From NCBI GenBank assembly GCA_025454405.1, contig JALOON010000026.1, forward strand, positions 62,001-126,000: a stretch of DNA of 64,000 bases. The letters are read 5' to 3'. Positions 1 through 64,000 of this stretch are shown piece after piece; the stretch's first letter is position 1; the number at the start of each line of letters is the position of its first letter. The position numbers and the translations under genes are program-made. Below the pieces are notes generated by a model. That model ran no database searches, was not told the DNA's origin, and saw nothing but the letters and a program-made list of their open reading frames with translations. Source of the DNA: Oscillatoriaceae cyanobacterium Prado104 (GTDB lineage Bacteria; Cyanobacteriota; Cyanobacteriia; Cyanobacteriales; Microcoleaceae).

Positions 1-14
1 TTAATTTTCCCTTA

Positions 15-803
15 TCATCCCCTCAATTCCCTTTCCCGCAACAAAGAATCAACCCAAACAGCATAAGATTCCGCAAGCGCAGGCGCGGGTTCGGCATTAT
101 AATCAATTCTAAAGTCGCAGGCCGCGCGATCGTAAATATCATTTAACAACTCTTGTAAATCTACAAGTGGTTCCGCATCTTCCCCGCGCAGCGGCAAGGG
201 AAACGCCGGAATCCTATCGGGTAAATTGAAGGGGTACAAATCTGCAAGCGGGCGCTGATTTCCACGACTAACCAAAATTCGATAACTTGTCTCAGTCTCG
301 CTACCTAAAACGGGCAAAGATTTGTAACTTCTCAGCAAGTCAATTTCCACTAAATGAGTGCGACTGCCGAAGATATTCTCGCGCTTTTCATCATACATTT
401 CCCGTCCTTTGCCGGGGCGCTTGTTAGTCGGCGACAGCACTTCTATTACTGTCACTACTTTTTTAGTTTCTTGTTCTATGACTTGTAAATAACTTTCTCT
501 AAATTCCGCAGGTACGGGTACTCTAACTCTCAAAGCTTGCACGGTTGGCGCAATGACAGCGACATTGGAAGTGCTAGAATTTGTTTGAATGGGCGATCGC
601 GCTACGGCGACATCGGGGATACTAACCAATAAAGCATCTTCACCGCTGATGCGATAAATTCTTTGTTCGATATCCACTAAATATTTAGGCAACAGTTGCG
701 GAGTCAAAAAATCTGCGATCGCTACTATAGCTCGATTGTGGATCGATCGCCACAATTCGGGACTTTCTAAATAAGGATTCATCCCTGTAAACGGATTGGG
801 CAT
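15..803 (-). CDS. DUF4058 family protein
   Basis: A 262-residue protein starting MPNPFTGMNPYLE, the characteristic opening of the DUF4058 family, common in multiple copies in filamentous cyanobacteria and of unknown function. Around residues 120-150 it carries VIEVLSPTNKRPGKG, which resembles the EVLSP segment of Uma2-type PD-(D/E)XK nucleases, so a distant nuclease-like fold is possible; that is inference. No signal peptide or membrane segment is seen, so it is probably cytoplasmic. The start is well supported: AAGGAG lies 8 bases before the ATG at 803. It is complete, and it stands alone with a repeat-filled spacer upstream. Confidence 0.85.
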   Translation of the reverse strand: MPNPFTGMNPYLESPELWRSIHNRAIVAIADFLTPQLLPKYLVDIEQRIYRISGEDALLVSIPDVAVARSPIQTNSSTSNVAVIAPTVQALRVRVPVPAEFRESYLQVIEQETKKVVTVIEVLSPTNKRPGKGREMYDEKRENIFGSRTHLVEIDLLRSYKSLPVLGSETETSYRILVSRGNQRPLADLYPFNLPDRIPAFPLPLRGEDAEPLVDLQELLNDIYDRAACDFRIDYNAEPAPALAESYAVWVDSLLRERELRG

Positions 804-848
804 CGCATCAACTCCTTAACTCTCTCTCGGTACAAAGATTTGTAAATG

Positions 849-1000
849 TGTAGGTTGGGTTGAACGAAGTGAAACCCAACATTAGACCTCTCCTAAAATG
901 ATTCTGGAAGGCTTGCCCTACCAGAACAAAAACTTAATCTTGCCAGAAGTCTATTAACTATAATGAAGTGTTGGGTTTCCTTCGTCAACCCAACCTACGC
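849..1000. repeat. Inverted repeat pair in the 804-1104 spacer
   Basis: The 301-bp spacer between the DUF4058 gene and tRNA-Leu holds GTAGGTTGGGTTG...GAAACCCAAC at about 850-880 and its inverted counterpart GTTGGGTTTC...CAACCCAACCTAC at 970-999. Each half is itself a small hairpin, and the two halves face each other across about 90 bp. The same core occurs at 20232-20408, so this is a dispersed palindromic element, MITE- or REP-like. No gene is seen here. Confidence 0.7.
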
Positions 1001-1104
1001 CTGCCAACCTACGTCTACCTGCCTGGCCTGCGAAGAGGGAGAATATAAATTAGGGTTCCAAGTATTGTACTTGGAACCCTTCAGCTATCAAGCTTTTCTA
1101 GGAG

Positions 1105-1186
1105 TGGGCGGGGAGAGAATCGAACTCTCATACCTTTCGGTGTCAGATTTTGAGTCTGATGCGTCTACCAATTTCGCCACCCGCCC
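1105..1186 (-). tRNA. trnL-CAA: tRNA-Leu (anticodon CAA)
   Basis: On the minus strand the sequence folds as a class II tRNA: acceptor stem GGGCGGG/CCCGCCC with discriminator A at 1105, D arm, anticodon stem TCAGA/TCTGA with loop CTCAAAA (anticodon CAA, reads UUG), a long variable arm, and a T arm containing GAGAGTTCGATTCTCTC. CCA is not encoded. There is no intron (the intron in cyanobacterial tRNA-Leu is in the UAA isoacceptor). Its 5' end overlaps the 3' end of the M48 gene by 22 nt on the same strand. Confidence 0.96.
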
Positions 1187-2034
1187 TTGCGGTTGGCTTC
1201 ACCATCATAACACGCCGATCGATTTTGCACAATAGTTTCATAATCTTTTGAACTTGCCCATCGATCGATCTCTCTAGCCCGCAAAACTGGCACCGGATGA
1301 CTCAACTGAGCCGTTTGGGCTTGTTTGAGCATTTCTCCCAATTGAGAAGTGCTGATATCGTCGTAGGCCCGCGCTTGCGCCAAAAACGCATCCACATTCA
1401 GCTTCGGAGCCAAAGTCGGCGAACCTCCGGCCAGTTTCATCAACACCGATGCTACCACCTTCGGATCTTGAGTGGCAAGCAAAGCAGCCCGATCGCACGT
1501 AAATTCCGCACAGCGCAACCATTCCAAAATTTGCGCCTGCAAGCCCTGCACCAGCAGAGTTCCCCAAGGCGAAATTTGACCTGCAGCCAGAACGATTAAA
1601 TTAGCCAGAGTCAGATAAACCCCGTGCTCGCACTTCAAATGTCCCAACTCGTGACCGATTACCGCCTGAATTTCAGCATCCGTCAGCAAATCGATTAGAG
1701 AAGTGTGCATCACCACAAAAGGCTGGCGGCCCCGCATCGCAAAAGTGTAAGCATTCGGCATCGGATGCTGGCGCACGTAAAGCTGAGGCGGTTCCAAATC
1801 CAGAGTTTTGCAAGCATCCAACAACAAGTGATGGAGGTGGGGCAGTTGATTTTCGCCCACTTGCACGCTGGCAGCCAGATTTTCCAGCATGAAAAACTGT
1901 TCGCCAATTTGTCCCAGCAACTGCCGCACCATCAAATCCACACCCGGCAGTTGTTTGAGAGTATTGGTAGCTTCGAGGTCCAGCGGGTGGCGAAATTGAT
2001 CCGCTTTCAAACCAATTAGCGGTATGTTCGGCAT
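1165..2034 (-). CDS. M48 family zinc metalloprotease
   Basis: A 289-residue M48 peptidase. Zinc ligands are visible as H128-E129-L-G-H132 within [14 protein letters not shown], with the following glutamate-containing helix expected to give the third ligand. Cyanobacterial members are HtpX/Ste24-like but short; this one shows no strong membrane helix apart from a hydrophobic stretch after the catalytic helix. An open frame continues upstream for 73 codons, but it runs entirely through heptamer repeats, so the start was set at [10 protein letters not shown] (ATG at 2034). The protein ends GGWRNW and its TAG stop sits inside the D-arm of tRNA-Leu. murA lies upstream on the same strand, but more than 300 bp of repeats separate them. 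Confidence 0.88.
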
Positions 2035-2040
2035 TTTAGT

Positions 2041-2347
2041 CAGTTGGGAATTGGGAATTGGGAATTGGGAATTGGGAATTGGGAATTGGGATTTGGGATT
2101 TGGGAATTGGGAATTGGGGATTGGGAATTGGGGATTGGGGATTGGGGATTGGGGATTGGGGATTGGGAATTGGGGATTGGGAATTGGGAATTGGGAATTC
2201 TCCATTTCTCCACTCTCCCCCTCTCCCACTCTCCCACTCTCCCCCTCTCCCACTCTCCCCCTCTCCCACTCTCCCCCTCTCCCACTCTCCCCCCTCTCCC
2301 ACTCTCCCCCTCTTCCCCTCTTCCTTCTTCCTTCTTCCTTCTTCCTT
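2041..2347. repeat. Three adjoining short tandem repeats (7-bp and 8-bp units)
   Basis: The murA-M48 spacer is almost wholly repetitive. 2041-2200 is a heptamer array of TTGGGAA and the variant TTGGGGA. 2205-2310 is an array of octamers ACTCTCCC/CCTCTCCC. 2311-2347 is an array of CTTCCTT heptamers. Heptameric STRR-type repeats are known from filamentous cyanobacteria. Because the units lack stop codons, several long spurious reading frames cross the region. No gene or terminator is distinguishable. Confidence 0.92.
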
Positions 2348-2348
2348 C

Positions 2349-3737
2349 TTACTGTAAACCCGATCGCGCGACTTCGACAGGAGCCTCAACTTTAGCCACT
2401 TCTCCCCCTTTCACCCGCAGCAATTTAGCTCCCAATTTTTGCAGCTTCACCTCTAACTGTTCGTAGCCGCGGTCCAAATGCTGCAAGCTATTAATCGTAG
2501 TAACGCCATCCGCTGCCAGTCCCGCCAGCACCAAAGCTGCCGAAGCCCGCAAATCCGTAGCGATAACAGGCGCGCCCGACAGCCTCGCTACGCCCCGCAC
2601 CACGGCGACATTGCCCTTAACCCGGATATCTGCGCCCATGCGATTGAGTTCGGCTACGTGGCGCAAGCGGTTCTCAAACACGGTTTCCTTAATCAAGCTG
2701 TCCCCTTCACTCAGCGTCAGCAAAGCCATAAACAAAGCTTGCATATCTGTGGGGAAACCCGGATAAGGCAGAGTTTCGATATCCGTAGCCAAGTGCCGGT
2801 GTGCCGGAACTATCCGCACGATGTCGGGAGATTCGACAATAATTTTGGCTCCAATTGCCTGCAACTTAGCAATTACCGCGGCCAAGTGGTCGGGAATGAC
2901 CGGTGCCAAACAGATTTCGGAACGAGCGATCGCACCTGCTATTAAAAATGTACCAGCTTCGATGCGATCGGGAATAATCGAATAGTCTACAGAATGCAGT
3001 TGGGGAACTCCCGAAATTACGATCGTGTTCGTGCCGGCACCCTGAATTTTTGCTCCCATCGCGCAGCAGAAGTTAGCCAAGTCGGCAACTTCCGGTTCTT
3101 GGGCGGCATTTTCGATAATCGTTTCTCCTTCGGCCAGAGTCGCCGCCATCATCAGAGTTTCTGTTGCTCCGACGCTGGGATAATCTAAATAAATTTTGGC
3201 TCCTTTCAAGCGGCGGTTCGGTCCTTTGACGTAGGCGTGTACCGTCCCGTGGTCGATGTGGACTTCAGCACCGAGGGCTTGCAAGCCCCGAACGTGCAGT
3301 TCGACCGGCCGCGCGCCGATGGCGCACCCTCCCGGCAAAGGCACTTTCGCAAATCCCAAACGCGCTAGCAAAGGGCCGATAATGAAGAAACTGGCCCGCA
3401 GTTGGCTGACTAACTCGTAGGGCGCTTGATTGTCTGTCAGGTTGCTGGCGTTGATGTCTAAAACATCCCCGTTCTGTTCGATTTTGACTCCCACCGCCGA
3501 CAGAATTTGCGCCATGCGGGCGACATCAACCAAGGATGGAACGTTTCGCAACCGGCAGTCGTCAGGACACAGCAGAGTTCCTGCCATCACTACTAAAGCT
3601 GAGTTTTTGGCACCGCTGATTTTAACCTGTCCTTTGAGGGGCTGACCTCCCCAAATTTTCAATACTTCTTGGTCGCTTTCGGGTAAAGCTGACATATTGG
3701 ATGCGTTCGGAGCTGGTGTAATGGCTTTGCCCTCCAT
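2349..3737 (-). CDS. murA: UDP-N-acetylglucosamine 1-carboxyvinyltransferase (MurA)
   Basis: First committed enzyme of peptidoglycan synthesis: transfers enolpyruvate from PEP to UDP-GlcNAc in the cytoplasm. 462 residues, slightly longer than the usual 420-430 because of a poorly conserved N-terminal extension of about 25 residues. Diagnostic features are the substrate-binding SGAKNSAL near residue 41, the catalytic loop [16 protein letters not shown] with the PEP-reactive Cys at 138, and the C-terminal [13 protein letters not shown]. No clear Shine-Dalgarno site precedes the ATG at 3737; an alternative start is Met15 ([11 protein letters not shown]), closer to the family start. It is transcribed divergently from smc. 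Confidence 0.96.
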
Positions 3738-4153
3738 AATTGTTGCGTTACTTTAATACTTTATTAATTTTGGTTTCGATTTTACCGGAAAGTTTTGATA
3801 TGTCTAGGGGGCTGGGAAACAATTTCAGCAATTAATTTTGCCAAATGCTTTCTGGGTAAGGCTTTGAGGTTCGAGCGCGCTTTTGCTCGCGATCGGTTTT
3901 AATTTATCGAAATGTGTCTAAACTAACTGTTTGTTTCTGGCACAGGCGCGCCCCCAAATCAAAGAAACCTGGTTTTCCTGAATCTGCGGGCTGCTGCGAA
4001 CTATTTTCGTCAAAAACCTGGTTTCTGACTGTCGCTGTTTTCTAGTTTCGCAGGGCGCGATCGCGGTTACCAAAGTTGAAACTTTAATCATCATCCGATG
4101 CCTGTGTGCTAACCTGTGAAAAATAACCCTAGGGCCAAAGCTAGTCGTAGCAC
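3738..4153. other. Divergent murA/smc spacer (416 bp), no gene
   Basis: Promoters for both murA and smc should lie here but I cannot place confident -35/-10 boxes. Two short direct copies of AAACCTGGTTT occur at about 3967 and 4013, separated by 46 bp, a dispersed motif in such genomes. A HIP1-like GCGATCGC-type site lies near 4058. No open frame with coding character was seen. Confidence 0.6.
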
Positions 4154-7100
4154 ATGGTTCACATCAAGCGAATCGAATTGACTAATTTTAAATCTTTCGG
4201 CGGCACGACGGCGATTCCCTTGCTGCCGGGTTTTACCGTGGTTTCGGGCCCTAACGGTTCTGGGAAATCGAATATCCTTGATGCTTTGCTGTTTTGTTTG
4301 GGACTTTCGACTTCTAAGGGGATGCGGGCGGAAAGGTTGCCGGATTTGGTGAACAGCGCTCAAAACAGGCGCGGTACCATCGAAGCTAGTGTAACAGCAA
4401 CTTTCGCTCTCGAAGGTGTCGGCGATGAATGGTTTGAGGAGGATGATGAAGCGCTGTCTCTGGAAGCCGTCGAAAATCTGGAACTTGCGGCAGAAACTTC
4501 TCACTCTGTTACCAATCTCGAATCGCCCGATTTATCTGAAGTAGAAAGCGATAATATTGAAATCGCCGAAAATCAGAATAACGGACAATCTCCCGCAAAA
4601 AATCGCAAATCAAAAATCAAAAATCAAAAATTGCCAGATCCTGCATCGCCTGAATTATCTGATGAATTATCTGCAGCGGAAATCGCCGACATTGAAATCG
4701 CAGAAACTCAAGAACCCACTACCAATCAAAAATCTAAAATCCAAAATCTCAAATCGTCTGAGTGGAGCGTGACTCGGAAATTGCGGGTGACTCGCCAAGG
4801 TACTTACACTTCAAATTATTACATTAATGGCGAAGCTTGCACGCTTTCTCAACTGCACGAACAACTGAATCGCTTGCGGATTTATCCTGAAGGTTATAAC
4901 GTCGTTTTGCAAGGGGACGTTACTAGCATTATTTCGATGAATTCTAAGGAACGTCGCGAAATCATTGATGAGTTGGCGGGGGTGGCTCAGTTCGATCGCA
5001 AAATTGCTTTGGCAAAACAGAAATTGGATGAGGTTAAGGAAGTTGAAGAACGCAGCAGAATTGTTGAAAAAGAATTGATTTCCCAGCGGGATAGGCTGGC
5101 TTCCGATCGCGCGAAAGCGGAAAAATATCAAAAATTGCGGGCGGAATTTCAAGAAAAGTCGCAGTGGGAAGCCGTGCTGAAATTCCAACAGTTGCAAAAA
5201 CAGGAATGGAAGCTGCGAGAACAAATTGAAGCTGGCGATCGCACTTCAACCAATCTTGCAGAACAATTGCAAGCTGTCAATACTCAAATTGATGCAGCAG
5301 CAGCCGAACTCGACGCGCTGAATGCCAGAGTTAAAGCTTTGGGAGAGTCGGAATTATTGACTTTGCAATCGACAATTGCCGAGCGAGAAGCCCAACAGCG
5401 GCAGTTGCAAAATCGCAAGCAAGATTTAGAAGCAACCGCCGGACAATTGGCTGCTAGCATCGCACAAACCGAGCAAGAAATTCGCCAATTCAAGCAAACT
5501 TTGGAACAAATCGAGATCGAAATATCTTATGTTAATTCCCAGCAAGGCAGCTTGCAGGAAGAACGCGATGCAGCGCAGCGAATTTTAGATGAAAATAGAG
5601 CAGTAGCAAATGCGATCGCCTCGACAGCAGAAGCTTGGGTGCAGCAACAAACAGAATTGCACCGCCAAATTGAAACCCTCCTGCAAAATTTGGAACCGCA
5701 GCGCGCCGAACAAGCAGCAGTAAAAGAAAGAATCGATCGCCTGCAAAGTCAAATAGAGGAACAAGAGCATTCTTTGCAAGTTTTGGAACAGGAAATTATT
5801 GCCAAAAAAACTCAGGAATCACACCTTTTAGAAACTCAAAAACAAGCAGCAGCAAAAGTAGCTTCCCTGGAAATCTTGGCAGCAGAAGCTGAATCGGAAC
5901 TCAACTTGCAGCAGGAAACTCAGACTCGCTTGCTGGAAGAACAGCGGGAAAGACAGCGCCGGTTGGATAAGTTAGAAGTTGAGTTTCAAGCATTGCAAGA
6001 AGCAACGGGAACTTTTACGGCAAAAATAGTCGTGCAAAGCGGCATTAGCGGGATTTGCGGGTTAGTAGCCCAACTGGGAAGAGTCGAACCGCGCTATCAA
6101 TTGGCGCTAGAAATTGCCGCAGGCGCGCGCATGGGAAATATGGTAGTAGAGAATGACAGCGTAGCCGCAGAGGCGATCGAACTTTTGAAGCAAAAACGGG
6201 CGGGGCGGATGACGTTTTTGCCGATGAATAAAATTAGGGCAGGGCGATTTGCTGCAGATCGAAATTTGCGGGCTGCGGCTGGATTTATCGATTGTGCTGT
6301 GAATTTAATCGACTGCGACGCGCGGTATGAGGAAATTTTTGCTTATGTTTTTGGCAGCACAGTTGTATTTAGCAACCTCACCGATGCCCGTCGCTATTTA
6401 GGACAGTACCGCATCGTAACTTTAGATGGGGAAATTTTAGAAACTAGCGGGGCGATGACTGGGGGAAGTTCTAACAACAGATCCACCTTGCATTTTGGCA
6501 CGGTTGATGCTAGCGAAATGCAGGCAGAAGCCAGAACCATTGCGGCTTTGCGAGAAAGATTGGAGGAAATCGAGCGAATTTTGGTGCGGTGCAAAATCGC
6601 GATCGAAACTGCTGCTGTTGCTGTCAAAAATCGCAGTCAAGAATTGATGGAAGCGAAACAAAATTTGCGCGAACATCAGTTGCGCTTGGAACAGTTGGAT
6701 GTGGAAAATAAGAGCTTGCTAGGACAGCAGGAACAAGTGCGATCGCAAATTTCTCGCAATACTCAAGAATTAACTAATTCGCGGGAAAGATTGCAGTTGC
6801 TGGAGACAGAATTGCCCGCGCAAGAAATTCAATTGCAGCAATACCGCCAAACTTTGTCACAGTTGGAAGAATCCAACAGTCACAGCGAATGGCAGCAAAT
6901 GCAATCCGGTTTGCGCGCTAAAGAAGCCCAACTGCAAGAGCGAGAATCTGCTCTCAGAGCAGTCCAGCAGCGCCAAGTAGACCTGGAAAATCAATCGGGG
7001 CGGTTGGAAGAGAAAATTAAGGAAAGTAGCGATAGATTGCAAGAATTTCAGGTGCAGCAAAACAGCAGTACCGAAGCGATCGATCGTCTGGTTGCCGAGC

Positions 7101-8017
7101 GGTTAGAATTAGCAGGACAGATTGCTGCAGCTAAAGCAGAATTGGCAGAAATCGAAGAAAAATTGGGAGTGCAAAAAGGCGAGCGCGATCGGGCAGAATC
7201 GCAACTCAGAGAAAAACATTTAGCCAAACAACAGTTAGAATGGGAACTGCAAAAACTTCAGGAAACCCAGCAAGAACGGCGGGAACAACTGACAAACGTG
7301 CGCGAAAAACTGGAAAATCAGCGCGCCGAAATCCCCGATCCGGTGCCGTCAATTCCCGAAAATCTGGAAAAAGTCAACTTGACAGAATTGCAGCAAGAAG
7401 TCAAGTCGATCGCCAAACGGATTCAAGCTTTGGAACCGGTGAATATGCTAGCCTTGGAAGAATACAACCGCACTCAAGAACGCCTCCAAGAATTGAGTCA
7501 AAAATTGACAACCTTGGAAGGAGAACGGACAGAACTGTTGCTGAGAATCGAAAACTTTACCACCCTGAGGAGGCGCGCTTTTAAAGAAGCTTTCGATGCC
7601 GTTAACGAAAACTTCCAAACCATATTTGCCGAACTTTCTGAAGGCGACGGCTACCTCCAACTAGACGACGAAGAAGACCCCTTCAGCAGCGGCTTGAACC
7701 TAGTCGCTCACCCGAAGGGGAAACCAGTACAGCGGCTGGCTTCGATGTCTGGGGGCGAAAAATCTTTAACGGCGTTGAGTTTTATTTTCGCGCTGCAACG
7801 CTACCGCCCATCTACTTTCTACGCATTTGACGAAGTAGATATGTTTTTGGATGGGGCAAACGTGGAGCGATTGGCTAGAATGATAAAAAGACAGTCCGAA
7901 CAAGCCCAGTTTATTGTTGTGAGTTTGCGGCGACCTATGATTCAATCAGCCCAGCGTACAATTGGTGTTACTCAAGCACGGGGAGCTTATACTCAAGTTA
8001 TCGGAATCAAACTGTAG
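4154..8017 (+). CDS. smc: Chromosome segregation protein SMC
   Basis: 1287-residue condensin-type ATPase that compacts and resolves chromosomes, working with ScpA/ScpB. N-terminal head: MVHIKRIELTNFKSFGG followed by Walker A GPNGSGKSNILDAL (residues 33-46). Two long coiled coils (about 260-610 and 790-1110) flank the hinge (about 620-780, GISGICGLVAQLG to ETSGAMTGG). C-terminal head: signature LASMSGGEKSLTALSF and Walker B TFYAFDEVDMFLD. Odd: between the first head strands and SEWSVTRKLRVT (about residues 90-200) there is an acidic, low-complexity insert of about 100 residues containing two lysine-rich patches (NRKSKIKNQK, NQKSKIQNLK) encoded by an intergenic-type repeat. The reading frame is intact. 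Start ATG fits the cyanobacterial consensus; no clear ribosome-binding site. Confidence 0.96.
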   Translation: MVHIKRIELTNFKSFGGTTAIPLLPGFTVVSGPNGSGKSNILDALLFCLGLSTSKGMRAERLPDLVNSAQNRRGTIEASVTATFALEGVGDEWFEEDDEALSLEAVENLELAAETSHSVTNLESPDLSEVESDNIEIAENQNNGQSPAKNRKSKIKNQKLPDPASPELSDELSAAEIADIEIAETQEPTTNQKSKIQNLKSSEWSVTRKLRVTRQGTYTSNYYINGEACTLSQLHEQLNRLRIYPEGYNVVLQGDVTSIISMNSKERREIIDELAGVAQFDRKIALAKQKLDEVKEVEERSRIVEKELISQRDRLASDRAKAEKYQKLRAEFQEKSQWEAVLKFQQLQKQEWKLREQIEAGDRTSTNLAEQLQAVNTQIDAAAAELDALNARVKALGESELLTLQSTIAEREAQQRQLQNRKQDLEATAGQLAASIAQTEQEIRQFKQTLEQIEIEISYVNSQQGSLQEERDAAQRILDENRAVANAIASTAEAWVQQQTELHRQIETLLQNLEPQRAEQAAVKERIDRLQSQIEEQEHSLQVLEQEIIAKKTQESHLLETQKQAAAKVASLEILAAEAESELNLQQETQTRLLEEQRERQRRLDKLEVEFQALQEATGTFTAKIVVQSGISGICGLVAQLGRVEPRYQLALEIAAGARMGNMVVENDSVAAEAIELLKQKRAGRMTFLPMNKIRAGRFAADRNLRAAAGFIDCAVNLIDCDARYEEIFAYVFGSTVVFSNLTDARRYLGQYRIVTLDGEILETSGAMTGGSSNNRSTLHFGTVDASEMQAEARTIAALRERLEEIERILVRCKIAIETAAVAVKNRSQELMEAKQNLREHQLRLEQLDVENKSLLGQQEQVRSQISRNTQELTNSRERLQLLETELPAQEIQLQQYRQTLSQLEESNSHSEWQQMQSGLRAKEAQLQERESALRAVQQRQVDLENQSGRLEEKIKESSDRLQEFQVQQNSSTEAIDRLVAERLELAGQIAAAKAELAEIEEKLGVQKGERDRAESQLREKHLAKQQLEWELQKLQETQQERREQLTNVREKLENQRAEIPDPVPSIPENLEKVNLTELQQEVKSIAKRIQALEPVNMLALEEYNRTQERLQELSQKLTTLEGERTELLLRIENFTTLRRRAFKEAFDAVNENFQTIFAELSEGDGYLQLDDEEDPFSSGLNLVAHPKGKPVQRLASMSGGEKSLTALSFIFALQRYRPSTFYAFDEVDMFLDGANVERLARMIKRQSEQAQFIVVSLRRPMIQSAQRTIGVTQARGAYTQVIGIKL
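4600..4756 (+). repeat. Intergenic-type AAATCTAAAATC repeat inside smc
   Basis: Two patches in the smc insert, 4607-4633 (AAATCAAAAATCAAAAATC) and 4731-4756, match the spacer repeat at 22707-22732. The second patch matches it at 25 of 26 positions by eye. Both are in frame and contribute the peptides KSKIKNQK and KSKIQNLK. Confidence 0.8.
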
Positions 8018-8084
8018 TCCCGGAGTAGCTGTCGATCGCCGTGTTCACTAATATATATACTTGATAAATCAGGATTCAAACTAG

Positions 8085-9113
8085 ATGACATCAGAACAAA
8101 TCTGCCAACGCTCCGACCTTCTAGGCACTCAGGTAATCACCCGCGACAGGGGCAAACGCTTGGGGGTGGTAAGTCAATTGTGGGTGGACATTGACCGCCG
8201 GGAAGTTGTGGCGATCGGTCTGCGCGATAATATATTCTCAGTGGCTGGAATGCCGAGGTTTATGTTCCTGGGCAGTGTCAGCGAAATCGGCGACGTGCTG
8301 CTGGTAGAAGATGAAAGCGCAGTCGAAGAGGATGTTGATGTTGAAGTTTACAGCATTTTAATTAACAGCGAAGTTATTACCGAAACCGGGGAACTGTTGG
8401 GCCGGGTGCGGGGTTTTCGATTCGACCCAGAAGACGGTAAGTTAGTTTCTATAATTATCGCGTCTCTGGGAATCCCGCAAATCCCCGACCAAGTTCTCAG
8501 CACCTATGAGTTGGGAATTGAGGAAGTCGTCAGCAGCGGCCCGAACCGCTTGATCGTGTTTGAAGGTTCCGAGGAAAGGCTGAGACAATTGTCAGTAGGT
8601 TTGCTGGAACGTGTCGGTTTGGGACAAGCGCCTTGGGAACGGGATGAGGACGAACAAGGATATTATCCGAAACCGATAGCCACGCCGAATCAATTAGGTC
8701 CCGGCGTGCGGATACCCGCACCGGAAATGCGCAGCCGGGTATCCGCACCAGCGGTTGAGGAAGCTTGGGACGAAGATACGCAGTGGAGTCGCCCCGCGCC
8801 GCGGCAGCAGATGCGCGCGGTACAGCCCCCACCACCTCCACCGCAAGTAATCGACGATTACGAGGATTACGAAGAGGATAATTGGGGTGGCGAAGATGAT
8901 TACGAGGATGATGATTACGAAGAAGAAAAGCCTTACGTTCGCCCTGCTGAGACTCCCCGCAAGAAAGAGCCGATAGTAGAATACGAGTACGAGGATGATG
9001 TAGAGGCGGATGCTTGGGCTGATGATGAAGCGCCGAAGCCTTACAAAGCTCCTAAGGTAAATATCCCCGAGAAAACTAAAACTCCCGAGTACGAAGAGGA
9101 AGCCGGCTATTAA
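8085..9113 (+). CDS. Tandem PRC-barrel domain protein
   Basis: 342 residues. Two PRC-barrel-like domains occupy about residues 8-75 (LLGTQVITRDRGKRLGVV) and 93-165 (INSEVITETGELLGRVRGF), each with the strand-turn pattern of the family. The rest, about 190-342, is acidic and proline/tyrosine-rich (runs such as DDYEDYEEDNWGGEDDYEDDD) and likely disordered. PRC barrels bind partners such as RNA-processing or photosynthetic proteins; the role of this conserved cyanobacterial type is not known to me. AGGA lies 10 bases before the ATG. It follows smc by 67 bp on the same strand and is closed by a strong double hairpin, so co-transcription with smc is possible. Confidence 0.85.
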   Translation: MTSEQICQRSDLLGTQVITRDRGKRLGVVSQLWVDIDRREVVAIGLRDNIFSVAGMPRFMFLGSVSEIGDVLLVEDESAVEEDVDVEVYSILINSEVITETGELLGRVRGFRFDPEDGKLVSIIIASLGIPQIPDQVLSTYELGIEEVVSSGPNRLIVFEGSEERLRQLSVGLLERVGLGQAPWERDEDEQGYYPKPIATPNQLGPGVRIPAPEMRSRVSAPAVEEAWDEDTQWSRPAPRQQMRAVQPPPPPPQVIDDYEDYEEDNWGGEDDYEDDDYEEEKPYVRPAETPRKKEPIVEYEYEDDVEADAWADDEAPKPYKAPKVNIPEKTKTPEYEEEAGY

Positions 9114-9146
9114 TTAATCCACCGATTTCTCTAGGTGGTTGCACAT

Positions 9147-9200
9147 AAAAAGTTCGCTGGCGCGAACTTTTTGAAAACCCGCTAAAGCGGGTTTTGTTTT
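9147..9200 (+). terminator. Double hairpin terminator after the PRC-barrel gene
   Basis: Hairpin 1 at 9147-9172: AAAAAGTTCG, loop CTGGCG, CGAACTTTTT. Hairpin 2 at 9174-9200: AAAACCCGCT, AAAGCGGGTTTTG followed by TTTT. Both are GC-stemmed with A/T flanks, so they could act in both directions. Confidence 0.85.
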
Positions 9201-9268
9201 GGTTGGTAAATAGGGCTTGCCCGATTAAGGTTTCATATCATGTCCCATCGATTACCCCCAATAAAAGA

Positions 9269-9328
9269 GGTTTGTAGTAAGGACGGAAGTCCGCAAAATG
9301 CTGCGGACTAAAGTCCACACTACGAACA
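9269..9328. repeat. Palindromic repeat GTAGT-GGAC...GTCC-ACTAC (in the 9201-9518 spacer)
   Basis: TTTGTAGTAAGGACGGAAGTCCGC, then GCGGACTAAAGTCCACACTAC: an imperfect palindrome with TTTGTAGT ends. Related copies are at 28309, 41251, 45041 and 46549. The rest of the spacer (9201-9518) shows no gene; it lies downstream of both flanking genes. Confidence 0.75.
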
Positions 9329-9518
9329 AAGACGAACAAATCTTATTGCGCTCGATCGAGCTGACACGATATCACCTCGATCCAGCAAGCCCTAAATAGA
9401 TTTTTGCAGCTTACTCCCTTCCCACCAGAAGAATTTGTATTTAACGAACCGCTTTCGACGCAGTAGGCGAAGCCTTAGAGAAGGGTAGAACGCGAAGAGA
9501 AGAATCAAGGGAGTAATA

Positions 9519-12500
9519 TCACTGTTTATCCTTATTTAAAACCTGCTTGCCGAACCCCATACAAAGCATTCGATCGCCCTCAGCAACCTGCGAATCATTC
9601 TGCAAGTAATCGCCCAGCCAATCGCAACTGCGATCGACAATTTGACGCAATTCCAAATTCTCAACGGGCCACAGAATGATACTCCGATCCCTGCTAGCAA
9701 AAGCCAACGTTTTGCTGTCGGGACTAAAACTCGCACTCAACACTCGATCGCTCGATTCCAGAGTCTTAGCTAACACCGCATTCTTGCCGTTAAAACTCCA
9801 AATTTTTACAGTATTTCCCCCGCTAGCTGCAGCAATTAATTTGCCGTCGGGACTGAAACTCACGCTTTCCAGAGTATCGCTGTGTTCCAACTTTTCAGTT
9901 AAACTTGCCTTGCTGCCATCAAAGCGCCACAAATAAACTTTTTTGTCGGCGCAAGCAGCAGCAATTGTCTTACCGTCAGGACTGAAAATGACATTTTTTA
10001 CGCTATTATCGTGGTCTAAATCGATCGGTGACTTCACATTTTTACCATCAAATTGCCACAGATAAACTTTCTTAGAGGCGGCAATTTGTGTGGAGTTTTT
10101 ATTCACCGTTGCTTTATCGTCAACAGCCGTAGCAGCAGCAATAGTTTTGCCGTCGGGACTGAAACTGACGCTAATTACCGGATTGGGAAGGTCGAGTTTG
10201 GTTAGCAAAGTTGCTTTAGTGCCGTTCCAGCGCCAGAGATACAATTTGCGATCGGCACTTGCTGCTGCAATTACTTTGCTATCCGGGCTAAAAGTCACGC
10301 TGTTAACTATCCCGCCCTGCGGCAGAGTATCTAACAGTTTGCCCGCCAAATTCCAGACTTTCACTGTTTTGTCATCGCTGGCAGAAGCTACCGCGCGATC
10401 GTCCGGCGAAATACTCGTCCAAGTAACAGAATCCTGATGCCCTGTCAAGGTTTTTAACAAAGTGCCATCAGCGCGCCAAAGTTTCACAGTTTTGTCTCGA
10501 CTGGCCGAAGCAATTGTTTTGCCATCCTTGCTAAAACTGACTTTGTAAACCCAGTCGCCGTGTCCCGATAAAATCCGATTTAAAGGAGTGCTATCGGGCT
10601 GCCAAAGTTTCACCATTTTGTCTTTACTTGCCGAAGCAACAGTACCGTCGCGGCTGAAACTTACGGCCCTCACATCATCTTGATGTCCGCGAAAAGTGCT
10701 CAGCAAAGTGCCGTTGCGACTCCAAACTTTTACCGTATCATCGGCACTGCCGGTAACAATTTTTTCACCGTCGCGGCTGAAACTCGCGCTGACAACTTCG
10801 TCGGTGTGTCCCTTGAGAGTTCTAATTTCCGTGCCGTTGCTGTTCCAAATTTTAACAGTGGTATCCGCACTGGCAGAAACGATTTCTTTGCCGCTGGGAC
10901 TGAAACTGACGCTGTAAACAATATCGGAGTGTTTGTTGAGAGTTTTCGGCTTAGTTGAAAACTTCTGAGTTTTACCCTGCCTGTTCCAAATTTTGACAGT
11001 TTTGTCGGCACTTGCCGAGGCAATCGTTGCGCCGTCGGGACTGAATTTGACGCCGAGTACCCAGTCGCGATGTCCTCTTAAAGTTTGCAGCAATTTTTTA
11101 CTCGCTACATCCCAAATTTTGATAGAATTGTCGTGACTTCCAGACACCAGATTTTTGCCGTCGGGACTGAAACTGACGCTAGTAACGATATCGCCGTGAT
11201 CCGATAAAGTAGCGATCGCACTTTTATCGTTATCTACTTGCCAAATTCTCACTTTGCGATCGGCCGAAGCAGTAGCAATCGTTTTACCATCGGGACTGAA
11301 ACTCACGCTAGTCACGCTATCTCCGTGATTGAAAGTCTTTAATAATTTGCCTGCTTTGCTCCACAATTTTACAGTTTTATCCGCACTTGCCGAAGCCACT
11401 TTACTGCCATCGGGACTGACACTCACATCTAAAACAAATTTGCTATGTTGTTCTAAACGATTGCTTTCTTGTACCCCAGAAACCGCCTGTCTGAGTCTTT
11501 CAGCAATTTGACTTTTAGCAGTAGCGGCCAAGCTTTTACTTTGCAGGGCATCTTTGCCGATTTTAATGCTGGTTTGCAGCACTCCTAACTGGTCTTTTTC
11601 ATTAGAAAGTACCAAAGCTTCTGAGCCGGATTTCAGGGCATCAATGCGCGCCCTTTCAGCTTGCTGCCGCGCTTTTTCTCCGAGTTGTGCTTGATAAAAT
11701 GCGAGCACCGCCAAACCGGCTACAGCAATCAATCCCATTATTGCCAATCGCAGTTGCCAGCGGCGAGTTTTGTAGAGTTGAGTTTCAGCTTCGTGCTGTT
11801 TTTCTCTAGCTTCCGATAGCAGGGCATTCAATTCTTTTTCTTTGCGCAACTGTTCGATTTCATCTTGACTGATTTCGTGCTGCCTGCGCAGTTTTTCAAA
11901 TTCCGCTTTGGTATCTAACTCCTGTTGCTGCTGGATGAAGCTGACTAAATAGTCGTGGACTAGCTGGTAAAGTTCGGCCGGCAACTCAGTCCACCGAAAC
12001 ACTAAACTGGAATTTACTAACAGTTCCAATACTAAATCCAGTTTGTCCGCCTCTTCAAATGTTGCTAAATCTGAGGCTAATTCAGCGCGAGTTTTGAGGG
12101 GACGAATGTCATCTTTATCTGTGAGCAAGTACAAAACTCGGCGGGCTGCTACTTCGTTTTCCGGGCCGCAATCTTTGATGACTTCTTCAAGAAAGTTTTC
12201 GACTAATTTTTGTTTCGGATTGTCGCCCAACTCCTGATATTGAGCTAAAGTAGTAATTTGCTCTTCTTGCAGTTGCGCGCCGACTACTTGCAGTTCGATC
12301 GGCCTGACTTCTCCCAATTCTCCTGCTAAATCTTTGACTAATTCAGCGATTAATTCCGGTTCCAAATAAAACTGCGATCGCTCGGTTAAAGTGCGAATTA
12401 CAGATTGCGCGTCTCCCAGGGAGAAATTCCCCAAGTAAAACAGAATATCTTTGCTGAGAATGTCGCCCAAAATGTCGTTGATAATTGGCTGTTGGCTCTT

Positions 12501-14711
12501 TCTGGGTCGCGAAAACTCCAGCAAATAGTGCAGGTAATCTTCGCGCAAAGAGATAATAATTTTTAAGTATTTGATATTCAAACATTCCCGCAAAAAATCA
12601 AAGAAAATTTGCCGTTCTGCGGGTTCTTTCCAGACAAAAAAGAATTCCTCAAATTGATCGAAAATCAGAACAGTTACTAAATGCTCCGCATTTAATTGCA
12701 GTTGTTTGATAATTTCCGCATATTCGATCGACTGTTTCTCAACTACTACTTCAACTGGCGCATCGCGCAATTCTGCATCCTCATTTTCTGCCGCGACTTC
12801 GCCGTCAAATTCGGGAACAACCTGCTGCGATATTTCGCTCAATTCAAATTGAAAATTCCCGCCAGAAAATCCCGGTATTTCTTCAGCAACTGCCCGATCG
12901 AAGATTTCCGCTTTCCTCACAAACAACTGCCGGGTCATTTCCCGCGGCCAGTTGTTGTAAACTTGCAAAACAACAGGCAAAACCGTCCGCGTTTCTATAG
13001 TTCTCTGTTTCAGCGCCGGCACCAAACCGCCAGTCAAAATCGAACTTTTGCCAACACCAGACTGACCGTAAATTACCGTCAATTTGTGTTGGGTGCTGTA
13101 TGCGCGATCGAGCAATTTATTCAAAGCTTCTTCCCTACCGGAAGCCGCAATTTCATCGGCAATAGCCACAGCAGAAGCCACTGTTTCCGCAGCCGGATTG
13201 ACAGCTTCTCGATGCGGTTGCAACCTGCCAGCACCAATAAAAGCGCGGAAACCGTAGGTATGTTCGATCGAGCGATAATCCTGTTTGAGTTGGAATGCTT
13301 TGAGATATTCTCCGCGTTCAAAATAGAGCGATCGCAGCATTTCCAACACCCGCAAGTGCAATTGCGGATTGTAACAAGGTTCTGTCTCCGATCGCGCCCT
13401 TTCTAAATTCGCGATCGCCTCTTCTATCTCGCCCAATTCCTTCTGAGCTGCTGCTAAAATTAACAGATACGAACCTTGATGCTGCGATTTTACAGGCTTG
13501 TCGCGCCCGTTTTCTCCCGCCTTGGAATTGAGAACATCTAGAGCGACGCGCGCCCATTCTTTTGCTCCTTCCCAGTTTTGTTGCTCCAAAGCCACGCGAG
13601 CCAAAAAACCGTAATCTTGAGCTAAATGAATTGCTGTTGGATCTTCCATAACTTGATGTAACCTCCGAGATTTTACAGCCAAACTCCAGAGTGCATCCCA
13701 ATCTTCTAAATGCTGCAAAACCTCCCCCAACTGATTGATAAATTTAGCAGCTAAATCTTGCCGTCCGGCACTTTCTAATACCTCAATACATTGCTGAAAA
13801 TAATTTTGAGCTTCCGTCCAGTAAGGCAGGTTGCCGTTGCGGTGTTTTTCTCCTAGGAAGCGGTAGCAAAGCCCGATATGAAACAGCAGAATTCCCTGCA
13901 ATACAGGCGCGGGGTGAACCGTAAATAACAAATCTCTAAATGTCGTAGAATTGTCACCTAAAATTGCTACTTGATACTTCCAAAAATTCAAACTTTTGTG
14001 ATATAATGCGAGCGCAGCATCAATACGGTGACAGGCATATTCTTGCCGGCTGCTGACAAATTGCAAACTCGCTTCGATCGCGGGTTCCAACCTCACGCCA
14101 GTATTTGCCAAATCCTGGCGGGCGGCCTCGATTTCGACCAAAGCACCGGCACCGAGAATCGCAGAATTAGTTAAATGCCAATTGCCGCTTTCTAAAATTG
14201 CCGAAAATACGCGATCGGCACTTTTTGCTAGAAAATCAACTAACTCTTCCGGCGCGAGGGCAAACTCAATTGTTGTCGTCCAACTCTCAATATCTGTTAC
14301 TAGCCGGATCAGTTTTTTTAAGATTTTATCCGTCACCCACAGCACCACCGGGAAGGGAAAATTATTGCGAAATTCTTCCCGAACGTAATTAGTAGAAGTT
14401 AAGACTCGATCGATCGCATTTACCGATTCTAACCCCGATACCATTAAAGCCTCGGGTTGGCTGCCCGCAAGTTCGGTTTCGATCGTCGTGTACAGAGTTT
14501 TCACCGATGACGGCAGAAAAATTTCTCGAATTTCAACGGCACAATCTTCCCGCAACTGCTGGATAATTTGCTCTCGGAGATGTTCGTAATTGCACCGAAC
14601 TAAAATCAACGAAAAATCTCCCTGAGATAATTTCAGCGTTCGAGAAAGAGTTTGCAGGGAACTTGCATTTTTCTCGGTGGCGGTGTTGGGCTGGCAGTAC
14701 GAATCAAGCAT
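9519..14711 (-). CDS. STAND-type NTPase with 14 C-terminal WD40 repeats
   Basis: 1730 residues. Residues 1-170 are an N-terminal domain resembling an inactive P-loop/effector-like domain (no Walker A seen). About 190-500 are TPR-like helical repeats. Residues 535-860 are a STAND/AAA NTPase: Walker A GQSGVGKSS at 549-557 and Walker B VLIFDQFEEFFF near 680. Then a winged-helix-like region, a coiled coil (about 930-980), one transmembrane helix (about 989-1010, IMGLIAVAGLAVLAF) and 14 WD40 repeats (from about 1085), enough for two seven-bladed propellers. Repeats 3-9 are very alike, suggesting recent internal expansion; repeat 11 has a 20-residue insertion. Such proteins are membrane-anchored signalling or conflict sensors; the ligand is unknown. 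The start ATG directly abuts an intergenic repeat. Confidence 0.9.
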   Translation of the reverse strand: MLDSYCQPNTATEKNASSLQTLSRTLKLSQGDFSLILVRCNYEHLREQIIQQLREDCAVEIREIFLPSSVKTLYTTIETELAGSQPEALMVSGLESVNAIDRVLTSTNYVREEFRNNFPFPVVLWVTDKILKKLIRLVTDIESWTTTIEFALAPEELVDFLAKSADRVFSAILESGNWHLTNSAILGAGALVEIEAARQDLANTGVRLEPAIEASLQFVSSRQEYACHRIDAALALYHKSLNFWKYQVAILGDNSTTFRDLLFTVHPAPVLQGILLFHIGLCYRFLGEKHRNGNLPYWTEAQNYFQQCIEVLESAGRQDLAAKFINQLGEVLQHLEDWDALWSLAVKSRRLHQVMEDPTAIHLAQDYGFLARVALEQQNWEGAKEWARVALDVLNSKAGENGRDKPVKSQHQGSYLLILAAAQKELGEIEEAIANLERARSETEPCYNPQLHLRVLEMLRSLYFERGEYLKAFQLKQDYRSIEHTYGFRAFIGAGRLQPHREAVNPAAETVASAVAIADEIAASGREEALNKLLDRAYSTQHKLTVIYGQSGVGKSSILTGGLVPALKQRTIETRTVLPVVLQVYNNWPREMTRQLFVRKAEIFDRAVAEEIPGFSGGNFQFELSEISQQVVPEFDGEVAAENEDAELRDAPVEVVVEKQSIEYAEIIKQLQLNAEHLVTVLIFDQFEEFFFVWKEPAERQIFFDFLRECLNIKYLKIIISLREDYLHYLLEFSRPRKSQQPIINDILGDILSKDILFYLGNFSLGDAQSVIRTLTERSQFYLEPELIAELVKDLAGELGEVRPIELQVVGAQLQEEQITTLAQYQELGDNPKQKLVENFLEEVIKDCGPENEVAARRVLYLLTDKDDIRPLKTRAELASDLATFEEADKLDLVLELLVNSSLVFRWTELPAELYQLVHDYLVSFIQQQQELDTKAEFEKLRRQHEISQDEIEQLRKEKELNALLSEAREKQHEAETQLYKTRRWQLRLAIMGLIAVAGLAVLAFYQAQLGEKARQQAERARIDALKSGSEALVLSNEKDQLGVLQTSIKIGKDALQSKSLAATAKSQIAERLRQAVSGVQESNRLEQHSKFVLDVSVSPDGSKVASASADKTVKLWSKAGKLLKTFNHGDSVTSVSFSPDGKTIATASADRKVRIWQVDNDKSAIATLSDHGDIVTSVSFSPDGKNLVSGSHDNSIKIWDVASKKLLQTLRGHRDWVLGVKFSPDGATIASASADKTVKIWNRQGKTQKFSTKPKTLNKHSDIVYSVSFSPSGKEIVSASADTTVKIWNSNGTEIRTLKGHTDEVVSASFSRDGEKIVTGSADDTVKVWSRNGTLLSTFRGHQDDVRAVSFSRDGTVASASKDKMVKLWQPDSTPLNRILSGHGDWVYKVSFSKDGKTIASASRDKTVKLWRADGTLLKTLTGHQDSVTWTSISPDDRAVASASDDKTVKVWNLAGKLLDTLPQGGIVNSVTFSPDSKVIAAASADRKLYLWRWNGTKATLLTKLDLPNPVISVSFSPDGKTIAAATAVDDKATVNKNSTQIAASKKVYLWQFDGKNVKSPIDLDHDNSVKNVIFSPDGKTIAAACADKKVYLWRFDGSKASLTEKLEHSDTLESVSFSPDGKLIAAASGGNTVKIWSFNGKNAVLAKTLESSDRVLSASFSPDSKTLAFASRDRSIILWPVENLELRQIVDRSCDWLGDYLQNDSQVAEGDRMLCMGFGKQVLNKDKQ

Positions 14712-14897
14712 AGTTGACAGTTCAGAAAAGTTTTGAGTTTTAAGTTTTGATTTTTGAGTTAAAGAGATTTCTTAATTCACAACTCAAAACTCGCGATAGT
14801 TGACAGTTCAGAAAAGTTTTGAGTTGTGATTTTTGAGTTTTGAGTTAAAGACATTTTTTAATTCAAAACTCAAAACTAAAAACTCAAAACTCCCGAT
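14712..14897. repeat. Two copies of the GTTGACAG / (TTTTGAGTT)n composite repeat
   Basis: Tandem pair of TTGACAGTTCAGAAAAGTTTTGAG..., each with an inverted second arm (ACTCAAAACTC), so each copy can fold into a long A/T-rich hairpin. The same family fills the spacers at 17000-17125, 21710-21905, 22610-22690 and 38140-38285, and intrudes into a gene at 29176-29212. Confidence 0.85.
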
Positions 14898-14903
14898 AGA
14901 CTA

Positions 14904-15311
14904 TTATTCGCAAATACCAGAAATGCGACATTCCCTCGTTGATTGACCCCTCGCTGCACTGATATAAATTATTGGCAGTTCCTCGTCTGTTTCGATGACA
15001 ATATTTTCATCAATAATACTTGGCAGCCGATCGTCCGTTTCTGCGTTCATACCTACATTCATAAATTCAGTTATTGGCAGATCTAAACTATCTGAAAAAT
15101 CTAGTTCATCCCAATCCTCACTTTCTTCGATACTGCTCGTTATCGGGAGCGCGAAATTAAAATCTAAATCGCTCTCAACATCCGAAACATTCTTAATCGG
15201 ATCTGATTTCTGAGTGCTGATACTGGCAAAAGTTTCCGTTGTATTTGCAATCAGCACGAGTGGCAGTGCTGCCAGGGCACCTATAGCTCGTCGCGCTGTA
15301 ATTGTCCTCAT
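14904..15311 (-). CDS. Small acidic exported protein of unknown function
   Basis: 135 residues from the ATG at 15311, chosen because AAGGAG lies 7 bases upstream; the frame stays open further upstream, but without support. The N-terminus MRTITARRAIGALAALPLVLIANTTETFA is a typical Sec signal peptide with cleavage after about residue 29. The mature part is acidic and low in complexity (ESEDWDELDFSDSLDLPITE), with the ITE/DLPI pattern repeated loosely, and ends in two cysteines (RECRISGIC). I do not recognise a family. Its neighbour, the STAND-WD40 gene, is downstream on the same strand but separated by repeats. Confidence 0.6.
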   Translation of the reverse strand: MRTITARRAIGALAALPLVLIANTTETFASISTQKSDPIKNVSDVESDLDFNFALPITSSIEESEDWDELDFSDSLDLPITEFMNVGMNAETDDRLPSIIDENIVIETDEELPIIYISAARGQSTRECRISGICE

Positions 15312-15974
15312 GCGTTGCTCCTTATAAACTCTAAATCTAACTGCTGACTTTTGTGGCATTGTTGTCGCTAATTTTCTCAACATTTCCACCGATCGAACGC
15401 GGTTTGTTTGTTACAATACATACCCCAGCCTGCGACACTGTTTGGCAAATTTGCCTCACTGCGGCAGGGGATAACTCTCCTACTATTTATTTACTAGGTG
15501 AAAACTTTTAAACAGCATTGTTTTCAGCCTATTTTGGGTGAAAGCAACGGCCCGCACGCCGGCCGGACTAGGATCGTTGCAGGTGCGATCGCGCTTTTCA
15601 CTCAGCCAGCACGGGTGCATATCACAGACACCTTTGTATGTCAACACTTATATTTTAACCAATTCTGACCTGCGGCGGTGGTGTAGCAACCGCAAATCCG
15701 AGTTAGCTACCCTCTTTTCCGACCTCAGTCACTAATTTATTGAGCTATCTCCCCGTTCAAAAAGCGGGGGGTTTCGATCGGGATTGAATATCGGGCATTG
15801 AAATTGCTTGCTTGAGGTTTGCTGTTTGGGGTGCAAAAAAACTCGATCTCCCTGTTTGCCTGCAGGTTCGATCGAGATTCCTCAATTAGTAAATACCAGC
15901 GATCGCACTATTAAATTCAGTTCTGGCGTCCGAGTATAATTTACTCATGAATCACTCCTATCCACTCTAAGGAT
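15312..15974 (+). other. Long leader/spacer with a possible degenerate c-di-AMP (ydaO) riboswitch
   Basis: No gene is seen in these 663 bp. On the plus strand three blocks occur in the order expected for the ydaO-yuaA class: GGCAGGGGATAAC near 15463, TTTTGGGTGAAAGC at 15532-15545, and AAATCCGAGTTAGCTACCCTC around 15694-15714, close to the family's 3' block AATCCGACAGCTAACCTCG. I could not find a convincing P1 helix, so this is a weak call. Other structure: CTCCCCG/CGGGG hairpin at 15742-15766 and CTCGATC/GATCGAG at 15842-15876. Confidence 0.25.
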
Positions 15975-16997
15975 ATGTTGAAAAACTCTCCGCTCTGCGA
16001 CCTCAATTTTTGGCAAAAATTGAGGTTGAAACTCAAACACAGCTTGACTGTCGGTATAGCAGTCTTCACTCTAGGCACGATCGTATTAGCTAGTTGCACC
16101 ACCGCCGAACCTCCATTGCGAATAGGTGCCAATATTTGGCCGGGTTATGAAACCCTGTACTTAGCTCGCAGTTTAGGCTATTATGATCGTACCCCCATTC
16201 GATTAGTAGATTACCCTTCAGGTACAGAAGAGGTGCGGGCTTATAGAAATGGAGAAATTGAAGGAGCGGGCATATCCATAGATCAAGCTTTGGTATTGGC
16301 AGCCACCAATGCCGACGTAAAAATTGTAGTTGTGATGGATTTCTCTAACGGTGGGGATGTGATTGTGGGAAAACCAGGGATGCAAAATCTACAAGCATTA
16401 AAAGGCAAACCTGTCGGTGTGGAATCTACTGCACTGGGAGCATTTATAATCACCCGCGCTTTGGAACAACAAGGTATGTCACCTAAAGATATAAAAATTG
16501 TCTCTTTAGGTGTATCGGAACACGAACGAGCTTTTAAACAAGGAACAGTAGATGCTGTTGTTACTTTTGGCTCTGTCCGGACAAAGCTGCTAGCAGCAGG
16601 TGCCAAACAACTTTTTGATAGCTCGCAAATACCCGGTGAAATTGTTGATGTTCTGATCTTGCGGGACGATGTAATTAACAAGCATCCTAAGACCGTCCAG
16701 GCTTTAGTTGACGGTCGGTTTCGCGCCCTAGATTACTTGACAAAAAATCCCCAGGATGCCGCGAAAAGGATTGCTCCCCGTACAGGAGTTACTCCCGAGC
16801 AATTCTTAGAATCCTTAAAAGGGTTGAGAAGTCCAAACCTGCCAGAAAACAAAAAATTACTAGGAAAAACAGACCCTTCATTGCTGAAAGGCGTCACGCG
16901 ATTGTCTCAACTGATGTTAGACAATAAATTACTGCAAAAAGCTGTAGATCCTGCTCCTTTGTTGGACGCTAGATTGGTCAACAATGTGAAGTTGTGA
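15975..16997 (+). CDS. NitT/TauT-type ABC substrate-binding lipoprotein
   Basis: 340 residues. Basic N-terminus, hydrophobic segment LTVGIAVFTLGTIVLA and lipobox LASC with Cys41, so a lipid-anchored periplasmic protein. The mature part is a type II periplasmic binding fold of the SsuA/TauA/NMT1 class: LRIGANIWPGYETLYLARSLGYY at the start, the SIDQALVLA and VVTFGSVRTKLLAAGA segments, and LKGKPVGVESTALG. Family members bind nitrate, sulfonates, taurine or pyrimidine precursors; the ligand here is not predictable. No permease or ATPase gene is adjacent; a membrane histidine kinase follows 191 bp downstream. AAGGA is very close to the ATG, so the TTG at the next codon could also be used. Confidence 0.85.
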   Translation: MLKNSPLCDLNFWQKLRLKLKHSLTVGIAVFTLGTIVLASCTTAEPPLRIGANIWPGYETLYLARSLGYYDRTPIRLVDYPSGTEEVRAYRNGEIEGAGISIDQALVLAATNADVKIVVVMDFSNGGDVIVGKPGMQNLQALKGKPVGVESTALGAFIITRALEQQGMSPKDIKIVSLGVSEHERAFKQGTVDAVVTFGSVRTKLLAAGAKQLFDSSQIPGEIVDVLILRDDVINKHPKTVQALVDGRFRALDYLTKNPQDAAKRIAPRTGVTPEQFLESLKGLRSPNLPENKKLLGKTDPSLLKGVTRLSQLMLDNKLLQKAVDPAPLLDARLVNNVKL

Positions 16998-16999
16998 GT

Positions 17000-17125
17000 C
17001 GATAGTTAATAGTTGATAGTTGACAGTTTACAGTTGTAAGGAGTTTTGAATTTTGAATTTTGAGTTGTGAGTTAAAGACCGTTCTGAAGTTCAAAGCTCA
17101 AAACTTAAAACTCAGAACTTCCCCT
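17000..17125. repeat. Composite GTTGACAG / TTTTGAGTT repeat
   Basis: GATAGTTGACAGTTTACAGTT is followed by TTTTGAATTTTGAGTTGTGAGTTAAAGAC and an inverted arm AGCTCAAAACTTAAAACTCAG. Same family as 14712-14897. It separates the binding-protein gene from the kinase gene. Confidence 0.8.
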
Positions 17126-17188
17126 CTCCCACTCCCCCATCTGCCCTTTCTTCTTGCTTCAACAAAAGTCCGCTGTTTTTTCTAAGTT

Positions 17189-19312
17189 ATGAAGCGATTT
17201 CCTTTTCCGCTGCGTTTTTCAATTCCTATTATTTTAATGATTTTTGGGAGCATGCTGGGTTTATTTTCTTTTGAAAGGGAGGTACATCTGTCCTACCGCA
17301 GGCAAGAAGAAAATGGCATTAGCAATTTAAAATTTTCCGCAAATCAAATCTCGGGAACGCTGGAATATTTGTACCGCAGGGGCGATGTAGAACAAGTGGA
17401 AATCGCTATTAGCAAATTGGGAAGCGATCGGCACATTCGCTTGGCCTTACTTTGCGATGAAAATAACCAGGTAATTGTAGCAACCCGTTACGAATTGCGG
17501 AATCGCCCGATCGACCAAATCTCATTACCTAACTATTTGCCAGCAGAATTTTCCCAGGTCCGGGAAATAATGTCAGGACAAGTCAAGCTTGCTGAAAATA
17601 AAGACAGTACCTGGGCGATTTATCCAGTTTTGTTGGAGGCTAAGCCTGGAGAAATTCGCCCTTCGAGAGTCGGCATTCTTTTGATAGAATACGATTTGCT
17701 GTCAGTAAAGCAGCAAGCTTATGCAGATGCTTTAAAACGCTCGATCGAAACCAGCATTGGGTTAGCTGTATTTTGCACGATCGTCTGGTTGTTTTTTGAG
17801 AAAACTTTGATGGCACGTGCTGCTAGTTTGGTAGCTGCCAGCAACAGTTTTAGCAAAGGAGAATTGACCGATCGCGCGCAACTGGAAGGCTCTGACGAAC
17901 TCGCTCAAATTGCAGTTGCTTTTAACCAGATGGCCGATCGAATTCAGTCTCATACAGAGATGCTGCAAGCAAGCGAGAAACGATTTAGAACCTTGGTTTC
18001 TAATATTCCAGGTGCTGTCTATCGATTGGTATTAGATTCTCACTGGAAAATCGAGTTTGTCAGCGATGCGATCGCCGAAATTTCCGGCTACCCAGCCAGC
18101 GATTTTATTAACAAGCGATCGCGCAATTTTGACAGCCTCATCCATCCTGATGACGCGGTAATGGTCAAAAGAACGATCGAGAAAAGAATATTTAAAAAAC
18201 AGAATTATACGCTCGAGTACCGCATCATTCGATCGGATGCCAGCGTGAGATGGGTATCAGACAAAGGTCAAGGAATCTTCAATGAAAAAGGCGAACTTCT
18301 CTGGCTTGATGGAGCAATCTTTGATATCACCGAGCGCAAGCAGGCTGAAGCACAACTCCATCAAACCTTGCAACTAAAGGATCGGCTGGCAGAAGTTGCT
18401 AACGATCGAGCTAGAAAACTCAGGCAAACACTGCAAGATTTGCAGCAAACCCAGGCTCAATTAATTCAAACAGAGAAGATGTCTTCCCTCGGTCAAATGG
18501 TAGCAGGTGTCGCTCACGAAATTAATAACCCAGTCAATTTCATTCACGGCAATCTCGCTCACCTTAGTACCTACACTCATAACTTATTAAAGTTAATCGA
18601 GCTGTACCAGGAGCAATACCCGCATCCTCATGCTAAAATTGCCAATTTAATTGAGGATAGCGATTTGGAGTTTATCAGCGAGGATCTGCCGAATATCTTG
18701 TCTTCAATGCACTCTGGCACTAATCGCATTCGCGAAATCGTACTGGGTTTGCGCAATTTCTCTCGCTTAGATGAATCCGAGTTAAAACCAGTTAATATTC
18801 ACGAGGGAATTGACAGTACGCTCTTGATTTTACAGAGTGCTATCCGAGCTAAGCCTAATTTTGCTGAAATTGATATTGTCAAAAATTATGGAGAGTTGCC
18901 CCTGGTTGAATGCTATGCAGGTCAACTCAATCAAGTGTTTATGAATATTTTGACTAATTCCATATATGCCTTGCAGGACGATCGAGCGAAACAGTCTACT
19001 AAAAAAGAATATAAAACGAAGTCTCCCCGTCAGATTATAATTACTACATCTATGCAAAAATTAGGGTGGGTAAAAATCAGCATTAAGGATAACGCTTCGG
19101 GAATAGATGAGGCGGTGAAGGCAAAAATATTTGACCCTTTCTTTACAACAAAACCAGTAGGTCAAGGTACGGGATTGGGGCTGTCAATTAGCTATCAAAT
19201 TATTGTGGAAAAACACGGCGGGAAGTTGGAGTGCATATCCGCAGTTGGAGAAGGAACAGAAATGGCGATCGAAATTCCGATCGCCCGCTCCAAAGCCAAA
19301 CTATCAGCTTGA
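17189..19312 (+). CDS. PAS-domain sensor histidine kinase (membrane)
   Basis: 707 residues. TM1 about 8-28, periplasmic sensor region of about 155 residues, TM2 about 185-206, HAMP about 207-258 (FSKGELTDRAQLEGSDELAQIAVAFNQMADRI), PAS/PAC about 265-390 ending LDGAIFDITERKQAE, a short coiled coil, then a HisKA domain with GQMVAGVAHEINNPVNF in which His443 is the phosphoacceptor, and an HATPase domain (N box NILTNSIYAL, G1 DNASGID, F box FDPFFTTKP, G2 GQGTGLGLS). This is the ZraS/HoxJ-like cyanobacterial class. No response regulator is adjacent. The upstream lipoprotein is a plausible ligand-binding partner, by position only. Confidence 0.93.
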   Translation: MKRFPFPLRFSIPIILMIFGSMLGLFSFEREVHLSYRRQEENGISNLKFSANQISGTLEYLYRRGDVEQVEIAISKLGSDRHIRLALLCDENNQVIVATRYELRNRPIDQISLPNYLPAEFSQVREIMSGQVKLAENKDSTWAIYPVLLEAKPGEIRPSRVGILLIEYDLLSVKQQAYADALKRSIETSIGLAVFCTIVWLFFEKTLMARAASLVAASNSFSKGELTDRAQLEGSDELAQIAVAFNQMADRIQSHTEMLQASEKRFRTLVSNIPGAVYRLVLDSHWKIEFVSDAIAEISGYPASDFINKRSRNFDSLIHPDDAVMVKRTIEKRIFKKQNYTLEYRIIRSDASVRWVSDKGQGIFNEKGELLWLDGAIFDITERKQAEAQLHQTLQLKDRLAEVANDRARKLRQTLQDLQQTQAQLIQTEKMSSLGQMVAGVAHEINNPVNFIHGNLAHLSTYTHNLLKLIELYQEQYPHPHAKIANLIEDSDLEFISEDLPNILSSMHSGTNRIREIVLGLRNFSRLDESELKPVNIHEGIDSTLLILQSAIRAKPNFAEIDIVKNYGELPLVECYAGQLNQVFMNILTNSIYALQDDRAKQSTKKEYKTKSPRQIIITTSMQKLGWVKISIKDNASGIDEAVKAKIFDPFFTTKPVGQGTGLGLSISYQIIVEKHGGKLECISAVGEGTEMAIEIPIARSKAKLSA

Positions 19313-19420
19313 AAGCATCTAGATCTCCACCAAACGCCTCCGACAGGCTATACTGTTATTATGCTTAAGAAAAACTCGTCACTAACTATTTCGATCGATC
19401 CTTTCAAGAGGAACTAGGGT

Positions 19421-19458
19421 GTCTGTTGAAAAACTCTGTTGAAAAACTCTGTTGAAAG
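19421..19458. repeat. Three short direct repeats CTGTTGAAAAACT
   Basis: TCTGTTGAAAAACTCTGTTGAAAAACTCTGTTGAAAG: three direct copies with a 15-bp period just upstream of the kinase-like gene at 19492. It may be simple slippage, or tandem binding sites in the leader. Confidence 0.6.
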
Positions 19459-19491
19459 ATCGTTTCTCTACACTCTAACCACTGCTATATT

Positions 19492-20175
19492 ATGGATAAA
19501 TCGCATCTAAATCTGCTGGTTGAGAGCATTCATCAACAGTTACTTCCTCAATTACAAATCTCAAGCGTGCATCCTCACGACCCAGTGAGAGTCGATTGTT
19601 TGCCCGACCCTTGGCAGCTTCAAGGCAGGGGGAACTACGCGGTTGTAGTTTGCCACCCCGACCACCCAGACTTGGCAGTCAAGATTTACGCACCCTTGCG
19701 GCCGGGCTTCGAGGAAGAAGTGGAGGTTTACCGCCGACTGGGTTCTCACCCTGCTTTCTCTGAGTGTTTTTATGCTTTTGATGGTGTCTTAGTTTTGAAG
19801 CGGCTGCATGGAGTGACTCTCTACGACTGCATCTGCAAAGGCATACGCATCCCAAAACAAGTCATCCGAGACATCGATAGAGCTCTTGCCTATGCCCGCA
19901 ACCGCGGCCTCCACCCCCATGACGTTCACGGTCGCAATGTGATGATGTACCAAGGTAGGGGATTGGTGGTAGATATCTCGGACTTCCTCCATGAGGACGC
20001 CTGTTCCAAGTGGGAAAACCTGAAGAGAGCGTACTATTGGTTCTACCTTCCCGTGTTGTATCCCTTGCGGTTGCGGATACCCTACTTTGTCCTCGATTTT
20101 GTCCGCAAAAGCTACCGACTCGGAAGTTCGCTCAAGATTGCTTTACATAAATTGGCTAAACTGGCTCGAAGTTGA
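19492..20175 (+). CDS. Compact protein-kinase-like (RIO/ABC1-like) protein
   Basis: 227 residues with a minimal protein-kinase fold: glycine-poor nucleotide loop (GRGNYAVV, 45-52), LAVKIY with the ATP-binding Lys64, hinge LKRLHGVTL, catalytic loop HPHDVHGRNV with Asp144 and Asn149, and a metal motif VVDISDF in which DIS replaces DFG (Asp161). Atypical kinases of the RIO/ABC1/lipopolysaccharide-kinase type have this layout, so activity is plausible and the substrate unknown. The C-terminal 45 residues are basic and hydrophobic (YLPVLYPLRLRIPYFVL) and may touch the membrane. It follows the histidine kinase by 179 bp. Confidence 0.7.
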   Translation: MDKSHLNLLVESIHQQLLPQLQISSVHPHDPVRVDCLPDPWQLQGRGNYAVVVCHPDHPDLAVKIYAPLRPGFEEEVEVYRRLGSHPAFSECFYAFDGVLVLKRLHGVTLYDCICKGIRIPKQVIRDIDRALAYARNRGLHPHDVHGRNVMMYQGRGLVVDISDFLHEDACSKWENLKRAYYWFYLPVLYPLRLRIPYFVLDFVRKSYRLGSSLKIALHKLAKLARS

Positions 20176-20231
20176 GCATTCAAGCAACAATAACCGCTCA
20201 AATTATCTTGTCATTGTTCGCAAGTAAATAC

Positions 20232-20408
20232 GTAGGTTGGGTTGAAGCATGAAACCCAACAGTAAATGCCTAGTCAATACGTAAAACCCGGATTTGATAT
20301 AATTTTGCCAGATTTTTGTTGGGTTTCATTTTTTGCCAGATTTTTGTTGGGCCAAGCGTTGTGGAGGGTTCACTTCGTTCACCCTCCGCAACGCTTGGCC
20401 CAACCTAC
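20232..20408. repeat. Palindromic repeats of the GTAGGTTGGGTT family
   Basis: 20232-20261 is GTAGGTTGGGTTGAAGCATGAAACCCAAC. 20346-20404 is a hairpin with 24-bp arms, one mismatch and an 11-nt loop (GTTGGGCCAAGCGTTG...CAACGCTTGGCCCAAC). It lies between convergent genes and could end transcription from both sides. Confidence 0.85.
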
Positions 20409-20419
20409 AAATCTACTAT

Positions 20420-21652
20420 TTACCGCTGGATTAACAGCACGACAGTTTGCAAACAGCCCACCAAAACACCTAAAATCCCGCCTAAATTAACAATTCCCTG
20501 CAACTCGCTTTTCACAATTCCCTGAATTGCTGATTCCAAATCTTCCGGAGAAGTACCTTTAACTCGATCGACAATCACCTGGTCAATATTTAAAATCGGA
20601 ATCGCCTGAGCCACAATATTTTCTAAATCCCGTTCCAGATAGCGCTCTAAAACCAAAGCCAATTCTTTGCTCACCATTTCCAGCGAAGCATTCATCACCG
20701 ACGAACTTTGCAATCGAGTCAAAATCAAGTGCGAAATATTTTCCCAGTCAATAGACTTGCTCAATCCTTGCAGTACGTCCGTACCCCGCTCTTGAACGTA
20801 AGTGCGAACGCTGTCGCGCATCGTTTTGCGCAACTGCCGCACTGTCGAAACCGGTAAATTTTGCATCGATAAATTTTGCAGCCATTCTTGAATGCGCCCG
20901 CGAACTCCCAAAGAAATAATTAACTCTGCCAAACGCTGATTTGTTGATTCTCTTTCGTCCAGACAAAAAGTCCGCAGGCGAGTTAAAGTGTTGCGCAAAC
21001 CAAACAAATTTGCTACTACCCAATAGGTGCCGCTAGTTTTTTCTCGAAATCCTTCATCAATAATTGAAATATTGCGATCGGTCAAAAAGTCAATCAACGT
21101 TTGCCGCAAAACCTCCGGAGGAATTACTACCTGCAGCAGCCAGTCTGACAACTGAGCTGCCTGAGCTTCTGTTAGCTGAAGTTCCAACAAAACTTGGTCG
21201 AAAATTTGATTTAATTGAGCTTCTAAAAAATCTTCCCGGCGCGCTAAAACTTTGAGAATGCGCGGCACTGATTCCCCGAGCAAATCTCGCAAAATATTAG
21301 CGAGAATTTTCGCAGTTTTTTGCTCGGCATCTGCTTTTACTTGATCCAGCGCTAACTGCAACAGCCACAGAATTGCCGACTGAACTCGATCGGTTTGCAG
21401 GAGGCGGCGCGCTAAGTTTTGCAGTTCTTCCGGCGTCAGCAGCGAACCCATAATCGTGTCAGAAATTCGCTTTGCCAGCCGTTCTTGATTGCGGGGAATC
21501 AAGCCGGGAGTGAATGGCAACTTTCGCCCTTTGATATAAATAGCTCGGTAGGGGCGAAACAGCATTTGGATCGCTATATCGTTAGTAAAATAGCCGATAA
21601 TTCCTCCCACTACAGGTGGGGCTAATAACAGCCAAAATTCAGACAGGTTCAT
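20420..21652 (-). CDS. DUF445 family membrane protein
   Basis: 410 residues from the ATG at 21652 (a TTG directly before it is also possible). N-terminal hydrophobic segment [25 protein letters not shown] and the conserved [33 protein letters not shown] mark DUF445 (YheB-like). A second hydrophobic segment ends the protein ([23 protein letters not shown]), so both ends are membrane-anchored around a long helical, probably periplasmic or peripheral, middle part. Function unknown; B. subtilis YheB is a spore protein, but the cyanobacterial members are vegetative. The gene overlaps no neighbour. Confidence 0.9.
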
Positions 21653-21709
21653 CAATTATTAAATAATAGATAATCGGTAATCGGTAATCGGCAATTGGTA
21701 ATTGAGCGG

Positions 21710-21905
21710 GAGTTGTTAGTTTTAAGTTTTGAGTTTTTAATTTTGAACTGTCTTTAACTCACCACTCAAAATTCACAATGAGTTTGAAGTTGTGAGTTGT
21801 GAACTTCAGAACTGTCTTTAACTCAAAACTCAAAACTCAAAATTCAAAACTCCCGAACAACTCAAAACTCAAAATTCAAAACTTTTTTTAACTGTCAACT
21901 ATCAA
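21710..21905. repeat. Composite TTTTGAGTT / CAACTATCAAC repeats
   Basis: Alternating TTTTGAGTT and AACTCAAAACT tracts in at least two copies, ending TTAACTGTCAACTATCAACTG. Same family as 14712-14897; it fills the gap between the DUF445 and menG genes. Just upstream (21660-21700) is a GGTAATCGGTAATCGG run. Confidence 0.85.
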
Positions 21906-22603
21906 CTGACTAATACCAATACTCCCATCATAGCGCCGGCGATCGGATAGTGTGAGGCGGTGGCAAATCCGGCGTTGAGAGCGAACTCGACTTGTTCGGG
22001 TCCAATCGGGAATTTGTCTAAACTGGGATTGATGTAGGCATATTCTTCAGTCATGCCAAATTGACTGGCTGCAGGTACTACGAGAGTATCGAGATAAAAC
22101 TGTTGAAAATTCCGCATCAGGGAATTGCTGGGGCGGTGGAAGTCGAGAATAGCTGCTGTTGCACCTGGTTTGAGCACGCGGTGCAATTCCCGCAGGCAGC
22201 GGGGAATGTCTGTCACGTTGCGCAAACCGTAACCCATCGTGGCGCAGTCGAAGTAATTGTCTGCAAAAGGCAAAGCGAGGGCGTCAGCTTCCACCCAAGA
22301 AATCGGGCTTCCAGGAGTGAGAAAAGGCCGATCGCGCTGGCGGGCAATTTCCAACTGGGAGGCAGAAAAATCCGCACCAAATACGCAGCCGGTAGGGCCT
22401 GCTTGCTGCGCCAGCATCAAAGCCAAATCCCCGCTACCGCAGCACAAATCCAAACAAGTATTGCCGGGGGTGGCTTTACTCCATTTCACCGTCATTTGCT
22501 TCCAAATCCGGTGCTGTCCCAAGCTCAACCAATCATTCATTTGGTTGTAAATTGGGGCAATTCGATTAAAGATCTGTTTAATTTGTTCGGTGCGATCGGT
22601 CAT
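21902..22603 (-). CDS. menG: Demethyl(na)phthoquinone methyltransferase, MenG/UbiE family
   Basis: 233 residues, the usual size. Class I SAM-dependent methyltransferase with the UbiE signatures: N-terminal IFNRIAPIYNQMNDWLSLGQHRIWK, motif I CLDLCCGSGDLALMLA, DALALPFADNYFD, and YGLRNVTDIPRCLRELHRVLKPG. In cyanobacteria this enzyme performs the last methylation in phylloquinone (vitamin K1) synthesis for photosystem I, and by homology resembles ubiquinone methyltransferases. The C-terminus GAMMGVLVLVS is the usual end (GG..GVL). It lies alone between repeat-filled spacers; its stop adjoins a CAACTATCAACTG repeat. Confidence 0.93.
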   Translation of the reverse strand: MTDRTEQIKQIFNRIAPIYNQMNDWLSLGQHRIWKQMTVKWSKATPGNTCLDLCCGSGDLALMLAQQAGPTGCVFGADFSASQLEIARQRDRPFLTPGSPISWVEADALALPFADNYFDCATMGYGLRNVTDIPRCLRELHRVLKPGATAAILDFHRPSNSLMRNFQQFYLDTLVVPAASQFGMTEEYAYINPSLDKFPIGPEQVEFALNAGFATASHYPIAGAMMGVLVLVS

Positions 22604-22763
22604 TATTAGTTAATAGTTGACAGTTAAGAAAAGTTTTGAGTTTTGAGTTTTGAGTTTTGAATTAAGGAATGTCTTTAACTCAAAACTCCAGATCTCCCAA
22701 TCCCCCAATCTAAAATCTAAAATCTCAAATCGTTTGACAGTTGGTTAATGAAGTTTTCTTGTT

Positions 22764-22825
22764 TCGATAGAGGGTCGATCGTCCTGAGATTCGGTCGATA
22801 GAGGGTCGATCGTCCTGAGATTCGG
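22764..22825. repeat. 31-bp exact tandem duplication
   Basis: TCGATAGAGGGTCGATCG continuing to GATTCGG occurs twice head to tail with no mismatch (22764-22794 and 22795-22825). It lies in the 542-bp menG/REC-GAF spacer (22604-23145), which is almost entirely repeats and holds no gene. Confidence 0.95.
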
Positions 22826-22844
22826 TCGATCGTTCCAGGGGTCC

Positions 22845-23003
22845 GACAGGGGTTTTCAACCCCTGTCTCATAGCGAAAGTCCTCTCAAAGAGGACTAAGA
22901 TTTACCAGAAATTCTCTTATAATTAACAGTTAATACTGTTATTTATCTCAGTCGGTTTTAACCGACTTAAGCTATGAGGCAGGGGTTTAAACCCCTGCCG
23001 GAC
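22845..23003. repeat. Composite element of five hairpins in an inverted arrangement
   Basis: Hairpins in order: GACAGGGGTTTTCAACCCCTGTC (22845-22867); AGTCCTCTCAAAGAGGACT (22879-22896 region); TAACAGTTAATACTGTTA (22925-22942); AGTCGGTTTTAACCGACT (about 22950-22967); GGCAGGGGTTTAAACCCCTGCC (about 22978-22999). The linkers TCATAGC and GCTATGA are complementary, so the whole can form a cloverleaf with the outer hairpins as arms. A related copy lies at 57597-57676. Confidence 0.8.
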
Positions 23004-23086
23004 TGGCGGATTGCGACAAGATCGCTGTTGGAAAGCATTTTTCGGCTTCTGGCATTGCAGTTAATAGTTTACCAACAACATTCAGC

Positions 23087-23142
23087 GATCGACTATCAAA
23101 GATCGACTATCAAAGATCGACTATCAAAGATCGACTATCAAC
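23087..23142. repeat. 14-bp tandem repeat, four copies
   Basis: GATCGACTATCAAA is repeated at 23087, 23101, 23115 and 23129 (last copy ends AAC). It ends 3 bp before the stop codon of the REC-GAF gene, on its 3' side. It contains the GATCGA core common in HIP1-rich DNA. No spacers, so not a CRISPR array. Confidence 0.95.
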
Positions 23143-23145
23143 TGA

Positions 23146-24084
23146 CTACTGAAAACTCGAGATTACCAAAGCAATTTGTTGAGCTGCGAGTTGAACGGTT
23201 GTGAGTTCGTCCGGGCGGAGAGAACAGGGCTGCTGCCACTGCAAGGAAAGTAGGGCGCTCGACTTGCCTGCATGAACTATCGGCACTGCCATGTGAGCTT
23301 GAATCCCCGATTTCTGGTAATGTCCGACACCCGACAGAGCAGCATCCGCCGCGATATTTACCGACCCCTGAATAGTTTGAGTGGCGATCGCTTCCTTAGC
23401 CAGAGGGTCATCCGCCAGCCAATTTTCCACAGCTTTGCCGCTGCTGTGAATGCCTTGCGCCGGCGTTAAAACATTGTTTTCTACCATTTGCAAAATGCAA
23501 AGATCCGCCAAAAAATTATCGCTGACAGCAGCAGCAATTGGCTCTAAAGTTGCTGCCAAACTCGAAGATTCTGCAGCCGTTTGCATGATAGTTGCTAACA
23601 GTTGGATTTGACTTTGAGCTCGGTTTAATTCTTCAGTTCGCTGTTTGAGGACTTCATAAGTCTCAGCCGCTTTCTGCACGACCGTTTTTAATTCGTTGGG
23701 GTCCCACGGCTTCGTGATATATTTGTAAACCTGTCCCGAGTTAATCGCATCCACCAAGTCTTCAATATCCGTAAAACCAGTCAGAATAATCCTGACCGTA
23801 TTCGGAAACTGCGGCACGGTTTTGCTGAGAAATTCGGTTCCCTTCATTTCCGGCATCCGCTGATCGGAGATGATGACAGCCACCTCGCCTTCAACGCCCA
23901 AGACTTCCAAGGCGCGAATTCCGCTCTCAGCTTTGAGTACGTTAAAATCTCGTCGAAAAGTGCGGTAGAGTAAATCCAGATTGTCTGGTTCGTCGTCTAC
24001 TACCAGCATTTTGGGCTTTTTCGGTCGGTGTAGGGTCATGAGCTGGCGTTTAATTTGATCTAGCTCTGGAATGGCAGTATTCAT
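23146..24084 (-). CDS. Response regulator with REC and GAF-like domains
   Basis: 312 residues. REC domain about 24-145 with acidic pocket D30-D31, phosphoacceptor Asp74 in IISDQRMPEM, Thr102 and Lys125 in YKYITKPW. A short coiled coil (about 140-165, TYEVLKQRTEELNRAQSQ) leads to a GAF-like domain (about 170-312; GVGHYQKSGIQAHMAVPIVHAGKSSALLSL). No DNA-binding or enzymatic output domain follows, so it probably relays a signal to a partner. REC sequences of this YKYITKPWD type are usual in HupR/RpfG-like regulators. No kinase adjoins it; the nearest is the PAS kinase at 17.2 kb. Confidence 0.9.
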   Translation of the reverse strand: MNTAIPELDQIKRQLMTLHRPKKPKMLVVDDEPDNLDLLYRTFRRDFNVLKAESGIRALEVLGVEGEVAVIISDQRMPEMKGTEFLSKTVPQFPNTVRIILTGFTDIEDLVDAINSGQVYKYITKPWDPNELKTVVQKAAETYEVLKQRTEELNRAQSQIQLLATIMQTAAESSSLAATLEPIAAAVSDNFLADLCILQMVENNVLTPAQGIHSSGKAVENWLADDPLAKEAIATQTIQGSVNIAADAALSGVGHYQKSGIQAHMAVPIVHAGKSSALLSLQWQQPCSLRPDELTTVQLAAQQIALVISSFQ

Positions 24085-24107
24085 AAGAATATGATAAATT
24101 GATACAT

Positions 24108-24139
24108 TTTGACCCGAAGGTATTTGACCCGAAGGTGTA
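24108..24139. repeat. Short direct repeat TTTGACCCGAAGGT
   Basis: Two copies (TTTTGACCCGAAGGT and TTTGACCCGAAGGT) 17 bp apart upstream of the REC-GAF gene, about 25-50 bases before its start. Possibly paired regulator sites or slippage. Confidence 0.5.
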
Positions 24140-24302
24140 CCGAATCGCTCCCCTCAGTAAATTTGGGCGAGCAACTATTCTGCAACAATAGTCTAATCAA
24201 TTACATACTATCAAGCCTCATTGTGCTGTGACGTGATATCGATCTAACCGTACAGCATAAAACTTAACTCAGTGCTGATTTTCGACACAATTTGACACAA
24301 TT

Positions 24303-25397
24303 ATGACTGAAACACCCCAAAATTTACCCCAGCCAGCATCTGAACCCTCCAGCGATGCTGTGGATGTCGAAGAATTAATTCGATTGCTCCGCCGCAAGGA
24401 AGGCAGTTGGGTAGACTGGGGACACGCCTGTACGTCATTGCAAAAAGCTGGCTGCAATTCCCAAAAGATTTTTGAGGAAACAGGTTTTGAGCCGGTTCAC
24501 CAAAATCAAGTGAGCGTTGCAGCCCAAGTCTACACCAGCATGGTCAACGCTGGCGCTCCGGAAGAAGTTCGATCGCACTTTTGGCGCAAAGGCAGCGATA
24601 TTTTATACGAGTTTCGGATTTTGACGCAAACAGAACGAGTGGCTGCTGCAGCTTTAATCCTCGCTCACAATTTGGATGCCGACGACGCCCGCGAAGTAGC
24701 CAAAGCGATGAAGGAGTATTCGCGCTTCGGGACTCTGCCCCAGGGATTTACCGATGCTGCGGGCGATGCTGTGGCTTACCAGTGTTGGAAATTGGCCAGA
24801 CAGCAAGGCGATTTGCAAGAGCGATCGCGCTTAATTGCTCGCGGTTTAAAATTAGCTAGCAGCCCCAGCGCCAGGGGACAAATCGAACAATTGCTGGTCG
24901 ATTTTACCATAGTTCCCAGGCGAGCCGCGCCCCGCTTGCCCGTTTACCGCGTGGATGCGGAAGAAGAATTGCCCCGCATTGTCCCTGTAGTGGGTAAGTT
25001 ACCGCTGTCTGTGACCGATTTGCAAGCTGTACCTCTAGCTGAGGAAATCGGGCCCTTCAGAATGGTACAGTTTTCCGGGCCGGCTGCTTGGGTAGCCGTT
25101 CCCGGCTGGCAAGTAATTTTGAATGCTGAAGATCCGATCGCGATTTTAGCAACGAGCGACGGTTTGCCGGTGCCGCTGCAAGGTAAAGTTGAGGAAGTTT
25201 TAGTTGTGGTCGATCGAGCGCAAAGACAGTGGGATGCTGACAGTTATTTCATTGCCGATCGCGAGGGGAATTTAGAATTGTTTTGGTTTGAAACATCCCC
25301 AGATATTGCTATTTTAGGTCAAGTGGTTTTGGTGATGCGGCCGAAAAAGATTCTGGATGAAGATTATACCAAAGATCGGTGGCAAATTGACGATTAG
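24303..25397 (+). CDS. raf1: Rubisco accumulation factor 1 (Raf1)
   Basis: 364 residues, the normal length. Raf1 is a cytosolic chaperone dimer that assembles RbcL into L2/L8 cores before RbcS binds. The helical N-terminal alpha domain is visible (about 20-195: LRRKEGSWVDWGHACTSLQKAG, FEETGFEPVHQNQV, SHFWRKGSDILYEFR), followed by a linker and the beta dimerisation domain (about 210-350: LPRIVPVVGKLPLSV, PAAWVAVPGWQVI, KDRW at the end). It is the clearest photosynthetic-lineage marker in the window. A monocistronic gene; rbcL/S are not nearby. CACAATTATG gives no clear ribosome-binding site. Confidence 0.95.
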   Translation: MTETPQNLPQPASEPSSDAVDVEELIRLLRRKEGSWVDWGHACTSLQKAGCNSQKIFEETGFEPVHQNQVSVAAQVYTSMVNAGAPEEVRSHFWRKGSDILYEFRILTQTERVAAAALILAHNLDADDAREVAKAMKEYSRFGTLPQGFTDAAGDAVAYQCWKLARQQGDLQERSRLIARGLKLASSPSARGQIEQLLVDFTIVPRRAAPRLPVYRVDAEEELPRIVPVVGKLPLSVTDLQAVPLAEEIGPFRMVQFSGPAAWVAVPGWQVILNAEDPIAILATSDGLPVPLQGKVEEVLVVVDRAQRQWDADSYFIADREGNLELFWFETSPDIAILGQVVLVMRPKKILDEDYTKDRWQIDD

Positions 25398-25575
25398 GGT
25401 GTCGATCGTTGACAGAATTTATGAGCGCGAGAGTCCCCGGCATCGCAGGTGATTATATGTAGGGTGCGCAGTGCGCACCTTACTGCTAAGTAGAGCCCTT
25501 GTTGCGCCGCCTACTTGTTTTTACGATCGCACTTGCGATATTGTTGGACACAAGATTCTGGAGGGGCAAAATATT

Positions 25576-27300
25576 TTGAAAACTCGATCGACTTACTGGC
25601 AACTGTTGCCCTACATCCGCCCTCAGTGGCAAACCATTACTAAAGCTTTTGCTTGCACGCTGGCATTTACTGTATTTTGGCCGATTATTGCCAAGCTGAT
25701 CGGCGAAATGGCAAACTTTATCGGCAAAGGAGATTTAAGGTCGATCGTCCAACTTGCAGGTGTCGGTGCGATAATATTTTTGGTGCGCGGTGCGGTTCAG
25801 TACGGTCAAAATGTGTTGATGGCAAAAGCCGCTTTGACTGTAGCTTTGGAACTCCGAAAACAGGTTTACGCGCACTTGCAAAGTCTGAATCTCGGCTATT
25901 TTGAAACTGCCAAAACCGGGGATTTATCTTACCGCCTTACTGAAGATGTCGATCGCATCGGCGAAGTTATTAATAAATTATTTCACCAATTTATCCCTTG
26001 CATTTTACAGTTAATTGTGGTATTGGGATACATGATTTATCTCAACTGGCAGTTAACTTTAGCGGCGCTGGTAATTGCCCCGTTGATGGCGCTGTTAATT
26101 AGCTGGTTTGGGGAAAAACTGCTGGCTTCTTCCCGCCAAAGTCAGGATCGGATCTCGGATTTGTCGGCTTTGCTGACGGAAGTATTTAGCGGCATTCGGT
26201 TAATTAAAGCTTTCGTAGCCGAAGATTATGAAATTGCCCGGTTTGCGCGGGAATCGGAACAAAACCGCCGCGCTAAATATGTTGCCGAACAAATTAAATC
26301 GCTGCAATATTTTATAGTGGGTTTTCTGGAAGCGATGAGCGTGATTTTGCTGTTTTTCTTGGGAGGTTGGCAAATTTCTCAAGGGAATTTGACAGGCAAG
26401 GATTTTATCAGTTACGTAGCTGGGGTAGCGCTGCTAATCGATCCGATCGCGATTACCACTGCCAATTACAGCGATTTTAAACAAGGGGAAGCATCGAGCG
26501 ATCGGATTTTTGAATTATTGGCAATTAAACCCGCTATCGTCGAAAAAGCGGGGGCGATGGAATTTTCTGATGTTACGGGAAAAGTCGAATACCGCAACGT
26601 TAATTTTGCCTATTCGCCAGAGAATCCGGTATTGCAAAATCTGAGTTTGCTGGCGCTTCCGGGAGAAACAATTGCCCTCGTCGGCGCATCCGGTGCGGGC
26701 AAAACTACGTTAGTCAATTTACTGCCGAGATTTTACGATCCGCAAGCGGGACAGATTTTAATTGACGGGATTGACTTGCAAGACGTGACGTTAAATAGTC
26801 TGCGCCGACAAATCGGTATTGTACCGCAAGAAAGTGTATTATTTTCGGGGACGATCGCCCAAAATATTGCTTTCGGACAATCCTATTATGAATTGAAAAA
26901 TGTTGAAAAAGCTGCGGAAATTGCTAATGCCGATCGATTCATTAGAGAGTTTCCCGACGGCTATCATACTTGGGTTGGAGAAAGGGGAGTAAACTTATCC
27001 GGCGGACAGAAACAGAGAATTGCGATCGCCCGTGCTGTTTTGCTCGATCCGCGAATTTTGATACTTGATGAAGCGACATCAGCGCTGGATTCGGAATCGG
27101 AAGCTTTAGTGCAGGAAGCATTAGAAAGATTGATGCAAGATCGCACGGTTTTTATTATCGCTCACCGCTTGGCTACTGTGCGGAAAGCCGACAGAATTTT
27201 GGTAGTAGAAAAAGGCAGAATTATGGAATCGGGAACTCATGAAGAGTTGCTGGAAAAGGGCGATCGATATGCCGGCTACTACGCTCAACAATTCAGTTAG
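25576..27300 (+). CDS. ABC exporter half-transporter (fused membrane and ATPase domains)
   Basis: 574 residues from TTG at 25576, preceded by GGAGGGG at a spacing of about 10. An upstream GTG in the same frame (25471) lies in a GTGCGCACC palindromic repeat and was not used. Type IV (ABCB/MsbA-like) exporter: six-helix membrane domain about 1-300, then the ATPase domain with Walker A GASGAGKTT (about 370-378), Q loop PQESVLF, signature LSGGQKQR, Walker B ILILDEATSALD and the switch IAHRL. It should work as a homodimer at the inner membrane. Lipids or peptides/drugs are typical substrates; nothing here tells which. Confidence 0.92.
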   Translation: MKTRSTYWQLLPYIRPQWQTITKAFACTLAFTVFWPIIAKLIGEMANFIGKGDLRSIVQLAGVGAIIFLVRGAVQYGQNVLMAKAALTVALELRKQVYAHLQSLNLGYFETAKTGDLSYRLTEDVDRIGEVINKLFHQFIPCILQLIVVLGYMIYLNWQLTLAALVIAPLMALLISWFGEKLLASSRQSQDRISDLSALLTEVFSGIRLIKAFVAEDYEIARFARESEQNRRAKYVAEQIKSLQYFIVGFLEAMSVILLFFLGGWQISQGNLTGKDFISYVAGVALLIDPIAITTANYSDFKQGEASSDRIFELLAIKPAIVEKAGAMEFSDVTGKVEYRNVNFAYSPENPVLQNLSLLALPGETIALVGASGAGKTTLVNLLPRFYDPQAGQILIDGIDLQDVTLNSLRRQIGIVPQESVLFSGTIAQNIAFGQSYYELKNVEKAAEIANADRFIREFPDGYHTWVGERGVNLSGGQKQRIAIARAVLLDPRILILDEATSALDSESEALVQEALERLMQDRTVFIIAHRLATVRKADRILVVEKGRIMESGTHEELLEKGDRYAGYYAQQFS

Positions 27301-27524
27301 TTCTGATATAATGTCTTTCTTGCTCCCTCCCCTTAGTAAGGGAAGCCACTCCGAGCTTGGGGTCCCCCCAAGTTTAGGAAGTGGCGTGAGGGTTGGGGTG
27401 GGGCAAAAACTTTACGATTCATTTAGACTAGCTATATATAATTCCGACGAGATCGAAAACAATATACAACCTTGCTAAAATAGAATAGATACGCAACCTC
27501 TTACTCCCTCCCCACCAAGCAGCC
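27301..27524. other. Spacer with a partial repeat element
   Basis: Contains CTCCCTCCCCTTAGTAAGGG...GGGGTCCCCCCAAG...GTGAGGGTTGGGGTGGGGC (27322-27405), a common cyanobacterial spacer motif often found next to Uma2-type genes. No gene. Confidence 0.4.
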
Positions 27525-28304
27525 ATGTCCGCAACCGCAGAATTAGCTACTACCCAAGAGATATCAGAAACAGGGATTATCCAACAAGAACTCCCAAAAC
27601 AAGAAACGCTAGAACTAGAGATAGCAGAAGATGTTATATTTCCACCAACTGATTTAGATAGCGACGAACCTCCCTTGGAAAATGAACTGCATTTGCGGCA
27701 AATTATCTTGCTGCTTCAAAGTTTAGAGTGGCTGTGGCGCGATCGAAATGATTTCTATGCTGTTGGCAACCTCACCGTTTACTACAATGCCAAGCAACTC
27801 AAATCGAGAGACTTCAGAGGTCCAGACTTTTTTGTGGTACTCGGAACCGAACGCAAAACTCGCAAAAGCTGGGTAGTTTGGGAAGAAGGCAAATATCCCA
27901 ATGTTATCGTAGAAGTCCTGTCGCCTTCAACAGCGAATATAGATAGAGGATTTAAGAAAAAACTCTATCAAGATACTTTTCGGACCTACGACTACTTTTG
28001 GTTTGACCCCAACAATTTAGAGTTAGCTGGATTTCATTTAGTTAATGGGGAATATCAACCAATTGCAGCAAACGAATTCGGACACCTGCGCAGCCAACAA
28101 CTCGATTTGTATTTGGGAGTTTGTGAGGGCAAATTGCGTTTCTTTACAGCCGAAGGAGAGCTAATTCCGACTCCTGAAGAGCTTTTAGAATGCGAGGTCC
28201 AACGGACTGAACAAGAAGCCCAACGGGCCGAACAAGAAGCCCAACGAGCCGATCGACTTGCTGCAAAACTGCGAGAATTAAATATCGATCCTGATACAAT
28301 CTAA
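27525..28304 (+). CDS. Uma2 family (DUF820) putative endonuclease
   Basis: 259 residues. Uma2 proteins adopt a PD-(D/E)XK nuclease fold; their cellular role is not established although they occur in dozens of copies in filamentous cyanobacteria. Visible motifs are GPDFFVVLG (the catalytic Asp region), VIVEVLSPSTANIDRGFKKKLYQ (Glu...Lys pair) and FGHLRSQQLDLYLG. The C-terminal 45 residues form a coiled coil with three heptad copies related to QRAEQEA, encoded by near-identical 21-bp repeats (28199-28260), suggesting slippage expansion. Stands alone, followed by a palindromic repeat that may end transcription. Confidence 0.9.
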   Translation: MSATAELATTQEISETGIIQQELPKQETLELEIAEDVIFPPTDLDSDEPPLENELHLRQIILLLQSLEWLWRDRNDFYAVGNLTVYYNAKQLKSRDFRGPDFFVVLGTERKTRKSWVVWEEGKYPNVIVEVLSPSTANIDRGFKKKLYQDTFRTYDYFWFDPNNLELAGFHLVNGEYQPIAANEFGHLRSQQLDLYLGVCEGKLRFFTAEGELIPTPEELLECEVQRTEQEAQRAEQEAQRADRLAAKLRELNIDPDTI

Positions 28305-28308
28305 AGGT

Positions 28309-28378
28309 TCGTAGTAGGGACTTTAGTCCTGATTAGTTAAGACTTTCTCCTGCGGACTGAAGTCCTCACTACAAACTG
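28309..28378. repeat. Palindromic repeat GTAGTAGGGACTTTAGTCC...GTCCTCACTAC
   Basis: Member of the family also seen at 9269, 41251, 45041 and 46549. It lies exactly between the convergent Uma2 and PaaK-like genes. Confidence 0.85.
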
Positions 28379-28387
28379 TTACAAATA

Positions 28388-30028
28388 TTATTGTCGCGTA
28401 TATCGGTGCTTGACGCCGATCGGAAAATACTCCGGATCGCCCATCGCAGTTAAAGTCACGACAGGTAACTGATATTCTGGCGGCACGTAGTTGGCAAATT
28501 CGCTATTTAACCGCCGCAATTGCGATAGAATAGAAGATGCGATCGCGCTTGTTTTCTCTTCATCTCCCTCCACTCCCGCTGCTAATTCTACAACGATCGA
28601 TAATAACCGATTTCGATCCGCATCTTCCTTAACTTGCAGCACGAATTTCCCCGTCACCCATTCCCGAATCTCGGGAACTTCCAAACCGACAGTGACATTT
28701 TCCGGATAAACATTAGCACCAAAATAGGAAACAGTAAAGTGCGATCGACCGAATACATAAACAAAAGGTAATTGGCGAATTCCTCTAGGAAAATCAGCAT
28801 TTTCCATCCCCGCAGCTTGCTGCAAATGTTCTGCGGGATTAAATCCCCATTCCGCCAAAAAATCGAGCATTTCTTCATAGGAAATCAAACCGCCGTTATC
28901 GGAAATGTGATAGCGGATTAGCGGAATGCCATTGTCGCCAGAAAATAGCAAAGTGCCGTCCTCATTCACTTCAAAAAAGCGGCTGTTCGGATCGTACTGC
29001 ACCAATGTTGGCAACCGCGATTCTCCGAACAAATTGCGCGCTGCTTCGGGATTGTTTGCCAACCAGCGGCGGATGCAAATGCTCAGCGGTGTTTCGTTGC
29101 CCAATACGCCCGCATCGGCAGTACCGTAAAGGCTCGCAGAACTGTAATATATACTGTCAGTTGACATTTGTTCGGGAGTTTTGAGTTTTGAGTTTTGAGT
29201 TTTGAGTTGAGAGCATTCTGTTCCGTCAATGCCGGCAGACCGATCGAAATTAGTGTCAGAATGAGTGTTAAAATTAGTTCGATCGCTCACCAAACTCCGC
29301 CATTCTTCGCTAAATACTTCCCCTGCAAACACCATCTTAATTCGATATTTTTGCCACTCCATGCCCGCAGCAATGCCGCTATCGATCGCATCCTTAATAA
29401 AGGGCGGATATCCCAACAAGACAACTTGCTCGAAATGCTCCCCAAGTTCCCGCACCACTCGCAAGATTTCAGTTTTATTGTTTCCCGGCGTCACCACCGT
29501 AACCGGATAGCCCTTACTCGCTAGATAGCGGCAGCAATTTGCCGTGTACATTCCGCCTACCCAAGTTCCCAAGGCAAAGCAGATGACAGCTAAGGTGCGG
29601 CGATTGTCGGCATAAAAACAATCGTGAAAAATTTGTTCAAAGCGATCGGCAATTTGCAACTCATCGCCGATAAAACGAGGCCAAAAAGTCGGATTTCCCG
29701 TCGAACCAGATGAAACAGCAATGAAATCGCAAGTTTCTAATTTTCCCTGACGGCACAACTGCGGTAGCGGGTAACAGCGCAAATAATTCTCTTTGGTAAT
29801 TAGCGGCAATTTTTGGAAATCTGCAAAAGTTTGAATCGCAGCGGGATTGATGTTGGATGCAGCTAAAAAAACTCGGTAAGCCGGTACTGTGGCGGCGACA
29901 TTTTGAAAAAGCGAAAGCATTTTAGATTCCGAATCGCGACTCTGCTGCTGTTGCAATCGTTCCTCAAGCGGTGTTCTCAAAAACTCTTCAAATGACCTAA
30001 TTGCTCGCTGGCGCTGTTCGGACTGCAT
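28388..30028 (-). CDS. PaaK-like adenylate-forming enzyme (phenylacetate-CoA ligase family)
   Basis: 546 residues from the ATG at 30028, chosen because GAGG lies 8-9 bases upstream; a longer frame from 30058 has no such site. ANL-superfamily features: phosphate-binding AVSSGSTGNPTFWPRF (about 113-128), YLVQYD-type core, YVFGRSHFTVSYFGANVYPENV near 430, and the C-terminal GVKHRYT with the adenylation lysine. Paralogues activate aromatic or fatty acids as AMP esters or CoA thioesters; the substrate is unknown. Odd: at about 273-285 the protein contains QLKTQNSKLKTPEQ, encoded by the TTTTGAGTT intergenic repeat, flanked by low-complexity sequence. This insert probably sits in a surface loop. Stands alone. 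Confidence 0.8.
   Translation of the reverse strand: MQSEQRQRAIRSFEEFLRTPLEERLQQQQSRDSESKMLSLFQNVAATVPAYRVFLAASNINPAAIQTFADFQKLPLITKENYLRCYPLPQLCRQGKLETCDFIAVSSGSTGNPTFWPRFIGDELQIADRFEQIFHDCFYADNRRTLAVICFALGTWVGGMYTANCCRYLASKGYPVTVVTPGNNKTEILRVVRELGEHFEQVVLLGYPPFIKDAIDSGIAAGMEWQKYRIKMVFAGEVFSEEWRSLVSDRTNFNTHSDTNFDRSAGIDGTECSQLKTQNSKLKTPEQMSTDSIYYSSASLYGTADAGVLGNETPLSICIRRWLANNPEAARNLFGESRLPTLVQYDPNSRFFEVNEDGTLLFSGDNGIPLIRYHISDNGGLISYEEMLDFLAEWGFNPAEHLQQAAGMENADFPRGIRQLPFVYVFGRSHFTVSYFGANVYPENVTVGLEVPEIREWVTGKFVLQVKEDADRNRLLSIVVELAAGVEGDEEKTSAIASSILSQLRRLNSEFANYVPPEYQLPVVTLTAMGDPEYFPIGVKHRYTRQ
29176..29212. repeat. TTTTGAGTT intergenic-type repeat inside the PaaK-like gene
   Basis: GAGTTTTGAGTTTTGAGTTT continues for about 37 bp in frame with the gene (minus strand peptide QNSKLKT). 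The same unit makes up the spacers at 14712, 17040, 21715, 22630 and 38185. Confidence 0.85.
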
Positions 30029-30272
30029 AATTGTCACCTCAAAATGCCTATTTTGCACCTGGTTCGATCGAAATTCAATAAGTAATAGTTTTACAATACT
30101 AACGATCGCGCTGCCCGATGTAAGGCCCCAGCATTCCCTCCTGCCTTCTACCTCCTGCCCTCTGCCTTTCCTGATAAACTAGATCGAGATTCATGCAGCG
30201 ATTCCCTCCGCTTCGCTCCGCCCAAAATCCTCAGTCTCAGTCCAGCGCGAACATCCAACGCAGCAACTTCCA

Positions 30273-32204
30273 ATGAACCATCCCATCTACCCCGGCATTA
30301 CTCTGGGCACAAACTACCGCATCGTCCGCGAATTGGGACACGGCGGCTTCGGGCGCACCTACCTCGCTGAAGATGCTCACCGATTTAACGAACCCTGCGT
30401 TTTAAAAGAATTTGCGCCTCAAGTGCAAGGCAGTTATGCTTTACAAAAATCCGAGGAACTCTTCGAGCGGGAAGCCGGAGTGCTCTACAAGCTGCAACAC
30501 AATCAAATCCCGCGCTTCCGAGAACTCTTTCGGGTCACCATAGAAAATAGAGGCTACCTATTTCTCGTCCAAGACTACGTACCCGGTCAAACCTACCGCT
30601 TCCTGCTAGATGCCCGCAAGCGTCAGGGTTTGCGCTTCATCGAAGCCGAAATTACGCAATTGTTGCTGCAGCTTTTGCCGGTATTGGAATATACCCACTC
30701 TTTGGGAGTGATTCACCGCGACATCTCCCCGGACAACCTGATTTTGCGCCTGTCAGACGGAATGCCCGTACTGATTGACTTCGGCGGAGTCAAGCAAGTC
30801 GCAGCCACCGCACAATCGCTGTTCGCTGAGGTTAACGGCACTCCGCCCGCCGCGACGCGCATCGGCAAATTCGGCTACGCCCCCGCCGAACAGATGCAGA
30901 TGGGTATCGTCTACCCGCACAGCGATTTGTACGCCCTTGCAGCAACGGTTTTGGTGCTGCTGACGGGCAAGGAACCCCAGCAGTTGCTCGACAGCAACAC
31001 CCTCAATTGGAACTGGCGCGCCGAATGTTCGGTATCCGATTATTTGGCTGCGGTACTGGACAAAATGCTCGCTCACGTGCCCAACAACCGCTACCAGTCG
31101 GCTCGCGAGGTACTGCAAGCTCTTTCTGTCTATCCGCGTTCCCAGCCCCAGCCCCAATCGCAGCCCCAGCCGCCTTTACCATTGCCGAGGCCGGATGCGG
31201 CACTTACTCAGCCGCCGCCGGATGCGATGCCGGTGCATGTACCTTTGGTGCCGCAACTGTCAGGAAATCAGGTATCAATTGCTGCTCTTCGCAGTCAGGA
31301 AAAAATGCCTGCGTGGAAAATGTTTTTGTTGGTAATAGCGGTGGTATGCGGTATGGGAACAGTTGGCTGGCTGGCCGGCAACTATTTGTTAAATATGCAA
31401 TCTCAAGTGCAGAAAAATCCGCCAGCAGGAAGTCCGAAACAGCAGCAAGAAGATGCTTTGTACGCTCGCTTTCAAAAGTTAGGAATCGATGCGAGATTTT
31501 ATAGCAGTTACATTAGCCTGGTAGACGAAAAGTTTTACGATAAATACCCGGAATTGGGGAAAAGGTTGCTGACAAGTTCAGAAGGCGATCGCGAGTGGCG
31601 GGAACGCTGGCAGAAAACCGGGGAAGAGTTGCTAGACAAACTCGAAAAACTCAGCAGCAGTGCTAGAAGGCGTTTGGGCAGTTACGATGCCGCCGATCTC
31701 GATATCTGGAAAACAGAAGTAAACAATCTGAATTTGAGCAGTCGCGCTTTGTACGATTTGGCAGACGCTAAATTCTTTTATTTATTCCCAGAAGAGCCGC
31801 GCCAGCGCAATATAATTGGTTTGCCGATCGGTCAAATTTGGCAAGCAATTACTGCCGACGCACTGAGAGCTTTGCAAGCTGGAAGCACGATCGAAAGTAT
31901 CGAATTCCACAGCCGCACGAACAACCAAACGCTCTCCGGCAACCTCCAACCTGGAGAAGGCAAAGCTTACATTGCAAGGCTAGCTCAAAATCAAACTGTG
32001 CGCGTAAATTTGCAAGCCCCGCCGAAATCTACTTTGCTGTCAATTTATACTCCCGGCAGAATCAACAAAGCCCGAGCTTTGCTGCAAGATTCTGAGGGCG
32101 TGAGTTGGTCGGGACTGCTGGACGATTCGGGTTATTATGAATTTGTCGTAGTTTCTCAATCAGCAGAGCCGATGGCTTACGAGTTGAAGATCGGGGCCGA
32201 GTAG
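30273..32204 (+). CDS. Membrane-anchored Ser/Thr protein kinase
   Basis: 643 residues. Hanks-type kinase domain about 15-280: glycine loop GHGGFGRTYLAED, Lys45 in VLKEFAP, catalytic HRDISPDN with Asp150, and DFG at Asp169. Then a proline-rich linker (about 290-330, PQPQSQPQPPLPLPRP), one transmembrane helix (about 350-373, LLVIAVVCGMGTVGWLAG) and an extracytoplasmic part of about 270 residues. The last 100 or so residues (IEFHSRTNNQTLSGNLQPGEGKAYIA...YELKIG) look like a PPC-type beta domain, a plausible sensor. It resembles the SpkB/PknH-like cyanobacterial group. No phosphatase is adjacent. Confidence 0.92.
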   Translation: MNHPIYPGITLGTNYRIVRELGHGGFGRTYLAEDAHRFNEPCVLKEFAPQVQGSYALQKSEELFEREAGVLYKLQHNQIPRFRELFRVTIENRGYLFLVQDYVPGQTYRFLLDARKRQGLRFIEAEITQLLLQLLPVLEYTHSLGVIHRDISPDNLILRLSDGMPVLIDFGGVKQVAATAQSLFAEVNGTPPAATRIGKFGYAPAEQMQMGIVYPHSDLYALAATVLVLLTGKEPQQLLDSNTLNWNWRAECSVSDYLAAVLDKMLAHVPNNRYQSAREVLQALSVYPRSQPQPQSQPQPPLPLPRPDAALTQPPPDAMPVHVPLVPQLSGNQVSIAALRSQEKMPAWKMFLLVIAVVCGMGTVGWLAGNYLLNMQSQVQKNPPAGSPKQQQEDALYARFQKLGIDARFYSSYISLVDEKFYDKYPELGKRLLTSSEGDREWRERWQKTGEELLDKLEKLSSSARRRLGSYDAADLDIWKTEVNNLNLSSRALYDLADAKFFYLFPEEPRQRNIIGLPIGQIWQAITADALRALQAGSTIESIEFHSRTNNQTLSGNLQPGEGKAYIARLAQNQTVRVNLQAPPKSTLLSIYTPGRINKARALLQDSEGVSWSGLLDDSGYYEFVVVSQSAEPMAYELKIGAE

Positions 32205-32216
32205 TTGCTGCTGTCA

Positions 32217-32290
32217 AGAAGGAAGAAGGAAGAAGGAAGAAGGAAGAAGGAAGAAGGAAGAAGGAAGAAGGAAGAAGGAAGAAGGAAAAA
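32217..32290. repeat. GGAAGAA heptamer array, about ten copies
   Basis: Perfect heptamer repeats of GGAAGAA, followed by a CCCAATCCTCCAATC tract and by AATCTAAAATCTAAAATC at 32347-32371. Same classes of repeat as 2041-2347 and 44484-44580. Confidence 0.93.
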
Positions 32291-32444
32291 TTCTCCCAAT
32301 CCTCCAATCCCCCAATCCCCCGATTTCCCAATCCTGCAATCCCCCAATCTAAAATCTAAAATCTAAAATCGATTGACGATCGAGAAAACTCTGGTAATAA
32401 TAGAATCAGAGCAATTAAAGGTGATTTTGCATCAGCCCAAAAAT

Positions 32445-32714
32445 ATGTGGAAATTCGCGATTTTAGCTTTGGTAACTTTGGAGTTGGTATTGCTGAGTGC
32501 ACTGGGCATACATCCCGCCAATGCGACCCTCAGCAATCCTGAATTTTACGCTTGGAATTTTGCCTCGGTGGGCAGCAACGAACTTGTTTGTAAAAAAACG
32601 GTTGTCGCCCCTCAGGATTTAGTTCTCCCGTCATCGCCGATGCAGGCTGTGAATATCAATTCTGCGATCGTAGATGACAAGTTTTGCGCCAATTCTACCA
32701 AGCCGGTGAAATAA
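32445..32714 (+). CDS. Small exported protein of unknown function
   Basis: 89 residues from the ATG at 32445; an in-frame TTG at 32373 lies at the edge of a repeat and is less likely. MWKFAILALVTLELVLLSALGIHPANA is a good Sec signal peptide with cleavage after ANA. The mature 62 residues have two cysteines (VCKK, KFCANS), which may form a disulphide. No family recognised. A strong terminator follows directly. Confidence 0.6.
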   Translation: MWKFAILALVTLELVLLSALGIHPANATLSNPEFYAWNFASVGSNELVCKKTVVAPQDLVLPSSPMQAVNINSAIVDDKFCANSTKPVK

Positions 32715-32725
32715 GACTGAAATAA

Positions 32726-32770
32726 CTGCCGCCAGCAACTGAGCGATGTTGTTGGCGGTATTTTTTATTT
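32726..32770 (+). terminator. Rho-independent terminator
   Basis: Stem CTGCCGCCAGCAAC / GTTGTTGGCGGTA with an 8-nt loop, followed by TTTTTTATTT. It ends the small exported-protein gene and shields the macrodomain gene. Confidence 0.9.
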
Positions 32771-32782
32771 GAGGCAATTGCT

Positions 32783-33286
32783 ATGAATATGATGCGAGTT
32801 ATTTTGGGCGATATTACCAAATTGGAAGTAGATGCGATCGTCAATGCTGCTAATACCACTTTGCTTGGAGGTGGTGGAGTAGATGGCGCAATACACAAAG
32901 CAGCCGGCCCGGAACTTGTTGCTGAATGCCGCTTGCTTGGAGGATGCAAAACAGGAGATGCTAAACTAACTAAAGGATATCGCTTGCCCGCTCGCTTCGT
33001 CATCCACACTGTAGGCCCTATATGGCAGGGAGGAAATGACCGCGAACCCGAACTCCTAGCAAAATGTTATCTCAAGTCGATGCAAATTGCGATCGATCGC
33101 CAGTTCCAAAGTTTGGCATTTCCTTGCATTAGCACGGGCATTTACGGCTATCCTAAAGCTCTAGCGGGCGAGATTGCTGTTAAGGTGTGTTCGGAACAAT
33201 TACAAAAAAATGGCGCTCCTCAAACAGTAATTTTTTGCTGCTTCGATCGGGAAAGTCACGATATTTATGGCAGGCTACTATCTTAA
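32783..33286 (+). CDS. Macrodomain protein (O-acetyl-ADP-ribose deacetylase, YmdB-like)
   Basis: 167 residues, a single macrodomain of the MacroD/YmdB class: GDITKLEVDAIVNAANTTLLGGGGVDGAIHKAAG (ADP-ribose-binding Asn and the GGGGVDGAIH loop), TGDAKLTKGYRLPARFVIHTVGP, and the phosphate loop PCISTGIYGYPK. Members hydrolyse O-acetyl-ADP-ribose or mono-ADP-ribosyl groups in the cytoplasm. TTGAGG lies 9 bases before the ATG at 32783; the third and fourth codons offer alternative Met starts. Isolated downstream of a terminator. Confidence 0.95.
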   Translation: MNMMRVILGDITKLEVDAIVNAANTTLLGGGGVDGAIHKAAGPELVAECRLLGGCKTGDAKLTKGYRLPARFVIHTVGPIWQGGNDREPELLAKCYLKSMQIAIDRQFQSLAFPCISTGIYGYPKALAGEIAVKVCSEQLQKNGAPQTVIFCCFDRESHDIYGRLLS

Positions 33287-33457
33287 TTTTACCAAAAAAA
33301 TATGGATAGCAGTAAGTCTATGGAAATCCGATCGGTTTAATCGGTCCCAAACACGGGGTGAAAGCAGAAGTGAAAGCAGAAAATGAATGAGGGATAACTA
33401 CGAAGTTTAAAATAACGAAAATAGCAGTAAATATTCTACAAAACAGAATAGTTCGTT

Positions 33458-33826
33458 ATGGAAATTAGCAGCGAAGACCGAGAGATTTTAGAACGATTAG
33501 AAGCAGAATTGTGGCGCGAAGCAACTCGCTATGACGCGCAACGCATGAACGAAATCATCGCACCGGACTTCTTTGAATTCGGACGTTCTGGGCGCGTTTA
33601 CCAAAGACAAGATACACTTGCAAGCACTCGCAAAACAATCGATGCAGTCCTTCCTCTACCGCAATTTCAAGTTCGCTTGCTCGACGAAAACACTGCCCAA
33701 GTCACCTACAATAGTGCAGTTACTTACGATGGTGTTGTCGAATACGCGCGCAGGAGTTCTATTTGGTCTCGAACAAACAGCGGTTGGGTACTTCGCTTCC
33801 ATCAAGGCACGCCGTTTCAACCGTAA
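33458..33826 (+). CDS. DUF4440/NTF2-like small protein
   Basis: 122 residues with an NTF2-like (SnoaL/DUF4440) pattern: helical start EDREILERLEAELWREATRYDAQRMNEIIAPDFFEFGRSGRVY, then strands ending SIWSRTNSGWVLRFHQGTPF. Such domains form small cone-shaped barrels that bind or transform hydrophobic or small ligands; no catalytic residues can be assigned. It is followed 32 bp later by the transglutaminase-like gene on the same strand, and the two may be co-transcribed. Confidence 0.85.
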   Translation: MEISSEDREILERLEAELWREATRYDAQRMNEIIAPDFFEFGRSGRVYQRQDTLASTRKTIDAVLPLPQFQVRLLDENTAQVTYNSAVTYDGVVEYARRSSIWSRTNSGWVLRFHQGTPFQP

Positions 33827-33858
33827 ATAAAGAACGATCGAAAAAAACGGTAATTGAC

Positions 33859-34488
33859 ATGGAAAAATATTTAGCAGCAACTGAAATTATCGATCGAGAC
33901 CATCCCGCGATCGTAGAACTAGCAAAAAATATAGCATCAAAACGCGAAACATTAATGGCGATCGCGCAAGGTTGTTTTGAGTGGGTGCGAGATGAAATTC
34001 GCCACAGTTCCGATTATCAGATGAATCCCGTAACCTGTCGCGCATCCGACGTACTGAAACACAAAACAGGTTATTGTTTTGCCAAAAGTCACTTGTTGGC
34101 GGCACTGCTGCGCGCTAACAACATTCCCGCAGGTTTTTGCTACCAAAGATTGAGTATCGATGACAAAAGTGCGCCGTATGCTTTGCACGGTTTCAATGCG
34201 GTTTACTTGCCCGAAATCGGTTGGTATCGCGTTGATGCAAGGGGGAACCGCCGGGATGTTAACGCTCAATTCACACCGCCGATCGAGCAATTAGCATTTA
34301 AAATTCAGTTTCCTGAAGAAGCAGACTTTAAAACTATTCTATCAGAACCGTTGCCGATAGTTGTAGAAGCCTTACAAACTTGCAGCAAATGGGATGAAAT
34401 GCTGCTTAACCTGCCAGATATTTCTCTAGAATCGGCGGGGAAATACGGGCTGGCGATCGCGGGTGAGGTCGATCGGCAAAAAAGCTGA
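33859..34488 (+). CDS. Transglutaminase-like cysteine protease-fold protein
   Basis: 209 residues from the ATG at 33859; an open frame upstream overlaps the NTF2-like gene and was not used. The catalytic triad of the transglutaminase-like superfamily is seen as Cys73 (KTGYCFAKSHLL), His110 (LHGFNAVYL) and Asp126 (WYRVDARGN). Homologues act as proteases or amidases; no signal peptide is present so it should be cytoplasmic. The order helix (CFEWVRDEIRHS) then Cys-His-Asp is typical. AATTGAC precedes the ATG; no clear ribosome-binding site. Confidence 0.88.
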   Translation: MEKYLAATEIIDRDHPAIVELAKNIASKRETLMAIAQGCFEWVRDEIRHSSDYQMNPVTCRASDVLKHKTGYCFAKSHLLAALLRANNIPAGFCYQRLSIDDKSAPYALHGFNAVYLPEIGWYRVDARGNRRDVNAQFTPPIEQLAFKIQFPEEADFKTILSEPLPIVVEALQTCSKWDEMLLNLPDISLESAGKYGLAIAGEVDRQKS

Positions 34489-34524
34489 TAAAATTTGAAA
34501 TATAAGGACACGATCGAGACAATT

Positions 34525-34809
34525 ATGAGTACAGCATCCTTAACGACACAACAATACATTGAAGAACGAGAAAATTGCTACCGAATTGTCGGGAAGCGCG
34601 TTTCTCTAGATTCCATTATTTATGCTTTCCTGGCGGGACAATCACCTGAAAGTATCGTCCAATCATTTCCCGTACTGACACTCGAAGAAGTTTATGGAGC
34701 GATTACCTTTTACTTGGCTAATCGCACAACTATTAATGCTTATTTATCGGAGGGACAACAAGTATTTGAAACATTGAGACAGCAAGCAAGGGAAAACAAC
34801 TCGTTTTAG
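34525..34809 (+). CDS. DUF433 protein (antitoxin-like), probably truncated at the C-terminus
   Basis: 94 residues from the ATG at 34525. Contains the DUF433 pattern CYRIVGKRVSLDSIIYAFLAGQSPESIVQSFPVLTLEEVYGAITFYL, a winged-helix-like fold usually encoded just before a DUF5615 PIN-like toxin in cyanobacteria. The family normally continues about 10-20 residues past ARENN with a conserved end; here it stops at ARENNSF, and the next bases, in another frame, read like the tail of a different protein (see 34802-34894). This suggests a deletion that removed the 3' end of this gene and most of the partner gene. Confidence 0.75.
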   Translation: MSTASLTTQQYIEERENCYRIVGKRVSLDSIIYAFLAGQSPESIVQSFPVLTLEEVYGAITFYLANRTTINAYLSEGQQVFETLRQQARENNSF

Positions 34810-34894
34810 CGAAGCGATCGATAATTTAATCAAAATATGGCAGACATCAGAATCAGAAGACTGGGTTAACCGTATTGCCTACTTGCCTCTATGA
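34802..34894 (+). pseudogene. Remnant of a DUF5615-like toxin C-terminus
   Basis: In the +1 frame relative to the DUF433 gene, 30 codons read RFSEAIDNLIKIWQTSES followed by EDWVNRIAYLPL and a stop. This has the amphipathic composition of the C-terminal helix and tail of DUF5615 PIN-like proteins, which normally follow DUF433 genes. It has no start of its own. Identification is from composition, context and memory of the family, not from a search. Confidence 0.4.
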
Positions 34895-34910
34895 TTCGAT
34901 TGTTATTACG

Positions 34911-34942
34911 AAAAAAAAGACCGCACGGGCGGTCTTTTTTTT
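34911..34942. terminator. Bidirectional terminator
   Basis: AAAAAAAAGACCGC, loop ACGG, GCGGTCTTTTTTTT: a GC stem flanked by A and T runs between convergent genes, so it can work in both directions. It overlaps the last bases of the RemA-like gene. Confidence 0.93.
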
Positions 34943-35297
34943 ATGCTTCTAAAATTTGACGGATGCGGCGTTCCAAACGTTCGAGATCCAGCCCGCCTTC
35001 ATCGCGGCTGATCCGGCGCACGGTGACGTTCACATTGCTCAAATCTGCCAGCAAATCTTGGAGGATTTCCTGTTGCTGTCGGGCTTGAGTAATTTCGCGC
35101 GGTTCTTGCACTAAATCGCGGATAATTGTATCTTCGGCCCGCGAAGCCACGATCGGATCTTGTTGACCGTCTAGATGCACGAAAGTGCGCCGTCCCGGTC
35201 CGCGTTCTTCTTCAATTGGAATTACTGCTGTTACTCGATCGGACCGCACGTATTTGCCAAATCCGAGGTGAACTAATACGGAAGATTGTATTTTCAT
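34941..35297 (-). CDS. RemA/DUF370-like protein
   Basis: 118 residues from the ATG at 35297 (MKIQSSVLVHLGFGKYV); a TTG 9 bases upstream is possible. The first 65 residues resemble RemA/DUF370: LVHLGFGKYVRSDRVTAVIPIE, RRTFVHLDGQQDPIVASRAEDTI. RemA in Bacillus is a DNA-binding oligomeric activator of biofilm-matrix genes. The C-terminal 50 residues are a charged helical extension (REITQARQQQEILQDLLADLS, LDLERLERRIRQILEA) absent from Bacillus RemA. DNA binding is inference from the family. It shares its terminator with the DUF433 gene. Confidence 0.65.
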   Translation of the reverse strand: MKIQSSVLVHLGFGKYVRSDRVTAVIPIEEERGPGRRTFVHLDGQQDPIVASRAEDTIIRDLVQEPREITQARQQQEILQDLLADLSNVNVTVRRISRDEGGLDLERLERRIRQILEA

Positions 35298-35606
35298 GGA
35301 TAGCAAGTTTTATTTGTAAGTTATCTATATTTTAACTTGCTTTTTTCGGCAACAGCAACCGATCGCATCCCGGATTTTACACCAATTTTTTCTAGTTTTA
35401 TTCGGGATTAAATGTTGTCATTTTTGAAAAAATTTGCTAAGTTTTTAGGTAAGGGCGATCGCTGAAATTTCTGGTAAGGTTCGCGCTGCGCACCCTAAAG
35501 CGCACCCTACAGATTGAGTGCGATCGCCATACACGCTACAATACAAGCGAACACTTACCAGCTCAACTATGTGGGGCAATAAAATACCCCACAACTGTCT
35601 AAAACA
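35298..35606. other. Spacer of about 310 bp, no gene
   Basis: Upstream of the RemA-like gene and downstream of the ParB-like gene. Holds a TTCGCGCTGCGCACCCTAAAGCGCACCCTAC tract (35480-35512) of the GTGCGCACC repeat type, a GCGATCGC, and the hairpin GTGGGG-caataaaata-CCCCAC (35571-35592), which may help end the ParB-like transcript though it lacks a T run. Confidence 0.5.
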
Positions 35607-36311
35607 TCAATATTTTTGCCACTTGTCAATTAACTTAATCGCAGTTTTTTCGCCTAACCCTTTAATGCGTTCCAACAGATTTCCAAAGGATGCAAACGGC
35701 TCTAAATCTCGTTCTTTGAGAATTTTTTCGATAATTTGAGGTTTGAGTCCGGCATTTTTCAAATTTGTCGCCAGCTTGAATTTATCTTGAGTGTTGAGCG
35801 CTGCCAACAGCGGAACCGGTTTGGGAATGCGATTTTCAAGTTCTTTAACTCTCTCTACTAACACCTGTTTTTCCCGCAAAGATTCACTTTTTAATTCATT
35901 AATTCTGTTCTCCAAGCGAGTTTCAATATTTGTCAATCGCTGTTCCAAGCTAGACGATTGTTGGGGAACATCGCTGTGACTTACCTGCTCAGTTTTTCGC
36001 GACTTTCTGAGAACTTTAACTTGTTCTAACAGCAGTTCTTCATTTTCCGGTTCCAGGATAAATGCTCCGATAGTCTCGCCTTTTAGCGGTTCCATTTCCC
36101 TAGCTCTCACCGCAGCGTAGTATGCAAAATCTCCGTCTGCAATTTCGTAGGAATCGATGCTAGTGCGGCGGACAATTATCGGATAGATCGACCCTCCTGA
36201 CTCTAAAATCAGCCTTGCTAATTTCTCCAAATCTGCCTCAGCAAAATTGGAACGGGGAACACCAGATGCAATCTTTTTCACTGCTACCAAAGAAGGCGAT
36301 AATTTTTTCAT
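35607..36311 (-). CDS. ParB N-terminal-domain-like protein with coiled coil and helix-hairpin-helix
   Basis: 234 residues from the ATG at 36311 (MKKLSPSLVAVKKI); a Met seven codons upstream is possible. N-terminal ParB/sulfiredoxin-like fold: IYPIIVRRTSIDSYEIADGDFAYYAAVRAREM, matching the ParB VAGERRYRAA pattern. About 110-165 is a coiled coil (LEQRLTNIETRLENRINELKSESL), and the C-terminus (about 170-234) has two helix-hairpin-helix-like segments (FKLATNLKNAGLKPQII; LLERIKGLGEKTAIKLIDKW). The standard ParB helix-turn-helix is missing, so DNA binding may use the HhH. It lies 77 bp downstream of the ParA-fusion gene on the same strand; a partition-like pair is the natural reading. Confidence 0.8.
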   Translation of the reverse strand: MKKLSPSLVAVKKIASGVPRSNFAEADLEKLARLILESGGSIYPIIVRRTSIDSYEIADGDFAYYAAVRAREMEPLKGETIGAFILEPENEELLLEQVKVLRKSRKTEQVSHSDVPQQSSSLEQRLTNIETRLENRINELKSESLREKQVLVERVKELENRIPKPVPLLAALNTQDKFKLATNLKNAGLKPQIIEKILKERDLEPFASFGNLLERIKGLGEKTAIKLIDKWQKY

Positions 36312-36388
36312 AATTTTTGTCCCAACTATCAACTCTCGAAGGCTCGCGAGATCGGTAACCCTCGCACGCTTCTACTATCAACTATCAA

Positions 36389-37951
36389 CTATTTACCGAT
36401 TTTTTCCAATACTTCTACTGCGAGCATTTCAAATTCTTGAGAGGAGGTACAATCTGGCTTAAAGTCTAGCACTGAAACCGGATCGGCTATTTCCATATCT
36501 CCCACCATTTGCATTTGTTCCGCACACTTTGCCAAATCATCTCTCTCGTAAATTACGCTGTCCATGATTTCCATGCCATAGCGTTTGGGAATTGCTGCCC
36601 TGCGCTTGGGCAAACTGTGCTGTACGAATTTGGCATTAGTTGAGATTTTGCAAGCGAGGACGCCTATAACTTCTAGGGGTTTTTTGCCGATTTGTTTTTT
36701 GAATCCATTGACTTTTTTGATAAAATCCTTGACATTAATCAATCCTTGATTGGCAAAAGGTTTTAAGTCAGACGGAATTATTAAATAATCGGCTGCAATC
36801 AGGGCAACTCTGGCGTAAAAATTCAAAGATGGCGGTGTATCGATCAGTACAATATCGTATTTGTCCCGAACTTCTGTTAGTTTTTGAATTAAAATCATGC
36901 GGCTGTAATCCAGTTGATTGAGTTCGGTTTCGTATTGCATTAAATCGATATGGGAAGGAACTACATCGATTTCAGGATTGCAAAAATTTGACTGGCGCGC
37001 TACTTCTTCAATTGAATAAAAATCTTCTGACTGCAAAACTTGCAAAATATTGCTATCTCTCAAGTCATCTAGTTCTTCATCTTCAAATTTTACTAAACCA
37101 GTGGCAAATGTTGTATTGGCTTGACTGTCTAAGTCTATGACTAAGATTCTGTTACCTTTTTTGCTTAAGGCGGCAGCTAAATTGACTACTGTTGTAGTTT
37201 TCCCGACGCCGCCTTTATTGTGATAAACAGCAATTATTTTCATAGTGTTTCGAGTGGGTTTTGACAAAATTATATTTGATTTAATTTGAAGGCGAACTGG
37301 ATAATTTTCAGCTATTATTTCCGGTTTTGCGGCGGCGTAATTGTTTGGCTCGATCGCTATTTCATTAATTGACTCTGGACTAACTCGATTGTTTTCAGTT
37401 ATTATTTCCGATTCGGTGGTGGCGTAATTGTTTGGCTCGATCGCTATTTCATTAATTGACTCTGGACTAACTAAATTAATTTTACTATCTTTCAGTTCGA
37501 GATGTTTGGAATTTTTGATAGATTTTAAATTATCTCTACCGATTAGAGCTTTAATTTCATCAAACTTAGTTTCAACTTCAATTCCGGCGCACTGAAAAAC
37601 TAGCTGAGTGCCGTCGCCTACTCGGGTGTATATTCTAATTTCTTTACCGTTAGTCAGAAGTCCGTAGCGAACGCTCAAATTTGTTAAATAGCGAGTGAAT
37701 TTTCTCAGGTGGCGATCGAGATTTTCCTTGGGATGTTTTGCCTCCATAATTACACTCATCGGCGAATCTGCATCGAGCACTATGGGGATAGCTTGGGTGG
37801 CAAACGAAAGGAAGTCGAGACGAATGTTTCCAAAGGATATTTCTTGATGCCAAGTGTCGGGGGTATAGCCTAATTTTGGCAGCAGGTAGCTGACTATGAG
37901 TTTGCTTTCTACTTCGCTTTCATTGCGGCAGTTGTTGGGGTTGAAAGACAT
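36389..37951 (-). CDS. HsdR_N-like nuclease domain fused to a ParA/Soj ATPase
   Basis: 520 residues. Residues 1-145 resemble the N-terminal PD-(D/E)XK domain of type I restriction HsdR subunits: VESKLIVSYLLPKLGY, Asp46 in IRLDFLSF, Glu70-x-Lys72 in VIMEAKHP, and RYGLLTNGKEIRIY. Residues 160-236 are a linker made of two copies of a 29-residue unit (VSPESINEIAIEPNNYA), encoded by an 87-bp direct repeat. Residues 237-520 are a full ParA ATPase with deviant Walker A KGGVGKTTT (246-254), VIDLDSQAN and IDTPPSLNF. Met237 (MKIIAVYHNKGG) could serve as an internal start giving a 284-residue ParA. The ParB-like gene follows. I know of no standard partition protein with this N-terminus. Confidence 0.85.
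   Translation of the reverse strand: MSFNPNNCRNESEVESKLIVSYLLPKLGYTPDTWHQEISFGNIRLDFLSFATQAIPIVLDADSPMSVIMEAKHPKENLDRHLRKFTRYLTNLSVRYGLLTNGKEIRIYTRVGDGTQLVFQCAGIEVETKFDEIKALIGRDNLKSIKNSKHLELKDSKINLVSPESINEIAIEPNNYATTESEIITENNRVSPESINEIAIEPNNYAAAKPEIIAENYPVRLQIKSNIILSKPTRNTMKIIAVYHNKGGVGKTTTVVNLAAALSKKGNRILVIDLDSQANTTFATGLVKFEDEELDDLRDSNILQVLQSEDFYSIEEVARQSNFCNPEIDVVPSHIDLMQYETELNQLDYSRMILIQKLTEVRDKYDIVLIDTPPSLNFYARVALIAADYLIIPSDLKPFANQGLINVKDFIKKVNGFKKQIGKKPLEVIGVLACKISTNAKFVQHSLPKRRAAIPKRYGMEIMDSVIYERDDLAKCAEQMQMVGDMEIADPVSVLDFKPDCTSSQEFEMLAVEVLEKIGK
37306..37472 (-). repeat. 87-bp direct duplication in the ParA-fusion linker
   Basis: The 52-bp block beginning GGCGTAATTGTTTGGCTCG occurs identically at 37334-37385 and 37421-37472, an 87-bp period (29 codons) that keeps frame. 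Flanking bases (TTTCAGYTATTATTTCCG) are also shared. Confidence 0.95.
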
Positions 37952-38285
37952 TCGATCGATTTTAGATTTTAGATTTTAGATTTTAGATTTGGGATTTTGG
38001 AGGATTGGGGATTTGCGATTTTATTAGTAGATTTAAGGTGCGCGCCGCGCACCTTAAATAATAAACCCGGTGTGTTAGACAAACCGGGGTTTTCACTGTT
38101 TGATTCGTTTAGTTCCGAACTCGATGCTGGAAGTAGAAACTAACTGCCAACTGTCAACTGTCAACTGTCAACTTAAAAGGTTTTGAATGTTGAGTTTTGA
38201 GTTTTGAGTTAAATTAAAACTCTTCTTAATTCAAAACTCAAAACTTAAAACTCATAACTCCCGATCGACTGTCAACTGTCAACTG
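37952..38285. repeat. Repeat-filled spacer: GATTTTA units, GTGCGCGCC palindrome, TTTTGAGTT composite
   Basis: 37960-37990 is (GATTTTA)n, the complement of the AATCTAAAATC repeat. 38037-38053 is AGGTGCGCGCCGCGCACCT, a palindrome. 38140-38285 is CAACTGTCAACTGTCAAC followed by TTTTGAGTT and inverted AACTCAAAACT tracts. No gene. Confidence 0.85.
38062..38093 (-). terminator. Possible terminator downstream of desA
   Basis: Minus-strand hairpin AAACCCCGG ... CCGGGTTT with one bulged C, followed by ATTATTT. It lies about 200 bp after the desA stop. Confidence 0.4.
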
Positions 38286-39341
38286 TCAATTCTTTTTGTT
38301 TTGAGCGCGAAATTCCTGCAATGTCATATAGCCACCAGCGGGATTGTACAGGTGGCAGTTATCGGCAATCCACTGCATTAAAGACCAAGAAAACTTGGTT
38401 TCGTAGAGGTATTCCTGCCAATTTTCCTTCAAGCTGCTGTGGGCGAGGCGCAAATTGTACCAGGGAATTGCAGTTGACAGGTGGTGGGGAACGTGAACGT
38501 TAATGTCGTGGCACATAAACTCTACCCAGCGGGGATAATCGCAGTGAACTGTTCCCGATAGTTGGGCTAAAGCTTCGTTCCATTCAGACGTTTCTTGAAA
38601 AGAAATGTCCGGTGCTGTGTGGTGGACGAGGGTGAAAGTGCTCATCCAGAAATGGTAAACCATCCAAGGCACGAACCAAAATTTAACAAATCCCCAAATG
38701 CCCGTTGTAGCAATTAATAGCGGAAATCCAATTGCAGCGCCAATTAAAACTACAAACACTGAAAACCGAACTTGTTCGCACTGTTTGCCTTTGAAGTTCC
38801 ACCACATAAAGTGTACTTTAGCCCAGTGGGCGATCGAACCGATCCACCACATCCGGCCGAATATTAAACTATAAGCTATTTGTAATGGTTTGGAGGCGGT
38901 GGCGTAGTTTTCTACTGTCATCGGATGCCAAGCATTATCTTCACCAAGTTTGTTGGTGTGTTTGTGGTGGTAATTGTGTCCGTGACGCCAAGCGTGAAAC
39001 GGATAAATTAAGGGTAAAAATGCTAGGTGTCCGACTAAATCATTTACCCAGCGGCGGTTAGAAAATGAGCGGTGGCCGCAGTCATGTCCGATCACAAAAA
39101 AACCGGTTAAACCGGTGCCTGTAAAAATCCACATTAGGGGCAGTAGATACCAAGGCGATACTGCTAAGCCTGCATAACCGACAGCAACTAAAAGAACGTT
39201 GACGATGACTCTTGTCCAAGCTTTGCGGGGATTTTTAACGAATACTTCGCGCGGCAGAGTTTTGATGATATCTTTGAGGCGCAGGTTGGGGGTGGCGTTG
39301 GAGACTGCCAGATTGAGAGGTCTTTCGATCGATGCTGTCAT
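38286..39341 (-). CDS. desA: Acyl-lipid Delta-12 fatty acid desaturase (DesA type)
   Basis: 351 residues, the usual size. Membrane di-iron desaturase that introduces a second double bond into lipid-bound oleate; important for growth in cold. Histidine boxes: HDCGH (86-90), HNYHH (122-126) and HVPHH (283-287). Hydrophobic spans about 45-85 and 195-235. The stretch GFFVIGHDCGHRSFSNRRWVNDLVGHLAFLPLIYPFHAW and HTNKLGEDNAW favour DesA over the omega-3 enzyme DesB, though closely related desaturases cannot be fully excluded. GGAG lies about 14 bases before the ATG. Followed by a repeat-filled spacer and a weak terminator. Confidence 0.88.
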   Translation of the reverse strand: MTASIERPLNLAVSNATPNLRLKDIIKTLPREVFVKNPRKAWTRVIVNVLLVAVGYAGLAVSPWYLLPLMWIFTGTGLTGFFVIGHDCGHRSFSNRRWVNDLVGHLAFLPLIYPFHAWRHGHNYHHKHTNKLGEDNAWHPMTVENYATASKPLQIAYSLIFGRMWWIGSIAHWAKVHFMWWNFKGKQCEQVRFSVFVVLIGAAIGFPLLIATTGIWGFVKFWFVPWMVYHFWMSTFTLVHHTAPDISFQETSEWNEALAQLSGTVHCDYPRWVEFMCHDINVHVPHHLSTAIPWYNLRLAHSSLKENWQEYLYETKFSWSLMQWIADNCHLYNPAGGYMTLQEFRAQNKKN

Positions 39342-39603
39342 AAACTGATTTTGATTCTCCGTGTGCCATGAGGATGGCTTAACAAAATGAACGCACTAAA
39401 AATTGTACTCGCTGCGAGCTAACGACAGGCGAGTTTAACATTAGGCAAGCGCTTTTTTACCAAATACTGGCGATCGCTATCCGCAGCCGGAATTCTTAGC
39501 ACTATTTGGCAAAAAAAATACTGCGGGTAGCAAAACTTTACTTTTTATACCACAGGGTGGCGTTGTCTGTTAATTACAGTTAGCGCGGTCTGCGAGTTGT
39601 CTG

Positions 39604-39894
39604 TTAATTGCTGTCGCAGCCGGGCTTGAGGTCGCAATCGGCAGCAGCTACGCAAGCGGTAGAACGTTGTTGTTTGATGGTTTGCAGTTGCAGCAGCAAG
39701 GATTCTACTTCCGCTTGCAGGTGGAGGAATTTAACTTGCTGGTCGGCGCGGTAGGGGCATTTTGCCAAGTCTACTTTGCGGGCAGCACAGACGGTCGATC
39801 GAACGGCAGGACTAGCGATTTCGGAATTGCCAGCCTGGGTTTGAGGCCTCGAAAGAGTGGACGAACTGTTTGACATCAGTAATTGTGCAGACAT
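39604..39894 (-). CDS. Small conserved-looking cyanobacterial protein, unknown function
   Basis: 96 residues. Start at ATG 39894 is supported by AAGGTG about 9 bases upstream. No signal peptide. The first half is Ser/Thr/Ala-rich; the second half is a probable amphipathic helix (QQVKFLHLQAEVESLLLQLQTIKQQR) followed by a Cys-containing end (CVAAADCDLKPGCDSN), with two more cysteines earlier (VCAARKVDLAKC). The four or five cysteines could bind metal, but no standard motif is seen. Family not recognised; coding is judged from the ribosome-binding site and compositional bias. Confidence 0.5.
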   Translation of the reverse strand: MSAQLLMSNSSSTLSRPQTQAGNSEIASPAVRSTVCAARKVDLAKCPYRADQQVKFLHLQAEVESLLLQLQTIKQQRSTACVAAADCDLKPGCDSN

Positions 39895-39938
39895 TGCTAC
39901 TCACACCTTTAAGATACATTAAGTTGGACCGATCGGAC

Positions 39939-39991
39939 TAAACATTAAATTAACCGATCGCGCGGAAATTAAACATTAAATTAACCGATCG
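39939..39991. repeat. Two copies of TAAACATTAAATTAACCGATCG
   Basis: Exact 22-bp direct repeats at 39939-39960 and 39970-39991 (31-bp period), in the thrC upstream region 50-100 bases before the start. They could be tandem regulator sites or slippage. Confidence 0.8.
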
Positions 39992-40041
39992 GGCTAAAAT
40001 TAATGTAAATTCTTTGGCAAAGCCCAGAAACTATTGAAATC

Positions 40042-41166
40042 GTGACCACGATCTTACCTGCTACTAACCCTGCTCTGTCCTCTGCTGCCCCTTCTGCCCT
40101 GCCCAGACGCCACGGCTGGCCGGGCTTGATTGAAGCTTACCGCCCCTTCCTGCCGGTGACGGAAATCACTCCCGTAGTGACGCTGCAAGAGGGCAATACT
40201 CCTCTGATTCCCGTGCCCGCAATTTCCGCGCTGATCGGTCGAGACGTGCGCGTGCTGGTGAAATACGACGGCCTCAACCCCACCGGCAGCTTCAAGGACC
40301 GGGGGATGACAATGGCAATTTCCAAGGCGAAGGAGGAAGGGGCCAAAGCAGTAATTTGCGCGAGTACGGGGAATACTTCGGCGGCGGCGGCAGCCTATGC
40401 CAGACGCGGGGGAATGCGGGCTTTCGTGTTGATTCCCGAGGGTTACGTGGCTTTGGGTAAGTTGGCGCAAGCTTTGCTGTACGGTGCGGAAGTGATTTCG
40501 ATTCGGGGAAATTTCGATCGGGCTTTGGAAATTGTCCGCGAAATGGCTGTTAACTACCCCGTAACTTTGGTCAATTCGGTAAATCCTTACCGCTTGGAAG
40601 GTCAGAAAACTGCTGCTTTTGAAGTCGTTGATGTTTTGGGCGATGCCCCCGACTGGCTGTGCATTCCCGTGGGCAATGCGGGAAACATCACAGCATATTG
40701 GATGGGTTTTTGTCAATACCACCAAGCAAAAAAATGCACGCGCTTGCCGCAGATGATGGGATTTCAAGCCGCGGGTGCGGCACCGCTGGTAACGGGAGAA
40801 CCGGTGTCGCACCCGGAAACTCTGGCAACGGCTATTCGGATCGGCAATCCGGCAAGTTGGAAACAGGCGGTGGCGGCTTCGGCAGCGAGTCGTGGCAGTT
40901 TTTCGGCCGTTACCGATGCGGAAATTTTGGAAGCTTACCGTTTGTTAGCATCGCAGGAAGGGATTTTTTGCGAACCTGCTAGTGCTGCTTCTGTAGCGGG
41001 TTTGTTGAAGGTAAAAGATCGAGTGCCGGAGGGGGCGACGGTGGTTTGCGTGCTTACGGGTAACGGTTTGAAAGATCCGGATACGGCGATTACTCACAGC
41101 AACAATCAGTTTAAAAAGGGTGTCGAGCCGGTTTTGGATGCGGTAGCTAGTGTGATGGGATTTTAA
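40042..41166 (+). CDS. thrC: Threonine synthase
   Basis: 374 residues, PLP enzyme converting O-phosphohomoserine to threonine in the cytoplasm. PLP lysine is Lys85 in [11 protein letters not shown]. Other family marks: [25 protein letters not shown] (phosphate loop region), [15 protein letters not shown] and [15 protein letters not shown]. Short class II-like form without the SAM-binding N-terminal extension of plants. The GTG at 40042 is used as the start; no ATG is available near it. The N-terminal 25 residues are low-complexity ([14 protein letters not shown]). Alone on its strand. Confidence 0.95.
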
Positions 41167-41250
41167 GACTTCAGAAGCCTGCACTATACCCGTCGGGTTG
41201 GTGCAGGAGGTGTCATATGAAGTCCGGTCAATTGACCGCAATCAGGTTAG

Positions 41251-41299
41251 TTTGTAGTGCGGACTAAATCCGCTCATTTTGCGGACTAAACTCCCCACG
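41251..41299. repeat. Palindromic repeat GTAGTGCGGAC...GCGGAC-ACTCCCCAC
   Basis: TTTGTAGTGCGGACTAAATCCGC and GCGGACTAAACTCCCCAC, a decayed member of the family at 9269, 28309, 45041 and 46549, between convergent thrC and sbcC. Confidence 0.7.
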
Positions 41300-41344
41300 A
41301 TCGAGCCGTTTTTGTTAGTCGAATCGCCCTAACTCTTCTACTTG

Positions 41345-44300
41345 TCAAATTGACAAACTCAACCCCGAACCTCGGGCTGTTTTGCTAATTTCAATTCTGG
41401 CTTGAAAAGCCTCTTTAAGGTGCGGCATATGGGTGACGGTAAGGATGCAGGCAAAATCAGAAGCGATCGCGTTAATTGCGGCAATCAGTCGATCGCACCC
41501 TTCGGCATCTTGAGTGCCGAATCCTTCATCGATAATCAGCATTTGCAAAGCTGTTCCCGCCCGCTGCGCCAGCAACCTTGCTAGCGCTAATCGAATCGCA
41601 AAATTAATCCGAAACGCTTCGCCGCCTGAGTAGGTTTCGTAGGGGCGAGTGCCGCGCGGATCGGCAATTAAAATGTCTAAGGTGTCAATCAATTTAGTAG
41701 CTTTTTTAGAAGCCGAGGCCCGCTGGGTAACGAATTGAACGTGCAGTTGATTCGCGCTCAATCTCGCTAAAATTTGATTGGTTTCTGCTTCTAATTGCGG
41801 CAAAACATTCTCAATCATTAAAGCTTGAATCCCGTTTTTGCCGAAGGCTTGAGCTAATTCTTGATAAACTCGGTGCTGGCGCTTGGCAACTTGCATTTCT
41901 TGTTTGTGTTCTGCTAGTTGTACCTGCAAATTTTCCAGGTGTTGCTGTTGCTGTTGCAGGCGTCCGAGATTGGCTAAATTTTGGTCGAGAAGTTGGCGGC
42001 GGCGGTCGATCTGCTGTCCGATCGCGCCGATTTTCGCTGCCGGATCTGGTTGCTGCTGCAACTGCTGTAAGAGTTCGGCAAGTTGAACTTTAACTGCTTG
42101 CAAATCTCGATCGCGCAGTTCGATCGAAGTGGCAATTTCTGTTACTCGCTGCTGCACTTGCGGGAATTGCTGGCTGGCCGATCGCAGTTTTTCGGCCCGG
42201 GCAATCCAAAATTGCGTCCGCCGCATTTCGGTGCGGATTCGTTCGTGTTCTTCAAAATTGTATCCGATTTCGGCAATGTATCTATCTAAAGATAGGATTT
42301 GCTGCTGGGTTTGGGAGTTATTTTTTTGCTGTTCCAACTGTTGCCGGACTTCTGTTAATTGAGCTTGCAATTCGGGACGGCGCTGGTTGATTTTATTGAG
42401 TTTGTTCTGAGCATCTTTAATTTGAGCTTGCTTGATTTCCGCCCACCGCAATTGTTTTTCTTCGCTGCGGGCGAGGGAGTGGCTGCGATCGCTGTAATTT
42501 AGCTGTTCGAGTTGCGTTGCTATTTGTTGGAGTTCGGCATATTCAGTTGCTGCATAATCGCCGCTGCGGAGCGATCGTTCGATTTCTGCTGCGTCTTGAA
42601 ACATCGCTTGCAGGCGCTGTTCGTCCCTGCCAAGTCCGTCTAATTGCGCTTGCAAATTGCCCCGGCGTTCCCGCAATTCTTCATAGGGTGAAAGTTGTTC
42701 TTCGAGTTGGCGGTATTCTGTTCTCAAAACTTGAATTTCGCTTTCCGAAACTGCTAACTGTTCGCGGACAACCCAAAGTTGGTTCCAAATTTCCTGCTGT
42801 TGGGAATGGTATTTTTTAACTACCAAATTCCAGTAGTGTTCGTCTAAGGGTCGATCGCACAACGGACAGTTGCCAAAAGTTGCCGTGCGCACTGTTAAAT
42901 GCGAATTAGATAGCTCGTTTTTTCCCACAGCGGACGTGATTTCTGCAGCAGCACTCGATTCATCTTTGCGCAGCAGTTGCAATTTTTGGTCGAGTTCGGA
43001 AAGTCGAGTTTGATAATCGCGACTTTTAGCTTGCAAACTTTCCAAAAAGTTGTGCCTTTCCTGCCCTTTGTCGCGGATTCGCTGCTGGTAAACTCGCGTG
43101 TTTTCGAGTTGCACGATTTGACTGGCAATCGCGGCTATTTCCTGCTGCAATTGCGGCTCCCGGCGCTGCTGCTGGACTTGCAATTGTCGGGAGGCGGCAG
43201 TGATTTCTTCCAAGCGGGCGCTCAATCGGGCGTGCTTGCGATCGAGTTCGGTTTGTCGCTGTTGTTGCTGTTGCAATAAAGGCGAAACTTGCAGTTGCAA
43301 TTTATCGAGTTCGCTGAGGCGCGATCGGGCTGCTTGCAGTTTGGCAAGTCCTCTTTCGACATCCGGCTGCTGTTTGAGAACATCTAAAACATCTTTTTCT
43401 TGCTGTTCCACAGCATCTAATTGAGCTTGCAGTTGCTGGATTTTGTTCGCTAACAAACTCAATTCTTGGCGCTGCTGTTCTTGCAGTTGCTGGCGCTGAC
43501 TTTGAGCTTGTTGGTGAGCTTTAAATTTGCCTGCTAGCGTCTCTTCCGTCGCCTGCAAGCCTTGGAAATAAGCAAAACCCGTTGCAATTTCATTTTCTTG
43601 GTTTAAGAGGGCTTGCAGCTCGTTTTGCTGCTGTTTTGCGGTGGCGAGTTCTTGTTGCAGGCGGCGGCATTCTTGAGCAATGCGATCGTGCTGTTGTTGG
43701 TGGCCTGCAATCAGTTTTTGCCAAGTCTGGCGGTTGAGGTGCAGCAGTTGCAATTGTTGCAATTGTTCTGTGTCGGCTTGCTGCTGCTGTTGGAGAGTGG
43801 CTGTCGATTGCTGCAATTCGGTTTGTTCGCTGGCGATCGCGCTTTTTTGTTGCAATTGTTCTTGCGTCGCCTGCATGCTTTGTTTGAGCAAGTCTACCTT
43901 AGCTTTAAATTGTTTGGCAGTATCTTTAGCTTGTTCCGATAAAGTATCGTATTGGTCTAACTTGAGGAGATTCGCTAAAATTTCCTTGCGTTCGATCGGC
44001 TTTTTCAGCATGAATTCATCAGCCCGCCCCTGCCGCAAATAGGCGGAGTTGATGAAGGTATCGTAATCGAGTTTAATATGTTCGAGGATTTTTTGCTGGG
44101 TTGCCCGCAAACCGCGATCGGTCAGCGTGCGAAAGTTAAGCTGACCGTCGGGATGAGAATTTAAGCTAACTTGAAATTCTAAACTCCCCGACTGTCCCCG
44201 CCGCCGGTTGCGGATGACGCGATAGATTTCGCCGCCTGTCGAAAAAGTGAAATCGACGCGAACATCGGTTTCGCCCATATGGATGATATCATCCTCCGAA

Positions 44301-44464
44301 TCGCTGCGACTGCTGCCCCAAATTGCCCAGGCGATCGCTTCTAACAGCGAAGATTTGCCCGCACCGTTGGGCCCGCAAATGCAAGCAGTATGCAAGCCGC
44401 GAAAGTCTAAAGCTGCTTCGCGATAGCTGAGAAAGTTTTTGAGAGTTAGTTGTATGGGAATCAT
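41345..44464 (-). CDS. sbcC: SbcC/Rad50-like exonuclease ATPase subunit
   Basis: 1039 residues from the ATG at 44464 (MIPIQLTLKNFLSY). An upstream extension of 52 codons runs through a GGAAGAA repeat and was excluded. N-terminal head with Walker A GPNGAGKSS (31-39), two long coiled coils rich in glutamine, a zinc hook CPLC with Cys533 and Cys536, and the C-terminal head with signature YSGGEAFRINFAIRLAL, Walker B LQMLIIDEGFGTQD and the H loop TVTHMPHL. With SbcD it cleaves hairpins and processes DNA ends. sbcD is not adjacent. In a genome this rich in palindromes SbcCD should matter. Confidence 0.94.
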   Translation of the reverse strand: MIPIQLTLKNFLSYREAALDFRGLHTACICGPNGAGKSSLLEAIAWAIWGSSRSDSEDDIIHMGETDVRVDFTFSTGGEIYRVIRNRRRGQSGSLEFQVSLNSHPDGQLNFRTLTDRGLRATQQKILEHIKLDYDTFINSAYLRQGRADEFMLKKPIERKEILANLLKLDQYDTLSEQAKDTAKQFKAKVDLLKQSMQATQEQLQQKSAIASEQTELQQSTATLQQQQQADTEQLQQLQLLHLNRQTWQKLIAGHQQQHDRIAQECRRLQQELATAKQQQNELQALLNQENEIATGFAYFQGLQATEETLAGKFKAHQQAQSQRQQLQEQQRQELSLLANKIQQLQAQLDAVEQQEKDVLDVLKQQPDVERGLAKLQAARSRLSELDKLQLQVSPLLQQQQQRQTELDRKHARLSARLEEITAASRQLQVQQQRREPQLQQEIAAIASQIVQLENTRVYQQRIRDKGQERHNFLESLQAKSRDYQTRLSELDQKLQLLRKDESSAAAEITSAVGKNELSNSHLTVRTATFGNCPLCDRPLDEHYWNLVVKKYHSQQQEIWNQLWVVREQLAVSESEIQVLRTEYRQLEEQLSPYEELRERRGNLQAQLDGLGRDEQRLQAMFQDAAEIERSLRSGDYAATEYAELQQIATQLEQLNYSDRSHSLARSEEKQLRWAEIKQAQIKDAQNKLNKINQRRPELQAQLTEVRQQLEQQKNNSQTQQQILSLDRYIAEIGYNFEEHERIRTEMRRTQFWIARAEKLRSASQQFPQVQQRVTEIATSIELRDRDLQAVKVQLAELLQQLQQQPDPAAKIGAIGQQIDRRRQLLDQNLANLGRLQQQQQHLENLQVQLAEHKQEMQVAKRQHRVYQELAQAFGKNGIQALMIENVLPQLEAETNQILARLSANQLHVQFVTQRASASKKATKLIDTLDILIADPRGTRPYETYSGGEAFRINFAIRLALARLLAQRAGTALQMLIIDEGFGTQDAEGCDRLIAAINAIASDFACILTVTHMPHLKEAFQARIEISKTARGSGLSLSI

Positions 44465-45399
44465 GAAGCTTTCGGGCTGTAAGTCGAAGGAAGAAGGAAG
44501 AAGGAAGAGGGAAGAGGGAAGAAGGAAGAGGGAAGAGGGAAGAAGGAAGAAGGAAGAGGGAAGAAGGAAGGGGGAAGAAGCGGGTGTTAGGTGGGGGCGA
44601 CTAAACTTAACACCTAACACCTAACACCTCAAACCTAGAGTCAGCAAGCTTTTGGGTCATTCGGACTAGGCGTTTAATGGGGTGGACTTACTTACAATCT
44701 ATCTATTCATATCATTCTTGATGTACCGTTGCCTAGTTGTTCAATCTAGAATCCGAACTTAAATAGTTGACAGCATACAGGTTGACAACATATAGGTTGA
44801 CAGAGCAAGCGCGAGATTTTTCAGGCGGGGTTTATACTTCACTAGGACGCACCCTCCCGACTTGAATTAGATTGTATGGTACGTCACTATGCGAGTTCCA
44901 AAATTTAGCCAATTTTGCTCGGACGCACCCTATTTAGTTTAATTAAATTCGTAACAGATCTACTTAAATCTATCTGTATGGTTCGTGCTGCGTGCCTTAT
45001 CACTTGAGATCGTACCCGATCGATTGACCGCGATCGCTCCGGTTTGTAGTGAGGACTTTAGCCCAATGGCACTGAAATTTCTTAAATCACCCAGGTTCAA
45101 ACCCTTGTATACTCATTGCTTTTAGCCCGCAGAACCCAAATTTTTCAGTGACATTGGACTTTAGCCCGCATTTTCCCCAAAAGAACGTTCAGTCCCTACT
45201 GCAAACTAGCAGTTATGAGTGCTCCATTTAATGAAACGCTAGCTCCGAAGAGCCTCTAAGCTACGCTGGCCGGCATTCTAGCTGCTTCATCCCTCACGCT
45301 TCTATAGTACCGCTATTTATGACCGGATGCGATCTGAAACCGCAGGAATAGATCTGTATTGAGGTTCTGTCATAAAATTTCAGGCGAGGGAAATAGTTT
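44465..45399. repeat. 935-bp spacer: heptamer array and decayed palindromes
   Basis: 44484-44580 is an array of GGAAGAA/GGAAGAG heptamers. 44606-44632 is (CACCTAA)n. 44765-44815 holds GTTGACAGCATACAGGTTGACA repeats. GGACGCACCCT recurs at 44845 and 44924. 45041-45210 carries pieces of the GTAGTGAGGACTTTAGYCC family. No gene. The promoter of the amidinotransferase should lie near the end, but I cannot place it. Confidence 0.8.
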
Positions 45400-46530
45400 G
45401 TGAAAGATCGAATAGATAGGGAATTAGAAAACATGAGTTCGAGCGTTAAACCATCTTGCCCGGTTAATTCCTACAATGAATGGGACCCCCTTGAGGAAGT
45501 AATTGTGGGTTGCGTTGACGGAGCGATGTTTGGCGAGTGGGATATCATTAATAAGTGGACGTTTCCGATTGAGGAATGGGAGTCGATCGCCAAGGTTGTT
45601 GGCAAGGGAGAGATACCTTATCCTCCGGAGTTTGTGGAAGCTGCCAGGAAAGACTTAAAAGAATTCATCCACATTCTCGAAGCAGAAGGAGTTACAGTGC
45701 GTCGAGTCGAACCGATCGATTTCTCTGCACCTTATGCGACTCCAGCTTGGCAAACAGCCTGCGGTTTTTGCGCTGCCAATCCGAGAGATGTATGTTTGGT
45801 AATCGGCAATGAAATTATAGAAGTACCGATGGCCGATCGCACTCGCTACTTCGAGAGTTGGCCCTATCGCCCCCTACTCAAAGAGTATTTTCAAGCAGGA
45901 GCAAAATGGACGGCGGCACCGAAGCCTCAACTCCTTGACGCGCAGTATGACATGAATTTTCAGTTTGCCAAACCGGGTGAGGAATTGCGCTTTGTGGTCA
46001 CTGAATTTGAACCCACGTTTGATGCAGCAGATTTCGTGCGGTGCGGGCGAGATATCTTCGGACAAAAAAGCCACGTTACTAACAGTTTAGGTATTGAATG
46101 GTTGCAGCGACACCTGGGAGCTGAATACAGAATTCACATTCTTGAGTCTTTATCTCCCTATACGATACATATCGATACGACTTTTATGCCGCTTGCTCCC
46201 GGTAAGGTGCTAGTTAATCCAGAATTTATCGACATCAACAAACTGCCAAAAATTTTGAAAAGCTGGGATATTCTCGTACCGCCAGAACCCGTGCCTTATT
46301 CTGGCAAACTCAAAATGATGAGTAACTGGATTCAAATGAATATATTGATGTTAGATGAAGAAAGGGTAATTGTGGAAAAATCTCAAGAAGCGCTGATTAA
46401 AGCTCTGAAAGATTGGGGTTTTAAGCCTATTCCATGTTCGTTTGAAAATTATTATCCCTTTTTAGGTTCCTTTCACTGTGCCACCCTAGATGTGCGCCGG
46501 CGAGGCGAACTTCAGTCATATTTCGATTGA
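45400..46530 (+). CDS. Arginine:glycine amidinotransferase (AGAT) family enzyme
   Basis: 376 residues. GTG at 45400 has GAGGG 8 bases upstream; the alternative ATG at 45433 is less well placed. It aligns over its length with animal AGAT: PVNSYNEWDPLEEVIVG at the start, GRDIF with Asp218, HVTNSLGIEWLQRHL, HIDTTFMPLAPGKVLVNP with His257, MSNWIQMNILMLDEERV, and FHCATLDVRRRG with the nucleophile Cys360. So the Cys-His-Asp chemistry for moving an amidino group from arginine is intact. The residue before the catalytic His is Ile where animal AGAT has Met, so the acceptor may differ from glycine. Such enzymes make guanidinoacetate or feed specialised metabolites; no biosynthetic cluster adjoins it. 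Confidence 0.9.
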   Translation: MKDRIDRELENMSSSVKPSCPVNSYNEWDPLEEVIVGCVDGAMFGEWDIINKWTFPIEEWESIAKVVGKGEIPYPPEFVEAARKDLKEFIHILEAEGVTVRRVEPIDFSAPYATPAWQTACGFCAANPRDVCLVIGNEIIEVPMADRTRYFESWPYRPLLKEYFQAGAKWTAAPKPQLLDAQYDMNFQFAKPGEELRFVVTEFEPTFDAADFVRCGRDIFGQKSHVTNSLGIEWLQRHLGAEYRIHILESLSPYTIHIDTTFMPLAPGKVLVNPEFIDINKLPKILKSWDILVPPEPVPYSGKLKMMSNWIQMNILMLDEERVIVEKSQEALIKALKDWGFKPIPCSFENYYPFLGSFHCATLDVRRRGELQSYFD

Positions 46531-46548
46531 GTTCGATCGCGGTAAAGC

Positions 46549-46608
46549 GTTTCTTAGTGAGGACTTAAGTCCGCAAATTCAGAGAACTCAAGTCCTCACT
46601 ACAAACCT
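46549..46608. repeat. Palindromic repeat AGTGAGGACTTAAGT...ACTCAAGTCCTCACT
   Basis: Arms at 46556-46570 and 46586-46600 are inverted copies with one mismatch. Ends are TTTC/TTTG next to TAGTGAGG. Family of 9269, 28309, 41251 and 45041. On the minus strand its edge supplies the TAG stop of the adjoining GT2 gene. Confidence 0.9.
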
Positions 46609-47885
46609 TTTAAACTATTAAGTCGCATTCTTTCATATATCTGCGACGGCAGCAGTCTGTGAATTTTCGTCCGCGTCTCAATCTTTTCAAGTGTTGTCCC
46701 TTCACTCAATTTTGATGTTGGTTTTAACTGACATTTTTCATCAATGTCAATTAGGGGTTTTTCGTGGGTGGGGTTCAAGCTAGAAATCGAATGTGCTTCG
46801 CTTGTCATTCGATTTCTAGCTTGAAAGGGTTTATTTAACCTATCTGCTGCTTCCCGGTCTATTGGCGAACCCGCCTCTGCAGGATTTTTGAAAATGGTAG
46901 AATGTCTCTGTTTTAACTCTAAATTAGATTTAGTTAGCGGTAAAAATATCATTTTTAACATATTTTTTATTGACAGTAGATACAAATTGTGCCGCAGCAT
47001 TACCATCAAAAAATCATCTTTCAGAGCCCGATACAGCCACAAAAGCGTACTCCGATAATCGCCATTGCGATCGCTCTTGACAGCTAGATAAATGTAAAAA
47101 TTGCTGCTAGACCAACGGTAAACCTTTTCGGGAACCTCCCGACAATCCCGCCGGACATCTGCCATAATTAATGAATGACCTTTTGCCATTGCTGCGTAGT
47201 TGCAAGACATACTGCTGGCAATCTGCCGGTAGCCAACTAAATATTCCGGTACTACTTTAAATTGATAGTATTTGGCGATGCGCAGGTGCAGTTCCCAGTC
47301 TTCGCAACCTTGAGCGTTTTCTAGTTTTAATTTGCTGTTGTAACCGCCAACTTTCTCAAAACAAGCGCGGCGGATGAGAGATGAACTGGCATTGCCGATG
47401 AAATATTTATAAACTAAGGCATCGCGTACTTCTCCTTCGAGCGTTGAGTTGTAAAATCCGCCTGTCAGCAAACCTCCTTCGTCGATATCGAGCGACCAGG
47501 AATAAACAACTCCGACAAACGGTTCCGATTCTGTCAATAATTTAACTTGTTTTTCCAGGTTTTGCGGTTCCCAAATGTCATCGGCATCAATGGGAGCAAT
47601 GAATTCGCCTTTTGAGTGTGAAACTGCTAGATTGCGGGCGATCGCGACCCCTGCATTCGATCGCTGCAACAAGTTAACTCTGCTATCTTTTTCAGCAAAA
47701 TATTTGACTATTTCAGGAGTTGCATCTGTCGAGCCGTCGTCAACTACTAAAACTTCTATTTTTTGATAGGTTTGAGATAGTACAGATTCGAGAGTTTGGG
47801 CAATAAAACTGCCTGCGTTGCAAGCAGGGATGATGACGGAAACTAAAGGCGCAGCTAAATCGTTTTTCGAGGTGTTCGCGGACAT
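46599..47885 (-). CDS. Glycosyltransferase family 2
   Basis: 428 residues from the ATG at 47885 (MSANTSKNDLAAPLVSVII); a longer frame from a TTG at 47939 is less likely. GT-A fold: VSVIIPACNAGSFIAQTLESVL, VVDDGSTD, the metal-binding PIDADDIW, and QGCEDWELHLRIAKYY as acceptor site. The conserved domain ends by about residue 310; the last 110 residues are unlike the family, low in complexity, and include a segment (RNRMTSEAHSISSLNP) encoded by a perfect 20-bp inverted repeat at 46774-46825. The stop lies in a palindromic repeat. The tail is therefore probably recent, extended after repeat insertion. It probably acts in surface polysaccharide synthesis, with the GT2 gene across the divergent spacer. 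Confidence 0.85.
   Translation of the reverse strand: MSANTSKNDLAAPLVSVIIPACNAGSFIAQTLESVLSQTYQKIEVLVVDDGSTDATPEIVKYFAEKDSRVNLLQRSNAGVAIARNLAVSHSKGEFIAPIDADDIWEPQNLEKQVKLLTESEPFVGVVYSWSLDIDEGGLLTGGFYNSTLEGEVRDALVYKYFIGNASSSLIRRACFEKVGGYNSKLKLENAQGCEDWELHLRIAKYYQFKVVPEYLVGYRQIASSMSCNYAAMAKGHSLIMADVRRDCREVPEKVYRWSSSNFYIYLAVKSDRNGDYRSTLLWLYRALKDDFLMVMLRHNLYLLSIKNMLKMIFLPLTKSNLELKQRHSTIFKNPAEAGSPIDREAADRLNKPFQARNRMTSEAHSISSLNPTHEKPLIDIDEKCQLKPTSKLSEGTTLEKIETRTKIHRLLPSQIYERMRLNSLKGL
46774..46825. repeat. Perfect 20-bp inverted repeat inside a GT2 gene
   Basis: TTCAAGCTAGAAATCGAATG (46774-46793), 12-nt loop, CATTCGATTTCTAGCTTGAA (46806-46825). Both arms match at every position. It lies in the coding part of the GT2 C-terminal tail and keeps frame. 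Confidence 0.97.
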
Positions 47886-48471
47886 CGCAATTTTTATGTC
47901 TAAAGGATGAACTTGCAAGAGCCGATCGTATGTTAACAAATACGAAACAGCGATCGCACACTGTCAAAACTTTTAAATATACATCTTAAATTGCAATTTT
48001 TCTTAAACAAAGCATTTCCTGCTAATTTTGATACATACTTGGCAGCACAGCGCGAGCGCGCGCAACCAAAAAACCCCCTACACTGCCAATTCCTCACTCC
48101 CACCCCGTCTCAGTACAAAGAAATACGTACTTATTTATACCCGATCGCTCCGTAAGGAAACAATTTTGGCGTACTGCAGCACCCTTAAAACAAAAAAGAC
48201 CATCGGGCTTTTTGCAAAGTTTACAAAAACAATAGTATTTTTAAAGATTTTGTAAAGCTATTCCTTTAATACTGCCAATCTGCTCGATATATGGCTTAGA
48301 ATGCGGCTATAAACAGGGAAAAACGCACTCAAGAACATTCAACAAAAAAGTAGTTGAATAAAAATAAATTTCGGGTTATAAATGTAAAGAGCAGAGTTTG
48401 CTTAATGATGGTAAAGTAGCTCCTGTAAAAGTGCAACAATTTTTTTTCATGCAAGCTAAACAAAGTAGGTA
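47886..48471. other. Divergent spacer between two GT2 genes, no gene
   Basis: About 590 bp, A/T-rich towards the plus-strand gene. Contains TTTGCAAAGTTTACAAAAAC...AAAGATTTTGTAAAGC (48212-48256), an imperfect inverted A/T pattern that may be regulatory. Promoters of both GT2 genes should be here; none can be placed with confidence. Confidence 0.45.
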
Positions 48472-49515
48472 ATGATTTCCACTGCCAGCCCAACTGTATC
48501 CGTAATCATTCCAGTACACAACGGAGGTCCTTACTTCCGTACCTGTTTGTCAAAGCTGGCACAATCCGTGCCCAGACCGACCGAGATTATTGTAGTAGCA
48601 GATGGCGAAAGCGACGGCTCTTGGCGTTTGGCCAAGGAATTTGGTGCCAAAGTCATCAGAATTCCCGAATGCGGCGGTCCGGCAAGGGCGAGAAATTTGG
48701 GAGCGCAGGCTGCTAGGGGAGATTTGCTGTTTTTTGTGGATGCTGATGTCGCTGTGGGTCCCGAAACCGTGGGCCGCGCGATGTCGCTGTTCAAAAACCA
48801 TCCCTACTTGGCCGCTGCCATCGGTTCTTACGACGATTCCCCCGGAGATCCAGGTTTTTTATCGCAATACAGAAATTTGCTGCACCACTACGTGCACCAA
48901 ACTGCGAAAGAGGAAGCCTCGACTTTTTGGGGAGCTTGCGGAATTATTCGCCGACAAATTTTTTTGCAGGTAGGGGGCTTTAACGAGAGTTACCGCCGAC
49001 CTTCGATCGAAGACATCGAATTGGGCTACCGTCTGAAACAAGCCGGTTACAACATCAAACTGTGCAAAACTTTGCAGGTCAAGCATTTAAAGCGCTGGGA
49101 AACTCTGGGGCTGCTGAAAGCAGACTTTTTCTACCGCGCGCTGCCTTGGACGGAACTGATTTGGCGCGACAGGCAACTGACCAACGATCTGAATTTGCAA
49201 GTTTCCAGCCGCATCAGCGTAGTATTGGCTTATGCAGTGCTGCTAGCAATTTTTGGGACTTGTCTGTCACCGAGTTGCTTGGTACTGGCAAGCTTGCTGG
49301 CTCTGCCCTTGGTAGCAATTAATGCACCGCTTTACCGATTTTTTCACCGCAGGCACGGTATCCTATTCGCCCTAAAAACAGTTCCCTGGCACTGGCTTTA
49401 CTACCTGTACAGCGGACTGGGATTTGCGATCGGCACTGCCCGCCATTTGCTCTCTCAAAAAAAGTTCGGCACCGTCAAAGTTAGTTTACCCGTATCCGCT
49501 CAGTCAATGCAGTAA
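48472..49515 (+). CDS. Glycosyltransferase family 2, membrane-associated
   Basis: 347 residues. GT-A domain: VSVIIPVHNGGPYFRTCLSKL, VVADGESDGS, ARARNLGAQAARGDLLFFVDADVAVGP (DxD motif), FWGACGIIRRQIFLQVGGF and the acceptor motif EDIELGYRL. Two or three hydrophobic spans near the C-terminus (about 245-285 and 300-325) anchor it to the inner membrane, as in enzymes that act on undecaprenyl- or dolichyl-like carriers. It is followed after 125 bp by the flavin oxidoreductase on the same strand, an arrangement typical of glycan-synthesis sets. Confidence 0.9.
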   Translation: MISTASPTVSVIIPVHNGGPYFRTCLSKLAQSVPRPTEIIVVADGESDGSWRLAKEFGAKVIRIPECGGPARARNLGAQAARGDLLFFVDADVAVGPETVGRAMSLFKNHPYLAAAIGSYDDSPGDPGFLSQYRNLLHHYVHQTAKEEASTFWGACGIIRRQIFLQVGGFNESYRRPSIEDIELGYRLKQAGYNIKLCKTLQVKHLKRWETLGLLKADFFYRALPWTELIWRDRQLTNDLNLQVSSRISVVLAYAVLLAIFGTCLSPSCLVLASLLALPLVAINAPLYRFFHRRHGILFALKTVPWHWLYYLYSGLGFAIGTARHLLSQKKFGTVKVSLPVSAQSMQ

Positions 49516-49640
49516 AAGTTGCCTTTCCAAATGTCTCGAACGATCGATAATTTATCGGCATATTTACGGGTGCGTCTATTAATTCTAAAAGTTATAAAAG
49601 AATTGTACAGTTCGATCCGAGATGCTAGAGTCAGGCAACC

Positions 49641-51092
49641 ATGAAACATTATCCTGCAGTCATCATCGGTGCCGGCCCTGCCGGTTTAACCGCTGCCTAT
49701 GAGTTAGTCAAGGAAGGAATCGCCCCAGTCGTACTCGAAAAAGGCGATAAAGTTGGCGGTTTGGCCCGCACCGAAACTTACAAGGGCTACCGCTTCGACA
49801 TCGGCGGCCACCGTTTTTATACAAAAGTTGCAGCCGTGCAGGAGTTATGGGAAGAAGTTCTCGGCAAAGATTTTATTAAAGTACCGCGTTTGTCCCGAAT
49901 TTATTATCGAGGTCGATTTTTTAATTATCCGATTAGTGCTGTCAATACTCTGTGTAATTTGGGCATAGTTGAAAGCCTGCTAATTTTGTTGAGCTACCTG
50001 AAAGTGAGAATTTGGCCGCTTCGCGAAGAAAAAACTTTTGAGCAGTGGGTAACTAACCGTTTTGGCGAACGCTTGTACAAAACATTTTTCAAAACCTATA
50101 CTGAAAAAGTTTGGGGAATTCCCTGCTCGGAAATTCAAGCAGATTGGGCAGCGCAGCGGATTAAAGGCTTGTCTTTGAAAACGGCAATTATTAATGCTTT
50201 GTTCGGCAGCAACGATACTAAAACTTTAATCAAAGAGTTTGATTATCCGGCGTTAGGTCCGGGGATGATGTGGGAAAAATTTGCGGAAGCAGTGGAAGAG
50301 AAAAGCGGCAAAGTTTATCTCGATACTAGAGTTATTAAATTCAAGCGCGAAGAGAACAAAATTACCAGCATCACTGCCGAAGCAAACGGAGAATTAGTGC
50401 AGTTTGCGGCGGACAATTTTGTTACCAGTATGCCGATATCGGCGCTGGTAGAAAGAATGGAACCCGCACCGCCACCGGAGGTATTGCACGCGGCCCGATC
50501 GCTCAAATACCGAGATTTTTTAATTGTATCGCTGATTGTCGATCGCCCGAATTTGTTTCCCGACAATTGGATTTACATTCACAGTCCCGAAGTGAAAGTC
50601 GGGCGCATTCAAAACTTCAAAAATTGGAGCGCTGCATTAGTTCCCGATCCGAAAAAAAGCTGTTTGGGCATGGAATATTTCTGCAACGAAGGCGGCAAAC
50701 TCTGGGATATGTCTGACGAGGAACTGGTAGAATTAGCAACTCGCGAGTTAGCAACCTTGGGTTTGGTGAAACCGGGCGAGGTCGAAGATGGAGTTGTGTT
50801 GCGGCAGCGCAAAGCCTATCCGGTTTACGACAGCGAATATCGGGGACATTTGCGAGTTTTGGAAAAGTTTTTGAAGGGAATTGAAAACTTGCAAACGATC
50901 GGGCGCAACGGGATGCACCGCTACAACAATCAAGACCATTCTATGCTGACGGGATTGTTGGCGGCGCGAAACATTCTCGGAGAAAATCACGATTTGTGGG
51001 ATGTGAATACCGAGCGATCGTACTACGAAGATTTTACGGCAGATCGGTTAAAAGAGAACAGCAAGGCATCTTTAATTGCTCAATCTAGTTGA
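49641..51092 (+). CDS. FAD-dependent oxidoreductase (PPOX/UDP-galactopyranose mutase-like)
   Basis: 483 residues. Rossmann FAD-binding start AVIIGAGPAGLTAAYELVKEG with the acidic partner LEKGDKVGGLART, then GYRFDIGGHRFYTKV, a hallmark of the UDP-galactopyranose mutase/protoporphyrinogen oxidase-like group. FAD contacts recur at the C-terminus (IGRNGMHRYNNQDHSMLTGLLAARNI). Enzymes of this type, next to GT2 genes, are thought to modify sugar-nucleotide or lipid-linked sugars; the exact reaction is not predictable. No transmembrane segments. Likely co-transcribed with the preceding GT2. Confidence 0.85.
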   Translation: MKHYPAVIIGAGPAGLTAAYELVKEGIAPVVLEKGDKVGGLARTETYKGYRFDIGGHRFYTKVAAVQELWEEVLGKDFIKVPRLSRIYYRGRFFNYPISAVNTLCNLGIVESLLILLSYLKVRIWPLREEKTFEQWVTNRFGERLYKTFFKTYTEKVWGIPCSEIQADWAAQRIKGLSLKTAIINALFGSNDTKTLIKEFDYPALGPGMMWEKFAEAVEEKSGKVYLDTRVIKFKREENKITSITAEANGELVQFAADNFVTSMPISALVERMEPAPPPEVLHAARSLKYRDFLIVSLIVDRPNLFPDNWIYIHSPEVKVGRIQNFKNWSAALVPDPKKSCLGMEYFCNEGGKLWDMSDEELVELATRELATLGLVKPGEVEDGVVLRQRKAYPVYDSEYRGHLRVLEKFLKGIENLQTIGRNGMHRYNNQDHSMLTGLLAARNILGENHDLWDVNTERSYYEDFTADRLKENSKASLIAQSS

Positions 51093-51283
51093 GATGAAAA
51101 CAACTGTTGCGCTCGGGCGATCGCGCATCTTTAGGTTTGCGGGCGATCGCTCATCGAACGCATCTAGACTGCCTCCTGCATCGATCGCAACCTATTGAGG
51201 TGCTGTGAAGTGGAAATATTGTATATTGGTTAATTAAGCCAACCATTGTTTTCACCTTTCACTCCTCGGAGTCGTTTTTTTCT

Positions 51284-52420
51284 ATGCTCCAAAGACTATA
51301 TGTACATAACTTCAGATGCCTGGAGAACTTTGAACTGATTCTCAAAGAGATGCCATCCTCCCTTTTAATTGGGAAAAATGGTTCAGGTAAATCAACCATC
51401 CGTGTTGTATTGGAAATCCTCCAACACATCGGTAGAGGTATTAACAGAATGCGCGACTTTGATGAAAAGCATCTCGGCCTTATCGATCCGAAAGATTTCA
51501 ATCGAGGCAGATCAGATGTTCCAATTCGATTTGAGATAGAAGTATTACTTGATAATAAACTATACAAATATATCCTGGCATTGGAATTGCCAGAAAACTT
51601 TAGAGAGCTGCGAGTTTTTGAAGAGCAACTGTTAATTGAAGGAAATCCAATTTACTCTCGCAAGGAAGCCCAAGTCACTCTTTACAACAGCCCGCGAAAT
51701 CCTGAAGCTCAGTTTCTTGTGGATTGGCATCTCGTTGCCCTTCCAGTGATTCAGGAACAATCAGAAACCGATCCGCTTCGTCTTTTCAAGACTTGGCTGG
51801 CGCGCACGATTATTTTAGCCCCGATCCCGAGCCTGATGACTGGAGAATCTAACGGGCAAACGTTAGAACCAAAACGAGACGGTTCAAATTTTGGGGAGTG
51901 GTTATCTGGGTTACTCAGTCGCTACCCTGCAGCTTACACCCAGGCTGACAGATACCTCAGAGAAGTTATGCCTGACGTTCAGGATTTTCTGAACGAACAA
52001 ATCGGGAAAGACTCTAAAAGTATGGTTGTTCGGTTTGAAGCCAAGAGTGCCAGTTTGAGTGTTGACTTTAAAGACTTATCTGATGGGGAGAAATGCTTTT
52101 TTCTGTGTGCTGTTGTCTTAGCAGCTAACAAGTATTACGGCCCGCTTTTGTGCTTTTGGGACGAACCCGATAATTATCTTTCCCTGTCAGAGGTTGGACA
52201 TTTTGTTACATCACTGCGACGCTCATTTAAGGATAGCGGTCAAATTATAGCAACCTCACATAATGAGGAAGCAATCCGAAAATTTTCCAATGAGAATACC
52301 TTTGTACTGGATAGAAAAAGTCACCTAGAGCCAACCTTAGTTAGGTTGCTGGGCGATATACCTGTAAGTGGCGATCTTGTAGATACCTTGATTCGTGGGG
52401 ATCTAAAATTATGGGAGTGA
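51284..52420 (+). CDS. AAA/ABC-type ATPase of a two-gene OLD/PARIS-like module
   Basis: 378 residues. ABC-class head of the SMC/Rad50/OLD kind (AAA_15/AAA_21): MLQRLYVHNFRCLENFEL, Walker A GKNGSGKST (30-38), a middle region without long coiled coil, a signature-like LSDGEKCFFLCAVVLA (about 265-280), Walker B LLCFWDEPDNYLS (about 288-300), and the H-loop-like IIATSHNEEAIR (about 321). Its last 10 bp overlap the next gene (ATGGGAGTGA), so the two are translationally coupled. Pairs of such an ATPase with a small TOPRIM-like partner are known in anti-phage systems (PARIS, split OLD). No membrane segments. Base composition here is more A/T-rich than in the neighbours. Confidence 0.85.
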   Translation: MLQRLYVHNFRCLENFELILKEMPSSLLIGKNGSGKSTIRVVLEILQHIGRGINRMRDFDEKHLGLIDPKDFNRGRSDVPIRFEIEVLLDNKLYKYILALELPENFRELRVFEEQLLIEGNPIYSRKEAQVTLYNSPRNPEAQFLVDWHLVALPVIQEQSETDPLRLFKTWLARTIILAPIPSLMTGESNGQTLEPKRDGSNFGEWLSGLLSRYPAAYTQADRYLREVMPDVQDFLNEQIGKDSKSMVVRFEAKSASLSVDFKDLSDGEKCFFLCAVVLAANKYYGPLLCFWDEPDNYLSLSEVGHFVTSLRRSFKDSGQIIATSHNEEAIRKFSNENTFVLDRKSHLEPTLVRLLGDIPVSGDLVDTLIRGDLKLWE

Positions 52421-52905
52421 ATAAGTATCAACCCCATGTTCTTGTGTTGCCAGAAGATGATGCTAATCGCCAAATCGCCAACGGATTCATTCTTAACTCA
52501 AGCGTGAATGAACTTGCTATTCAAGTATTACCGATTGCTAATGGCTGGGAAAAAGTTGTGGATTCTTTCAAAAAAAATCATGTTTCTGAAATGCGAAAGT
52601 TTACCCAAAGAATGATTGTATTGCTTATGGATTTTGATGAAGATTGCGAAGATAGGCTGAGTTATGTAAAGGAACAGATTCCAGATGATTTAGAAAATAG
52701 AGTATTTGTGATTGGAGTATTATCTGAACCAGAGAAGTTAAGAAGCGATCTTAGAAAAAATTTTGAAAAAATTGGAGAAACTCTTGCAAATGATTGCTCC
52801 GATAACACAAATCAATTATGGGGACATGCTCTTCTAAAACACAATAAAAATGAGCTAGATCGTATGATTATATCTATTAAACCATTTCTATTTAATAACG
52901 ATTAA
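52411..52905 (+). CDS. Putative TOPRIM-like partner of the AAA ATPase
   Basis: 164 residues, family not recognised with certainty. Two acidic motifs are spaced as in TOPRIM/DUF4276/DUF4435-type domains: LVLPEDDANRQIANGF (Glu15, Asp16, Asp17) and IVLLMDFDEDCEDR (Asp74, Asp76, Asp78). A strand-helix pattern lies between and after (VFVIGVLSEPEKLRSDL). TOPRIM folds use the first Glu and the DxD to hold Mg2+ in nucleases and topoisomerases; activity here is inference. It overlaps the ATPase gene by 10 bp and is markedly A/T-rich, which points to transfer as a cassette. Confidence 0.7.
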   Translation: MGVNKYQPHVLVLPEDDANRQIANGFILNSSVNELAIQVLPIANGWEKVVDSFKKNHVSEMRKFTQRMIVLLMDFDEDCEDRLSYVKEQIPDDLENRVFVIGVLSEPEKLRSDLRKNFEKIGETLANDCSDNTNQLWGHALLKHNKNELDRMIISIKPFLFNND

Positions 52906-53052
52906 ACTGCACTGGAACTCGCCCCGATCGAGCTGGCGTTTTGACCGAAAGATGCAATGACAGCCGAGTGGTGAGAGTAAGATAATTTATTAGAATAAAT
53001 TTATTTAGAATAGCCAATACAGGCGTTTAAAAAGATTGCAAGGAAACAGTTT

Positions 53053-53535
53053 ATGAAACTCGCGGATTTGCCCCAAGATGTTCTCGATGATTTATGTCAA
53101 GACCAACAGTGGCGTTTAGATATCGATCCGGGATTTGACAGCAAACACGAATTTTGGATGGCATGGCACCATTTTCTCCAGTTACCGGAGCAATCCTATT
53201 TTGAGAGTACCGAAGACGATCTGGCAGAATTTCTCACAGTTGAAGGGTACAACCTGCTGCTGCCTGTACCGCGATCGCACCATGCTAGCATTCATCCCAT
53301 TCGATTGATTCCGAGTGCCGATCGACAAACACTCACCCTGTTTCTTCAGGACTCTTACCATCGCGATTGGTTTACAAAGCCCAGCAATGCCCGTTATGGA
53401 TTTCTGGCGATCGCCGATCGTTACCAAAAATTTGGTTGCGATTTCTATCTTGCCAGCTATTATCATTTTGCTTATCTCATCGGCAGGGATTACGAAGTGG
53501 CTGTGGAGATTCTTACTCAGAAATTAAGTAGCTAG
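53053..53535 (+). CDS. Hypothetical protein
   Basis: 160 residues; AAGGA 8 bases before the ATG supports translation. No family recognised. Composition is that of a soluble alpha/beta protein, rich in aromatic residues (HEFWMAWHHFLQL, RDWFTKPSNARYGFLAIADRYQ, FYLASYYHFAYLIG). No signal peptide, TM segment or known motif. It lies between the AAA/TOPRIM-like pair and a toxin module, in an accessory stretch; it may be part of the defence-like island, by position only. Confidence 0.6.
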   Translation: MKLADLPQDVLDDLCQDQQWRLDIDPGFDSKHEFWMAWHHFLQLPEQSYFESTEDDLAEFLTVEGYNLLLPVPRSHHASIHPIRLIPSADRQTLTLFLQDSYHRDWFTKPSNARYGFLAIADRYQKFGCDFYLASYYHFAYLIGRDYEVAVEILTQKLSS

Positions 53536-53545
53536 TGCAGTTTCT

Positions 53546-53875
53546 TTAAGTAGGAGTTTTCGCATCTATTTCCGCATCTATTTCGGCTGCGTCCAATTCA
53601 GCTATTACTCGATCGAGGGTTTTATTCCGACTCCGATCTTTTTTCGGCTGCGAGGGGCGCGCAGCTAATTCGGCATCAAGTTCTTCCATTGTTAGGAAAG
53701 GCAACTCAAATGCCTGTTTAAAAGCTTCTATTTCTTGCAGTAAATCCTGGGCAGTTGCACCTGTAGGTATTGCAGGCTCTTTCTGATAACCGATAAGCGT
53801 TTTGTCGCGTTCGTAATAAACAATGCGGATGCAGAAACCATCTCGATCGTGAAATACACGGTAAGTCCATAACAT
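53546..53875 (-). CDS. Antitoxin-like partner of a RelE/ParE toxin
   Basis: 109 residues from the second ATG (53875), which has AGGAGG at the ideal spacing of 7; an ATG at 53881 overlaps the toxin stop. The N-terminal half (LWTYRVFHDRDGFCIRIVYYERDKTLIGYQ) is a small beta-rich domain, and the rest is an acidic, helical tail (FLTMEELDAELAARPS, LDRVIAELDAAEIDAEIDA). This class of protein regularly follows cyanobacterial RelE/ParE toxins and probably neutralises them; no classical DNA-binding antitoxin domain is seen. Translationally coupled to the toxin. Confidence 0.75.
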   Translation of the reverse strand: MLWTYRVFHDRDGFCIRIVYYERDKTLIGYQKEPAIPTGATAQDLLQEIEAFKQAFELPFLTMEELDAELAARPSQPKKDRSRNKTLDRVIAELDAAEIDAEIDAKTPT

Positions 53876-53877
53876 AT

Positions 53878-54174
53878 TCATTCCTCCTGTTGACCGCGAA
53901 AAAAAACTGTATTGTTGGGTTTTTCACCAATTCGTTCGATCGCCACGACACTGACTTGTTCTTCTACGTTGTAATATACCCGATACACGCCAATACGCAA
54001 TTCCCAATCAGCAATTTTTGTACCGTCATCTCGACAAGGTTTTCGATTCATTGTCACGACGGTTGGCTGGTAGGTCAGGTTATTTTTGATTCCATCTACA
54101 ATGATATTTCGCTCCCGTCTGTTGAACCACATAATATCGTCTTCAGCTTTTGCTGTTAATTCAATAATATACAT
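53878..54174 (-). CDS. RelE/ParE family toxin
   Basis: 98 residues with the RelE/ParE layout: MYIIELTAKAEDDIMWFNRRERNIIVDGIKNNL (two N-terminal helices), PCRDDGTKIADWELRIGVYRVYYNVEEQVSVVAIERIGEK (the beta sheet with the conserved Arg in WELRIGVYRVYY). RelE toxins cleave ribosome-bound mRNA, ParE toxins poison gyrase; which applies here is not decidable by eye. Toxin-first order, with the partner gene overlapping by an ATGA-type junction (53878-53881). Confidence 0.88.
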   Translation of the reverse strand: MYIIELTAKAEDDIMWFNRRERNIIVDGIKNNLTYQPTVVTMNRKPCRDDGTKIADWELRIGVYRVYYNVEEQVSVVAIERIGEKPNNTVFFRGQQEE

Positions 54175-54263
54175 TTTTAAGGGGTTTTGACAAATTCATG
54201 CAATAACTGTATCATAGGATATTAAATTTAACTCTCAACTATGACAATTGTAACAAACTTACT

Positions 54264-55037
54264 ATGAAATATTGGTACGAAACTCTAGCAGTAGCGCAGC
54301 GAATTTTAATCGAACTCGGAAGGCGACGCCGGAGTTTAATTTTTTGGGCAATTTTTCCAGTTTCAATCTTGGTAATTAACGCATTGATTTTAGCAGAACG
54401 CGCCCAACTGACAACAGCCAAAGCTTTTGAAAGTGCCGCGCCGGGAAGTTTAGTAGGCGCGGCTTTATTTTTTAGCTGTCTCGGAGGCAGCGTTGCTACA
54501 GTAGTCTCAGAAAGGGAACAGCAGACACTCAAACGCTTGTTTATTTCCCCGTTAAGCGGTACATCTTACTTTTTAGGAATTTTTGTAGCTCACAGTTGCA
54601 TCGGCATCGGTCAAGTAATTTTAGTATACGCGATCGCATCTTTTTTAGGCGCGCATTTTCAAGGTTCTATTCTGTTAGGATGCGCGATTATTTTACTCAG
54701 TATCATATCTTATGTCGGCGTCGGCTTTATTCTCGGCACCCAGTTTGCGCGGCGCACTGAAGATGTCAACTCGCTAGTGGCGGCTTTTGGCGTTCCTTTG
54801 TTAATTTTAGGAGGCGCATTTTTGCCGGCTTCGTTATTTCCTAAAAACCTGTTGGAAATTGCCAAGTACAATCCGATTTATCATATGAACGAAGCGCTAA
54901 TGGGCGTGTGGGCGGGCGGTAAAGAGTTTGCAGATATAGAGGAACACTTTTGGTTTTTGTGCATTTTTGCTATGGTGATGGTAGGCTGCGGGTGGCTGTC
55001 CTATCGGCGGATGTTGAGCGCCGAGAGAAGACTTTAA
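54264..55037 (+). CDS. ABC-2 type transporter permease
   Basis: 257 residues with six hydrophobic spans (first at about 25-45 after a basic N-terminus RRRRSLIFWAIFPVSILVINALIL, last near 235-250). ABC-2 membrane-protein features: VVSEREQQTLKRLFISPLSGTSYFLGI, the cytosolic coupling region, and the late PLLILGGAFLPASLFPKNLLEIAKYNPIYHMNEAL. The companion ATPase follows 27 bp downstream. Exports drugs, lipids or polysaccharide in related systems; substrate unknown. Confidence 0.9.
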   Translation: MKYWYETLAVAQRILIELGRRRRSLIFWAIFPVSILVINALILAERAQLTTAKAFESAAPGSLVGAALFFSCLGGSVATVVSEREQQTLKRLFISPLSGTSYFLGIFVAHSCIGIGQVILVYAIASFLGAHFQGSILLGCAIILLSIISYVGVGFILGTQFARRTEDVNSLVAAFGVPLLILGGAFLPASLFPKNLLEIAKYNPIYHMNEALMGVWAGGKEFADIEEHFWFLCIFAMVMVGCGWLSYRRMLSAERRL

Positions 55038-55064
55038 CACAGTTAGTTAAGGAGATATAAAACA

Positions 55065-55976
55065 TTGCTGGAAATAGAAAAACTCAATAAATCCTATGGA
55101 AATCGCCCCGTACTTAAAGATTTAACCCTCCACATTCAAGCTGGGGAAATTTACGGTTTGCTCGGTCCAAACGGCGCTGGCAAAACTACAACTATCAATA
55201 TTTTATGCAACTTGCTAAAAGCCGATAGCGGCAAAATTTCGATCGATGGCGAACTAGTTTCCGAAGCTACTAAACTATTAATCGGTGTCGCCCCTCAAGA
55301 AAATTTACTTTACAAAAGCCTGAGTTGCGAAGAAAATCTCAACTTTTTTGCTCGCATTTACGGCTTGGAGCGCAAGCGGCGGCGCTTTCAAGTGCGACAC
55401 TGTTTGAGAGCAGTAAATTTGACCGATCGCGCCGATAGCCCTGTAGAAACTTTAAGCGGCGGAATGCAGCGCCGTTTGAATATTGCGGCGGCTTTGGTAC
55501 ACCAGCCGAAATTAGTGATTTTAGACGAACCGACAACGGGTTTAGATATTGAGGCGCGCTACGAAATTTGGGATTTAATTCAGCGCTTGCAATCCGAAGG
55601 AATTACTATTTTGTTGACAACTCATCTGCTGGATGAAGCCGAGCGTTTGTGTCAAAAAATCGGTATTTTAAAGAATGGCAGTATTGCAGCCGAGGGCAGT
55701 TTGGAGGAATTGCGAAAACTGATTCCGGCTGAAGAGATTATTGTTGTTAAAACAGAAGAAGAAGCAAGGGCGATCGAGCGCGCTAAGGAATGCTGTTTTA
55801 TTCCCCGCCGCTACGGTAGCGATTTAGCTTTTTGGCTGCCGGAACGTTTGGAGTTGAAAGAAATTGTTGATTGTTTTGACGGCATTTCTTTGGATTCGAT
55901 CGCCCGCTATCCCGTGCGTTTGGAACATATTTATGTGGAAGTGACAAAACAGGTCGATCGAAATTTTTATAGGTAA
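55065..55976 (+). CDS. ABC transporter ATP-binding protein (drug-export/CcmA-like)
   Basis: 303 residues from TTG at 55065, preceded by AAGGAG at a spacing of about 10. Walker A GPNGAGKTT (about 34-42), Q loop VAPQENLLYKSLS, signature LSGGMQRR, Walker B LVILDEPTTGLD and switch TTHLLDEAERL. The C-terminal 80 residues (EEIIVVKTEEEARAIERA...LEHIYVEVT) are the regulatory extension of the DrrA/NodI/CcmA family. Forms an exporter with the preceding permease. Confidence 0.93.
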   Translation: MLEIEKLNKSYGNRPVLKDLTLHIQAGEIYGLLGPNGAGKTTTINILCNLLKADSGKISIDGELVSEATKLLIGVAPQENLLYKSLSCEENLNFFARIYGLERKRRRFQVRHCLRAVNLTDRADSPVETLSGGMQRRLNIAAALVHQPKLVILDEPTTGLDIEARYEIWDLIQRLQSEGITILLTTHLLDEAERLCQKIGILKNGSIAAEGSLEELRKLIPAEEIIVVKTEEEARAIERAKECCFIPRRYGSDLAFWLPERLELKEIVDCFDGISLDSIARYPVRLEHIYVEVTKQVDRNFYR

Positions 55977-56040
55977 AATAGTAGGTGCGCGATCGCAACA
56001 AAAAAACGATGAAAAGACCTCAACCAAAAATAATTATGGT

Positions 56041-56425
56041 AAAAATGAATAATCTCATAAACCCGCCCCCACCCAACCAACCATAAAAATGTACCGCAAA
56101 TCGATCGGCAAAATATCAATATGAATTGATAACGATCGCCCAAATATGTAGGGGCGGGTTCACCAACTATTCATGGCAAAAATGAATAATCTCGTAAACC
56201 CGCCCCCACCCAACCAACCATCAAAATGTACCGTGAATTTATTGGCAAAATGTCAATATCAATTGATAACGATCGCCCAAATCTGTAGGGGCGGGTTCAC
56301 CAACCATTCATGTCAAAAATGAATCATCTTGTAAACCCGCCCCTGCCCAACCAACCATCAAAATGTACCGTGAATTTATTGGTCAAATGTCCATGTAAAT
56401 AATCGTGGGGATGGGGCGGGTTTTG
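56041..56425. repeat. 137-bp direct repeat, nearly three copies
   Basis: Copies start at 56041, 56178 and 56315 with AAAAATGAAT, spaced exactly 137 bp; the third is about 100 bp long. Each has AAACCCGCCCC and its inverse GGGGCGGGTT, so adjacent copies can pair, plus a GATCGCCC core and TGTACCG. It fills the 510-bp spacer between the ABC ATPase and GNAT genes; no gene is present. Confidence 0.95.
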
Positions 56426-56486
56426 TGTGTATAGAAGCGATTTCAATCGCCGAGTTATAAAGGTGATAATTAACCCAGCTTTCGTG

Positions 56487-57446
56487 TTACACAGCTTTTG
56501 CCCACTCGATCCAAGTTGCCATCGGGCGGAAACCTACAGATTTGTAAAGCTTTGTCGCCCCCGTCAAACTGTCAGCATCGACGCTGAGTTTAGCTGTATT
56601 CGCCCCTGCTGCTTTTAACTTGTGCAAACCAGCAAGCAGCATCGCTTTTCCCAAACCCATTTTCCGAAAATCGCGTCGCGTTCCTAACAGTTCTATCCAG
56701 CCTTCTTTGGTACTGCTGTTAGCATTTTCCGGATGTTTGATTTGACAGTCGCAAAATGCAGCAAATTTACGATCGCCCGAAACAGCAACTAAATCTAATT
56801 CCGGTTGATAATTCGGATCGCTCATCCAATAACGCACTGTTTCTTCCGTTAAATCGTGGTGGTTCCAGTGGTCGATAAATGATTGGTTGAACATTTCTAC
56901 CCAAGGTTTAATGTCTTGTTCTCCCGATACGTGCGTTAATGCAAAATTAGCCGGAAATTCTGGTTTTGGAATCGGTTCAGAAAGCGATCGCGCCATTGTC
57001 CAAAAGTAGCGATCGACCTTAAAACCTTGTTTTTCTAACAACCGAATTTCATCGGTTTTATCTTCGCGGCTGTAGGCGCGCAATTTCGCAGGCAAATTCC
57101 GCTCTTTTGCTGCTGTTTTCAGGCGGTTTTCTCCCCATTTAAAGATGTCTTTTTCTAACCCTTGACCCCGAGTATTTGGATGCACGTAAAACCAAAGACA
57201 AGCGTCAATTTCAACTGTTGAATCTGGCATATCTAGCAATGCCAAACCGACGAGTTTGTAGTTGCCATCTTCCCACAATTGCACGTCGCGGGCTTTGTCG
57301 AGTTGCGGGGAATCTAGTATTAGTTTGAGTTCGCTGGCTGATACTTCTTCGCCGAGTTTATCGACTGCTTCGCAAGCAGCGATTAAATTCGCGATCGCGC
57401 ACCAGTCTGTTTCGCCCCTGTAGGATCGCATTGCTAAGGTAGTCAT
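56487..57446 (-). CDS. Tandem GNAT N-acetyltransferase (MshD-like)
   Basis: 319 residues made of two GNAT domains. N-terminal domain about 1-155 (CLWFYVHPNTRGQGLEKDIFKWGE, EIRLLEKQGFKVDRYFW) and C-terminal domain about 165-319 (WIELLGTRRDFRKMGLGKAMLLAGLHKLKAAG, the acetyl-CoA loop RRDFRKMGLG, and LSVDADSLTGATKLYKSVGF). The layout equals mycothiol synthase MshD, but cyanobacteria lack mycothiol, so the substrate is different and unknown. The N-terminal copy has a shorter P-loop and may be structural. Alone on the minus strand. Confidence 0.88.
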   Translation of the reverse strand: MTTLAMRSYRGETDWCAIANLIAACEAVDKLGEEVSASELKLILDSPQLDKARDVQLWEDGNYKLVGLALLDMPDSTVEIDACLWFYVHPNTRGQGLEKDIFKWGENRLKTAAKERNLPAKLRAYSREDKTDEIRLLEKQGFKVDRYFWTMARSLSEPIPKPEFPANFALTHVSGEQDIKPWVEMFNQSFIDHWNHHDLTEETVRYWMSDPNYQPELDLVAVSGDRKFAAFCDCQIKHPENANSSTKEGWIELLGTRRDFRKMGLGKAMLLAGLHKLKAAGANTAKLSVDADSLTGATKLYKSVGFRPMATWIEWAKAV

Positions 57447-58356
57447 ACAAAATTTGCAATCCGTTTTTGCGGACTGTTCCTGTTAGTTAATGCCGAAAAT
57501 TAGTACAGTGAATTTACCGCATAAATCTGAGATATTGCACCCTTCTCAATAAGTGAGATCGCCCGTCAAAAACTTAAGTTATTAGCCAAGAACTTTAGTC
57601 AACTTTAGTTGACTAAATTCCGCTGCTGTCGGCGACCGACGACTTTCGCTATGAGACAGGGGTTTAAACCCCTGGCCGACTGTGGGACTGGCGCAAGATT
57701 TCAGATAAATCCGAGTTTTTGCTTTTTAACCGCAGATTGATGCGGATCAACGCGGATTAACGCAGATAAAATTCGGGTGTGGTTTGGTGTTGATAAAACT
57801 CTGAAACCTGTTTGGATCGATCTGGTTTTCAGGTTTTATCTTATGGCGCAATCATAAAAAATGGTTTGCCTTTTTGGGCTTGTTTTGTATTTAAGATTCG
57901 AGTTAAATTAGCGCTTGACGTTCTTTGGTAGCGCTGGTAAAGTTGACGAGCCTGATGCTCGATCGACTGTGTTTTATATCTATTTTCTCAAGCTAAGTAA
58001 AGAAGTTTTCACCCCCACCGGGTATTTGATTTCTACTTCTGCTCTTTTTTAGAATAAATCCTTTTTCAAGGATTGTTACTCCTCCTGTTAGGTCGCCCGA
58101 TCGGGCGATCGAGGAAGTTGAACTTATTTAAAAGTTCCCTAATTCTATTGTAACCGCTAGTGTTTTTTTTGGCAAGCTTGAGATGAAGGGAGTTTGGTTA
58201 AGATTGACGGGAGCAGGCTGGAGACAGCCAAAGCACTGCGCTTTCGAGCGACCACAATTGTAGTTTTGCTAACTTTTTTGCCAGACTTTAAGGTTTAATT
58301 TATTCAGACGTTAAACAAGCGTTAAACTAATTTAACTCATCTATTTTAAGGTAAAT
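57447..58356. other. 910-bp spacer with hairpin repeats, no gene
   Basis: 57597-57676 holds hairpins AGTCAACTTTAGTTGACT, GTCGGCGACCGAC and ACAGGGGTTTAAACCCCTGG joined by GACTTTCGCTATGAG, a copy of half of the element at 22845-23003. 57728-57770 has GCGGATCAACGCGGATTAACGCAGAT direct repeats. 58094-58112 is GTCGCCCGATCGGGCGATC, a palindrome. The last 350 bp should include the promoter and leader of the PPK2 gene; I see no riboswitch. Confidence 0.6.
57597..57676. repeat. Partial copy of the multi-hairpin element
   Basis: Shares the linker TTTCGCTATGAG and the hairpin CAGGGGTTTAAACCCCTG with the element at 22845-23003, in the same orientation as that element's right half. Confidence 0.75.
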
Positions 58357-59844
58357 ATGCTCGACAACCTGGATTTAGATATCTCCCTGGATAAAGACAC
58401 CTACGATGCCAAAATTGAAATTTTAATGCAGCAGTTGCGATCGCTCCAAATGGCTTGCCGGGAAAAAAATTTGCCCGTTATCGTTGTCCTTGAAGGCTGG
58501 GCTGCTGCGGGCAAAGGGGCTTTAGTCAAGCAAATGGTCGGGTACATGGACCCGCGAGGGTTTGCCGTCCACCCGATTTGGCCGCCCTCGCCAGAAGAAA
58601 TGAGCTACCCTTTCCTGTGGCGGTTTTGGCAGAAAATTCCGGCGCGGGGGCGGATTGGGTTTTTCTACCATTCTTGGTACACTCACGTTTTAGAAGACCG
58701 ATTGTTCGATCGAGTGTCGGAGGCTCAGTTACCGACTGTCGTCAGGCAAATCAATGCCTTCGAGCGACAAATGGTAGATGACGGCTGCGCCATCGCTAAA
58801 TTTTGGATTCACCTGAGCAAAAAAGAGCTGAAGCACCGACTCAAAAAACTAGAAAACGACGAGTTGCAAGCTTGGCGAGTCCGCCCCGAAGACTGGAAAC
58901 AAGCTAAAAAATATGAAGAATACACAACATTTGCTGAAGAAATGGTCGTGCAAACAGGTACGGGCGCGGCACCTTGGACGCTGGTAGAAGGCAACTGCCA
59001 GCGCTGGGCGAGAGTTAAGGTTTTAACGCAAATGGCTGCTGCGATTACTGAAGCCTTAGACAGGCTGTCGCTGCAATCGGCACCGCTGCAAGTGTCGCCT
59101 CAAGAACACCTGGCACCTACCGAACCCGATTGGCTCGCCCAAGTAGACTTAACTCAATCCCTATCTCCCGACGAATACAAACAGCAATTGCGAGAACAAC
59201 AAACCCGTTTGAGCCAACTGCAACAAAGCATTTACGAACATCGCATCCCCGTGTTGGTCATGTTTGAAGGCTGGGACGCTGCTGGCAAGGGAGGAGCTAT
59301 CAAACGCTTGACAGATATCCTCGACCCCCGCAGCTATACGGTTAACGCCTTTGGAGCGCCTACAGATGAAGAAAAAGCCCGCCACTACCTGTGGCGGTTC
59401 TGGCGGAGGCTGCCGCCTGCTGGCAAAATTAGCATTTGCGATCGCAGTTGGTATGGTAGAGTGCTAGTCGAGCGCGTGGAAAGATTTGCTACCGAACCTG
59501 AATGGCGTCGGGCTTACCAAGAAATCAACGAATTTGAGGAACAACTCACCAGTTTCGGTTGCGTCATAGTTAAGTTTTGGCTGCACATCAGCCCCGACGA
59601 ACAACTAAAACGGTTCACCGAAAGACAAAACAACCCTTTCAAACAATACAAACTCACTGAAGAAGATTGGCGGAATCGGGAAAAGTGGAATCTTTATGAA
59701 GTGGCTGTAAATCAAATGATTCAGCGCACGAGCACTCCAACTGCTCCCTGGACGCTAATCCCGGCGGATAACAAGTATTATGCTCGTGTTAAAGTAATTC
59801 AAACGGTAACTCAGGCAATTCGGAATCAACTGAAACGCCGATAA
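58357..59844 (+). CDS. pap: Two-domain polyphosphate kinase 2 (polyphosphate:AMP phosphotransferase type)
   Basis: 495 residues with two PPK2 domains. Each has its own Walker A and lid: EGWAAAGKG (about 46-54) with PRGFAVHPIWPPSPEE, and EGWDAAGKGG (about 304-313) with PRSYTVNAFGAPTDEE. Walker B-like regions are RIGFFYHSWYTHVLEDR in the first and KISICDRSWYGRVLVER in the second. The tandem architecture is that of class II PPK2 enzymes (Pap), in which the C-terminal domain normally carries the activity and phosphorylates AMP to ADP with polyphosphate. In the N-terminal domain the DRSWYGR motif is altered to YHSWYTH, consistent with a structural role. Cytoplasmic. Confidence 0.92.
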   Translation: MLDNLDLDISLDKDTYDAKIEILMQQLRSLQMACREKNLPVIVVLEGWAAAGKGALVKQMVGYMDPRGFAVHPIWPPSPEEMSYPFLWRFWQKIPARGRIGFFYHSWYTHVLEDRLFDRVSEAQLPTVVRQINAFERQMVDDGCAIAKFWIHLSKKELKHRLKKLENDELQAWRVRPEDWKQAKKYEEYTTFAEEMVVQTGTGAAPWTLVEGNCQRWARVKVLTQMAAAITEALDRLSLQSAPLQVSPQEHLAPTEPDWLAQVDLTQSLSPDEYKQQLREQQTRLSQLQQSIYEHRIPVLVMFEGWDAAGKGGAIKRLTDILDPRSYTVNAFGAPTDEEKARHYLWRFWRRLPPAGKISICDRSWYGRVLVERVERFATEPEWRRAYQEINEFEEQLTSFGCVIVKFWLHISPDEQLKRFTERQNNPFKQYKLTEEDWRNREKWNLYEVAVNQMIQRTSTPTAPWTLIPADNKYYARVKVIQTVTQAIRNQLKRR

Positions 59845-59865
59845 ATTGGCAGCAGCGAACGGTAA

Positions 59866-59956
59866 ACAGTTGACAGTTGTAGGGGCGAAGCGTAGCGGAG
59901 GGAGTGCCCCCGTGCCTGCCCTCAACAGTTGACAGTTGACAGCATATCGGTTGACA
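59866..59956. repeat. CAGTTGACAG repeats around a GGGGCGAAGCG element
   Basis: GGTAAACAGTTGACAGTTGTAGGGGCG at 59861-59886 and CAACAGTTGACAGTTGACAG at 59922-59942; a further GTTGACAGC at 59950. It lies in the PPK2/DUF218 spacer (59845-60106), followed by a degraded GCAGGGATTTAAACTCTG hairpin (59972-59990). No gene. Confidence 0.75.
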
Positions 59957-60106
59957 GCAAGATTTTAAGGCAGGGATTTAAACTCTGTTCTAAAAACAAT
60001 CCGCCTTCTGAGGGTGGAGGCTTGAGACCATTCATCACCAGTTACCGAATCGACTGCTACTAATTATTAATTGCCGATTAACTATGAAGACAGACAATAT
60101 TGCAAG

Positions 60107-61111
60107 ATGTTTGTACTGCTAGCTCGAATTCTATTTCTCTTCCTCCTGTTCTCGCTCATCAAATCTTGGTGGGACGAGTCGGGAGGCAAGGACAATCCGC
60201 TATTAGACCGACTGCGCGTTTTGCTGCTAATCAGCCTTTTGCTGCTGGCCTTTTTTGCGCCGGATACAGAGGTTGGAGCAGCGATTTTCGGTTTAATAGC
60301 TTTCTTCTTTACACCCCTCGGTTTTTCGATTACGCTGCTGGTGATTGCCACGGCGCTGATTACGAATGGAGGCATTCGCAATCCCGCGCCACGAATGATT
60401 TTGGCAGCGCTGTTAGTTTTGATCCTTTCGAGTATGCCCGTTGTGGCTTTTTGGTTTGCCGACCAGGCAGAACGAGAAGCCGCCGCGGCAGTTCAGAGAA
60501 ATTGCTGCGACGAAACCGCTTCGGCAATCGTCCTGCTGGGCAAGGGAACTACTCAGCCTCACATCCCCGACGGCGGAGTGATTCAACTGACGGACACGGG
60601 CAATCGCTTGCCTTACGCTGCTGTTCTCTACAGAAAACAGCTCGCACCTACGGTCATCGTCACCGCCGGCCCGAGAGCGGAGTTGCAGAGTGATGTTGGC
60701 GAAGCAAAGGATATCAAAACTTTGCTGGCAAGCAACATGGGCGTTCCCCGCGACAGTATTATTCTCGACGAGAACGGCAGGAATATCCGCACCAGCGCCG
60801 TGGAGGTGAGAAAGATATTGGACAGTCAAGGGATGCCGCGCAAAGTCCTCCTCGTTACTTCTGCGATTCAGATGCGTCGCGCCAGCCTAGCTTTTGCGAA
60901 TATGGGAATCGATGTGATTCCTAGGGCTACCGACTACTACACTTTTCAGCCCACCGCCGGCGGAGGAAGAGGAGGAAGAAACAGGCTGCGCGTAGATGCG
61001 ATAGGTTTTCTTCCGAGTGCAGAAGCTTTGCTGACTACGACGCGAGTATTCGAGGAATATTTCGGGTCTTTTTACTACTATTTGCGCGGCTGGCAGGGTC
61101 CGAGCGCCTAG
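60107..61111 (+). CDS. DUF218/ElyC-SanA-YdcF family membrane protein
   Basis: 334 residues from the ATG at 60107 (MFVLLARILFLFLLF); an in-frame TTG at 60071 is possible. Three or four N-terminal transmembrane spans (about 1-20, 45-85, 100-122), then a soluble DUF218 domain from about 135: AIVLLGKG, LTDTGNRLPYAAVLYRKQ, VTAGPR, GVPRDSIILDENGRNIRTSAVE, VLLVTSAIQMRRASLAF. ElyC/SanA proteins affect envelope integrity in proteobacteria; no reaction is proved. Its TAG stop shares bases with the stop codon of the gene on the other strand (CTAG at 61108-61111). Confidence 0.88.
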   Translation: MFVLLARILFLFLLFSLIKSWWDESGGKDNPLLDRLRVLLLISLLLLAFFAPDTEVGAAIFGLIAFFFTPLGFSITLLVIATALITNGGIRNPAPRMILAALLVLILSSMPVVAFWFADQAEREAAAAVQRNCCDETASAIVLLGKGTTQPHIPDGGVIQLTDTGNRLPYAAVLYRKQLAPTVIVTAGPRAELQSDVGEAKDIKTLLASNMGVPRDSIILDENGRNIRTSAVEVRKILDSQGMPRKVLLVTSAIQMRRASLAFANMGIDVIPRATDYYTFQPTAGGGRGGRNRLRVDAIGFLPSAEALLTTTRVFEEYFGSFYYYLRGWQGPSA

Positions 61112-61452
61112 CGCGACAAATTGTAGGTGTTTTGCTTAGGCAACATTGCTTGCTCCCCAGATTGGTTGAGAATCTGACTGGAAGGAGACCCTTGTGGGGA
61201 GCGGTATTTTCTCATTCCTGCCGGGTCGCCAGCGGCCATGTTTGCTACTAATAAAAACAGCACCCAAAAGGTAATTGTGTCCCAGCCGGCTTTTGCTGGT
61301 TTCTTTTCCTCTTTGGCTTTCACGGACTCGACGTTGACTTTGATATCTAGCTTGCCTTCGATTTCTTTGCCCTTGAGCACTCCTTCGCTGCACGAACCCT
61401 TAAAAATCATTGGCGCTGGTTTGGCTGCTTCTGTTTTTGCTTCATCTGCCAT
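61108..61452 (-). CDS. Small membrane protein, unknown function
   Basis: 114 residues from the ATG at 61452, where GAGG lies about 9 bases upstream; a longer frame from 61551 lacks such a site. Charged Lys/Glu-rich N-terminus (ADEAKTEAAKPAP, VKAKEEKKPAKAG), a single transmembrane helix TITFWVLFLLVANMAAG (about 66-82), and a 30-residue tail. Not recognised. Tail-to-tail with the DUF218 gene, overlapping by 4 bp, so transcription of one must run into the other unless there is a terminator not visible here. Confidence 0.65.
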   Translation of the reverse strand: MADEAKTEAAKPAPMIFKGSCSEGVLKGKEIEGKLDIKVNVESVKAKEEKKPAKAGWDTITFWVLFLLVANMAAGDPAGMRKYRSPQGSPSSQILNQSGEQAMLPKQNTYNLSR

Positions 61453-61901
61453 CGTTTTATCCTCAATTTGGTAGATCCCGTTGGATAGTAAGTTCTCAGA
61501 GGTTCGGGGGGTTTCCGGAAAGGATTCCGAACTCGGTGAGAAAAATCGCAAAACGATGCACTCCTGTTACTCTCGGAGCTGGAAAACAACAACCTGCTGG
61601 TCGTTCGCGCTAGGATAGGCTTGCACCCCCGCCAACAAGTTTGTTTTGAAGCTACTATTTATATATCAGGATTAAGGATGGTTTTTTATGCAAAGTTTGT
61701 GTAAAACTCTGGATTTTTTATATAAAATAACTGTTAAGTAGATCGATAAAAAAAATAAAATTCCTGAAAACTTGCTTGATTATAGGATTTACTCAGGCAC
61801 GTTACTTATAGGCGCTACACATTCAGGATTTGCGTGCGGGACAGGCAAACCGATTTTTCACTAGCATTATCGATCGCCACAGTTCGATCGTACAACTTTG
61901 A
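61453..61901. other. Spacer of about 450 bp, no gene
   Basis: Upstream region of the small membrane protein, ending at the right end of the TnpB element. A/T-rich 61640-61760. CGGGGGGTTTCCGGAAAGGATTCCGAAC near 61507 may form weak hairpins. Nothing else is seen. Confidence 0.5.
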
Positions 61902-62900
61902 CGTACTCCCCGCCCTAGAAGGGACGGGGATTCTAAATATCACTATTTAGGTTTTCTCTTTCGCGGAGTTCCCTTACTTTTCTCTGTTTCCAGAGCCAAG
62001 CAGAGGAGAATCTCTCCAGAGACTTGACATTCGGTGCGCCCCACCGTAGTTGAAAATTGTTTAAGAGCAGACTTAAGAATATTTATTGCCGCATTCTCAT
62101 CTCTATCTGCAATATAGTCGCAGTGCGGACATTTATGAGTTCTGGTACTTAAAGTCTTAACTACTTTTTGTCCGCAATTAGAGCAATTTTGACTGGTATA
62201 GCTAGGATTGACAGCAATAACTGGAACACCATATAAAAATGGTTTAAACCTACGTCCAGCCCTACTTGTCTGCCTGTTAATTCTCGATGCTCCTCCCGTT
62301 GATGGTCGATGAGAAATTGAGCATAATAGCCGTCATGTCTTCTAACTACTCGAACTCTCTTGATTTGTTTAATTTGCAAGAAGTGCAAATCTCGACTTCC
62401 CCAAAGCTTAAAAGTACCTGCCTTAAAGCCGTCGGTGAAATTTAAATAACGTCTGTCGTCTGTTAGTTTCCATCCTGACGTTTTATATTCAACTGAGTCT
62501 CTAATTTGGGATTTTTTGAACTTAGGAAATCCCTTTTTGCCTGTGATTTGAGCTTGGCAGTTGCGGTAGAATCGTTCGATAGCGGCCCAAGCTCTTTCGG
62601 CATGAGCTTGTCTTGCCATTGAATTTAGCTGGTTTGCCCAAGGAAATTCAGGGTTGTCTGACAAGACTTTGCAGTAGGCATAAGCATCATTACGACTTTT
62701 AACTTGACCATCCATCCAAGCGCGAAGGATAGAATTGCGCACAAAACGACCCGTGCGAATAGCTGCATCGAGCCTTTCGTATTGGTTTTGTGTTCCTTCT
62801 AGCTTGCTTTCGTAGACGAGCATTTTATCGTTTTGGTTTACGATTAGATTATAGCACAAATCTCAAAAGCCGTCCTATAAGGACGGGGCTTTCAACCCAA
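61902..62900 (-). mobile_element. Decayed IS200/IS605-type element with TnpB only
   Basis: Ends are marked by imperfect hairpins: GTACTCCCCGCCCTAGAAGGGACGGGGAT at 61902-61932 (right end relative to tnpB, read as ATCCCCGTCCC...GGGCGGGGAGTAC) and AAAGCCGTCCTATAAGGACGGGGCTTT at 62866-62892 (left end). The right-end hairpin is the place where TnpB elements encode their omega/reRNA. No tnpA transposase is present. Exact ends are estimates. Confidence 0.75.
61943..62823 (-). pseudogene. tnpB: TnpB (IS605 OrfB) with internal deletion and frameshift
   Basis: N-terminal part from the ATG at 62823 (MLVYESKLEGTQNQYERLDAAIRTGRFVRN) through helix-turn-helix-like KKGFPKFKKSQ and the RuvC-I segment VGLDVGLNHF (catalytic Asp kept). 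After about 206 residues, near 62240, the frame switches: the following bases in another frame read YGVPVIAVNPSYTSQNCSNCGQKV, KCPHCDYIADRDENAAINIL (zinc finger and RuvC-III Asp) down to a TAG at 61943-61945. About 100 residues with the RuvC-II glutamate are missing. So the guide-RNA-directed nuclease is dead, though the element ends are kept. Confidence 0.85.
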
Positions 62901-63031
62901 ATTTTCGGTAAGAAATCGAGTACGTACAAAATCAAGAAAAACCCGAGCCAGGACGTTTTATTTATTTGCTGGTGACAGCTAACCCCAACCACATCAAAGA
63001 TGCTGGTTGGGGACTGCGCTAAACACTTGGT

Positions 63032-63454
63032 TCAATCCGCGCTGCCGCAACTTTCGATCGACCGACAGCCAACCGCATACACTGATTTGTATGTATCGGG
63101 ACGCTTGCCAAACAAAGTATAGCGGTTGTCGCGCACCTGCTCGTAAACGCGATCGCCCATCCATTTCAGCCCCGGCATTGCCCGATAAGCAGCCACAAAC
63201 ACCTCGCCCCCCGGCAAAATCCGCCCGATTTCTTCCGCCGCCTCGCTACCTTGCCAGCGCTTTTCGGGGGCTTTTGCATCGATCAAAATCATCCCCATTT
63301 CGCAATCGGCAGCAGTTATGCCAAACCGATTTAACTCCTCTAAATTTTGCATGGGAATGTACTCGAACTGCTGGCCTCGGTCTAAATTTTCCAACAACTG
63401 CACCAAAGTAACGCAGAGATTGCAATTGCCGTCGTAAATTACGTTATAATTCAT
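63032..63454 (-). CDS. DCC family thiol-disulphide oxidoreductase (DUF393)
   Basis: 140 residues with the motif DGNCNLC (8-14), the Cys-x-x-Cys variant that defines DUF393/DCC proteins, in a thioredoxin-like fold: NVIYDGNCNLCVTLVQLLENLDRG, IPMQNLEELNRFGI, EAAEEIGRILPGG. A C-terminal extension ends in Cys residues (VGCRSIESCGSAD). Probable cytoplasmic redox protein of unknown substrate. ATG at 63454 follows a GCGATCGC; no obvious ribosome-binding site. Confidence 0.9.
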   Translation of the reverse strand: MNYNVIYDGNCNLCVTLVQLLENLDRGQQFEYIPMQNLEELNRFGITAADCEMGMILIDAKAPEKRWQGSEAAEEIGRILPGGEVFVAAYRAMPGLKWMGDRVYEQVRDNRYTLFGKRPDTYKSVYAVGCRSIESCGSAD

Positions 63455-63632
63455 GCGATCGCTATTTGATTAATATTAATGTGTTCGATCGGGAAACTCC
63501 CGAGTTGCCAAATCCAGAAGCTCAATACTCGTCATGCTCGCGGTTATTAACACATTCCATCATCAATTTTATCAAATTTCTGCCAGACTTGTCCCAAAAT
63601 CCGATAAATATATTGCGGAAACTCTGCTGTAG

Positions 63633-64000
63633 CTAACACCCTTTAATATACTGCCTCAATACAGGTGGCAAATAGTACAAGTTTCCAGTTTTTTCAATCA
63701 AACAGCGCCTGGATAAAGATTGCAGCGCGTTGAGCAGATCGGGCGATCGAACTGTCGCGCATTCTAATAATTTTGCCAGGTTAACTGGCTCGCTTTCCCT
63801 GCAAAACAAAGATAGAACTTGTTTTTCTAGTTCCGATAATCGACTGAACTGCTGCTGCAAAACATCTTTCAAATCTTCGGGCAATAATACGGTATCATTT
63901 AATAATAATTCATTGGCGTCAATTCCCAACTCTTGAATTAGAGTCGCGACGCTTTTTAAGCATAAAGGATTCCCTTGGTAGCGGTGAATTAGTGCTTCGG
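63633..64000 (-). CDS. C-terminal part of an NB-ARC-like (STAND) protein, cut by the window edge
   Basis: The frame is open to the last base of the window, giving at least 121 residues. EALIHRYQGNPLCLKSVATLIQEL is the end of an NB-ARC NTPase (GxP/L GLPLA-like motif as GNPLCL), followed by a winged-helix region LLPEDLKDVLQQQFSRLSELEKQVLSLFC, LNALQSLSRRCLIEK, and the end LPPVLRQYIKGC. Cyanobacterial NB-ARC proteins with this tail usually have an N-terminal effector or sensor domain, which would lie beyond 64000. Functions proposed are signalling or programmed death/defence. Confidence 0.75.
   Translation of the reverse strand, partial: EALIHRYQGNPLCLKSVATLIQELGIDANELLLNDTVLLPEDLKDVLQQQFSRLSELEKQVLSLFCRESEPVNLAKLLECATVRSPDLLNALQSLSRRCLIEKTGNLYYLPPVLRQYIKGC

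Follow-up and report, generated by a model that had tools for sequence, protein, structure and literature searches.

The analysed window, a stretch of 64,000 nucleotides from a contig of Oscillatoriaceae cyanobacterium Prado104, harbours on its forward strand two genes that encode an ATPase of 378 residues and a partner protein of 164 residues. The lengths of both proteins and the 10 bp overlap of their genes, as described in the first-pass annotation, are confirmed by the coordinates of the open reading frames. The features of the locus are listed below, with positions referring to the window and supporting evidence in brackets.

51247..51283, + strand: leader with a GGAG ribosome-binding-like stretch 5' of the ATPase start (upstream alignment, weak)
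51284..52420, + strand: ABC-class (OLD/AAA_21 type) ATPase, 378 aa (ORF; Pfam AAA_21; near full-length homologues)
51371..51397, + strand: Walker A, residues 30-38 (G30, N32, G33, G35, K36, S37 and T38 invariant in alignment A6)
52076..52090, + strand: ABC signature LSDGE, residues 265-269 (L265, S266, D267 and G268 invariant in A6)
52151..52171, + strand: Walker B, residues 290-296 (D293, E294 and P295 invariant in A6)
52253..52264, + strand: H-loop, residues 324-327 (S325 and H326 invariant in A6)
52411..52905, + strand: probable TOPRIM-like partner (family B), 164 aa (ORF; homologues or remnants in 44 genomes; dN/dS)
52453..52458, + strand: E15-D16, candidate for the TOPRIM glutamate motif, closing strand 1 of the low-confidence models (no exception in 24 rows of alignment A1 or in 33 rows of A5)
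52543..52548, + strand: G45-W46, candidate TOPRIM glycine (G45 invariant; strand 37-43 before G45 in one model)
52630..52638, + strand: D74-F75-D76, candidate for the TOPRIM DxD motif, closing strand 3 of the low-confidence models (D74 without exception; D76 in 34 of 35 rows)

The partner gene is A/T-rich, as had been noted initially, with a GC content of 33.5% compared to 45.9% in the window, where none of 127 segments of 500 bp is lower. The approximately 35 bases preceding the ATPase (51247-51283) show partial likeness across differing insertion sites, with few columns conserved in an upstream alignment of 27 loci; this leader is a possible regulatory element and may travel together with the ATPase/partner unit.

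The ATPase is recognized by the Pfam family AAA_21 with 60.7 bits (cut-off 27), while AAA_15 and SMC_N also score above their cut-offs, and its close homologues share 67-95% identity over nearly the full length. Walker A, ABC signature, Walker B and H-loop are all intact in the window protein, and their invariant positions were defined in an alignment of eight rows combining close and distant relatives (A6). Since the approximately 226 residues between Walker A and the signature leave no room for a long coiled coil, the protein conforms in its Pfam assignment, motifs and spacing to the ABC-class ATPase without such an insertion that had been proposed at the outset. The best PADLOC models are AbiLi (E 1.9e-19), HEC-01A (E 3.1e-19) and AriA (E 8.9e-17), matches which assign the protein only to a broad group.

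Conservation and genomic distribution of the pair

In comparisons of the window with nine relatives, the ATPase has dN/dS values of 0.08-0.12 and the partner of 0.19-0.28, and the respective ranges for all twelve pairs are 0.08-0.17 and 0.19-0.28. Both genes are thus under purifying selection, with values for the partner about twice those of the ATPase, and the effector side therefore appears to be the faster-evolving one. With selection acting on each of them and their conservation as a pair, the two open reading frames exceed what would be expected by chance and are genuine genes.

Of 386 cyanobacterial genomes, 26 contain the partner or a remnant of it, two of 28 initial candidates (G166 and G192) having been removed as they turned out to encode TPR-repeat proteins; a profile search of 291 genomes from the class also detected it in 26. 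Pooled, the two samples comprise 44 distinct genomes with the partner or a remnant, including that of the window. In 40 of these 44, ATPase DNA is located within 1.5 kb of the partner, and the co-occurrence of the two homologues, which had been set beforehand as a check of the proposed pairing, was thus borne out. If full length is defined by a single alignment spanning more than 90% of the query, the partner is nearly complete in 35 of the 44 genomes and both genes are in 30, the latter being an upper figure for intact pairs because the ATPase of one genome (G438) contains an internal stop. In the remaining 14 genomes, five copies touch the edge of a contig or locus and nine located away from edges look truncated or incomplete; remnants containing the ATPase only and the partner only both occur. 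The distance matrices of the two proteins, with each ORF taken up to its first stop, correlate with a Mantel r of 0.76 that was not reached in any of 2000 permutations, and we thus conclude that ATPase and partner travel together. A scan of genome contigs with a single protein identified three more relatives, in records of Komarekiella, Scytonema and Rhizonema.

In the genus of the window, the unit is flanked by an amine-oxidase-like gene and a gene encoding 160 residues. It is found at the amine-oxidase site in 4 of 28 loci from the same genus, whereas in two others the 160-residue gene directly follows the oxidase (with gaps of 26 bp in L172 and 127 bp in L190) and the other 22 contain neither of them within the approximately 1.5 kb that were fetched. 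Among 17 of these 22 loci that were compared, the sequence behind the oxidase differs between many, and in two genomes (G195 and G203) unit and oxidase reside on separate contigs. The spot behind the amine-oxidase-like gene (51093-53052; loci L166-L193) thus varies within the genus and constitutes a small insertion hotspot. We have also considered whether discordant synonymous divergence would signal transfer specific to the unit, as dS between the window and three relatives at the same site is 0.22-0.27 for the ATPase and 0.80-1.19 for the oxidase. The discordance is not particular to the unit, since the other flanking gene shows values of 0.28-0.49 and the order is reversed between G592 and G354, where the oxidase (0.07) is less diverged than the ATPase (0.12).

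Copies were also found on plasmids. An intact pair is located on the Kovacikia plasmid pA between ORFs that by eye resemble transposases, and a conjugative plasmid from Dolichospermum encodes the ATPase followed by a partner that is cut off after a few codons. Besides the ATPase and the nearly deleted partner, the latter plasmid (pDol_DET69_01, L072) carries two annotated reverse-transcriptase genes and a plasmid-borne dnaN. Such locations would be expected for a selfish unit akin to toxin-antitoxin systems, which maintains itself on plasmids and at variable sites and for which defence against phages is secondary or absent, and the toxin-antitoxin behaviour described for AAA/TOPRIM_OLD pairs in the excerpted text of PMC10440598 points in the same direction. 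Against this stand the small number of plasmid records matched by the ATPase (2 of 72,556) and the occurrence of remnants that retain one of the two genes, and we thus consider this explanation quite improbable.

A toxin-antitoxin pair had initially been noted within 1 kb of the unit, but it does not belong to it. The respective region (53546-54174) contains two small overlapping genes on the opposite strand, with another gene intervening between them and the unit. The presumed toxin scores 15.4 bits with ParE_toxin, below the cut-off of 23, the second gene, encoding 111 residues, has no match, and neither gene was matched in any of five same-site regions from relatives.

To characterize the surroundings more broadly, we compared the seven nearest genes of each of 20 regions (139 genes, one region being of the distant type described below, with its own partner counted as neighbour) with controls taken at hand-chosen offsets from other parts of contigs belonging to the same genomes (139 of 140 genes, omitting one protein of 1806 residues). 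At E-values up to 1e-15, 58 PADLOC families match the neighbours compared to 24 for controls, a number inflated by many models that match single proteins: most of the families listed (25 of 58) correspond to one protein, with many GajB models falling on the same one. The neighbour matches listed include IetA (two proteins), a type IV restriction enzyme and mad3 (one), and those of the controls mad3 (five), mad2 (three) and several methyltransferases. We thus see no clear enrichment of defence genes in the 139 neighbours of 20 regions relative to the 139 controls. This speaks against a defence reading and would be compatible with a housekeeping or DNA-maintenance ATPase working with an accessory subunit, as would the mostly ordinary metabolic Pfam families of the neighbours (among 25 of 193 listed for the same 139 genes) and the archaeal OLD-class protein Cran1, which according to the excerpted text of PMC12796447 functions in the cell cycle and not as a defence protein. 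A housekeeping function is nevertheless unlikely in view of the patchy distribution of the unit, with the partner or a remnant present in no more than 26 of 386 and 26 of 291 genomes sampled, truncation or incompleteness unrelated to an edge in at least nine of 44 copies, occupancy of this site in 4 of 28 loci of the same genus, and copies residing on plasmids.

Conserved residues and presumed fold of the partner

The window partner contains the residues Glu-Asp-Asp at positions 15-17 and D-F-D-E-D at positions 74-78, which had been described as EDD and DxDxD motifs. In 35 distinct rows obtained by combining alignments A1 and A5 (the latter not containing L007 and L012, which are both part of A1), no exception occurs at E15, D16, G45 or D74, and D76 is replaced in a single row, by Val in L007. 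Both motifs are thus present, but D17 and D78 vary and the conserved signature is E-D ... DxD.

The order of these residues suggests a TOPRIM fold. In the TOPRIM domain of Retron-Eco2, the layout consists of a Glu, a Gly and a DxD motif (described in the excerpted text of PMC12405507), and the same arrangement of strands and motifs is found in low-confidence models of the partner. Two AlphaFold models obtained with four partner sequences (that of the window and L030-L032) are of poor quality, with pLDDT values of 48.8 and 49.3. In both, E15 follows strand 1 and strand 3 ends with the DxD motif; only the second also shows a strand 2 (37-43) ahead of G45. An acidic residue that in Eco2 contributes to a second metal site four positions past the Glu is not conserved among partner rows, where the equivalent position 19 is mostly N or H and D in three rows. 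Foldseek and VIA-align comparisons list generic Rossmann-like folds and no TOPRIM among the matches listed, an absence that does not speak against a TOPRIM fold. A search of PDB sequences with the A5 profile yielded nothing significant. The TOPRIM-bearing Retron Ec67 protein comes third and fourth in its list (E 0.39-0.40) and is outscored by two unrelated chains, a MetRS-related protein (0.012) and RadC (0.13). In the weak alignment with Ec67, D74 and D76 fall on D460 and D462, the metal ligands of its DxD motif (as given in the excerpted text of PMC12405507), whereas E15 is off the catalytic Glu374.

As anticipated in the first-pass annotation, the partner has no name: neither Pfam, NCBIfam nor PADLOC contains a model that matches convincingly, either for the window protein or, in Pfam and PADLOC, for 33 aligned rows. 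In PADLOC, a model of a type II restriction enzyme leads the weak matches (window protein E 0.0043; 2 of 33 rows, the best at 7e-4), and HEC-01B is matched weakly by 4 of 33 rows (best E 0.0049) and not by the window protein. The Pfam family OLD-like_TOPRIM_1 is touched by one of 33 rows (E 0.081). At E-values up to 1, no match of the window protein or the 33 rows was found to RloB in Pfam or to AbiLii in PADLOC, and the same holds in Pfam for DUF4435, a domain contained in AriB, which is larger than the window partner. We did not recognize a description of the family in the literature searched, which covered few subscription papers. Viral contigs contain no relative detectable with the partner alignment or the ATPase, and neither the partner nor the distant ATPase L070 found a match in a phage collection.

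Taken together, the order of the E, G and DxD motifs supports the initial proposal of a TOPRIM-like protein, and we consider this fold probable on sequence evidence of moderate strength, the structure models having a pLDDT of about 49. Both this estimate and our overall confidence were lowered on two grounds: HEC-01B scores worse than the restriction-enzyme model, and three rows carry a D at position 19. Alternatively, the partner might be another α/β protein that works with the ATPase, such as an adaptor, an inhibitor, a small-molecule enzyme or a nuclease resembling restriction enzymes. The Rossmann-like folds in the structure comparison, the restriction-enzyme model as best weak PADLOC match and the lack of a convincing match to any TOPRIM model would be in line with this alternative. 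The invariant E, G and D and the nearly invariant second D in the order found in TOPRIM domains argue against it, as does a residue-level match to partners of related ATPases described below, and we regard it as somewhat unlikely.

Related pairs of ATPases and TOPRIM-type proteins

At four places of the class sample, we identified distant ATPases that are 25-29% identical to the window ATPase over nearly the full length and located directly upstream of a partner of 174-178 residues containing the motifs ILCED ... VIDAD or FIDAD. The genes overlap in L068, L069 and L071, and with the start chosen for this analysis those of L070 abut. This unnamed cyanobacterial dyad (L068-L071, L074, L076) resembles the window pair in the location of the partner directly 3' of the ATPase and in its ED...DxD motifs, although the two partners are only about 19% identical in a profile alignment. 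The distant partner matches models of HEC-01B, PDC-M31B and DUF3226 weakly. In hhalign, family B aligns weakly but collinearly with the distant partners (P 0.0067) and also matches DUF3226 (P 0.0052), both with probabilities below 3%, compared to P 0.37-0.95 for reversed or shuffled versions of these two targets, and there is no signal with DUF4276 or HEC-01B.

When the family B profile was aligned to single sequences, E15, D74 and D76 fell on E, D and D in all six distant partners, which are near relatives and effectively represent two cases. Among 278 background proteins, all three residues were aligned in one, itself such a distant partner included by accident, and both aspartates alone in 11; the top score in this test went to a background protein that is unrelated and lacks the motif. 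The three acidic residues were aligned together in none of 35 sequences from DUF3226, DUF4276 and HEC-01B, since their local matches mostly span the DxD region only. TOPRIM-type families nevertheless score above 126 length-matched background proteins, with rank test p-values of 0.0002 for DUF3226, 0.003 for HEC-01B, 0.008 and 0.04 for DUF4276 and 0.013 for the distant partners, which are optimistic as rows are related.

A similar gene order is found around these families in cyanobacteria. In 34 of 35 DUF3226, DUF4276 and HEC-01B loci (taken from 62 fetched in three sets: 16 of 19, 6 of 13, these being HEC-01B, and 13 of 30), an ORF of 359-491 residues is located directly upstream, and 33 of these 34 match the ATPase of the window or of L070 at E-values no higher than 0.02; the search used single sequences, for which E-values are lenient, and some of the matches may be short. 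The arrangement of an ATPase followed by its partner is therefore a general one. The genome of the window (G000) contains, outside of it, seven matches to DUF4276 at E up to 0.001, five of them above the cut-off, two to DUF3226 and one to HEC-01B that coincides with one of these places, and thus possibly carries several further ATPase/TOPRIM-like dyads. On the Oceanisphaera plasmid pA (L142:4001-5915), an ATPase of the broad group, 24.7% identical to that of L070, and a protein of 252 residues without a Pfam match are located between brxC and pglX in a BREX locus; BREX-associated OLD-ABC/TOPRIM dyads are on record in the excerpted text of PMC12839542.

Proposed function and comparison with known systems

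The window pair displays general features of ABC-ATPase/TOPRIM dyads, with a complete set of ATPase motifs and a partner adjoining the ATPase in 40 of 44 genomes. We thus lean towards the view that it constitutes a compact, hitherto unnamed two-gene ABC-ATPase/TOPRIM unit of the dyad type known from AbiL, PARIS and HEC-01. From the initial proposal of a compact defence pair of this kind, the ABC/OLD-type ATPase, the pairing and the TOPRIM motif order were retained and the link to toxin-antitoxin genes was dropped. A role in defence is, in our assessment, slightly more likely than not.

In the mechanism we envisage, the overlap of the genes would couple the translation of ATPase and partner. 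The ATPase would act as sensor and switch that keeps the small TOPRIM-like partner, a candidate nuclease, inactive. A phage or another trigger might alter the state of the ATPase and so release or activate the partner, which would then cut nucleic acid and stop the growth of the infected cell. By analogy with AriB, RNA such as tRNA would be the likelier target. This model of sensing, restraint and release draws on the behaviour of AAA/TOPRIM_OLD pairs and AbiL (excerpted text of PMC10440598) and of PARIS (excerpted text of PMC12839542). In a bolder reading, which we find doubtful, the partner would found a distinct family of very small TOPRIM-like effectors that serve cyanobacteria in an independent abortive-infection switch of two genes outside of defence islands, with target and chemistry unlike those of AriB and AbiLii. 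The remodelled metal site assumed in this reading, where an invariant Glu-Asp would replace Glu-Gly and the second acidic residue four positions on is not conserved, is similarly tentative.

Dyads of this kind are easily missed, as the ATPase is named only 'AAA family ATPase' in an annotated plasmid record and no family model accepts the partner. A name for the partner family would provide an annotation marker in cyanobacteria, and its small size would make it a convenient minimal model for the restraint of a TOPRIM effector by an ABC ATPase.

Among known systems, AbiL is similarly composed of two genes, the ATPase AbiLi, which provides the best PADLOC match of the window ATPase, and the TOPRIM-type effector AbiLii (RloB/TOPRIM_OLD), which behave as antitoxin and toxin (excerpted text of PMC10440598). 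In contrast to AbiLii, which belongs to the RloB family, the window partner shows no match to RloB in Pfam at E-values up to 1. In the PADLOC candidate HEC-01, HEC-01A matches the window ATPase and all six HEC-01B loci examined contain an ATPase-like ORF directly upstream, whereas the HEC-01B models, with 197-213 positions, are longer than the 164-residue partner and yield no convincing score. PARIS combines a split OLD-type ATPase with a TOPRIM protein (excerpted text of PMC10568477); PMC12839542 relates that its ATPase reacts to a phage protein and that tRNA is cut by AriB. Its AriA model matches the window ATPase (E 8.9e-17), but the window partner does not share the DUF4435 match of AriB. 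Finally, class 1 OLD proteins and Gabija follow the same logic of an ABC ATPase combined with a TOPRIM domain (excerpted text of PMC10568477). In these proteins the TOPRIM domain is fused to the ATPase, whereas in the window the ATPase models cover residues up to about 335 of an ORF that ends at residue 378, and the candidate TOPRIM is encoded by a separate gene.
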